A DNA stretch of 38,737 nucleotides from positions 1 to 38,737 of the forward strand of contig NZ_CALEMX010000074.1 of NCBI RefSeq assembly GCF_937910335.1, given 5' to 3'. The notes below the pieces were generated by a model. The model saw only the letters and a program-made list of their open reading frames with translations. It had not been told where the DNA came from and did no database searches. This DNA comes from an uncultured Gimesia sp. (GTDB taxonomy: Bacteria; Planctomycetota; Planctomycetia; Planctomycetales; Planctomycetaceae). Shown in pieces: positions 1 through 38,737 of the stretch (position 1 is the first letter of the stretch; each line of letters begins with the position of its first letter). Both the position numbers and the translations under genes were made by a program.

Positions 1-1833
1 AACGGTTTCGGGATTCGAATTGACCATGATGCTTTCAATTCCCAACTCCTGCAATGCAAAAGAAGCCTGACAGCAGCAGTAATCGAACTCAATTCCCTGA
101 CCAATGCGATTGGGCCCCCCTCCCAAAATCATGATGCGGCGTTTGTTTTCCGGATTGGCGGGCGTTTCATCTTCCTGTTCGTAGGTGGAATAAAAGTAAG
201 GTGTATATGCTTCGAATTCCGCGGCACATGTATCGACCTGTTTGAAAGTGGCCTCTATTCCCAGTCCCTTACGATATTGGCGGACATCCATTTCAGTTGA
301 GTCCAGCCAGAACGCCAGTTGTTTGTCCGAATAGCCAGCCTGCTTCGCTTTTTTCATGGAAGCAAACTCCATGTCTTCTAAGCGAGAGAACTGACGAATT
401 TCGTCTTCAAAATCGACCAGTTGTTTGATGTGATGCAAAAACCAGGGATCAATATCGCTCAATTCATGAATCTGCTCAGTCGTCAAACCGAACTTATAGG
501 CATAGCGTACATAGAAGATGCGATCTTCATTAGGCACGGAGAGCTTGGACTGAATTTTATCTTTGGAGGGTTCCTTAGCTGTTCCCCACAGATCCTTATT
601 ACCGCCGCCCAATCCAAAATGACCAATTTCCAGTCCACGTAGTGCTTTCTGGAGCGATTCCTTAAACGTACGCCCGATGGCCATGGTTTCGCCGACCGAT
701 TTCATCTGTACGGTTAAAACAGGATCAGCATCAGGAAATTTTTCGAATGTCCATCGCGGAATTTTTGTGACGACATAATCGATCGTTGGTTCAAAGCAGG
801 CCAATGTCTGGCGTGTAATATCATTGCGTATTTCGTCGAGATGATATCCCACAGCGAGCTTGGCAGCGATTTTAGCGATGGGAAATCCGGTTGCCTTTGA
901 TGCCAGCGCACTGGAACGGCTCACACGAGGATTCATTTCAATAATCGTCATGCGGCCTGTATCGGGGTTGATCGCAAACTGAACATTGGAGCCGCCTGTT
1001 TCAACGCCGATTTCCCTCATACAGGCGATCGTGGCATCTCGCATCAATTGATATTCTTTATCAGTCAAAGTTTGCGCTGGTGCAACGGTAATGGAGTCGC
1101 CGGTATGAACGCCCATCGGATCGAAGTTTTCGATTGCGCAAATGATGACGACATTATCCGCCTGATCGCGCATGACCTCCATCTCATATTCTTTCCATCC
1201 AAGGATGGATTCTTCCAGCAACACTTCATTGACCGGGGAGAGGGCGAGTCCACTACGAACTTTCTCTTCGAATTCCTCGCGATTGTAGGCAACTCCGCCT
1301 CCGGTTCCGCCGAGCGTATAACTGGCTCGAATAATGATCGGCAGGCCTATGTCCTCAAGAGCTATACGGGCCTCTTCCATATTATGGACAACGGAACTAC
1401 GTGGACAATCTAGCCCGATTTTTGTCATGGCTACTTTGAATTGGTCTCGACTTTCCGCCTTGGCGATAACGTCTTCCTTGGCGCCGATCAGTTCGACTCC
1501 CAATTCATCGAGAATTCCTCGCCGCGCGAGATCCATGGCGGCATTCAAGCCGGTTTGTCCACCCAAGGTTGGCAGCAGGGCATCAGGCTTTTCGATTTCG
1601 ATTACTTTTTTGATATATTGCCAGGTAATCGGCTCAATATATGTTCGATGAGCGGTTTCCGGATCAGTCATGATCGTGGCGGGATTGGAATTCACCAACA
1701 CGACCTCATAGCCATCTTCTCGTAAGGCCTTACAAGCCTGAGTTCCGGAATAGTCAAATTCACAAGCCTGGCCAATGACAATCGGACCGGAACCTATGAT
1801 CAAAATTTTATGAATATCGTCTCTTCTGGGCAC
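1..1833 (-). CDS. carB: Carbamoyl-phosphate synthase large subunit (partial, N-terminal 611 codons)
   Basis: CarB makes carbamoyl phosphate from bicarbonate, ATP and glutamine-derived ammonia, for pyrimidine and arginine synthesis in the cytoplasm. Reading the minus strand from a GTG at 1833 gives a continuous frame to the window edge. It begins [20 protein letters not shown] and continues with [14 protein letters not shown], the ATP-grasp segment [18 protein letters not shown], and [20 protein letters not shown]. Near the edge is the start of the second synthetase half ([19 protein letters not shown]), which mirrors the N-terminal motif as expected of this internally duplicated protein. An in-frame TGA lies four codons upstream of the GTG and no other start codon lies between them, so the start is well fixed. 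AAGG lies upstream as a Shine-Dalgarno. The C-terminal half of the roughly 1,070-residue protein is outside the window. No carA is adjacent. Short frames on both strands inside it are shadows. Confidence 0.97.
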
Positions 1834-2404
1834 TTTTTCACTTCACCTTAACAGCAAATGTTCATTAGTTTCTGGCTGCAATACGGATTTTTGCGCAAAT
1901 CTTCTCAACGTTAACAAGCCAACCATAATAATCAAGGAATGCGAGCCAGAAAGTAACAGAACAGATTTGATAACGTAAACAGGCTTCTCTTCCGTACTGG
2001 AAAACGGCATGCAGACCCTTCAGCCTCATTCTAGGCCTTGATTGATTTTCTTGTTGCAAAATGGTCAGAAAATTGCATTAAGACAGGAACAAATTCGAAA
2101 TCAGAAAATGGTTTATTTTAAATCTGGAACCCGAAATGGATGTCTCTTCCGTAAGATCTTCGAAGCATATTTCTCACAGATTGACTGATGAATTGCTAAA
2201 CAACATATATAATTTGAGCCCAAAGTTCCGGCCAGTGAGATAGGAAAGATCTGAGGGAATGTAGCAATTTTAACATCTCGTCCCAAAACATGGTGAGTGT
2301 GTTAAGTTCCTGCCAGCAAACCTTTTTTACACCCTGGTTTATATGGAATCGATTTTTGTTCATCTAAACAAAGCGCGGGTTACTTTACACCTCAAGTACA
2401 GGCA

Positions 2405-2420
2405 TGGCATTCAATTCGCT
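2405..2420 (+). promoter_or_regulatory. Possible sigma54 (-24/-12) promoter upstream of amt-kinase
   Basis: The sequence TGGCATTCAATTCGCT has the invariant GG and GC spaced by 10 nt and matches much of the TGGCACG-N4-TTGCW consensus. Ammonium transporter genes are often sigma54-dependent in proteobacteria, so the location is suggestive. It is a single eyeballed match in an AT-rich gap and no enhancer-binding site was identified. Confidence 0.2.
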
Positions 2421-2520
2421 GCTTTCAATGAACATCAATGCGAATTTGTTAATTTAATGCCACATGTTTACTAAAAAAAACATAAGCTTCGCGTACCTGG
2501 TATTACGAGATTAAAAAGCT

Positions 2521-2558
2521 TTAGATTCTTGGCCTTAGATTCTTGGCCTTAGATTCTT
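2521..2558 (+). repeat. 14-bp direct tandem repeat, 2.7 copies
   Basis: The unit TTAGATTCTTGGCC occurs at 2521-2534 and 2535-2548 with no mismatch. A third, partial copy (TTAGATTCTT) is at 2549-2558. It lies 90 bp before the Amt-kinase start, probably inside its leader. It could be a binding site array or simply slippage-prone sequence. Confidence 0.85.
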
Positions 2559-2647
2559 GATGGATCAATTCAATCTGAGGGAAAAGCAATCTTGAAAGTA
2601 ACAAATCGACAACAGTCGACATTCACGATTTATGAGTAGAAATAACA

Positions 2648-5311
2648 ATGGACCTGCATCAACAAATCGATATTGTTTGGATTCTCATCTGTAGTATTTT
2701 TGTACTATTTATGCAGGCAGGATTTTGCTGTCTGGAATCTGGTTTATCCCGATCAAAAAACAGTATACATGTTGCTATTAAAAATGTGGTCGATGTCAGT
2801 ACCGTCGGCATTCTTTTCTGGATATTTGGTTTCGGACTGATGTTTGGAACAACTACGGGAGGCTTGATTGGAACGTCACATTTTCCCTATATGAATTCGG
2901 GAACCGACAATTTCTTATCGGCTTTTTTCATATTCCAGCTCATGCTCTGTGTGACAGCAGCCACGATTGCATCCGGAGCGTCTGCAGAAAGAATGCGGTT
3001 CACTGCGTATGTGATACTTTCGATTGTACTGGGAGGATTGATTTACCCTGTCTTCGGGCATTGGGTTTGGACCAGTCACTTTGCAGGTAAAGCTCCCGGA
3101 TGGCTAGAGTCTCTAGGCTTCAAAGATTTTAGTGGTTCAACTGTTGTGCACTCATTAGGTGCTTGGGCAGCATTGGCATCCGTTGTGATCATTGGCCCTC
3201 GCATTGGAAGATTCGACAAAAAACAAAGCGCACGCAAATTCAAAGGTCATAACCTGACATTGGCAACAATGGGTGTGTTTATTCTTTGGATTGGTTGGTT
3301 TGGCTTCAACGGTGGTAGCGAATTTGGGTTCACATCGCATGTTCCATCAATCCTGATCAATACATTTCTTGCTTCGGCCTTTGGTGCATCCACCATGTTG
3401 ATCTGGCAATTCTATCAACGTAAGAATATTGAGATTGAAAATATTCTGAATGGCCTTTTGGCAGGGCTTGTCGCCAGTAGCGCCAGTTGCGATGTGATTT
3501 CACACATCTCCGCAGCAATGATCGGCATCGTCGCTGCCATTGTAATGGAATGCGGCACCTGGCTATTAGAGCGATATCAGCTGGACGATACCATAGGCGT
3601 AATCCCAGTGCATGGGTTTGCCGGTGTTTGGGGAACGCTTGCTGTTGCACTTTTTGTACCAGCAGAATTTCTCACTCAGACACGATTTCAACAATTTTCA
3701 ATCCAATTATTAGGCTGTGTCGTTTGTTTCATCTGGTGTTTTTCATTCTGTTGGGTCACATTACGAGTCGCGAGTAAATTCGTTCGTCTCAGAGCGACTC
3801 CCGAGGAAGAGGAAATCGGCCTGAATATGGCTGAACACGGTGCGACAACAGAAATGTATGATCTACTCAGTTCAATGGAACACCATATTCAGGGCGATTC
3901 CAGTCCCATCCAGGATCTTGATGAACATAGTGACGTCGGATTAATTGCTAAACAATATAACCGTGTCTCTGAAATTCGAGACCAGGCGCTCAATGAACTC
4001 AAGGATAGGACTGACAACCTGGAAACAGCTCGTGGAGAACTGGAAGAAAAAGCTTCACGCTTGAAAAAGGCCAACAAGGACGCAGAGACAGCATCGCGTG
4101 CCAAAAGTGAGTTCCTGGCAAATATGAGCCACGAAATACGAACTCCGATGACCGCGGTAATGGGTTACACGGATTTACTGATTGAAGAAAGCTGGTGTCG
4201 ACCGGCCAGTTTGAAATTACTTGATGTTATTAAGAGAAATGGAAATTATTTACTCGACCTCATCAATGATATTCTCGACCTTTCTAAAATTGAATCGGGA
4301 AAACTGACGATCGAAACAATTGACTTTTGCCTGATTGAGAAACTGAATGAAGTTCAATCATTAATGAGCGTTCGCGCAGAAATCCAGGAACTTCAATTCG
4401 ATCTCGCATTCAATGGAAAGATACCTGATCGGGTTAAAAGTGATCCAACTCGACTCAAACAGATACTGATCAATCTAGTAGGTAATGCCATCAAATTCAC
4501 ACCTGATGGCGGAAAAGTGTTATTGGAAACTTCATTTCTCAATTCAGAATCTGACAAGCCAATGATACAGTTCAAAATTCAGGATACTGGGATTGGCATG
4601 ACGTCAGATCAAATAAAGAATTTGTATCAACCTTTTGTTCAAGCAGACTCTTCCACAACGCGTAAATTCGGTGGTACAGGGCTGGGCTTAGCCATCAGTA
4701 AAAGACTCTCCGAAATGCTGGGCGGCGCTCTGGTTTGCGAAAGCGTTCCTGATGAAGGAACGACATTCATTCTGACAATCACTATCGGTGACCTGGAATC
4801 CATCCAGTTTCATGAAGATCCGCTGGCTGCGATGAAAGCAATTTCGGTCAGCAACCAAGAGAAAACTCCTGCCTCAGGGGCCTCCAGGGAAAAACTGAAA
4901 GGCAGCTGTAGTGTACTACTCGCAGAAGATGGTCCCGATAATCAACGATTGATCAGCACATTACTGAAAAAAGAGGGAGCAAAAGTGATGCTGGCGGAAA
5001 ATGGAGAAATTGCTGTCAGACGTGCAATGGATGCGCTGGAGAATGGAAAACCTTTCGATGTTGTTTTGATGGACATGTCGATGCCCGTTTTGGACGGTTA
5101 TGGTGCCACCAGAATGTTGCGAGAATCGGGATATGAATTGCCAATTATTGCATTGACGGCCCATGCCATGAGCGGTGATCGCGAAAAATGCGTTGCAGCA
5201 GGTTGCAATGATTATACAACAAAACCTATTAATCGAGAGAAACTCAGAGAGATCGTGCATACTTATCAGACTGTGACTGTGGAAGAAGCTCTGATTGAAA
5301 CGGAAGTTTAA
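2648..5311 (+). CDS. Ammonium transporter - histidine kinase - receiver fusion (887 aa)
   Basis: Residues 1-375 are an Amt/Rh channel of about 11 membrane segments. It opens with the typical FMQAGFCCLESGL segment and keeps D160, the pore histidines H168 (DFSGSTVVH) and H322 (VHGFAGVWGT), and GWFGFN (216-221). Residues 380-400 (EEEEIGLNMAEHGA) match the usual Amt C-terminal tail. A coiled linker (about 430-485) leads to a HisKA domain with phospho-accepting H495 (MSHEIRTPM). The HATPase domain has its N box around N613, and G boxes DTGIG (646-650) and GGTGLGLA (675-682). A receiver (755-870) follows with acidic E760/D761, acceptor D809, T837 and K859. No HPt domain is present, so phosphate probably passes to a separate HPt or stays in the protein. 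The retained pore residues suggest it binds, and perhaps conducts, ammonium while signalling. Amt-kinase fusions are known, for example Amt5 of Kuenenia; the attached receiver is an extra. Divergent from carB. Confidence 0.93.
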   Translation: MDLHQQIDIVWILICSIFVLFMQAGFCCLESGLSRSKNSIHVAIKNVVDVSTVGILFWIFGFGLMFGTTTGGLIGTSHFPYMNSGTDNFLSAFFIFQLMLCVTAATIASGASAERMRFTAYVILSIVLGGLIYPVFGHWVWTSHFAGKAPGWLESLGFKDFSGSTVVHSLGAWAALASVVIIGPRIGRFDKKQSARKFKGHNLTLATMGVFILWIGWFGFNGGSEFGFTSHVPSILINTFLASAFGASTMLIWQFYQRKNIEIENILNGLLAGLVASSASCDVISHISAAMIGIVAAIVMECGTWLLERYQLDDTIGVIPVHGFAGVWGTLAVALFVPAEFLTQTRFQQFSIQLLGCVVCFIWCFSFCWVTLRVASKFVRLRATPEEEEIGLNMAEHGATTEMYDLLSSMEHHIQGDSSPIQDLDEHSDVGLIAKQYNRVSEIRDQALNELKDRTDNLETARGELEEKASRLKKANKDAETASRAKSEFLANMSHEIRTPMTAVMGYTDLLIEESWCRPASLKLLDVIKRNGNYLLDLINDILDLSKIESGKLTIETIDFCLIEKLNEVQSLMSVRAEIQELQFDLAFNGKIPDRVKSDPTRLKQILINLVGNAIKFTPDGGKVLLETSFLNSESDKPMIQFKIQDTGIGMTSDQIKNLYQPFVQADSSTTRKFGGTGLGLAISKRLSEMLGGALVCESVPDEGTTFILTITIGDLESIQFHEDPLAAMKAISVSNQEKTPASGASREKLKGSCSVLLAEDGPDNQRLISTLLKKEGAKVMLAENGEIAVRRAMDALENGKPFDVVLMDMSMPVLDGYGATRMLRESGYELPIIALTAHAMSGDREKCVAAGCNDYTTKPINREKLREIVHTYQTVTVEEALIETEV

Positions 5312-5325
5312 ACGAGCAACTTTGT

Positions 5326-5784
5326 TTATCTTATGAGATCACGGTTTAGTTTTAAAAATTCATCAGCCCAAAAGTATCCGTCCAACAATCCTTCCGTATT
5401 ATAACCCATTAATTGGTAGGCAATAAAAATCGCTTCGATGGTCGCCAAGCCGATTGCGGGATCATCAAACTGCTTGGAAACGCGCGGGTAAGCGGTTTTC
5501 CAGATTGGCAAGCTACGCACGGGGAGCTCTTCGTATGCAGGTTCCATTTTTTCTGCCAATCGCCAGGTACCATCCAAAACCAGCAGTCCTGAAGCAGCGT
5601 CCGCTTCACTGATCTGTGGACCTTCCATTCCCAATCGGACATATCCAGTCAATTTGTCAGGCTCTTTTCTCGGATACTTCCAGAATAGAAAATCACTTCG
5701 TGCGCGCAACGGCTGTACCGTACATTTACTTTTTCGTTCCTTGGGATGAACAACAATGATTGTAGGAGGTTGCGAAATAGACAC
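5326..5784 (-). CDS. Tsr3/DTW-superfamily (TDD) aminocarboxypropyltransferase-like protein
   Basis: The 152-residue protein resembles Tsr3 (COG2042), the SPOUT-fold enzyme that transfers the aminocarboxypropyl group of SAM to small-subunit rRNA in archaea and eukaryotes. It also resembles the related bacterial DTW tRNA enzymes. Seen in the sequence: an N-terminal HPKERKSKC segment; a central [15 protein letters not shown], the place of the D-x-x-W signature; and [13 protein letters not shown] followed by [16 protein letters not shown]. The end [15 protein letters not shown] closely parallels the Tsr3 C-terminus (W-x-x-x-F-L-x-L-N). Start is GTG at 5784, with no strong Shine-Dalgarno. It converges on the Amt-kinase with 14 bp between stops. 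The superfamily call is solid. The exact substrate, 16S rRNA or tRNA, is inferred and open. Confidence 0.75.
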
Positions 5785-5872
5785 GATGAAGACTTTATGG
5801 TGCGATACGAACTCTAATCAATGAAAGACAAGTTTTCTTGAGATATCTCTCTAGCGTTAATAATTTAATGAC

Positions 5873-5896
5873 TCAGGAAGCTTCCTGAATTTTTTT
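5873..5896 (+). terminator. Palindrome plus T-tract, plus-strand terminator-like
   Basis: TCAGGAAGCTTCCTGA (5873-5888) is a perfect palindrome that can fold with a 6-bp stem and 4-nt loop. It is followed by A and seven T residues, so it has intrinsic-terminator shape for plus-strand RNA. The nearest plus-strand gene is the Amt-kinase, which ends about 560 bp earlier, so it would stop read-through antisense to the tsr3-like gene. On the minus strand no T-run follows. Confidence 0.35.
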
Positions 5897-6052
5897 AATG
5901 GCCTGCTCGTGAGTGGCGATCTCCTGCTCAAGATTTTTTACTTCCTGAGGATCGTCCATTTGTTCTTTCGCTCCTGTTAAACGCTGACGCAACTTTAGAA
6001 TTTTTTGACGCGCCACGTCAATTTGTTTTTTCTGTTTCTTGTTCAAACTCAT
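5873..6052 (-). CDS. 59-residue coiled-coil small protein, function unknown
   Basis: The frame starts with ATG at 6052 (MSLNKKQKKQIDVARQKI...) and ends ...EQAIKKIQEAS. It is highly charged and helical, with heptad-like spacing of I/L/V residues and a short break at DDPQ. This is typical of a small two-helix coiled-coil protein. A GAGAGG sits 14 nt upstream of the ATG as a rather distant Shine-Dalgarno. Its stop codon lies inside a perfect 16-bp palindrome. It lies between the tsr3-like gene and the BatA gene, both on the same strand. The Lys/Gln/Glu-rich composition and clean length argue for a real gene. I do not recognise a family. Confidence 0.65.
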   Translation of the reverse strand: MSLNKKQKKQIDVARQKILKLRQRLTGAKEQMDDPQEVKNLEQEIATHEQAIKKIQEAS

Positions 6053-6150
6053 TGCTGTATGGTTTTCCTCTCATTTAAGACACGGATCATGCTCTCCGGT
6101 TGAATATTATACTATATCAGGTTCTCTGATTGTAGACTCACCATGAATCA

Positions 6151-8397
6151 TCATTGGAAAAAGAAGCTCAGACAACTCAGGAACATTACCGCTAGAAACG
6201 AAAGTGCGCCGATGGAAAAACGCCACAGTAATAACTGTTCTACTACAATCAATGCTAAAACGGTAAACAGCAGGATTTCAGAAAAACCGGCATGCGATGT
6301 TCGATCAGCAGACAATTCGTTCGATACACTTGCAGTGCCAGATTGTCTGCGAAAATATTCTGGTGGAATGAGTTGTGGCCCGATATGTTTCAAATCACTT
6401 TCCCGCGGAGAAACATTGACTGCATAAAGTGTTTTCTCTAAAGCAGACTTTTCCCAGTCCAGCTCATAAATTCCGGATTGGAATGTCTGATTGAAAGTAA
6501 TCGTTCTAGAGTCAGTGTTTCTGTCGAGTGCACTTTGTAATGGAAATTCTTTTTGGTCAGGTGCAATCATTTTCGGAGAAAAAGCAATTTGATTCTCAAG
6601 CGTCATGATTTCCAATGGTTGACCAATCTGAGCATCGCGTCGACCCCATTTTCCAGTGGATACATAAAGCACCAGTTCGTTCATCAGAGGAGGAAAACTC
6701 GGCCAGATCGCCCACGTACCCCACTGGCGGTCTAATGACGTTGTGATCAGAACGACCTTGCCGCGTCCCAATGTGCGCTCTACGATCGCAGGGTCATTCG
6801 TGTCATAATTTAAAATCAAACGCGTATGGGGATCGGGAAGAACCTCGGCCTGGAAATATTCATACAAATGTGTCGTTTCCAGACCGGCATCCGGGTTTCC
6901 TTTGAAAATTTCGATGACCGGATGTTGATATTTTAAAGGATCAAATTCAAACAGAGTGGTATGTTTTTGAGCGTCACCTTGACGGTTTAATAATTTTAAA
7001 GGGATTAGTCCGGACTTTGGCTGGAAAAGAGTCTGATTGTAATTATCCACATTGACTTGTGCTCCCAGACTGAGAATCAATCCCCCTCCACTCTTTACAT
7101 AAGATTTTAACAAATCCCGTTCGTTTTCAGTAAACAAAGCCACGTCACAAATTACGACGGCGTCATAAAGGCTTAATTCAGTATTGGAGAGCTCACCTTC
7201 GCTGATCACCTGTGGTTTGATGATCCCTTGCCACGGCTGTTCCTTCAACGAGGGGGACAATGCCAGCTTAAGATAATCGGTCGCCTTTCCCATCGAGTCG
7301 CCGGATTGTCTGCCATTTACCAGTAGGACGTGGATGTCTTTTTTGACAGGCATCACTTTCCAACGACGATTATCCAAAGGCAGCAGATCCTCTGCGAGTC
7401 TGACTTCCAGACGATGGTCTCCAATTCTTGTAAATTGATGTGTGAATTCAGTTTGCGTATCGGCATTAGCGGGGAGATTCACCAGTTTTTGATTGATAAG
7501 TTGACCATCGACCAACAATTGCACATTGACATTCTCCTGACTCAACTCACTGAAATTATGCAGTGTGATTCCCAGTCGAACCGGTTGATTCAATGTGGCA
7601 AAAACAGACTTGCTGGAAAAGTCAATAATAGCCAGATTGGGTTCTTTTGTGAGGCCAACATCTTTTAATATGAGAGTCGACTTTTTTGAAATCGCTTCCA
7701 TTAAAGATCGAATTCTTGTACTACTCTGATCCGTTTGTCGCGATGACCAGCTTCGTGACTGAAAATCACTGATCACAATCACTTCCTTCTGCGCCAGCTC
7801 TTGTGCCTGTCCTAAAAATTCCAGAGCCGTCTGCAGCGACTGCTCCACGTTTCCGAATTCTTCCGTGGGACGCATGCGGGCAATTTCATCTATGACATAG
7901 GTCTGCTGGCGGGAAGGTCGCGAAATTAATGTTTGTGGGGAAGAATTTGATATTTGAATTAACTGAAAGGCATCTCCCGGATTTGACCTCGAAACCTGAG
8001 CGGTTGCCAGTTCTTTTGCTTCTTCGAACAACGATTGAACTTCACCTTTCCAGCGCATACTGAAAGAGGCGTCGATCACGAAAATACGATGCACGGGAGC
8101 GGCTGATTCAACGAAAGCCCCTTGTACAGACCAATAGGGACGCGAAAAAGCAATGGCCAACAACAACAAAATCAGACAGCGAACCAGCAGGACAAGTAAC
8201 TGTTCAAATCTGACACGTCGCGAATATTTTTTTGTGGCAATCAGCAAAAATTTCATTGCCGCCCACTCGGTCTCAATAAACTTTCGCTTATGCAGCAAAT
8301 GGATCAGAACCGGTATGCCAGCAGTCAATAATCCAGCCAATAACCAGGGGCTGGCAAATCCAAATGCAAAGACGGGGGTAATTAATATATCGGTCAT
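6151..8397 (-). CDS. BatA/VWA-domain membrane protein (748 aa)
   Basis: Residues 13-90 form the BatA N-terminal (aerotolerance regulator) region: a first membrane helix, the signature IPVLIHLLHKRKF, and a second helix LLVLLVRCLILLLLAIAFSR. A von Willebrand A domain follows with an intact MIDAS DxSxS (D109-A-S111-F-S113), so it should bind a metal ion and a protein ligand. The large middle part has beta-rich periplasmic-type sequence and a Rossmann/glutamine-amidotransferase-like stretch (around VHVLLVNG and YDAVVICDV), common in planctomycete BatA proteins. A C-terminal membrane helix (about 708-730) closes it. It is the last gene of a moxR-DUF58-batA operon, 21 bp after DUF58. In this family MoxR ATPases act as chaperones on VWA proteins. 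The actual client or role here is unknown. ATG at 8397 has no clear Shine-Dalgarno; translation may be coupled to the upstream gene. Confidence 0.85.
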   Translation of the reverse strand: MTDILITPVFAFGFASPWLLAGLLTAGIPVLIHLLHKRKFIETEWAAMKFLLIATKKYSRRVRFEQLLVLLVRCLILLLLAIAFSRPYWSVQGAFVESAAPVHRIFVIDASFSMRWKGEVQSLFEEAKELATAQVSRSNPGDAFQLIQISNSSPQTLISRPSRQQTYVIDEIARMRPTEEFGNVEQSLQTALEFLGQAQELAQKEVIVISDFQSRSWSSRQTDQSSTRIRSLMEAISKKSTLILKDVGLTKEPNLAIIDFSSKSVFATLNQPVRLGITLHNFSELSQENVNVQLLVDGQLINQKLVNLPANADTQTEFTHQFTRIGDHRLEVRLAEDLLPLDNRRWKVMPVKKDIHVLLVNGRQSGDSMGKATDYLKLALSPSLKEQPWQGIIKPQVISEGELSNTELSLYDAVVICDVALFTENERDLLKSYVKSGGGLILSLGAQVNVDNYNQTLFQPKSGLIPLKLLNRQGDAQKHTTLFEFDPLKYQHPVIEIFKGNPDAGLETTHLYEYFQAEVLPDPHTRLILNYDTNDPAIVERTLGRGKVVLITTSLDRQWGTWAIWPSFPPLMNELVLYVSTGKWGRRDAQIGQPLEIMTLENQIAFSPKMIAPDQKEFPLQSALDRNTDSRTITFNQTFQSGIYELDWEKSALEKTLYAVNVSPRESDLKHIGPQLIPPEYFRRQSGTASVSNELSADRTSHAGFSEILLFTVLALIVVEQLLLWRFSIGALSFLAVMFLSCLSFFFQ

Positions 8398-8418
8398 ATG
8401 CTTGAAGTTCAGAAAATT

Positions 8419-9324
8419 CTAAGATCTAATTCGAGTCTGTCGTTGTGACAAAAAGGCAGATAAAGCAATATCCAGTGATTGATCGGTGCGGATCAGGGCA
8501 TAATCCATTTTTAAGTCTCGACTCCCACGCTGTACGTTTTTTAAAAACTTCTCAAATTCGGCCTGATACGCTTTCTTCAGCGAGCGGGGTTCCGCCATCT
8601 GTTCGGGCTGGTTTTCCAGACCGCGGAACAGGACCGGCTCTTGAAATGGAAAATCCTGCTCTGCGGGATCAATGACCTGTAATAGACTGACATCATGTTT
8701 TCGATGCCGAAAATGTTTTAATCCCAGCATGACGGAATCGAGATCATCAAACAGATCGCTGATAATAATTATTAAACTGCGGCGAGAAATTCTTTCAGCC
8801 AATTCATGAAAAACCTTACCTAAGCCTGACTCTCCTGCAGGCTCTGTATGTTCCAGAGTGTAATGAATCTGTTTTAAATGAGTAGGCTGACTTGCAGGTC
8901 TGAGAAAATCGACTATTTGATTATTGATGGTACACAGCCCGGCTGCATCTTGCTGTTTGATGACCACATATGCCAGAGCGGCTGCCACCAACCGACCATA
9001 ATCCCACTTCGAAAGGGCGGCATTTTCTGAACGGTATCGCATGGACTCGCTGCAGTCGAGCAAGAGATAACAGGTGAAATTCGTCTCGGCTTCATACTGT
9101 TTCAGATAATAGCGATCTGACTTGGCATAAACCTTCCAGTCAACATAACGTAAATCATCACCAGAGGCATATTCTCGATGTTGTGCAAACTCTGCAGAAA
9201 AGCCGTGAAAGGGACTCTTGTGGGAGCCCGAGACATAGCCTTCCACAATCTGCCTCGCTGCAAGATCCAGATTCTGAACTTTAGCGAGCGTCTGTGGATC
9301 TAAATACTTGCGGTAATCGTTCAT
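8419..9324 (-). CDS. DUF58 family protein
   Basis: A cytosolic protein of 301 residues. It carries the hallmark DUF58 block FAQHREYASGDDLRYVDWKV, followed by a VWA-like fold with LLLDCSESM (DxSxS-like) and SLIIIISDLFDD. DUF58 proteins are almost always encoded next to MoxR ATPases, as here, and are thought to work with them in assembling or activating protein complexes. GTG at 9327 and ATG at 9324 are adjacent. The ATG is chosen because AGGA lies at the better distance. The start overlaps the end of the moxR frame by 44 bp, which indicates tight translational coupling. Confidence 0.9.
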   Translation of the reverse strand: MNDYRKYLDPQTLAKVQNLDLAARQIVEGYVSGSHKSPFHGFSAEFAQHREYASGDDLRYVDWKVYAKSDRYYLKQYEAETNFTCYLLLDCSESMRYRSENAALSKWDYGRLVAAALAYVVIKQQDAAGLCTINNQIVDFLRPASQPTHLKQIHYTLEHTEPAGESGLGKVFHELAERISRRSLIIIISDLFDDLDSVMLGLKHFRHRKHDVSLLQVIDPAEQDFPFQEPVLFRGLENQPEQMAEPRSLKKAYQAEFEKFLKNVQRGSRDLKMDYALIRTDQSLDIALSAFLSQRQTRIRS

Positions 9325-10369
9325 CACGTTTTTCCTGAGAGGAATCCACAGAAATGAGTTGTATCAATCGGTCTACAATCTTATCAGGAGTCATTCCCTC
9401 AGCTTCTGCGTTGAAATTGGTGATGATGCGGTGTCTTAAAACAGGATGTGCCACTGCTCGCACATCGTCCGTACTCACATACATCCGTCCGTGTAGAATG
9501 GCCCGCGCTTTCGCCCCCAGGATCAAATTCTGACTGGCACGTGGCCCAGCGCCCCAACTGACAAACTCGCGTATGAAGTCGGGGATATCATCAGAGTTCG
9601 AATCATCGCCTTGCAGGACGCGTGTCATACGGGCAAATTGCATGGCATAGCGGATAATATGATCCGCCACCGGTACTTTTCGAACGAGAGACTGAAATGA
9701 TAACAGCTCATCCATCTCCAGCACTTTTTTAACAGAATAGGAATCGTCAGACGTCGTCTGCCGCACGATGGCAAATTCTTCCTCTTCGCTCGGGTAATCG
9801 ACTTTAATCTCAAACATGAAGCGATCCAGTTGCGCTTCAGGCAGTGGATACGTTCCCTCCTGTTCAATCGGATTTTGAGTTGCCAGTACAAAAAAGGGAA
9901 CAGGCAGTTTGTGTTTTCGGCCTCCTGCAGTGACCTGATGTTCCTGCATTGCTTCCAGCAAAGCGGCTTGCGTTTTGGGAGGTGTCCGGTTGATTTCATC
10001 GGCGAGTACCACATTCGAAAACACAGGACCTGGCAGAAATTTGAAATCACGATTGCCGGTACTTTTATCTTCCTGAATGACATCGGTTCCTGTAATGTCA
10101 GCCGGCATTAAATCGGGTGTAAACTGCACGCGGTTGAAAGTCAGATTCAATGTATCCGCCAGGGTATGCACGATTAATGTTTTCGCCAGACCAGGTACAC
10201 CTACCAGTAGGCTATGACCGCCGGCTAACAGAGAGATCATTAACTCTTCAACTACCTGATGCTGACCGATAATCACTCGGTTCACTTCCTGCATCAGTTG
10301 CTCATATGCCTGATTTAATTTTTCAACGGCTTCCAGATCGGAAGATTCCATCGTAGGGTCGCTGCTCAC
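9281..10369 (-). CDS. MoxR-family AAA+ ATPase (operon copy, 362 aa)
   Basis: The AAA+ core is complete: Walker A as GVPGLAKT (57-64), the variant usual for this subgroup; Walker B VVLADEINR with D124/E125; the ATQNPIEQEGTYPLPEAQLDRFMFE segment with sensor 1 and arginine finger region; and a C-terminal lid (ASQNLILGAKARAILHGR). It is predicted to hydrolyse ATP to remodel or activate the VWA-domain partners encoded downstream. The frame opens with GTG at 10369; an ATG six codons in (10351) is an alternative and neither has a strong Shine-Dalgarno. It is separated by 107 bp from the upstream hydrolase, and overlaps DUF58 by 44 bp. Confidence 0.93.
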   Translation of the reverse strand: MSSDPTMESSDLEAVEKLNQAYEQLMQEVNRVIIGQHQVVEELMISLLAGGHSLLVGVPGLAKTLIVHTLADTLNLTFNRVQFTPDLMPADITGTDVIQEDKSTGNRDFKFLPGPVFSNVVLADEINRTPPKTQAALLEAMQEHQVTAGGRKHKLPVPFFVLATQNPIEQEGTYPLPEAQLDRFMFEIKVDYPSEEEEFAIVRQTTSDDSYSVKKVLEMDELLSFQSLVRKVPVADHIIRYAMQFARMTRVLQGDDSNSDDIPDFIREFVSWGAGPRASQNLILGAKARAILHGRMYVSTDDVRAVAHPVLRHRIITNFNAEAEGMTPDKIVDRLIQLISVDSSQEKRDERLPQVFRSTDAR

Positions 10370-10433
10370 GATATTGCCAGTTTCTTGTTCGAAGAAAAGA
10401 AAAATGCCCCCTCATTGTGGGTACCACCATTGT

Positions 10434-10451
10434 GACGGGCCACTACCCGTC
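10434..10451. terminator. Hairpin between hydrolase and moxR
   Basis: GACGGG (10434-10439) pairs with CCCGTC (10446-10451) across a 6-nt loop. It lies 26 nt after the stop of the hydrolase gene on the minus strand. A T-rich run (TTTTTCTTTTC) follows about 35 nt further on. It may terminate or process the hydrolase transcript, making moxR-DUF58-batA a separate unit. The T-run is not directly adjacent, so this is weak. Confidence 0.3.
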
Positions 10452-10476
10452 GATGCAAGGCTCTTTGGCATTGTTC

Positions 10477-12585
10477 TTAACTGTCAGCGCCTTTTGCTCC
10501 CCAGGGAGAAATTTGCGTAAGTCCTTTGGAAACTTTTAGTTCGGCATAGCAATCAGGCATATCAAAGGTCGTTAATACGTTCGGGATCAACGTAGATAAA
10601 GGCCAGTCATAATGTTCTGTCTCTGCAATCTCACTGAAGGATGTCAGTGCATTTTTCAGCGTTACCCGTTTCACCTGTGGCGAAAACAGGGCGGCAAAAG
10701 TCGCCGGTAATGCCCCCCAGCCTCGACCGATCAAGTGAATGTCAGTATGTCCATTTGCGGAGAGCCAGTTGAGTACTCGTAGAACGTCAAACGTCTTTTG
10801 GCCGAGATAGGGATCATCCAACATCACGGCATGCGCTGCATAAAAATAATCACTACCATATGGTGTAAAGAATGAATTAGGGCTTGTCGTATCGGGCAGT
10901 GATTCCCCAATTCCACGCACATCACATGTATAAAGGACGCGTCCTTTTTCCTGGCTGGCCTTCTTTAAAAGTGGTTCCTCTTTCAGTTCCGTATCAGAGG
11001 AAACGTGTGAAATATATAACGTCGCCTGTTTGCCTGCATCCTGAGGTGGACGGGAATAAAGTCGCTCATCAGAAACCCGATAGACGATCGCCTGAATACC
11101 AGGCTCCGTTTCAATGGCATAAGTAATGGTGTTTTTGAGGGGATAATTTTTGCCTCCCCGGTTTCGCAAGATGCGGTAATCGGGAGTGCCCTCTACATGT
11201 TTCAACCGCAGTGTTTCTGCGACCGCCGACATGAGGGCTGCGCCAGATTTTGGTTTGCGTTGTTTTGCCAGTTCCTGAGATCGATGAGCCGTAAAATGAT
11301 GAATTGGCTTGGAGCCAACGTCGGCCACTGATCCTTTGGGAGTACACCAGAGTGTTTCATCTTTCTCTATGGTGAGTTCCGGCTCTTTTGTTTCGTCAGA
11401 AATTCCGCTTGCCAGATTAAACCATTCATACATGGCCTCTCGATTTTCCTGCGAATAACCATGATAGGTTGGTCCCACAAAATGTGAAACATTTTCTGCC
11501 TTGCCTAGAAGTTTATAAAGCCGTTTCAATCGCAGATAGGCCTCGCGCGCACCACGTACATCAAAATAATCCCGTTCCTTACTCAAAATTCGAACAGGGT
11601 TCGGAGCCTGCGCTGCTAAAAAGTCGGCATGGTCCAGTTCCAGAGCTAATACTTTCGGCGGACATTGTTCCGTGTCCGCAGGAAGTTCGTTTTCCATATT
11701 CCGCCGGAATGTTGTGACAAAACAACTGGGCGCTGCCATCGTCCACCGCGGTTCGACTCCACATAACCAGGTAGTCATCGTTCCGCCTCCGGAATTACCG
11801 GTGACACCAACCCGTTTAGGATCGACTTCTTTGCGGGTTAACAGATAATCCAATGCGCGAATCCCATCCCAGGCGCGCCACATCGCCAGATTTTCGCCAA
11901 CCAGATATTGTTGGTTGCCGCCATGCAGATGCTCGCGAACGCCGACGCCAATTGTTGATTTCAGATCGTCACCACTGTATTGAACTCGCTCACCCTGGCC
12001 GATCGGGTCATAAATGAGAACGACGTATCCCTTTTTGGCCAGTCCCTGTGAAAACGACTGATAAGCAGTTTCTGCTTTGCCATTGTGCGAGTGGCCACAA
12101 GTCCCCACGACAGCCGGTGCCGGTTGTTTGATGTCTTTCGGAAGATAAAGATTCGCGGTCACAAGAAAACCAGGGCGGCTTTCAAACGTAATGTTTTTAA
12201 TGGTGTATGTGTTACGGTCAGTCGTTTTCGTTATACGGGCATTTAAAGCAGTGCGTTCGGGGTTAGGACCAAAGGCTTCCCGAATTCGTTTTTGCACGAA
12301 ACGCACATATTCCTCAGCATCGGCTTTGGTTTTTAAAGCATCCAGTCGCTGGATCGTTTTGGCTTCCTGCGCTCTGACCCTGCGAACAAAGTATTCCTGT
12401 ACCATTCGCGGGAAACGATTCAATGCTTCCGGTTTTGGATGAGATGCAGTAGGGGCGGCCGACAGTTCCTGAATCACTAAGTTCTCTAACAAACTTAAGC
12501 CAGCCAGGCCAATCCCTCCTCTTTGTATAAAAGAACGCCGAGAGAGATCCTCGAACCGGTCAATCGACTGTTTTGAGTCCGACAT
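10477..12585 (-). CDS. Tat-exported tandem alpha/beta hydrolase (acetylxylan esterase-like), 702 aa
   Basis: The N-terminus has a twin-arginine signal (SRRSFIQRGGIGLAGLSLL, residues 15-33), so it is probably exported folded. Residues about 85-390 form a complete alpha/beta hydrolase of the acetylxylan-esterase/peptidase-S9-like group. It has GTCGHSHNGK, YDPIGQGERV, nucleophile elbow GNSGGG with S265, acid D339 or D342, and H375 (THGYSQENREAMYEW in context). Residues about 490-702 look like a second, shorter alpha/beta hydrolase: DVRGIGES matches the oxyanion-side strand, and the elbow at 620-624 reads GRGWG with Gly622 where serine is needed. No catalytic histidine follows, so the second domain is probably non-catalytic. 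Substrate is likely an esterified polysaccharide, by family. Start ATG has AGGA at a good distance. It lies upstream of the moxR operon on the same strand. Confidence 0.8.
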   Translation of the reverse strand: MSDSKQSIDRFEDLSRRSFIQRGGIGLAGLSLLENLVIQELSAAPTASHPKPEALNRFPRMVQEYFVRRVRAQEAKTIQRLDALKTKADAEEYVRFVQKRIREAFGPNPERTALNARITKTTDRNTYTIKNITFESRPGFLVTANLYLPKDIKQPAPAVVGTCGHSHNGKAETAYQSFSQGLAKKGYVVLIYDPIGQGERVQYSGDDLKSTIGVGVREHLHGGNQQYLVGENLAMWRAWDGIRALDYLLTRKEVDPKRVGVTGNSGGGTMTTWLCGVEPRWTMAAPSCFVTTFRRNMENELPADTEQCPPKVLALELDHADFLAAQAPNPVRILSKERDYFDVRGAREAYLRLKRLYKLLGKAENVSHFVGPTYHGYSQENREAMYEWFNLASGISDETKEPELTIEKDETLWCTPKGSVADVGSKPIHHFTAHRSQELAKQRKPKSGAALMSAVAETLRLKHVEGTPDYRILRNRGGKNYPLKNTITYAIETEPGIQAIVYRVSDERLYSRPPQDAGKQATLYISHVSSDTELKEEPLLKKASQEKGRVLYTCDVRGIGESLPDTTSPNSFFTPYGSDYFYAAHAVMLDDPYLGQKTFDVLRVLNWLSANGHTDIHLIGRGWGALPATFAALFSPQVKRVTLKNALTSFSEIAETEHYDWPLSTLIPNVLTTFDMPDCYAELKVSKGLTQISPWGAKGADS

Positions 12586-12933
12586 AATGAATCATCCTGA
12601 TGAAAATTAAATAATAATGATAAAATAATTGAAGAACGGTCTCGCTTCAATCCATAGAATTCAACACGCCGAAACAGGGTATACAGATTCAAATAATGCT
12701 GGCTACATGTGTTGATTGTTCTTGAATCTTGGTTTTCTTTACAATTAGCTTCTCTATAATGGAATTCATTCACACAATTGTACAGAATTATTTTACCTGT
12801 TTTTGCATTATTCCATAACAGCTAAGAATCTGTGAATTGAAATGAATGGTAGATTCCTGTAATTCTGAACCTTTTTAGAACGATTGTGCTCCCCGCTGCA
12901 TCAGTAGACATTCCCTTCAGAAATGGATCATAA
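12586..12933. other. 348-bp divergent intergenic region with nested inverted repeats
   Basis: No gene is supported here. A plus-strand TATAAT lies at 12755-12760 with a poor TTGGTT at 12729-12734 (spacer 20). ACAATTGT (12774-12781) is an 8-bp palindrome. CAGAATTA at 12783-12790 is matched by its complement TAATTCTG at 12860-12867, enclosing GAATCT (12826-12831) with AGATTC (12851-12856). These could be operator sites for the divergent genes, but AT-rich chance pairing is possible. Confidence 0.3.
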
Positions 12934-13887
12934 ATGGAAGTTCGTACCCAGCAAGAGACAGCAAGTCTGGTCAAGACCCTTCACGAAAATATTTCCAGCG
13001 TCCTTATAGGCAAGCCGGAAGTGGTACAGCTCGCAATCGTCACATTATTAGCGGAAGGCCATATTCTGATCGAAGATGCGCCGGGTGTTGGGAAAACATC
13101 ATTGGCGAAAGCCATTGCCAAGAGTTTGGATTGTAATTACACACGGGTTCAGTTCACACCAGACATGCTGCCATCGGATATCCTGGGATCGAATGTCTTT
13201 CTTCCTAATCTTGGCGAATTCGAATTCCGGAAAGGCCCGATCTTTTCCAATGTACTTCTAGCTGATGAAATTAATCGCACGCCTCCTCGCACTCAAAGTG
13301 CACTGTTAGAAGCAATGAATGAAGGGCAGGTGAGTGTAGAAGGACAAACAATTACATTGCAACCTCCGTTCTTTGTTTTAGCGACTCAAAATCCATTTGA
13401 ATTTGAAGGAACATACCCTTTACCGGAAAATCAACTTGATCGTTTCATGATGTGTATTGATATTGGATATCCGGAACGATCGACTGAACGCGAAGTTCTG
13501 ATCCAGCATCGCTCAGGCGAACCTGTGAATACACTACAGCCTGTGCTGACGATCAAGCAATTAAGGGTACTGCAACAAGCCGTCAGCGATGTACGAATCG
13601 ATGACGCTTTGACGGATTACATTTTGGAAATTGTAGATATCACTCGTAATCATCCCGAACTCACGCTGGGTGTCAGCACACGTGGAGCCATTACATACTC
13701 ACATGCTGCCCAAGGCAAGGCATTGACTGAAGGGCGAGACTATGTCACCCCGGATGATATCAAGGAGTTGGCAGTGCCTGTGTTAGCACATCGTGTCATT
13801 ACTAAATCACTGGTACGGGAAAATCAACGAGCGCGTGCCAGTGAAATCATACGACAGATTCTGCAACAGGCTGCGGTTCCAGGATAA
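12934..13887 (+). CDS. MoxR-family AAA+ ATPase (solitary copy, 317 aa)
   Basis: A second MoxR-type ATPase, clearly divergent from the operon copy. Walker A is the canonical DAPGVGKT (48-55), Walker B is LLADEINR (D111/E112), and FVLATQNPFEFEGTYPLPE and the LDRFMM segment are conserved. Together with the C-terminal lid (ELTLGVSTRGAITYSHAAQG) this completes the AAA+ module at the usual length of about 320 residues. This subgroup is normally followed by a DUF58 gene. Here the next gene, 200 bp on, is a thioredoxin/DsbD fusion, so its DUF58/VWA partners must be elsewhere or be those of the nearby minus-strand operon. Start ATG at 12934; the Shine-Dalgarno is weak. Confidence 0.93.
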   Translation: MEVRTQQETASLVKTLHENISSVLIGKPEVVQLAIVTLLAEGHILIEDAPGVGKTSLAKAIAKSLDCNYTRVQFTPDMLPSDILGSNVFLPNLGEFEFRKGPIFSNVLLADEINRTPPRTQSALLEAMNEGQVSVEGQTITLQPPFFVLATQNPFEFEGTYPLPENQLDRFMMCIDIGYPERSTEREVLIQHRSGEPVNTLQPVLTIKQLRVLQQAVSDVRIDDALTDYILEIVDITRNHPELTLGVSTRGAITYSHAAQGKALTEGRDYVTPDDIKELAVPVLAHRVITKSLVRENQRARASEIIRQILQQAAVPG

Positions 13888-14088
13888 AATAGGGGTTCCA
13901 CTTTCTTCAGAAACGTGTGGTATCACACTGAAATGTTCCGGTTCTTCCAATATTAAATAGTCGTCAGTATCAGTATAAGATAAGATACCCTAACCCGCCG
14001 TCGGTAAAGTCGTAGTTCGACAAGCCGCCAGAAACCTGAAATGTATTACCGGGCTATGAGCCATCTGCCCGCACCTGGAGGAACAAAA

Positions 14089-16761
14089 ATGGATTTGAAC
14101 CAAAAATCAAACTGGTGGTTCGCCCTGATTCTTAGCACTTTTTTCATTAGCTCCCACTGGAGCCAGCAAATGTTATCTGCCAATGATGATTCTAAGAAGG
14201 CGTCGAAACAAAATGCATCAGAGTCGACAGATACAAAATTAAGTGACTCAAAAAAAGAATCACCCCAATTTACAAACAGGCTCGCGAAAGAGACCAGTCC
14301 CTACCTTCTCCTGCACAAGCATAACCCGGTAGACTGGTATCCCTGGGGCCCTGCCGCATTTGAAAAAGCAAAAAAAGAAAACAAAATCATCTTTCTCTCA
14401 ATTGGGTACAGCAGCTGTTACTGGTGCCATGTGATGGAACGTCTGGTTTTTGAAAATCCCAAAATCGCTGAATATATGAACAAGCATTTCGTGAATATTA
14501 AGGTCGATCGCGAAGAGCGGCCTGATATCGATGATATTTATATGACTTCGTTAAGTGTTTATTTTCACCTCATTGGCGCACCCGGGAATGGTGGCTGGCC
14601 TTTATCGATGTTTTTAACTCCGGATCGAGAACCGTTTGCCGGAGGTACCTACTTCCCTCCCACGGATGAGGGAGGCCGAATGAGCTTCCCGCGCGTCTTG
14701 CAACGCGTGCATGAACTCTGGACAGAAGACAAAAAACAAGTCAGTCAGAGTGCAACCATCATTGCTCGTGAAGTAGCACGCCTGCAAAAAGAAGAAGCGG
14801 CAGCGGAACCAGTTCTGATCGAAAGTAAACTGGTCAAAGCGGGAGTCAGGTCGGTCAATGCCAGCTATGATGCGGAATTCGGCGGAATTGATTTTTCTAA
14901 AGTCAGTCCGAACTCACCTAAGTTTCCGACTTCATCCAAACTCGTGTTGTTGCAGTATGACATCCAGTCTTCTGCCAGTGATGCGACGTCAGCAGAGTCT
15001 GCCAAAGTCCTGTATCATACACTCACTGCGATGGCTAACGGTGGGATCTATGATCATCTGGGAGGTGGCTTTCATCGTTACAGTACTGACCGTTACTGGC
15101 ACGTTCCTCACTTTGAAAAAATGCTCTATGATAACGGGCAACTGGCTTCGCTTTACGCAAATGCTTTTGCTCAAACAGGCAATGTTCAATATAAAAACGT
15201 TACCGAAGGAATTATTGACTTCGTTCTCCGCGAATTGACGGATTCTCAAGGAGGATTTTATTCCGCCCTTGATGCCGAAACCGATGGCATTGAAGGTGAG
15301 AATTATGCCTGGTCTCAGGATGAACTCAAAACCACTCTTGGTGATGATTATACTTTGTTTGCCGAATTCTACGGCTTAAACGAGCCTTCCCGCTTCGAAC
15401 ACGGCTATGTGTTACATCGCGTCATATCGTTAGAGGAATTTGCCAAAAAGAAGAAAACAACTCCTGCAGCACTCGAGACCAAATTCGCGGCGATGCGACA
15501 AAAACTGCACACCATTCGTAATAAAAGAAAGCCGCTTTTAAAAGATGATAAAATTCTGACCAGCTGGAATGGTTTGATGATTGAAGGGATGGCGACAGCC
15601 GGTCGAGTGTTGAAACGTCCCGAATACACCGCGGCTGCTGAAAAAGCAGCGCAGTTTATTCTCGATAACATGCGCGATGAACAAGGTCACTTGTATCGCA
15701 GCTATCGTTCAGGGCAGGCACGACTGAATGCGTATCTGGATGACTATGCGTTTCTCGTGCGAGGTTTACTGGCCTTATATCAGACGACAGACAAACAGCA
15801 ATGGCTGGATCAAGCCCGTCAATTAACGGATTTGCAGATCGAGCTGTTCTGGGATCAGAAAGAGCATGGCTTCTTTTTTACCACGCATGACCACGAAAAA
15901 TTAATTGCACGCACAAAAAATGCATACGATTCTGCAATTCCGTCCGGTAACAGCATCAGCACCCGAAATCTGATTCTCTTATCCGAACTGACTAAAGAAC
16001 CGAAATATCACAAATACGCTAACCAGACCCTGCAATTGTTTGGAAGAATCATCAAACGTTATCCCGGGCGCTGTGCCCAACTGGTGCAGGCGGTTGGTGA
16101 ATCGCTCGCATCTACCGACGACGGAAAACAATCAGCAATTTCCTCCCCCGCAGATGATTTCACACCAATTGACGAATTCAGATTAGTGCAAGCATCTCAA
16201 TTTCAATCAATTGAAAATTCGGAACAATTAGCGGCTGTAAATCCCGGTGTGGAATTACTTCTCGCTGCCGGTTTAGGCCAGACAAGCCAAAAGAAAAAAC
16301 TGGTCTCCGCTAAAGCTTATCTCTCCGTCGATAAATTGCCGGCTGGCAAAATCTGTCAGGTTGCGATTGTGTTGAACATAGAAAAAGGCTGGCACATCAA
16401 CACGAATCCTTCCAGCCCCGATTTTCTGGTTCCCACCACGTTTACCATTAAGTCAAATCAGAACGTGAAATTATCCAAGGTCAAATATCCCGCCGGTCAT
16501 GCCTTTGAGGTGGAAAATTTCGATCAACCGCTCCAGGTTTATGAAAAACAGGTCGTCATTCGCGGTATATTAGAAATTCCCGCCGAGGCGGGTGGAAAAG
16601 AGGAGCAGCTCGAACTCAATGTAAAATACCAAGCTTGTAATGATAAGACCTGTATTCGCCCGACGACAGTCAGTCTAAAGGGAAAGTTTCGGGTTGCAAA
16701 ACCCGGTGAACCAATTAAACAAATGAATCAGCAATGGTTTCAACCCAGTCTGAAAAATTGA
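14089..16761 (+). CDS. YyaL/DUF255 thioredoxin-glycosidase-like protein fused to a DsbD-alpha domain
   Basis: A start at ATG 14089 is chosen over 14041 because GGAGGA lies just upstream and a signal peptide follows directly ([16 protein letters not shown], then a Ser/Lys-rich spacer). The 890-residue product has a DUF255 thioredoxin-like domain with [13 protein letters not shown]-type start and the redox motif CYWCHVM (C110, C113). Then comes an (alpha/alpha)6 six-hairpin-like region ([38 protein letters not shown]), as in YyaL/SPATA20. The last about 125 residues (from [11 protein letters not shown]) resemble the N-terminal periplasmic domain of DsbD. They carry a cysteine pair in YQACNDKTC, the kind that takes electrons from DsbD and passes them to clients. 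It probably acts in the cell envelope in disulfide reduction; the YyaL substrate is not known. Followed by pyk after 67 bp. Confidence 0.85.
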
Positions 16762-16828
16762 GTTTGTGTTCTTCATTTCAAAGTGCGGTAGATAAATGAT
16801 GGTAATCAAAAAAAACTTCTAAAGGTTC

Positions 16829-18298
16829 ATGATGAGCGAAAATCAGTATGAAGAACAGCCGCTGGTAAAAACCAAAATCATAGCCACAGTCGGCCCCGCT
16901 TCCGATTCACATGACATGCTGGGCCGCCTGATTAAAGCCGGCGTCGATTTATTTCGATTGAATTTTGCACATGGAGGCCATGAAAAGCTGGCAGAGATTG
17001 TTAAAAATATCCATGAAATTTCGGAGGAATCAGGAATACCAATTGGAATTCTAGGTGATTTATCCGGTCCCAAAATTCGACTGGGGGTTTTGCCAGGTGG
17101 CGAAATCAAATGTCATCAAAATATGAATTTCCGCTTCATTCGAGGTCTGGAAACGAATAACCCGCAAGAATTAACGTGCACCTATGAGCCTTTGATCGAA
17201 GATCTTCGTGTTGGTGACCCGATACTTTTGGCCGATGGTATGGTCGCCATGCGCGTGGTTGAAAAATCAGCCGATGGGTCGTTTGTTGAGTGTATCGTAG
17301 AGCGGGAAGGCATCATTCGCAGTAAACAGGGAGTGAATCTGCCCGGCGTTCAACTCAGCACGCCGAGTCTGACAGAAAAAGACCTCAGAGACCTCGCCTG
17401 GGCAGTAGAACATGGACTTGATTATATCGGCTTGAGCTTTGTCCGATCTGCAGATGATATCAAACATCTGAATGAAGAAATCGACAAGCTGAATCCCGTT
17501 GACCGTCCACAAATTGTAGCCAAAATTGAAAAAATTGAAGCCGTCAGCGATATCGAACAAATACTCAAGCTAACCGATGCGGTCATGGTGGCACGCGGTG
17601 ATCTAGGTGTTGAAGTTGATATCGAACGCGTTCCCATCATTCAAAAACGCATCATTCATCTCTGCAATCAATCCCGAGTGCCAGTCATCACTGCCACGCA
17701 AATGCTCGATAGTATGCAGTTTAATACGTTTCCGACACGCGCAGAAGCCAGTGATGTGGCCAACGCTGTTCTAGATGGCAGTGATGCAGTCATGCTTTCC
17801 GGAGAAACCGCGGTGGGCGTCAGTCCCCTGGCAGCTGTGGAAATGATGAGCCGTATCGTGCGAGAAGCGGCCCGAATTCTCTCTTCTAATCTTCACTCGG
17901 AAGAAACGACCAGCAATCGCCGCCTGCATGCCCGCGAAGTCACAGAAGCGGTCACACTAGGGGCCGGTATCACAGCGGAAAAACTCGACGCGGATTTAAT
18001 GGTGACCTGCACACACGAAGGCAAAACGGCGATGGCGCTTTCCAAGCAGCGTCGGACCGTCCCTACAATTGCCTTAACCGATAGACCAGCGACCGCACGC
18101 CGCATGACCCTGTATTGGGGAGTCACTTCACTCCTGACAGACGTGGTTGATAAATCACCTCAGGAGATACTCAGATATATTACCAGTTATGGCAAAAAAA
18201 ATGGTTTCCTCACCACGGGCAGCCAGATTGTTTTGATTTCTGGAACCGACTGGACTTCCTTAGGGCATGACATGCTCCTGGTCCACGAAGTCAAATAA
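16829..18298 (+). CDS. pyk: Pyruvate kinase
   Basis: Converts phosphoenolpyruvate and ADP to pyruvate and ATP, the last step of glycolysis. The 489-residue frame has the N-terminal KTKIIATVGPAS, the substrate Arg in LFRLNFAHG, a B-domain insert (about 90-170), and IVAKIEKIEAV with the catalytic lysine. MVARGDLGVEV binds Mg2+ and substrate, followed by PVITATQMLDSM and PTRAEASDVANAVLDGSDAV. A regulatory C-terminal domain follows. AAAGG precedes paired ATG codons at 16829 and 16832; either may be used. It lies 67 bp after the YyaL fusion and 30 bp before the PQQ-repeat gene, so the three are probably co-transcribed. Confidence 0.97.
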   Translation: MMSENQYEEQPLVKTKIIATVGPASDSHDMLGRLIKAGVDLFRLNFAHGGHEKLAEIVKNIHEISEESGIPIGILGDLSGPKIRLGVLPGGEIKCHQNMNFRFIRGLETNNPQELTCTYEPLIEDLRVGDPILLADGMVAMRVVEKSADGSFVECIVEREGIIRSKQGVNLPGVQLSTPSLTEKDLRDLAWAVEHGLDYIGLSFVRSADDIKHLNEEIDKLNPVDRPQIVAKIEKIEAVSDIEQILKLTDAVMVARGDLGVEVDIERVPIIQKRIIHLCNQSRVPVITATQMLDSMQFNTFPTRAEASDVANAVLDGSDAVMLSGETAVGVSPLAAVEMMSRIVREAARILSSNLHSEETTSNRRLHAREVTEAVTLGAGITAEKLDADLMVTCTHEGKTAMALSKQRRTVPTIALTDRPATARRMTLYWGVTSLLTDVVDKSPQEILRYITSYGKKNGFLTTGSQIVLISGTDWTSLGHDMLLVHEVK

Positions 18299-18328
18299 CT
18301 TTTAAGAAACCGAATATCGGCCGAGGCA

Positions 18329-19642
18329 ATGATGCAGCGAAAATTGACTCTGATGATTACAGTTCTGTGTTCCAGTCTGCTTTCTCAAGTCGGCTTCACT
18401 GATGACTGGCCGCAATGGGGTGGACCGCAACAGGATCTCGTCTGGCGGGAAACTGGTATTGTCAAAACATTACCCACAACCGGTTTGCTGCCACGCGTCT
18501 GGTCGGCTCCGCTCGGCGAAGGTTACTCAGGACCTGCCGTTGCCGAAGTGGATTCCCGCTGGTGTGTCTTTGTCACTGATCGCATCTTCAAACAGCGTGT
18601 CGGCTATGAGCGGGTTCTCTGTCTGGATGCCGAAACTGGAAAACAGATTTGGAAATATGAGTACCCGGTCGAGTATTCAGTCAGTTATCCGGCTGGCCCC
18701 CGTTCAACCCCGGTGATCGATTCCGGTCGCGTTTATACTGTTGGCGCGCAAGGCCATTTTTTCTGCTTTGATGCGAAAAATGGCAAGGTCATCTGGAGTA
18801 AAAACTTTGTAGAGGATTATGGCACAAAACTTCCAGCGTGGGGCGCGGTGGCTGCTCCACTGGTGGATGGCAATCAAATCATCTCACTGGTAGGTGGAAA
18901 ACAGAATTCGTTAGTGGTCAGTTTTGACAAAGCCACAGGCAAGGAACTCTGGCGATCGCTCAATGATTCAGCCGTCGGTTATGCACCACCGGTTATCTTT
19001 ACGTTTGGTGGAAAACGAGAACTCATCATCTGGCATCCAACCGCGGTTTCGGCGTTGGAGCCGAAGACCGGTAAAGTGATCTGGGAAGTCCCTTACGGTG
19101 TTCGTTATGGCCTCACTATCGCAACGCCTCGTAAAGCAGGTAATCGTCTATTCGTTGCCAGCTTTTATAATGGCCCGCGAATGATCGAAGTTTCTCAAGA
19201 TGGCAATCAGGCGAAAATCATCTGGTCAGGAAACAGTGATAGCGAAATTAAAACTGATGGACTGCATCCGATCATGATGACGCCTTTTTTCAATGGAACG
19301 CATATCTATGGCGTGTGCAGTTATGGCCAGCTCCGATGTCTGGATGCAAGCAACGGTAGCCGATTGTGGGAAACAGAAAAAGCGACCGGCAAAGGACGTT
19401 GGTGGAATGCCTTCATTATTCCGCACGAAGATCGTTACTTCCTGCATAACGAACAGGGCGATCTGATTATTGCCAATTTGACTCCCAAGGGCTATGAAGA
19501 GATCAGCCGTGCCAGATTGATCGAGCCCACGCGCCGCGTGCAACGTCGTATGACCATCTGGTCACACCCCGCATTTGCCATGAAAAGTGTATTTGCCCGT
19601 AATGATAAAGAAATTGTCCGGGTTGATTTGTCAGCGAAATAG
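18329..19642 (+). CDS. Exported PQQ-repeat beta-propeller protein
   Basis: The first about 24 residues (MMQRKLTLMITVLCSSLLSQ...) are a signal peptide. The mature protein starts DDWPQWGGPQQD, the usual opening of planctomycete PQQ-like proteins. At least five PQQ repeats are visible through the A-x-T/N-G-K-x-x-W pattern: DAETGKQIWKYE, DAKNGKVIWSKN, DKATGKELWRSL, EPKTGKVIWEVP and DASNGSRLWETE. Together they build a beta-propeller. Such proteins are structurally like BamB, but there is no lipoprotein cysteine and no sign that it belongs to the BAM complex or binds PQQ. The role is unknown, probably periplasmic scaffolding or binding. It lies 30 bp after pyk. Confidence 0.85.
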   Translation: MMQRKLTLMITVLCSSLLSQVGFTDDWPQWGGPQQDLVWRETGIVKTLPTTGLLPRVWSAPLGEGYSGPAVAEVDSRWCVFVTDRIFKQRVGYERVLCLDAETGKQIWKYEYPVEYSVSYPAGPRSTPVIDSGRVYTVGAQGHFFCFDAKNGKVIWSKNFVEDYGTKLPAWGAVAAPLVDGNQIISLVGGKQNSLVVSFDKATGKELWRSLNDSAVGYAPPVIFTFGGKRELIIWHPTAVSALEPKTGKVIWEVPYGVRYGLTIATPRKAGNRLFVASFYNGPRMIEVSQDGNQAKIIWSGNSDSEIKTDGLHPIMMTPFFNGTHIYGVCSYGQLRCLDASNGSRLWETEKATGKGRWWNAFIIPHEDRYFLHNEQGDLIIANLTPKGYEEISRARLIEPTRRVQRRMTIWSHPAFAMKSVFARNDKEIVRVDLSAK

Positions 19643-19830
19643 CGAGTTTTTCTCTCAAAGAATCTCAGATGCTGTGCCGTGGATTCGATAAAAGTTTGCT
19701 CGGCAGCACCTCTTCAGAGTCGAATCAGGCTGGAATTGGCGTTAGGCTATAATATGATGAGAGTCTGATTCTTACTCTTCACAAAAACTGAAGTGCGCAA
19801 GCACATAACCCAATATTGAGAGCCACTATT

Positions 19831-20901
19831 ATGTCGTCGGATCATTTTTCTCCTCCTCAGGATCGATCCCAGGAAGTTCTGATTCCACTGGATCCACTCA
19901 AAGAATTGCTGGTCAAACTTTTTGTCCGAATGGGTATGTTTCAGGTTGAAGCAGAAATCGCCGCTGATCGATTGATTGAAGCCGACCTGCGAGGCATCCA
20001 TTCACACGGGAGCCGTACCGCAGAGCGGTATCTGGAAGCAATGGATATGGGTGACATTGATCCCCGCGCGCAAATTATGACAATCTCTGAAACTCCGGCG
20101 ATTGCTGTTCTCGATGGCAGCAGAGGAGTAGGGCATGTAGCCGCAACACGTGCTATGGAACTGGCAATTCAAAAAGCACGGGAAGTGGGGACCGGTACGG
20201 TTGCCGTTCGCAACAGTCATCACTTCGGCGCTGCAGCCGTTTATGTATTAATGGCGGTCGAAGCCGGTATGATTGGATATTGCACGACCAACACAGGCAG
20301 GGCAACTGTTGCAGCACACGGGAGCACCGAGGGGGCAACGGCAAATAACGCAATTGCATGGGGAGTTCCCGTACGCGAAGGAGCCCCCTTCGTTCTAGAT
20401 ATGGCATGTGCCAAAACATCATGGGGGAAACTGGAGACACAATCCCTCTACGGATTACCAATTCCCCCGGGTTATGCTTTGGATAGTGAAGGTAAAGCAA
20501 CCACCGATTCAGCAGCAGTCAAAACACTTCTGCCAGCAGCTGGTCCCCGCGGTTATGGTTTGGCAATGATCAGTTCGATTCTCACCGGTGCACTGGCGGG
20601 AGGTAAACTGCCCATCAATAAAAGGAAAGCACCTGAAATCGAAGGGTCGGAACATTTTTTCTACGTGATTGATCTCAAACAGTTTGTTCCCGAAGATGAA
20701 TTTCTTGACGCATTGGCTTCCGCGACAGAAGCCATCCATCAATTGAAACCCACTAACGTGAATGATCGGGTCCAAATCCCGGGAGAACTGGAATGGGAAA
20801 TGACCCAGCGCGCGATAGAGGAAGGGCTGTATGTCCATAGCGACCATGCCAGTCAACTGAAAGAACTGGCCAAACGCGTGAATTTTGATGTCCCCTGGTA
20901 A
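19831..20901 (+). CDS. Ldh_2-family NAD(P)-dependent malate/L-lactate/ureidoglycolate-type dehydrogenase
   Basis: A 356-residue cytosolic oxidoreductase of the malate/L-lactate dehydrogenase family (PF02615), unrelated to classic Rossmann LDH. Seen: RGIHSHGSRT near residue 56, carrying the catalytic histidine region; AVRNSHHFGAA, the NAD-binding SNHFG-type motif; NTGRATVAAHG; and PRGYGLAMISSILTGALAGG near the C-terminus. ATG 19831 is chosen over a TTG 15 nt upstream because the latter has no Shine-Dalgarno. The family acts on malate, lactate, ureidoglycolate, sulfolactate or ketoimine substrates. Sequence alone does not decide among them and there is no pathway neighbour. It starts 188 bp after the PQQ gene, so it may have its own promoter. 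Confidence 0.9.
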   Translation: MSSDHFSPPQDRSQEVLIPLDPLKELLVKLFVRMGMFQVEAEIAADRLIEADLRGIHSHGSRTAERYLEAMDMGDIDPRAQIMTISETPAIAVLDGSRGVGHVAATRAMELAIQKAREVGTGTVAVRNSHHFGAAAVYVLMAVEAGMIGYCTTNTGRATVAAHGSTEGATANNAIAWGVPVREGAPFVLDMACAKTSWGKLETQSLYGLPIPPGYALDSEGKATTDSAAVKTLLPAAGPRGYGLAMISSILTGALAGGKLPINKRKAPEIEGSEHFFYVIDLKQFVPEDEFLDALASATEAIHQLKPTNVNDRVQIPGELEWEMTQRAIEEGLYVHSDHASQLKELAKRVNFDVPW

Positions 20902-20951
20902 ACTGAGATCAGCATTTGGTAACAATATTATTGTATTGATTTGGGTTTGAA

Positions 20952-21590
20952 ATGATGACGGCATTACGACGGTTGATATCACTGCTGACAATATTAATCT
21001 TTGTTAGCGCAGGGAATACAAATTTATCTGCTGGCAAGTATAACCCGGTGCTTAATGTGGGAGATCAGGCACCCACGTGGGAAAAATTGCCCGCGACGGA
21101 TGGAAAAATGTTTTCCAGTAACACGTTTAAGGAGAAGCAGGTATTGGTGATTGCCTTTATGTGCAATAGTTGCCCTTATGCCGTGGATTATGAAGAGAGA
21201 CTGAATCGGCTGGCCCAAAAGTATTCTGCAAAAGAGTCACCGGTTGCTGTCATTGCTGTCAACGTGAATTTGGTTCCCGCAGACAGTCTGGAAAAAATGA
21301 AAGAACAGGCAAAGAAAAAAAAGTTTGTCTTTCCTTATCTGTTTGATGCATCGCAAAAAATAGGACAGAATTTCGGAGCCACACGGACCCCTGAATTTTT
21401 TGTGTTAAATAAAGATCGAAAAGTGATTTATATGGGAGCCATGGATGATGCTACCGACGCTAGCAAAGTCAAACGTGATTATGTTTCGTTAGCAATCGAC
21501 GCAACATTAAAAGGGAAACAGCCGGAAATCTCAGAGACCATTGCCATCGGCTGTAATGTTCGTTACAAACGCATCCGTCGAAAAAAATAA
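20952..21590 (+). CDS. Exported thioredoxin-like/AhpC-TSA protein
   Basis: A 212-residue protein with a signal peptide (RRLISLLTILIFVSAGNTNL). Its thioredoxin fold reads VGDQAPTWEKLPATDGK, then VLVIAFMCNSCPYAVDYEERL. CNSC followed by proline is the redox-active pair in the group often annotated as thioredoxin family or peroxiredoxin-like, usually written CNHCPYV. ATRTPEFFVLN carries the cis-proline. It should act in the periplasm in thiol-disulfide exchange or as a peroxide reductase; the reaction is not certain. The basic tail (YKRIRRKK) is unusual. It starts 50 bp after the Ldh_2 gene and 35 bp before the methyltransferase, consistent with one transcript. Confidence 0.85.
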   Translation: MMTALRRLISLLTILIFVSAGNTNLSAGKYNPVLNVGDQAPTWEKLPATDGKMFSSNTFKEKQVLVIAFMCNSCPYAVDYEERLNRLAQKYSAKESPVAVIAVNVNLVPADSLEKMKEQAKKKKFVFPYLFDASQKIGQNFGATRTPEFFVLNKDRKVIYMGAMDDATDASKVKRDYVSLAIDATLKGKQPEISETIAIGCNVRYKRIRRKK

Positions 21591-21625
21591 TGTTCCGAAA
21601 CTCATAAACAAAACAGTCTCAACAA

Positions 21626-22573
21626 ATGACAAATTTGAATCAGATACATATTCAGGACTGTATTGCGGGTATGCAGAATCTTGAAGCGGAATCCATTGAT
21701 TTGGCATTCGCAGATCCCCCTTTCAATATTGGCTATGAGTACGATAAGTATGAAGATCGTCTCGAAAGTGAACAGTATCTCGATTGGTGTTCGCTCTGGA
21801 TGTCGGAAGTGGTGCGGCTCTTAAAACCGGATGGTACGTTCTGGCTGGCCATTGGTGATGAATATGCGGCTGAACTCAAAGTCATGATGCAGCGAGAATT
21901 GGGACTCACCTGCCGCAGTTGGGTTATCTGGTATTATACTTTTGGCGTGAACTGCAAAAATAAATTCAGCCGATCACATGCCCATTTATTTCACATGGTC
22001 AAAGATCCAAAACAATTCACCTTCAATGCCGATGATCCCTCCATTCGAATTCCCTCCGCCCGGCAACTGGTTTATGGAGATAAGCGAGCCAATCCCAAAG
22101 GACGACTTCCCGACGATACCTGGATCTTAAGGCCCCAGGATATTCCGGAAAGTTTTCAAGCAGATGAAGACACATGGTACTTTCCCCGCATCAATGGCAC
22201 ATTTAAGGAACGTCAGGGTTGGCATGGATGTCAGATGCCCGAACAACTCTTAGGACGAATTATTCGTGCCTGTTCACATCCGGAAGAACTTGTGCTTGAT
22301 CCTTTTTCGGGTAGTGGAACCACGCTGGCGGTAGCGAAGAAGTTAAACCGTCAGTTTGTCGGATTTGAACTCTCCGAACAATATGGGGCGCGCGCACAAC
22401 AACGTCTGACCGACATCGAAGTCGGACAACCCCTGGACGGCCAGGAGAACCCGCTCGTCAGTGCACCCTCAACAAAAAATGGGAAACGGCTTAAAAAACA
22501 GACTTCTGAAAGCGATTCTCCCAAAAAATCTTCGAAAGCAAAACAAAATCCGCGTCAGAAAAAATTGCTCTAA
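21626..22573 (+). CDS. Solitary beta-class DNA methyltransferase (N6-A or N4-C)
   Basis: The 315-residue protein belongs to the N6/N4 DNA methylase family (PF01555). Motif IV is near the N-terminus as ADPPFNIGY (D30-P-P-F). The target-recognition region is in the middle, and the SAM-binding motif I is at the C-terminal side as [10 protein letters not shown] (D225). This order defines the beta class. The last about 40 residues are rich in lysine and serine ([19 protein letters not shown]), an appendage that may add non-specific DNA binding. No restriction endonuclease gene is nearby, and the flanking genes are metabolic, so it is probably an orphan, regulatory-type methyltransferase. DPPF is compatible with adenine or cytosine methylation, and the recognition site cannot be read from the sequence. 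Confidence 0.9.
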
Positions 22574-22944
22574 CACCAGTTTTCTAGAATGAGAAGCAAG
22601 AGGCAATTTTTGTTTAAATCACCTCGCTGGTAAAACAGGTTGATCAAGGCGCTGATTCTCATCACTGATTGCTGATTCTTTTCTCATTCTTCGCTCCTGA
22701 CGGCATAAAAAATGCCTTTTCAGTAAAGAGCCGCTAAACCCCCTGGATTCACGGGGTTTACGCTTCATTTGTTGCTCAAACACCACATTGGTTTGTAGAT
22801 GATGTTGCTGAAAGGCCACGCGGAACATCTATTTCAGGTTGTTCGCAGGCTTGCTTATAAAAAGAATCGAAACGGCTCTGCCAGTTAGTTAGAATAAACG
22901 ACTCATTTCAATAATAGCTCTTGTCAGGATTTTAAAGACTCATT
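22574..22944. other. 371-bp intergenic region with a hairpin
   Basis: A short minus-strand frame (22619-22828) overlaps the hairpin and its Arg/Gln-rich product does not look like a protein, so no gene is called. The main structure is the 8-bp stem at 22735-22760. No convincing promoter for the SecA-like gene was seen. Confidence 0.4.
22735..22760 (+). terminator. Hairpin downstream of the methyltransferase
   Basis: TAAACCCC (22735-22742) pairs perfectly with GGGGTTTA (22753-22760) across a 10-nt loop. Two more G-C pairs are possible beyond a bulged C. The stem lies 162 nt after the methyltransferase stop. There is no T-run right behind it, so it may be an RNA-stability hairpin rather than an intrinsic terminator. 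Confidence 0.3.
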
Positions 22945-24894
22945 GTGGCGAACTTCATCAACTCTCTGACAGATCGGCTCCGCGGATTTCTCCTGACAGG
23001 TGAAACGGAAATCCCTACGCTCTGGTGGGATCTCATCGATCAGATTCAACGTTCACAGCAGGGTTTGGCTTCCGAAACGGACTCCCAGTTATTTGATGAA
23101 TGGAACTCATTACGCTATCGCGTGCAAAGTGGTGAACCTCTCACGGATTTACTTCCCGAAGCATTTGCTGTCGTCAGCGAGCAATTGAAGCGTCATCTAG
23201 GTATGACGCCTTATCCGGTTCAATACCTGGGGGCGATTGCCATGCATGAGGGAGCGATTGCAGAGATGCAAACCGGAGAAGGCAAGACCCTGACGGCTGC
23301 ATTAACGCTTTGCCTGAATGCACTACCCGGTGAAGGGATACACATTGCAACAGCCAACGATTATCTTGCAAAACGTGATGCTGAGTGGTTGAGTCCCGTT
23401 TATCATTCGTTGGGAATGACCGTGGGAACGATCACGGCCAATTCTACTTTATCAGAACGACGGGCCGCTTATGAGTGTGATATCACCTACGCTACAGCAC
23501 GGGAATTTGGATTTGATCATTTAAGAGACTTACTCAGCGCACCAGACTCCCGACCCACTTCACGTCGCCAGCAGTTATTCGGTCAGCAAAACAATCGGGT
23601 TGAGCAGCCATTGTTGAATCCGCGCAAGCCTTATATGGTGATTCTTGATGAAGCTGACAGTCTTTTAATAGACGAAGCGCGAACTCCTTTGATCATCGGT
23701 CAAACTGACGCGAACGAAGAAGCAGAGTTGGTCATCGCCTGCCAGTGGAGTGCTTCCCATGTGACCAAATTAACGGTGGATGAACATTATATTGATCATG
23801 GTCCACAACGTGGTATGGAATTAACAGAAGCCGGTCGTCGAATTGTGCGAGAGATGTTATTGCAGAATGATTCCCCCTCAGCACTCAACACGGGAACGGC
23901 ATATATTTCTTCAGAACGTGCCTTGCGGGTGCATAACTATTTCGAGAATGGTCGCGATTATGTCGTCCGTGATGGAAAGGTGGCAATCGTTGATGAATTC
24001 ACGGGCCGCATTTCAGAAGGCCGCATGTGGCAGAATGGCGTGCATCAAGCCATTGAAGCCAAAGAAGGACTCGAGATTACTTCACCTACCAAAGTCGGCG
24101 CGCAAACCACGGTTCAGGAGCTCTTTTCTCGATATCCCAGAATGGCCGGAATGACGGGAACGGCAATCTCCGCAGCCAGTGAACTGAGAAAAATTTATGA
24201 AACTCCCGTTATCAAAATTCCCACGAATCGCCCAGAGAAACGTCAGAGGTTACCCGAACTTATATTCTTGACAGCAGAAGAAAAATGGGATGCGGTTGTA
24301 GAAGAAACTGCCGCCATGTATCGGCAGGGAAGACCAGTGCTAATCGGAACCCGTTCTGTTAATTTGTCAAACCTTTTATCAGCACGACTTTTAAAGGCCG
24401 GGTTGGAACATGAAGTTTTGCATGCTTTGAATCATGAAAATGAAGCCGCCATCGTGAAACAGGCCGGGCAACCGGGTCGCATTACTGTCGCGACCAATAT
24501 GGCGGGACGCGGAACGGATATACTCCTTGGTGAAAGGGTTGCAGAGCAGGGCGGCTTGCATGTGATTTGCACGGAGTTGCATGAATCGGCCCGCATCGAT
24601 CGTCAATTGACGGGACGCTCTGCTCGCCAGGGAGATCCGGGCAGTGCACGAATATTTCTATCACTGGAAGATGAAATTCTGACTGTAGGACTGGGAAAAG
24701 AACAAGCCAAAAAGTTAAGCGATTCTTATGGGACCAGCCAGGAATTGAGTATTGCACTCCGTTACTTTTATCAGGCACAAAGGCGCATCGAAAAACGTCA
24801 CGAACAGCAACGAATTGATTTGGTCAATCGCATCAAGCAACGCCGTGAGATGCTGCAACAGATGGGGCAGCATGCAAATCTGGACATCCATTGA
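22945..24894 (+). CDS. Truncated SecA-like ATPase (649 aa)
   Basis: A SecA paralogue. All nucleotide-binding motifs are intact: Walker A EMQTGEGKTL (K114), IATANDYLAKRDAEW, DEADSLLIDEARTPLIIG (D235), VDEFTGRISEGR, AGMTGTA, VATNMAGRGTDILLG and RQLTGRSARQGDPGSARIFL. It should therefore hydrolyse ATP. Against the usual 850-1,000 residues it has a shortened preprotein-binding domain (about 255-340). It ends just inside the helical scaffold (YFYQAQRRIEKRHEQQ), lacking the helical wing, most of the scaffold and the zinc-binding SecB tail. The start is GTG at 22945 with a weak Shine-Dalgarno. It is thus not the housekeeping SecA, but a possible accessory translocase or motor. The adjacent convergent gene, stops 16 bp apart, encodes an MMPL/RND exporter; functional linkage is only inferred. 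Confidence 0.88.
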   Translation: MANFINSLTDRLRGFLLTGETEIPTLWWDLIDQIQRSQQGLASETDSQLFDEWNSLRYRVQSGEPLTDLLPEAFAVVSEQLKRHLGMTPYPVQYLGAIAMHEGAIAEMQTGEGKTLTAALTLCLNALPGEGIHIATANDYLAKRDAEWLSPVYHSLGMTVGTITANSTLSERRAAYECDITYATAREFGFDHLRDLLSAPDSRPTSRRQQLFGQQNNRVEQPLLNPRKPYMVILDEADSLLIDEARTPLIIGQTDANEEAELVIACQWSASHVTKLTVDEHYIDHGPQRGMELTEAGRRIVREMLLQNDSPSALNTGTAYISSERALRVHNYFENGRDYVVRDGKVAIVDEFTGRISEGRMWQNGVHQAIEAKEGLEITSPTKVGAQTTVQELFSRYPRMAGMTGTAISAASELRKIYETPVIKIPTNRPEKRQRLPELIFLTAEEKWDAVVEETAAMYRQGRPVLIGTRSVNLSNLLSARLLKAGLEHEVLHALNHENEAAIVKQAGQPGRITVATNMAGRGTDILLGERVAEQGGLHVICTELHESARIDRQLTGRSARQGDPGSARIFLSLEDEILTVGLGKEQAKKLSDSYGTSQELSIALRYFYQAQRRIEKRHEQQRIDLVNRIKQRREMLQQMGQHANLDIH

Positions 24895-24910
24895 ACAGAC
24901 GGCGTTCATG

Positions 24911-27313
24911 TTATTCTGTTGAAAGAGACGATGGTCTGATATTCAAATTATCAGAGATTCCTTTTTTCGCAAATTGCAGGTGTTTTGCAAAGGGCTGCAT
25001 CAGCATGGCGGGCAGGAAGAGCAAATCGCCAATCAATGCCGTTGTCAGCAATGCCAACATCATCCAGGCAAAGCGTTGTGTCGGAATAAAATCACTGAAA
25101 CCAAAGACCAGTAAACCGAGTCCGCAGATAAACGTTGTGTGAATCATAGCTCGTCCACAATGTTTCAATGCAGAGTGAACCGCTTCTTCCGTCGTATGAT
25201 TCAACGATTTTTCTCGGCGGAACCATGCCAGAAAATGCAACGTATCATCAATGGCAATTCCGAGCGCAACACTGGCAGTCATCACCGAGCCAATATCCAG
25301 AGGGATATCCATCCAGCCCATGATTCCAAATACAATCACAATCGGAAAAATATTAGGCAGCATACTCAATAATCCAGTCCAAAGGCTACGCTGCACGATT
25401 ACGATGACCAGAGCGACGAGTACAAACGCAGTCAGAAAGCTCCAGGTAAGGTCCTGCAAAATGAGTTGCTGAACTGTATGGATTAAAGGCATAATCCCAG
25501 TGTAATAAGCGGTTAAATGCACACCTTGCTCACCATATTTTTCAAGTTCGGGTTGCAGAGTGGTTTTCAGTTTATTTAAGGCGGCTCCGTAATCGGTTTT
25601 TTGCAGCGCAGGAACCCGGGCACTAATTCGCCACGATTCCTGACCATCGGTATCTGATAAATAAACCGAATCCAGAACCGCTCTTCGGTTCTCTTTCAGC
25701 TTTTTATTGATCACGACTTTTCTGAAAATCGATTCAAAGCCATTATATTCAACGGGGTTCGGGCCAAAGGTCGCAGCCGACATGGTACCCGTATATCCGT
25801 CGATGTCTTTGATTTTTTTTTCGATATTGTCGATGATTCGCAGGCGTTGCAGAAACGTCTTTTTACAATCAGGACTAAATTCAATCACCACTTCAACAGG
25901 TATGAGCGGCCCCATGCGGTTTTCATTAAATTGATAATCATCCAGTACCTGACTTCCGGGCGGAAACAGTGATGGAACATCTACTGAAGAACGAATCGAA
26001 AGTAAACCATAAGCGGAAACTGCCATCAGCAAGATGGATGACAGGAAGACCGGAACCGAATATCGTTCCAGCCAGTGAGGCATCTTATCCAGCCAGGATG
26101 AGATGCGCGTGAAATATTTTGGTGTCGTTGCCGTTTGACCTTCGCGATTATATTTCAGAATTTGCCGGGGTGGCCAAAGCTGCATCGCACCAGGCAAAAT
26201 CAACAATAATACGCTGAGCGTAATCAATAAGCCCAGGGATGATAACAGGCCAAATATCGCAATGGGAGTAATCTGGCTGACCATCAATGAACCCAGTCCA
26301 ATTGCAGTGGTGACAGCTGCCAGAAGACACGGTTGCCATCCTTTGGAAAACCCGTTTCGAACAGCAGTTTCTGCATCAGATTTCGACTGGGCTTTGGTGG
26401 CAAATAACTCATCATAGTAATAATTCACCAGATGTACGCCGGCTGAAATCGTAAGTACAAATACCAGTGAAGGTGTGATAATTAAAACGGCATCCAGTGG
26501 GGCACCCGAATAATAAACCATTGAGAGTACAAGTCCCTGCCCAAATAAACCTGCCAGCAGGATTGTGCCTGTCAGCATCCAGGAACGAATACAAATCCAG
26601 CATAAGCCAGTCGCCAGAACAGCAGACAACGCTCCAAACAGATTCACGCTGTGAATGCTGGCACTGTCAATGGCGATACCATCCACGGGAGGACCTGTGA
26701 TATGAAAATCTTCCAATGGCAGTTGACAAACTTCTTGCGCAACAGAAAGGACATGGTCTTTTGATTGCCTGCGTAACTCATTTCCACGATGTGTCAGAAT
26801 AATGACCGCACAACTGGCATCCAGATCTTTCCCAATGAGAACACCTTTCAGGCGTTCTAAAGCTTCTTCTCGAGGTAATTTGAGGGGAGGGGCCGTCAAC
26901 GACTTAACGGTACCAGCTCCGGTGATAATCCTGTCAAACAAAGACGCATGTGTTTCGCCGAACTCAGTCGTACGGGGCGCTTTGATGGCTTCTTCGAATT
27001 GAATCAGCCGCGGATCATCTACAGTACACCCGGGCCAACTGATTAAAAATAAATCGTTACTTTCAAACCCCTTGATAAACTTTTGATAATCCTGCCTTGA
27101 TTGCATGAATGATGGCGCCCATTTTTCAGGGGCAATACACATGCTTTCAACACTTTGATGCGCACCATAGATTAGAAAAGGAGCCAGTAACACCAGGATG
27201 ATTACGGTAAAGACATAACGGCGAATATAACGAGGTTTTTCGGAAGTCATCGGAATCTCTGTATGAGGGGACATTTGCAGATCATTGCGTACGTCCGGTG
27301 CGACCCAGCCCAT
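24911..27313 (-). CDS. MMPL/RND-superfamily membrane transporter (800 aa)
   Basis: A proton-driven exporter of the MMPL type, with two copies of the RND membrane bundle. Evidence: an N-terminal transmembrane helix (RYVFTVIILVLLAPFLIYG), a periplasmic domain (about 50-220), a multi-helix block (about 220-450), a second periplasmic domain (about 450-620) and a second helix block to about 770. The second block carries the RND helix DIPLDIGSVMTASVALGIAIDDTLHFLAWF with the ID-D pattern expected for proton relay. Related proteins export lipids, hopanoids or hydrophobic compounds; the cargo is not visible. Internal ATG codons (residues 14 and 22) are alternative starts; MTSEKPRYIRRY at residue 22 is closest to the membrane helix. 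It converges on the SecA-like gene. Confidence 0.85.
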   Translation of the reverse strand: MGWVAPDVRNDLQMSPHTEIPMTSEKPRYIRRYVFTVIILVLLAPFLIYGAHQSVESMCIAPEKWAPSFMQSRQDYQKFIKGFESNDLFLISWPGCTVDDPRLIQFEEAIKAPRTTEFGETHASLFDRIITGAGTVKSLTAPPLKLPREEALERLKGVLIGKDLDASCAVIILTHRGNELRRQSKDHVLSVAQEVCQLPLEDFHITGPPVDGIAIDSASIHSVNLFGALSAVLATGLCWICIRSWMLTGTILLAGLFGQGLVLSMVYYSGAPLDAVLIITPSLVFVLTISAGVHLVNYYYDELFATKAQSKSDAETAVRNGFSKGWQPCLLAAVTTAIGLGSLMVSQITPIAIFGLLSSLGLLITLSVLLLILPGAMQLWPPRQILKYNREGQTATTPKYFTRISSWLDKMPHWLERYSVPVFLSSILLMAVSAYGLLSIRSSVDVPSLFPPGSQVLDDYQFNENRMGPLIPVEVVIEFSPDCKKTFLQRLRIIDNIEKKIKDIDGYTGTMSAATFGPNPVEYNGFESIFRKVVINKKLKENRRAVLDSVYLSDTDGQESWRISARVPALQKTDYGAALNKLKTTLQPELEKYGEQGVHLTAYYTGIMPLIHTVQQLILQDLTWSFLTAFVLVALVIVIVQRSLWTGLLSMLPNIFPIVIVFGIMGWMDIPLDIGSVMTASVALGIAIDDTLHFLAWFRREKSLNHTTEEAVHSALKHCGRAMIHTTFICGLGLLVFGFSDFIPTQRFAWMMLALLTTALIGDLLFLPAMLMQPFAKHLQFAKKGISDNLNIRPSSLSTE

Positions 27314-27372
27314 GCGTACACAGCAAGTCTAGCTCACGACTTTCCACGCGCCCGAAAAAATGACAGGCTTTT

Positions 27373-27392
27373 CGCAGGTTTTTCAGCCTGCG
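27373..27392. other. Overlapping alternative hairpins
   Basis: CGCAGG (27373-27378) pairs with CCTGCG (27387-27392). An overlapping stem CAGGCT (27364-27369)/AGCCTG (27385-27390) competes for the same bases. They lie between capD and the MMPL start on the minus strand, in the region that would hold the MMPL leader. Confidence 0.35.
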
Positions 27393-27462
27393 TAACCATC
27401 AAATCCAGCGCAACAGAAATAGCCCTCATCAAAGCATGGAGAGCGAGATTAGAAACCGCCCG

Positions 27463-27484
27463 TCGTGCATCATGCAATGCACGA
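27463..27484. terminator. 8-bp stem hairpin downstream of capD
   Basis: TCGTGCAT (27463-27470) and ATGCACGA (27477-27484) pair perfectly over a 6-nt loop. The stem lies just past the stop of the minus-strand capD-like gene. A T-rich tract follows only on the plus strand (TTTCTCTTTT), so it would be a good plus-strand terminator but a weak minus-strand one. Confidence 0.4.
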
Positions 27485-27502
27485 TTTCTCTTTTGTGGCG
27501 GA

Positions 27503-29425
27503 TTATGCGGCTCTTTTGAAGGAGGGCTTGTTTGACTTCAAATAAGCAGACTGAAATTCGGGCAGAATTCGTTGGATCTCTTCCAGAATGAGATCTGAAG
27601 GTTGCTCGGTAAGGTCGGAAAGTCTTTGGAACGCTTCATGAATAAATTGTTCGCTGAAACTGATTTTGTCCGCGACCATGATTTTGGGATGGCATGTAGG
27701 TACATGTTTTTCTCCATCCACATGCAATTCTTCATAAAGCTTTTCTCCGGGACGCAATCCCGTAAACTCAATTTCAATATCCTCGCCAAGTTTCAATCCG
27801 GATAATTGAACCAGATCTGCCGCCAGATCCATGATGCGAACAGGTTCACCCATATCGAGTACGAAAATTTCGCCGCCACGTCCCATAGCACCCGCCTGAA
27901 TCACCAGTTGCGATGCTTCCGGTATCGTCATGAAGTAACGCTGCATGCGCGCATCGGTTACCGAAATCGGACCACCATTCTGAATTTGTTGCGTAAAAAT
28001 CGGGACGACACTACCGGCTGAACCTAAAACATTCCCAAAACGAACCGTCACAAAATGGCATTTTGAACGCGCTGCCAGGGATTGTACATAAAGCTCAGCA
28101 ATACGTTTGTTGGCTCCCATGACATTCGTGGGATTGACGGCCTTATCGGATGAAATCATCACGAAAGTACCAACTTCAAATTCTTCTGCCAGATCTGCAA
28201 GATGTTTGGTAGCCAACGCAATATTTTTAACGGCTTCTCCCGGGTTACTTTCCATCAATGGGACATGCTTATAAGCGGCTGCATGGAAGAGAATGTCAGG
28301 TTGATATTCTCGCATCACTGCACGCATTCGTCTCGAGTCATTGATATCCGCTATGACAACATCAAACCGCCCCTGGTATCCCAGCTTGATCAATTCTCGT
28401 TCCAGAAAGAACTGGCTGTTTTCTGTGCGGTCCACCAGAATGAGTTTATTCGGAGAAAACTGTAAAAGCTGGCGGCAGATTTCTGAACCAATACTTCCCG
28501 CGCTTCCGGTTACCATTAAAACGCGGTCATCCATCCAGTCTCGAATATTCTGCATATCGAGTTGAACGGGTTCTCTCCCCAACAGGTCTTCGATACAAAC
28601 CGGACGTGGTTTCATCTCGACCTTTCCCGAGAGTAATTGTTGATAACTGGGGAGAACCTGAACCTGAATCTGAGCGGAATTTCCCGCTGCAACAAGTTGA
28701 CGGACTGTTTTTCCGGGAACCTCATCTGCAGGTAACAGTATATCGGAGACACCATATTTTTGTGCCAGCGAACACATTTCCTCTAAGGTACCCAGAACAG
28801 GAACTCCGTTAATCCGCGTTCCAATTCGACTGGTATGATCATCTAGAAAGCCGACAACCCTCAGGCACGATTCCTTATTCCGTTCAATGATTCGCAGCAG
28901 CGAAGCACCGGATTGGTTGGCTCCAATTATGAATGTGGACCTGCAATCGCCCTGGTTATGAAAAAAGCGACCGCTGTCCTGAACCATGCGAATACCGGCA
29001 CAAAATCCACAGACGGCTAATATGGTTGAACCCCAGTCTATGAGAAATACCGAACGGGGAATCATAATATTGGGGAAGACGAGATAATCAACCATTGCCA
29101 GGGCAGCGGAACTCAATGTGGCGGCTTTAGCAAGGTTAACCAGATCGAGTATCGTGATATAGCGGCTTCTGATTTTATAGACGCCACTGCTCCAGAAAGT
29201 AAATGTCTTCAATCCAATTGCCCAGAGGACAGTGGAACGAAACATCCGAAAGCCATTTTCTCCCAGCACGCCATCAACGTTGAGAGAGCCTTCATAGCGC
29301 AGCCAGAACGACAGATAGTAAATCGCACAAAAAATAGGCAAAAATACCACCATCCAGAACAGCTGGCGCTGTGTGATTCTGAATTTCTGTAACCAGTCAG
29401 ATTTCGTTCGGGAGCCCAACCTCAA
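27503..29425 (-). CDS. Membrane CapD/WbpM-type nucleotide-sugar dehydratase/epimerase
   Basis: A 640-residue polysaccharide-biosynthesis protein. The first about 150 residues hold four membrane helices. A Rossmann-like domain follows (STFIIGANQSGASLLRII), as in membrane-bound WbpM/PglF enzymes. The C-terminal extended SDR domain has the NAD motif TGSAGSIGSEI, FHAAAYKHVPLMESNP, ISSDKAVNPTNVMGANKR with the active lysine, and the LRPGEKLYEEL block typical of UDP-GlcNAc 4,6-dehydratases. It acts on the cytoplasmic face of the membrane in making surface-glycan sugars. The ATG at 29425 opens a short basic stretch (RTKSDWLQKF) before the first helix, as expected. There are no glycosyltransferase genes nearby, so it is apparently a single gene. 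The exact sugar is inferred from family. Confidence 0.92.
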   Translation of the reverse strand: MRLGSRTKSDWLQKFRITQRQLFWMVVFLPIFCAIYYLSFWLRYEGSLNVDGVLGENGFRMFRSTVLWAIGLKTFTFWSSGVYKIRSRYITILDLVNLAKAATLSSAALAMVDYLVFPNIMIPRSVFLIDWGSTILAVCGFCAGIRMVQDSGRFFHNQGDCRSTFIIGANQSGASLLRIIERNKESCLRVVGFLDDHTSRIGTRINGVPVLGTLEEMCSLAQKYGVSDILLPADEVPGKTVRQLVAAGNSAQIQVQVLPSYQQLLSGKVEMKPRPVCIEDLLGREPVQLDMQNIRDWMDDRVLMVTGSAGSIGSEICRQLLQFSPNKLILVDRTENSQFFLERELIKLGYQGRFDVVIADINDSRRMRAVMREYQPDILFHAAAYKHVPLMESNPGEAVKNIALATKHLADLAEEFEVGTFVMISSDKAVNPTNVMGANKRIAELYVQSLAARSKCHFVTVRFGNVLGSAGSVVPIFTQQIQNGGPISVTDARMQRYFMTIPEASQLVIQAGAMGRGGEIFVLDMGEPVRIMDLAADLVQLSGLKLGEDIEIEFTGLRPGEKLYEELHVDGEKHVPTCHPKIMVADKISFSEQFIHEAFQRLSDLTEQPSDLILEEIQRILPEFQSAYLKSNKPSFKRAA

Positions 29426-29794
29426 CTCCTAATGTTTCAAGTTCCCAATCCAAAAGAGACAGCGAATTGTAACCGTATACAAAAAAGCATACCGTCCCCC
29501 CGGGAGCTTAGATAAGGACAGGGTTAATACCAATTTTCACTATTTTTCGTCAATATCAATATTCTTAAGAACAATGCAGTAAATACCTTGTCCTCTTTAT
29601 TAAGCCATCATCCGGTTGTAAGATCGCAGGATTGGGCTTTTCAGAAATCGACTCAAATCCGTTGTCTCAATGCGGGTCTGTAAGACTCAAGAACTAATTG
29701 ATTTGGGCAAGTCGCTTTTCTGATTTTTGTTGATTATGATATGAATCCACAAAACTGTGAAAACGACTCAACTTGATAATCCGTAAGGTGTAAC
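29426..29794. other. 369-bp divergent intergenic region
   Basis: The region separates capD (minus) from pabA (plus). It is AT-rich apart from a CCCCCCGGGAG block near 29498. I see no gene, RNA or repeat. TATGAT (29735-29740) could be a -10 for pabA, but no -35 sits at normal spacing. Confidence 0.4.
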
Positions 29795-30400
29795 GTGATA
29801 TTCGTTCTCGATAATTATGATTCGTTTACCTATAATCTGGTGCAACGATTTGGGGAAATTGATCCCCAATTGGACATTCAGGTTGTCCGCAACAACCAGA
29901 CGTCCATTGAAGCAATTGAACAGTCCAGCCCGGAAAAAATTATTATTTCGCCAGGCCCCTGTACTCCTCAGGAAGCAGGTCTGTCCAAAGAGGTTGTGGA
30001 ATCGTTTGCGGGAAAAGTTCCGATTCTGGGAGTTTGTTTAGGGCATCAATGTATTGCGGAAGTCTTCGGAGCAAAAGTCATTCGTGCCAATCGGCTGATG
30101 CATGGGAAAGTTTCTCAGGTGCATCATGATTCCCAAGGCGTATTTCAAAATCTGCCGAACCCGTTTCAGGCAACCCGCTACCACAGTCTGATTGTTCCCG
30201 AAGAGTCCATTCCTGACGAACTTGAGATCTGTGCCTGGGTGGAAGAGGAGGGGCATCCCAAAGAAATTATGGGAATTCGGCATCAAACGAAAGCCGTGCA
30301 TGGCGTCCAGTTTCACCCCGAAAGTTTTCTAACATTGGAGGGCATTACACTGCTGAAAAATTTCCTCCAACTTCCCGCAGAACAACTCACCGGCGTCTGA
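29795..30400 (+). CDS. pabA: Aminodeoxychorismate/anthranilate synthase component II (glutamine amidotransferase)
   Basis: The 201-residue class I glutaminase supplies ammonia for 4-amino-4-deoxychorismate (folate) and/or anthranilate (tryptophan) synthesis. Seen: MIFVLDNYDSFTYNLVQ at the N-terminus, the oxyanion GPCTPQEAG, the nucleophile in GVCLGHQ, the MHGKVS loop, RYHSL, and HGVQFHPES with His and Glu of the triad. It starts at GTG 29795 with AAGGTG just upstream. The chorismate-binding partner (pabB/trpE) is not in the window, so whether it is PabA, TrpG or dual-purpose cannot be decided. moeA starts 22 bp after it, suggesting co-transcription. Confidence 0.92.
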   Translation: MIFVLDNYDSFTYNLVQRFGEIDPQLDIQVVRNNQTSIEAIEQSSPEKIIISPGPCTPQEAGLSKEVVESFAGKVPILGVCLGHQCIAEVFGAKVIRANRLMHGKVSQVHHDSQGVFQNLPNPFQATRYHSLIVPEESIPDELEICAWVEEEGHPKEIMGIRHQTKAVHGVQFHPESFLTLEGITLLKNFLQLPAEQLTGV

Positions 30401-30422
30401 TCGGCAGAGGAAAGATTTAACT

Positions 30423-31637
30423 ATGCTGAGTGTTCAAGAGGCATTTCGCCTGATTTTAGAGACCGTTATTCCCATAACCCCTCATCAATGTTCATTGTTT
30501 GAAGCGGATCACTGCATTCTCGCCTCAGGAACGGTGAGTGACGTAAATGTTCCGCCGTTTGATAAAGCTTTAATGGACGGATTTGCGGTCAGAAGCACTG
30601 ATTTCATCGACGGGAACGCGACACTGCAAATCCTGGAAACGATCTATGCAGGAAGTGTTCCCACATTGCCACTTCAAACAGGTCAAACATCACAAATTAT
30701 GACCGGAGCCCCCCTTCCTGAGGGAGCAGATGCCGTCGTCCAGATTGAGCATTGTAAAATTAATGAAGAACAGCAGAGCGTGCAGATTGAGACTTCGCCC
30801 GTCTCTCCAGGAAAAAATATGCTCTATCACGCTTCAATCCTCAAAAGGGGAGCCGCCGTGCTGGAAGCGGGCACATTGCTCAGAGCTCAGGAAATCGGGG
30901 CATTGGCTGAAACCGGGAGCTCCTTAGTTTCGGTTCGACGTCCTCCCAGTCTCTCCATTCTGGCAACGGGTGATGAACTTGTTGCTCCCGATGAATCTCC
31001 GCAAGTGGGACAAATCAGAAATTCCAATGAGGTCATGCTCTATACACAGGTGTTACAGTCGCATGCGCGGCCTATTCCTCTGGGAATTGCCCGTGACGAG
31101 CGAAGTCATTTGAGTGAAAAGATTAATGAAGGATTAAAGAGCGATTTTCTTTTGCTTTCTGGTGGAGTTTCCGCAGGGACGTTAGATCTCGTCCCTTCTG
31201 AATTACAGGCGGCGGGCGTAAGACAGGTCTTTCACAAAATCGATTTGAAACCAGGAAAACCGCTCTGGTTTGGTCTGCTGGAACAGGAAAACCGAGCCCC
31301 CTGCTATATCTTTGGATTGCCCGGAAACCCCGTCAGTAGCATGGTTTGCTTCGAATTATTTGTTCGCACTGCCATCCGTCAATTCATGGGTTTTCCCTCT
31401 CCAAAGCCTGACCCGCTTGAAGCACGACTGAAGTCTGATTTCCAGACACGTGGAAATCGCCCGACTTATCAGCCTGCGATAGTAGAGTGGGAGAGTAATG
31501 AAGCCGTCGTGACTCCCTTAAAAACCCTGGGCTCAGCCGATTTGCGTTCAACCGTGGCTGCGAATGCCGTTGCTTTATTCCCCAGCGGTAACCAGCTTTT
31601 TCAGACGGGTCTCAAAGTTGAGACTTTTTTATGGTAG
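30423..31637 (+). CDS. moeA: Molybdopterin molybdenumtransferase
   Basis: MoeA inserts molybdate into adenylylated molybdopterin, the last step of molybdenum cofactor synthesis. The 404-residue protein has PPFDKALMDGFAVRS, IMTGAPLPEGADAVVQIE (domain III/MoeA-N), and then the MogA-like domain with ILATGDELV, IRNSNEVML and LLSGGVSAGTLD. FGLPGNPVSSMVCFELFV and a C-terminal beta domain follow. Length and motif order are normal for the family. It starts 22 bp after pabA and has the same orientation. Presence implies molybdoenzymes in the organism, none of which lies in this window. Confidence 0.95.
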   Translation: MLSVQEAFRLILETVIPITPHQCSLFEADHCILASGTVSDVNVPPFDKALMDGFAVRSTDFIDGNATLQILETIYAGSVPTLPLQTGQTSQIMTGAPLPEGADAVVQIEHCKINEEQQSVQIETSPVSPGKNMLYHASILKRGAAVLEAGTLLRAQEIGALAETGSSLVSVRRPPSLSILATGDELVAPDESPQVGQIRNSNEVMLYTQVLQSHARPIPLGIARDERSHLSEKINEGLKSDFLLLSGGVSAGTLDLVPSELQAAGVRQVFHKIDLKPGKPLWFGLLEQENRAPCYIFGLPGNPVSSMVCFELFVRTAIRQFMGFPSPKPDPLEARLKSDFQTRGNRPTYQPAIVEWESNEAVVTPLKTLGSADLRSTVAANAVALFPSGNQLFQTGLKVETFLW

Positions 31638-31859
31638 CACCACCACTTTCTCCTATGATTGATCTACTCTCAAATGGTCAATTTCAGTAAAAATCACGTC
31701 GATCAGACACAAAATGAGGTCGTTTTCAGTGAACTGATCCATTCAGGATCGTTGATTTGGCGTAAAATAAATTACAGATTGAGATGAAACAGGACGTTTC
31801 ACTCATAGCAGGATTGAGATCAACCTGCCTGTCGAGATTAAATTCCAAGGATGGAAATT

Positions 31860-33755
31860 ATGGCCGTTACCGTAAAGACGTTTGAAAATTCTCCCGCCCA
31901 TCAACCCTCACTGGAAACATCTTCTGTGTCTGATGACATGTCTTCCAAAAAAGAGTTACAGAATGACCAGCCGCTGGGTGAGGACGTTCAAAAAATTATC
32001 AACACCGCGCGCACTTCACCAGCGCCAGCATTAGGTGCCTGGCTGATGTCGGGGTTAACCGCCTGCCTGATGTGGGCCAGTTTTACGCCCCTTGATTATG
32101 GTCCTTTGGGCTGGGTTTGCCTGATTCCACTTTTACTTTTGGTCAGAGTTCCCCGTAAAACTCGTTTGATGTATACGGCCATCTATTGTTCGGGTCTGTT
32201 ATTTACCACACTCACATTCCAATGGATGCGACTGGGAGACCCTTCCATGTATGTCGCCTGGATTGCGCTGGCAGTTTATGTCGCATGTTATTTCCCAGTC
32301 TTCGTGTTGCTCACAAGATTGGCAGTTCATCGTTTTCATCTTCCTCTACCTTTAGCTGCACCAGTCATGTGGGTTGGTCTGGAATATATGCGTGCCTACT
32401 TACTGACTGGATTTTCGTGGTACTACATTGGGCATACGCAGTATCGCTGGATCGAATTGATTCAGATTAGTGACATTACAGGTGCCTACGGAGTGAGTTT
32501 TCTAGTCGTGATGTTGGCGGCCTGTTTTGCTGATCTGTTGCCGGCATCACTCATGAGACGTTTCAAGCTGTTTCCGCCGAAACTGACTCCCGAAGAACAA
32601 AAAATGGATCAGATTAGTCTCAAACAGATTATACAGACGGCAGTTTGCTTGAGTCTATTTTTTGCTGTGCTCGGATATGGTTATGTACGTCGCTCACAAG
32701 CGGAATTCCAGAATGGCGCCCGTGTGGCATTGATTCAGGGGAATTTTCCGACTTCGGTAAAGCATGACCCCAATGCATGGAGATCCATCTACTTAAAGCA
32801 TCAGATTCTAATGGGAGCCGCGGTCCGCTATCAGCCTGATTTAATTGTCTGGCCGGAAACCATGTTTCGCTGGCCTTTGATCGAACGCAATGGAAAAACG
32901 AATCAGGAATTACAGACGATTGCTCCCGAAGTACCACTGGAAAAATGGAGCGAACCTTCCGTTCGCAAATCACTCATTAATATGAGTCAGGAAGCCAACG
33001 CAGCTCTCGTAATCGGGCTGGACACCGTTTCGGCCGGCGACTCGAAAGTCGATCACTTTAACTCAGCCGCGTTCATACGCCCTGACTACGGCCTTGTATC
33101 GCGATATGACAAAATTCATTTAGTACCCTTCGGTGAATATCTACCGCTCAAAGAGACCCTGCCATTTTTGAGTCTGTTTTCTCCCTATGGCGCCTCCATG
33201 GGTATTGAACCAGGAAAGCATGCTGCCAACTTCGAATATAAAAATTGGAATTTTGCTCCGATCATCTGCTTTGAGGATACCGTACCTCATCTGGTTCGTT
33301 CGATGGTCAATCAGTCTTCTGCATCTGATTCAACTGAAAAACCGATCGACTGTCTCGTCAATCTGACGAATGATGGTTGGTTTCATGGTTCGAGTGAATT
33401 GGATCAGCACCTGATTACTGCATCCTTTCGATGTGTAGAAAACCGAACTCCGATGGTCCGGGCCGTCAATACAGGTGTGTCTGCAGTCATAGACGGCGAT
33501 GGAATGATTGTCGAACCAGATGTCTTTATTGATGGAGATGATCAGGGACGTACCTCATTTGTCAATTCTAAAACAGGACGCTGGAACAAATCATTAAACG
33601 CCGTGTTGATTGATACGATACCACTAGATAACCGTACAAGTCTCTACACGAAATATGGTGACTGGTTTGCGGGAACCTGCTGCTTCTGTGCCATGTTCAT
33701 CTTTTTTATGGCACTACTGACGCGTAAGCGAAAGCCAGTACCAGCGAAGTCGTAA
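31860..33755 (+). CDS. lnt: Apolipoprotein N-acyltransferase
   Basis: Lnt adds the third acyl chain to the N-terminal cysteine of lipoproteins, in the inner membrane. The 631-residue protein has an N-terminal cytosolic extension of about 45 residues, then six to seven membrane helices including LGPLGWVCLIPLLLL and GFSWYYIGHTQYRW. The periplasmic nitrilase domain carries the catalytic triad: Glu in IVWPETMFRWP, Lys in YDKIHLVPFGEYLP, Cys in APIICFEDTVPH. NLTNDGWFHGSSELDQH is the usual signature, and a last helix closes the protein. ATG 31860 is preferred over 31851 because AAGGA sits 8 nt before it, while it touches the upstream ATG. The protein is longer than the usual 500-550 residues because of the N-terminal extension. 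Confidence 0.94.
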   Translation: MAVTVKTFENSPAHQPSLETSSVSDDMSSKKELQNDQPLGEDVQKIINTARTSPAPALGAWLMSGLTACLMWASFTPLDYGPLGWVCLIPLLLLVRVPRKTRLMYTAIYCSGLLFTTLTFQWMRLGDPSMYVAWIALAVYVACYFPVFVLLTRLAVHRFHLPLPLAAPVMWVGLEYMRAYLLTGFSWYYIGHTQYRWIELIQISDITGAYGVSFLVVMLAACFADLLPASLMRRFKLFPPKLTPEEQKMDQISLKQIIQTAVCLSLFFAVLGYGYVRRSQAEFQNGARVALIQGNFPTSVKHDPNAWRSIYLKHQILMGAAVRYQPDLIVWPETMFRWPLIERNGKTNQELQTIAPEVPLEKWSEPSVRKSLINMSQEANAALVIGLDTVSAGDSKVDHFNSAAFIRPDYGLVSRYDKIHLVPFGEYLPLKETLPFLSLFSPYGASMGIEPGKHAANFEYKNWNFAPIICFEDTVPHLVRSMVNQSSASDSTEKPIDCLVNLTNDGWFHGSSELDQHLITASFRCVENRTPMVRAVNTGVSAVIDGDGMIVEPDVFIDGDDQGRTSFVNSKTGRWNKSLNAVLIDTIPLDNRTSLYTKYGDWFAGTCCFCAMFIFFMALLTRKRKPVPAKS

Positions 33756-34057
33756 TCCCCATCGGTTTTGAGTCTCGTTCGTCAAATGCTCGCTAATCGT
33801 CCATCTCACGCGGGAGAGAAATGGACAGATTTTCTTGCCCATGACTGCTGCTTTGTCCCGCTTTATGCACGGTTGAACGAGTTATCGACAGGATCGATGA
33901 TTTTTGTCGGTTTAATAAAATTCAGTTGAGACAATAGATTTGCGTGCGCCCCACCTCTCAGACTAAAATAGCGGCCAGGAGCATGGAATCCCTGCGTTCC
34001 AGAACTCAATATCGAATCTTACTCAAAATTTTAGATGACGAAGATTGTTTCAAAAAA
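33756..34057. other. 302-bp intergenic region before the GYF protein
   Basis: A frame extension back to GTG 33944 is open, but it lacks domain sequence, so this is probably non-coding. CGACA and TGTCG lie about 15 nt apart around 33893-33910 and could pair weakly. No promoter or RNA was recognised. Confidence 0.35.
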
Positions 34058-35527
34058 ATGTCACGGGACAGCTGGTACTATAAACAATTAAATGAAGAAT
34101 GTGGCCCCATCTCATTTGAAGAACTATTTGCGATGGCTCATCAAGGCAAATTAACTCCTCAAATGGATATCAAAAATGGCGAATCGGGCAACTGGTTTCC
34201 TGCCCAAGACATTGACGGTTTATTCGAAACAGAGTCTGACCAGCATACGCCTGCATCCAGTGAGATGCCTTCACTGGATGAGTTCTCTATTGTTGATTCC
34301 TCGTATGGTGTCGAAGCAAAGGAAAATCTACCTTCCCTGGATGGGTTTTCCATAGTGGAAGATGAAGACAAACTCTCTTCAAATCTGGAATCACAGGCAC
34401 CCCGTTTTGCCACGCTCGAGGCGGTTCGAAGTAAACATCAGAATATTCAATGGTTCTGCCGAATTCTGAATCAGGAACTGGGTCCGATGTCGGCGGAAGA
34501 TCTCATGCAACTGCTGTTCGATGGTGAATTAGCTCCCAATGACAAAGTCAAATCATCCACTGAACCGGATTGGGTTGCCGCTCGCACAGTGGCCTTTCTC
34601 AGTTCGATTGGTGGTGACTTGGATGAAGATGAAGATACAGAGTCCGAGACCGAGCATGTTGATTCTGATTCCGAAAATACTGAGGTTGAATCGCAAACCA
34701 AACAGACAATTCCGGAACCTCCTAAACCGCCGATATTCAAGGCACGCTCGAAACAAAAATGGTACTGCAAGCTAGGTGGTATGGGATATGGTCCGATTGA
34801 ACCTTATAAAATAAAATTGTGGGCAGAACAGGAACGCATTGAAACCACAGATTTATTAAAACTGGGTCGAAAAGGTGAGTGGTTCGAAGCGTGGCAGATT
34901 GAAGCACTGCAATTAAAAAAACCTGCAGAACAGCAGTCGCCCCAGGAAGAAACTCCTACAGCAGAAACAAAAGAAACAGAAACAAAACTTGAAACAGATC
35001 CGTTGAAAAAAATGGAGACAGCAACGCCCGCACAAGCGCCACCTCCTCCAATGCCTGTTGCTCCCCCTCCCCCTCGTCCGAAACCAAAAATGAAAGTCCA
35101 ACGGTCAAATCCACTAGAGGCATTAGGGCCTCTCATGGATCCAAAAATTTTGGGTGGCATTGCTGCTGTAGCCGTTTTAGGTGCGGTCTTTTATTTTGTT
35201 CCCCTGGGAGGCTTATTTTCTCCAGGTGGTCAAGAGGAACTGGCGAAACTTCAGGCGGTTCATAAAGAGTTTCTGGCGTTAAAGCAAAAGCAGGCAAGTG
35301 AAAGCGAATGGAGCAGCTTTAATAAAAAAGTCACAACCGAAATGGCCCCCATCATCAAAGACCTGGAAGCAAATGCGTCCTCTAGCAACCCGCACATGCA
35401 ACATTTGATGTGGGCCGCGAGAGACCATCTTAAGAAGATGCTGGACAATGCACAGCAAAAGAACAATCCGGAACAAATAAAATTTGAAAACCAGCTCAAA
35501 GAGGCAGAACGACTTATTAGCAAGTGA
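34058..35527 (+). CDS. Triple GYF-domain, single-pass membrane protein
   Basis: The 489-residue product has three GYF_2-type domains, each marked by W-x-Y/F/C..G-P-(I/M)-x-x-E/P and a closing W-F/V-x-A. They start at WYYKQLNEECGPIS (about 6-56), WFCRILNQELGPMS (132-180) and WYCKLGGMGYGPIE (235-284). Acidic linkers separate them, and the first linker contains a twin sequence PSLDEFSIVD / PSLDGFSIVE. A Pro-rich stretch (APPPPMPVAPPPPRPKPK) precedes one membrane helix (about 364-387), and a charged C-terminal helical region follows. GYF domains bind proline-rich peptides, so it may recruit Pro-rich partners or fold on its own. ATG 34058 is preferred because the first domain begins right after it; GTG 33944 would add 38 residues of no visible domain. 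Function unknown. Confidence 0.8.
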   Translation: MSRDSWYYKQLNEECGPISFEELFAMAHQGKLTPQMDIKNGESGNWFPAQDIDGLFETESDQHTPASSEMPSLDEFSIVDSSYGVEAKENLPSLDGFSIVEDEDKLSSNLESQAPRFATLEAVRSKHQNIQWFCRILNQELGPMSAEDLMQLLFDGELAPNDKVKSSTEPDWVAARTVAFLSSIGGDLDEDEDTESETEHVDSDSENTEVESQTKQTIPEPPKPPIFKARSKQKWYCKLGGMGYGPIEPYKIKLWAEQERIETTDLLKLGRKGEWFEAWQIEALQLKKPAEQQSPQEETPTAETKETETKLETDPLKKMETATPAQAPPPPMPVAPPPPRPKPKMKVQRSNPLEALGPLMDPKILGGIAAVAVLGAVFYFVPLGGLFSPGGQEELAKLQAVHKEFLALKQKQASESEWSSFNKKVTTEMAPIIKDLEANASSSNPHMQHLMWAARDHLKKMLDNAQQKNNPEQIKFENQLKEAERLISK

Positions 35528-35599
35528 TTTTTTAGCGCTACGCATTGACTAATAAATTACTTTGAAGACTTTGGAGAGATCTTCGCCGAGCGAATCGAA

Positions 35600-36055
35600 T
35601 CAGGTATCTTGAGGTAAGCTCGGAATTTTCACTTTCCACCAGGTGAGTAAACGAGTTGGGATTTTGTCACCGTTTAAAATTCCTTCAACCTGGATAAACC
35701 GATTGTCTTTTACGCGATACACGAAGGTTACCGGAGTTTTCTGTTTTCGTCCTTTATTCGGCCCCTCGAGAACTTCCAAGTCAAAATATGTGAAGAGCGA
35801 AACGTCAGACATTCGCTGCAAATGGAATTTCGCCTGATGTGAATGCAGCAGTTTTCTATTTCGGTCATACATGCTCACTTTCGAGATCTTGTTCGAAATT
35901 TCCTGCTCAACTCTAAGAGGAGATCCTTTCGAGTCCTGATCGCTGCGAATCCATTTTCCTTGCAGAGTTTGATAATCTTCTTCGGGGGCAGGTTCTGCAG
36001 AAAGCAGGGGCGTTCCAGGAATCAGGATGGCAATCAGGAGCATGAGTTGTTTCAT
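35600..36055 (-). CDS. Exported TIGR03067-like small protein
   Basis: The 151-residue protein has a signal peptide (MKQLMLLIAILIPGTPLLSA) and the motif YQTLQGKWIRS at the start of the mature part. This is the hallmark of TIGR03067, a lipocalin-like family expanded in planctomycetes. The rest alternates short beta strands (VSLFTYFDLEVLEG, TPVTFVYRVKDNRFIQVEG), as expected for a beta-barrel. The ATG at 36055 is chosen over 36073 because AAGAG is upstream and it opens the signal peptide directly. Function is unknown; probably periplasmic or surface ligand binding. It precedes nothing obvious, and rnd lies on the same strand upstream. Confidence 0.75.
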   Translation of the reverse strand: MKQLMLLIAILIPGTPLLSAEPAPEEDYQTLQGKWIRSDQDSKGSPLRVEQEISNKISKVSMYDRNRKLLHSHQAKFHLQRMSDVSLFTYFDLEVLEGPNKGRKQKTPVTFVYRVKDNRFIQVEGILNGDKIPTRLLTWWKVKIPSLPQDT

Positions 36056-36116
36056 GGAAACTCTTATTCTCATAATCTTGGTTAGAAAAAACGCTGCTAT
36101 GATTCAAGTCAGTAAG

Positions 36117-37304
36117 TTAATCCTGGCGTTCGAAATGCAACGGGTGATCTGATTCTAGATCAGCCACGCGCATCGAAATTTTTCCATCAAGCACATCCGT
36201 CAATAAATCGCCGCATACATCAGCACGCCAGCCAACCATTAAACGCGGCTTCTTCTCACTCTGTTCTCGATAGACGTGATAGCGTACCAGATGTCTTAAG
36301 TCAGCGGTTGTGCCTACCAGACTTTGAGCGACATTCATTTCTGCACAACGATTTGCCAGCGCGATACCCAGCAATTTTCCGATGACCTGTTCATCTTGAT
36401 TCTGATGGTTATTGGGATTTTCGATATGTTGAGGAAGCTGATCCTTGGGAATCTGTTGCGCTATAGCAATACGCTCTATCACATCAGGGGCCAGCTTGAA
36501 CATGTTCTTACGATTTAAATCACGTGTCGCTATGAGATCTTGTGTTGTAGTTGGCTTCCGACGAGCAAGTTCGATTAGTAAATCATCGCGCATCACTCTG
36601 CGCGCCGGTTGGTCTTTTTTCTGAGCCACTTCGTCCCGCCAGTCGAACAGTTCACGGATGATGGCCAGTTCACGAGGCTTTAATTTATGTAATCCGGAAA
36701 GACGGCGCCAGTTTTCTCGATGAAATTCCGAATCGACTTCGTCAATCATGCGCTGGAATTCCGCATCGGCCCATGTAATGCGACCTAGATCGGTTAACTC
36801 TTTTTCCTGCGTTTTCCAGATTTTGAGCACGTATTTTACATCGTCCAGTGCGTATTTAATCTGCTGCTCAGTGAGTGGTCTGCGACGCCAGTCTGTACGG
36901 GTTTCTTTACTTCCCGCATTCGCATTCAATACACGCGCAACCAGCGCTGTATAAGAAATGGGAAAGCTGCGTGAACGCAAACCTTCTGCAATCTGTAAAT
37001 CAACCAGCTTTTGGGGTTTCTTACCAGAAAAATGCCGACAAAATCGTACCTCTTCGCGGCCTCCATGCACAATGACCGTCGTGGAATCATTTGTCATGAT
37101 TTCCCACCAGGGGGATAAATCTTTTACTTCGTAAGGATCGACGGCCACTGACTGACCGTTTAATGCAAACTGCAGCAGTGAAAGCTCCGGACGGTAAGTA
37201 AACTCCGAAACAAATTCTGTATCGAATGCAACAATGCCCGCGTCTAAGATTTGATCGCACAATGCGAGAAAATCAGACTGCTGAACAATGAGAGGGCTCG
37301 ACAT
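36117..37304 (-). CDS. rnd: Ribonuclease D
   Basis: A DEDDy 3'-5' exoribonuclease that trims tRNA and other stable RNA 3' ends. Seen in the 395-residue protein: exonuclease motif I IVAFDTEFVSE, motif II VIVHGGREEVRF (in a variant form), and motif III YALDDVKYVLKIW with the conserved Tyr-x3-Asp. TDWRRRPLTEQQIKYA is typical of RNase D. An HRDC domain follows (around ELFDWRDEVAQKKDQPARR and MRDDLLIELARRKP), plus a second helical C-terminal part. ATG 37304 is chosen because AGGAAG lies 11 nt upstream; a TTG at 37340 would add 12 residues with no support. Total length agrees with E. coli RNase D (about 375). Confidence 0.92.
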   Translation of the reverse strand: MSSPLIVQQSDFLALCDQILDAGIVAFDTEFVSEFTYRPELSLLQFALNGQSVAVDPYEVKDLSPWWEIMTNDSTTVIVHGGREEVRFCRHFSGKKPQKLVDLQIAEGLRSRSFPISYTALVARVLNANAGSKETRTDWRRRPLTEQQIKYALDDVKYVLKIWKTQEKELTDLGRITWADAEFQRMIDEVDSEFHRENWRRLSGLHKLKPRELAIIRELFDWRDEVAQKKDQPARRVMRDDLLIELARRKPTTTQDLIATRDLNRKNMFKLAPDVIERIAIAQQIPKDQLPQHIENPNNHQNQDEQVIGKLLGIALANRCAEMNVAQSLVGTTADLRHLVRYHVYREQSEKKPRLMVGWRADVCGDLLTDVLDGKISMRVADLESDHPLHFERQD

Positions 37305-37398
37305 CGCTCGATTACTTCCTATTTCTTTTACCAGGATCAACAGATTGATTTTCGGACGGTCACCCGCTGATCTGCTTGGAATTTATCTTACCTAAAAC

Positions 37399-37557
37399 CT
37401 AATGTTGTAGATATTTATCGCATTCGTCAATGAACCGAGGGTCTTTTTGTGGCTCTTGTTTACTTTGTCCAGTTATCAAAAATGCGTTAATTCGGCCAAA
37501 AATTGCCCTTGAACTCAACAGGATTAAGAAAATCGCGTAACCTGAAATGGCTCCCAT
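37399..37557 (-). CDS. Possible 52-residue single-helix membrane protein
   Basis: A short open frame from ATG 37557 to TAG. It starts with a hydrophobic helix (SGYAIFLILLSSRAIFG) and continues as a polar, protein-like tail ending in PRFIDECDKYLQH. The hydrophobic-then-charged pattern favours a real small membrane protein. There is no clear Shine-Dalgarno, which weakens the case. It is transcribed divergently from the MotB-like gene, with the inverted repeat at 37596-37616 between them, and lies 95 bp upstream of rnd. I recognise no family. Confidence 0.45.
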   Translation of the reverse strand: MGAISGYAIFLILLSSRAIFGRINAFLITGQSKQEPQKDPRFIDECDKYLQH

Positions 37558-37595
37558 GACGATTCTGTTTATAGATATAACATGTATTTTCTACT

Positions 37596-37616
37596 GATCG
37601 GCAAGAATTGCCGATC
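37596..37616. promoter_or_regulatory. Perfect 9-bp inverted repeat, possible operator
   Basis: GATCGGCAA (37596-37604), three bases GAA, then TTGCCGATC (37608-37616). It sits 40 bp before the MotB-like start and 38 bp before the small minus-strand ORF, so it could be a repressor site for both or a leader hairpin. A TATAAC-like -10 lies nearby (37576-37581). Confidence 0.5.
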
Positions 37617-37655
37617 GATAATTTGGCTTACTGAACCCTCCAGGAGCGCATTGTC

Positions 37656-38372
37656 ATGGCAGACGATGACCCACCAGGAGTCCCGGAATGGGTAGTGACC
37701 TATGGCGACATGATGTCATTACTTCTCACATTTTTCATTATGTTGGTTTCATTGAGTGAAATCGTGAATGATGAAAAATACCGGGCCATCCTGGAATCCA
37801 TTCAAAAGTATACAGGATACCGTACAGGTCCTGTATCTCCTCCGGGAAAGCATTTCCCGATGAATTCACTGGTAAAACAGATGAGTATGCTGGGGTCCTA
37901 TACAAATACTGCTGAAAGAGGAAGAGGTGGAATTAAGACGCGCGGTATTGAGGGTAGTAACATTCGCATTTTCCGATCGCGAGAAGGGGTTCCCGTGAAG
38001 GTCGGAAAATCTCTTCATTATGATCAAACGGAGATAGATCTGAATCCACAGCGAAAGGAAAAGCTGGATCAAATTATCAAAGAGTTGGCGGGAAAACCAA
38101 ACAGGATTGAATTGAGATCGCATACATCCATCAATCCGCTTCCCGCAGATTCACCGATTCAAGATAAGCTGGTTCTGACCTATGATCGGGGGCGTCAGGC
38201 GATGCTCTATTTGATTCAAAAAGGGATCGCACCAAAACGAATTCGAATAACGGCAGCAGCCGATTATGAACTACCCCATCAAACCGGTGATGAAAAATCC
38301 GAACAAATGGATCGTCTTGAAGTATTATTGCTCGACGCCTTTGCAGATGGTTCTATCGGTCGCAACAAATAA
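37656..38372 (+). CDS. MotB/OmpA-family protein without an adjacent motA
   Basis: The 238-residue protein starts PEWVVTYGDMMSLLLTFFIM. This is the MotB-type helix with the ion-binding aspartate (D18, equivalent to D32 of E. coli MotB), followed by LVSLSEIV. The C-terminal region (about 120-230) is a divergent OmpA-like domain. KLVLTYDRGRQAMLYLIQKGI corresponds to the peptidoglycan-binding LSxxRAxAVxxYL helix, with the Arg kept. This fits a stator B subunit that anchors to the wall and conducts ions. No motA precedes it, as is usual; it could pair with a distant MotA, or serve a non-flagellar ion-driven complex. Start ATG 37656 has AGGAGCG upstream. Confidence 0.85.
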   Translation: MADDDPPGVPEWVVTYGDMMSLLLTFFIMLVSLSEIVNDEKYRAILESIQKYTGYRTGPVSPPGKHFPMNSLVKQMSMLGSYTNTAERGRGGIKTRGIEGSNIRIFRSREGVPVKVGKSLHYDQTEIDLNPQRKEKLDQIIKELAGKPNRIELRSHTSINPLPADSPIQDKLVLTYDRGRQAMLYLIQKGIAPKRIRITAAADYELPHQTGDEKSEQMDRLEVLLLDAFADGSIGRNK

Positions 38373-38390
38373 AAAACCAATCGATTTTTG

Positions 38391-38720
38391 TTACTCGCCA
38401 ACCAGTTTGTCAGCAATTTTATGAAGGTGTCGTGAGGCCTCTTGCATTTTCAGAATATGAGGCGTTGAAGTTTCGAGGTGTGCTTCATCGATTCGATTTT
38501 TGACACCAGGAGCCAGTGGCACATACATGGATGAAACACGAGCTTTCATACTATTGTCTTCTGTCTCAAGCATTTCTTGATCCTTCATTCTCATTTCATC
38601 TAATACGATAGGGTTCCACGTTTCGATCCGTTGATCAGATGAAACATAATTCATCCGTGCCCAGCACCTCAGTCTGAATTCTGCGATTAAACAGGTTGCA
38701 GTCTTTGCCTCCTGATTCAT
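38391..38720 (-). CDS. Hypothetical protein (109 aa)
   Basis: A frame from ATG 38720 with GAAAGG at a suitable distance upstream. The sequence is rich in Met, Glu and Lys. It is mostly helical in appearance, with the stretch SSMYVPLAPGVKNRIDEAHLET in the middle and a helical tail HILKMQEASRHLHKIADKL. There is no signal peptide or membrane segment. It converges on the MotB-like gene with 18 bp between stops. I recognise no family; internal ATG codons are possible starts. Confidence 0.5.
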   Translation of the reverse strand: MNQEAKTATCLIAEFRLRCWARMNYVSSDQRIETWNPIVLDEMRMKDQEMLETEDNSMKARVSSMYVPLAPGVKNRIDEAHLETSTPHILKMQEASRHLHKIADKLVGE

Positions 38721-38737
38721 TCTGTGATGCCTTTCGC

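Follow-up and report, generated by a model that had tools for sequence, protein, structure and literature searches.

A planctomycete protein of the pc1599 family resembles archaeal Tsr3 and is a candidate RNA acp transferase acting at a site other than 966

The gene on the minus strand at 5326-5784 of this uncultured Gimesia sp. DNA encodes a TDD-superfamily (Tsr3/DTWD) SPOUT protein. Acp transfer to RNA is strongly indicated by its conserved active site, and we regard this activity as highly probable from the sequence. Our leading reading, to which we give about an even chance, is that the protein is a SAM-dependent acp transferase whose substrate is a small-subunit rRNA uridine at some position other than 966. 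Small-subunit rRNA is favoured because of the affinity to Tsr3, the basic positions shared with it and the ribosomal operon in which some relatives are encoded; a position in tRNA is almost as probable a target. We infer catalysis, the acp product and the rRNA substrate, and likewise that the copy in the window does the same job as the copies in the str operon. The window, by which we mean the whole stretch of DNA analysed (38,737 nucleotides), comes from contig C74 of a 6.52 Mb genome in 635 contigs. The features discussed are as follows.

5326..5784, minus strand: Tsr3-like gene of the pc1599 kind (TDD superfamily, Tsr3/DTWD), 152 aa from a GTG start; from profiles, alignment and predicted structure
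5873..6052, minus strand: ORF of 59 aa, coiled-coil-like by eye, directly upstream of the Tsr3-like gene; possible operon partner
2648-5311, plus strand: ammonium transporter-histidine kinase-response regulator fusion, 887 aa, from domain typing; convergent with the Tsr3-like gene
6151-10369, minus strand: BatA/vWA, DUF58 and MoxR-type AAA ATPase cluster, upstream of the Tsr3-like gene and the 59-aa ORF
36117-37340, minus strand: ribonuclease D-like protein with 3'-5' exonuclease and HRDC domains, from a profile match

The open reading frame singled out in the original prediction proved to be a real gene. It runs exactly from 5784 to 5326, starts with GTG and has its stop within these coordinates. 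In the alignment, the column of the GTG start holds V in the nearest relatives, and the start is supported because its position is conserved among them. A search of named records returned 11 relatives, every one with a planctomycete title, the nearest with a genus name being from Gimesia at 85% identity.

The 2014 classification of the TDD superfamily by Burroughs and Aravind recognises five families, one of which, 'pc1599', is described as occurring mainly in planctomycetes, verrucomicrobia and chlamydiae (PMC4275035). The window gene is a new member of this known family, an assignment that rests on its taxon and on its being the sole non-TapT kind of TDD protein in our planctomycete searches. 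Like the pc1599 proteins, it belongs to a group of bacterial non-DTWD TDD proteins with planctomycetes among their hosts. In a tree of the family together with 28 planctomycete TapT proteins, the two formed separate groups with a support of 100, and this distinctness together with the planctomycete distribution agrees with the description of pc1599; archaeal Tsr3 was compared by profile and structure. A Tsr3-like protein in a bacterium had been put forward as a surprise, but the 2014 paper already included a pc1599-type protein from Planctomyces brasiliensis (PMC4275035). A 2019 survey reports TSR3 orthologues as 'not in bacteria'. Literature searches by title and abstract found no experiment on the function of the pc1599 family, and the 2014 paper, the only one found to use that name, assigns the family no tested function. 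That paper predicted an RNase (PMC4275035). The activity indicated by studies of Tsr3 and of YfiP/TapT is SAM-dependent acp transfer, in which the Asp of the D/E-x-S/T-W motif is the probable base (PMC7026641, PMC6895100, PMC10491745), and because of this later biochemistry we consider acp transfer far likelier than RNase activity.

Profile scores of the window protein on its own were all below cutoff: 30.0 bits for Pfam DTW (gathering cutoff 33.7), 27.8 bits for Ribo_biogen_C, the Tsr3 C-terminal profile (cutoff 29.9), 36.5 bits for NCBIfam DUF367 (PRK02287; cutoff 152) and 17.2 bits for TSR3Vulc0418 (cutoff 300). The last two lie far under their equivalog cutoffs, and in this the window protein differs from Tsr3 itself. 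We then scored an alignment of 39 rows, comprising the window protein and 38 relatives with identities down to 31%; copies or near-copies (L016, L018, L021) and three genomes with no locus at that stage (G148, G081, G064) were left out. At E<=0.01, DUF367 matched 37/39 members, Ribo_biogen_C 33/39 and DTW 26/39. The likeness of the family to Tsr3 and DTW is not due to chance. The Tsr3/DUF367 and DTW profile search that had been proposed gave real matches, sub-threshold for the single sequence, and TDD membership is upheld across the family. When the 39-member family profile was searched against solved structures, it found Tsr3 of V. distributa (E=1.6e-8) and of S. solfataricus (E=9e-4), and no TapT chain at E<=1. 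Compared directly with a profile of the 28 planctomycete TapT proteins, the family gave an hhalign probability of 97.9%, a clear sign of homology.

TDD proteins are characterised by an acidic residue (D/E) in the loop that follows the first strand, a D-small-[S/T]-W motif and, in the penultimate helix, a conserved E (PMC4275035). All of these are present in the family: E16, D71, W74 and E117 are invariant in 39/39 members and position 73 is T or S in 38/39. Also invariant throughout are K20, C21, L51, D62, R90, P100, R101, P109, G112, L113, A114, A118, L134 and Y137, and position 22 is S or T in every member. The main motifs lie at the following places in the gene.

5719..5739, minus strand: E16 ... 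K20-C21-T22, the first-loop acid followed by K-C-[S/T]; E16, K20 and C21 invariant
5563..5574, minus strand: DTW motif D71-G72-T73-W74; D71 and W74 invariant, aligned to D-C-S-W of 5apg
5515..5517, minus strand: R90, invariant Arg; Arg in both solved Tsr3 proteins in the alignment
5431..5496, minus strand: signature T97-A-Y-P-R-x-S ... D-P-x-x-G-L-A-T-I-E-A, corresponding to (A)ANP...LSTIEA of Tsr3; includes a lower-confidence loop in the model (mean pLDDT 55, residues 101-110)

In Tsr3, the Asp of the motif probably serves as catalytic base and the Trp holds SAM in position (PMC7026641, PMC10491745), and the SAM-binding Thr is T19 in V. distributa (PMC7026641). The K-C-[S/T] of the family aligns with R-C-T of 5ap8 (the 5apg counterpart is K-N-T by eye), which places an S or T at Tsr3's SAM-binding Thr. 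The family therefore shares with Tsr3 (PDB 5apg, 5ap8) the D-x-[S/T]-W motif and the SAM-site Thr/Ser, and also a short N-terminus and the R-x-[L/I]-P and L-[S/A]-[S/T]-[I/V]-E-A blocks, its R-x-L-P and TAYPR...GLA[ST][IV]EA corresponding to R-R-[LI]-P and ANP...LSTIEA. The original prediction of a Tsr3-like C-terminal half is supported. The invariant basic residues K20 and R90 stand at aligned places where Tsr3 is also basic, the likeness being one of basic character. E. coli YfiP/TapT is described as lacking conservation of the basic residues with which Tsr3 binds RNA (PMC7026641), and we found no conserved Arg at the place aligned to R90 among the 28 planctomycete TapT proteins.

The HPKERK and LDGTW segments, which had been likened to bacterial DTW enzymes, are both present in the window protein. 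The likeness holds for the first-loop acid, as E16 aligns with a Glu that is invariant in 28/28 TapT proteins, whereas S. solfataricus Tsr3 has Asp at this place (and V. distributa Tsr3 also Asp, by eye). TapT/YfiP (DTWD2; PDB 9kyt, 9kz5) further shares the D-G-T-W motif and the SPOUT fold. However, the N-terminal Cys-rich zinc-binding region of TapT, CxxCx6CxC, is absent from the window protein, which has no N-terminal extension; its four Cys are invariant in all 28 aligned TapT proteins (28 of 30 loci, L069 and L074 being left out). The structure prediction that had also been proposed returned a SPOUT model. The AlphaFold model has a pLDDT of 86.9 and a pTM of 0.85, and its best match was V. 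distributa Tsr3 (Foldseek E 2.9e-7; Z 14.0, rmsd 2.8, 141 residues aligned). E. coli TapT followed (9kz5, Foldseek E 3.3e-3; 9kyt, Z 10.5, rmsd 3.6, 128 aligned), and all later matches scored Z 8.7 or lower. As modelled, the window protein has the SPOUT-like fold of Tsr3 and TapT and, by profile and structure searches, is nearest to archaeal Tsr3 and then to bacterial TapT. The description of an 'intermediate' TDD form thus suits the sequence features, but not the protein overall, which is nearer to Tsr3.

In the mechanism that we propose, D71 would deprotonate N3 of the target uridine. W74, together with T/S22, would hold SAM with the acp chain rather than the methyl group facing the uridine, and transfer of the acp group would leave MTA. 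The target would be a conserved small-subunit rRNA uridine other than 966, modified during 30S assembly.

The uridine modified by Tsr3 in archaea and eukaryotes belongs to helix 31, and its position (E. coli 966, yeast 1191) is occupied by a methylated G in E. coli and other bacteria (PMC7026641). The E. coli 16S gene has G at 966. We found G at this position in 30/30 carriers of the Tsr3-like gene whose 16S was read: 6 from the phylum draw or named loci and 24 from the class sample described below, in which 24/40 genomes matched a helix-31 pattern that leaves position 966 free. The canonical Tsr3 target is therefore absent in these relatives. It was also G in 43/43 non-carriers. A pattern for any other base at 966 gave one match, on a contig other than that of the genome's 16S and unlike helix 31. 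A bacterial Tsr3 acting at site 966 of helix 31, as in archaea and eukaryotes, would fit the fold, the motifs and the ribosomal gene context seen in one clade. It is hardly credible given the G in all carriers read, the window's own 16S not being among them, and for the relatives read it is refuted. Searches with Rfam and the helix-31 pattern found no 16S in the window's genome or in the 7/7 drawn genomes of its family. Even the single-contig genomes of the family, to which G048, G069 and G024 belong, gave no 16S match, and the 16S gene is probably not truly absent from these family members. Among genomes reached via named loci, 16S was found in 1/11.

A uridine special to carriers was looked for elsewhere in 16S. 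Of 65 genomes with a 16S match, 48 were aligned and 17 were partial. In 49 sequences, 6 of them from carriers, no column combined T in every carrier with a low share of T elsewhere, and among the columns with T in every carrier the lowest share in non-carriers was 0.44. A carrier-specific 16S uridine was thus rejected. Both this result and the missing homologous substrate count against rRNA as the target, as does the possibility that the str-operon placement described below is a single event. An alternative substrate within 16S, U1498 with the enzyme in place of RsmE, was also rejected: RsmE (PF04452) is encoded in the window's genome, in 26/33 carriers and in 80/116 non-carriers.

To see how the gene is distributed, we searched planctomycete genomes within the phylum. 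The gene was carried by 33/149 genomes of an even draw, including 7/7 of the window's family. Matches were obtained in 35 genomes, but those in G115 and G146 (E about 1e-6 to 1e-7) overlapped these genomes' own TapT genes and were not counted; a second search, from which G085 and G115 were likewise dropped, gave the same 33 carriers. In the class of genome G109, 139/151 genomes carry the gene, as do 52/53 of those of good quality. TapT was present in 12/33 carriers compared to 23/116 non-carriers (odds ratio 2.3, Fisher p 0.063), and the DTW profile found no TapT above cutoff in the window's genome.

These figures bear on a second reading, that the protein is a tRNA acp transferase acting at a site other than TapT's U47, for example U20, U20a, U20b or U46, or at U47 itself where TapT is missing. 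We hold this possible, at somewhat less than even. TapT is an experimentally tested bacterial TDD enzyme and modifies tRNA (PMC7026641, PMC6895100), and Vibrio cholerae is reported to have acp3U or a derivative at positions 20b, 46 and 47 and three DTWD2 paralogues (PMC6895100). The lack of TapT in the window's genome and in 21/33 carriers, and the missing canonical rRNA uridine in relatives, would also suit a tRNA enzyme. Against it, the family is nearer to Tsr3 than to TapT by profile and structure, has no Cys-rich N-terminal domain and is encoded in the str operon in one clade. In addition, 12/149 genomes carry both genes, so the Tsr3-like gene is not a simple replacement of TapT, and its target is likely to be other than U47 where both occur.

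Gene order in some relatives is among the points that favour small-subunit rRNA. In three families of one class, the gene lies in the str operon, mostly in the order rpsL-rpsG-[gene]-fusA and just upstream of fusA. We sampled 40 of the 139 carriers of this class, these being the whole-gene matches among G160-G202 (fragments in G175, G176 and G194 were left out). There, fusA lay downstream on the same strand in 34/40 loci (33 within 200 nt) and rpsG upstream in 32/40 (26 within 600 nt); the 6/40 loci without fusA context were from families f45 and f77. Among 30 further class loci picked by score, fusA adjoined the gene in 10/30, all from f31, and the 20 without it were 19 from f45 and one from f77. 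Since the loci without this context are all from f45 or f77, the str-operon placement is limited to f31, f56 and f63 and is not a feature of the whole class. In the phylum draw it was seen in 5/32 carriers examined (G030, G074, G092, G109 and G140; G048 was left out), and the window's own family lacks it. G163, G199 and G201 are in both class sets, the 32 also include G030 and G125, and some loci stop near the gene at a contig end, where the context is partly seen.

The identity of the operon was checked at locus L178, where NCBIfam models well above their cutoffs gave rpoC, rpsL, rpsG, EF-G and rpsJ as neighbours. Two str-operon members that were scanned scored 30.8 (above) and 24.8 (below) against the Ribo_biogen_C cutoff of 29.9, with no DTW match at E<=0.01. 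The identity between 39 str-operon proteins was 36-98% (median 54%). On the tree the context needs 1 change, with a weak support of 24, which fits a single origin, retained across a wide span, rather than repeated independent linkage. The placement may thus be one event kept by descent.

The str-operon context of these distant relatives, which the window taken alone does not reveal, suggests a putative role on rRNA, at a site other than the classical one. Archaeal Tsr3 genes also adjoin ribosomal operons (PMC4275035), a likeness to Tsr3 that some family members share, and the str-operon context for pc1599 is not reported in the available text of that paper. Ribosomal-protein and EF-G neighbours would, however, suit a tRNA enzyme too. 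They would also suit a 30S assembly or translation factor with a SPOUT fold that acts on a protein, such as EF-G or S7, or non-catalytically, as the gene lies between rpsG and fusA in one clade. The arginine methyltransferase SFM1, of SPOUT fold, is among the structure matches (Z 8.7), and acp is also put onto EF-2 in diphthamide, the acp transferases outside the TDD superfamily being described as not homologous to it (PMC6895100). We consider a protein target or a non-catalytic role improbable, as the D/T/W residues of the active site show the strict conservation seen in RNA acp transferases, and the relatives of tested function (Tsr3, TapT, DTWD1/2) act on RNA (PMC7026641, PMC6895100).

The protein kind itself is ordinary, and the value of the finding lies in the str-operon context and the missing uridine, which sharpen the substrate question. 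A gene that is near-universal in one class, lies between S7 and EF-G in several families and occurs where its relatives' target uridine is missing raises a specific question: which RNA, and which uridine? The broader proposal, in which planctomycetes and related bacteria have an acp transferase devoted to small-subunit rRNA and hypermodifying a new uridine there, distinct from 966, has in our view a little under an even chance. If true, a ribosome hypermodification of archaeal/eukaryotic type would also occur in bacteria, but at another site of the ribosome, and its enzyme would be encoded inside the str operon in one lineage. If the target is 16S rRNA, acp hypermodification would extend to bacterial ribosomes, with a bearing on how the superfamily of Tsr3 and TapT divided between rRNA and tRNA. 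If the target is tRNA, a Tsr3-like enzyme without the TapT zinc domain would imply that this domain is dispensable for recognising tRNA.

The neighbours of the gene in the window were also followed in relatives. A homologue of the 59-aa ORF was found 0-608 nt upstream of the Tsr3-like gene on the same strand in 12/42 loci, the window included. Homologues occur in 20/149 genomes, some without the Tsr3-like gene (e.g. G121), and Pfam gave only a sub-threshold ABC_tran_CTD match. One homologue (G058:C398:11361-11522, plus strand, in L071) lies ~55 nt upstream of a TapT match, a hint that the ORF may have an accessory role for acp transferases generally. The 887-aa fusion combines an ammonium transporter domain with histidine kinase, ATPase and response-regulator receiver domains in one protein, and its homologue lies near the Tsr3-like gene in 5/42 loci, those of the nearest relatives. 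Same-strand synteny of the BatA/DUF58/MoxR cluster with the Tsr3-like gene was likewise seen only in the nearest relatives. The ribonuclease D-like protein at 36117-37340 scored 250.9, below the ribonuclease D equivalog cutoff of 298.95. In other relatives, the Tsr3-like gene adjoins an IspG-like gene (L179, L181 and L183) or a KdsB-like gene (L161 and L167), both named by eye.
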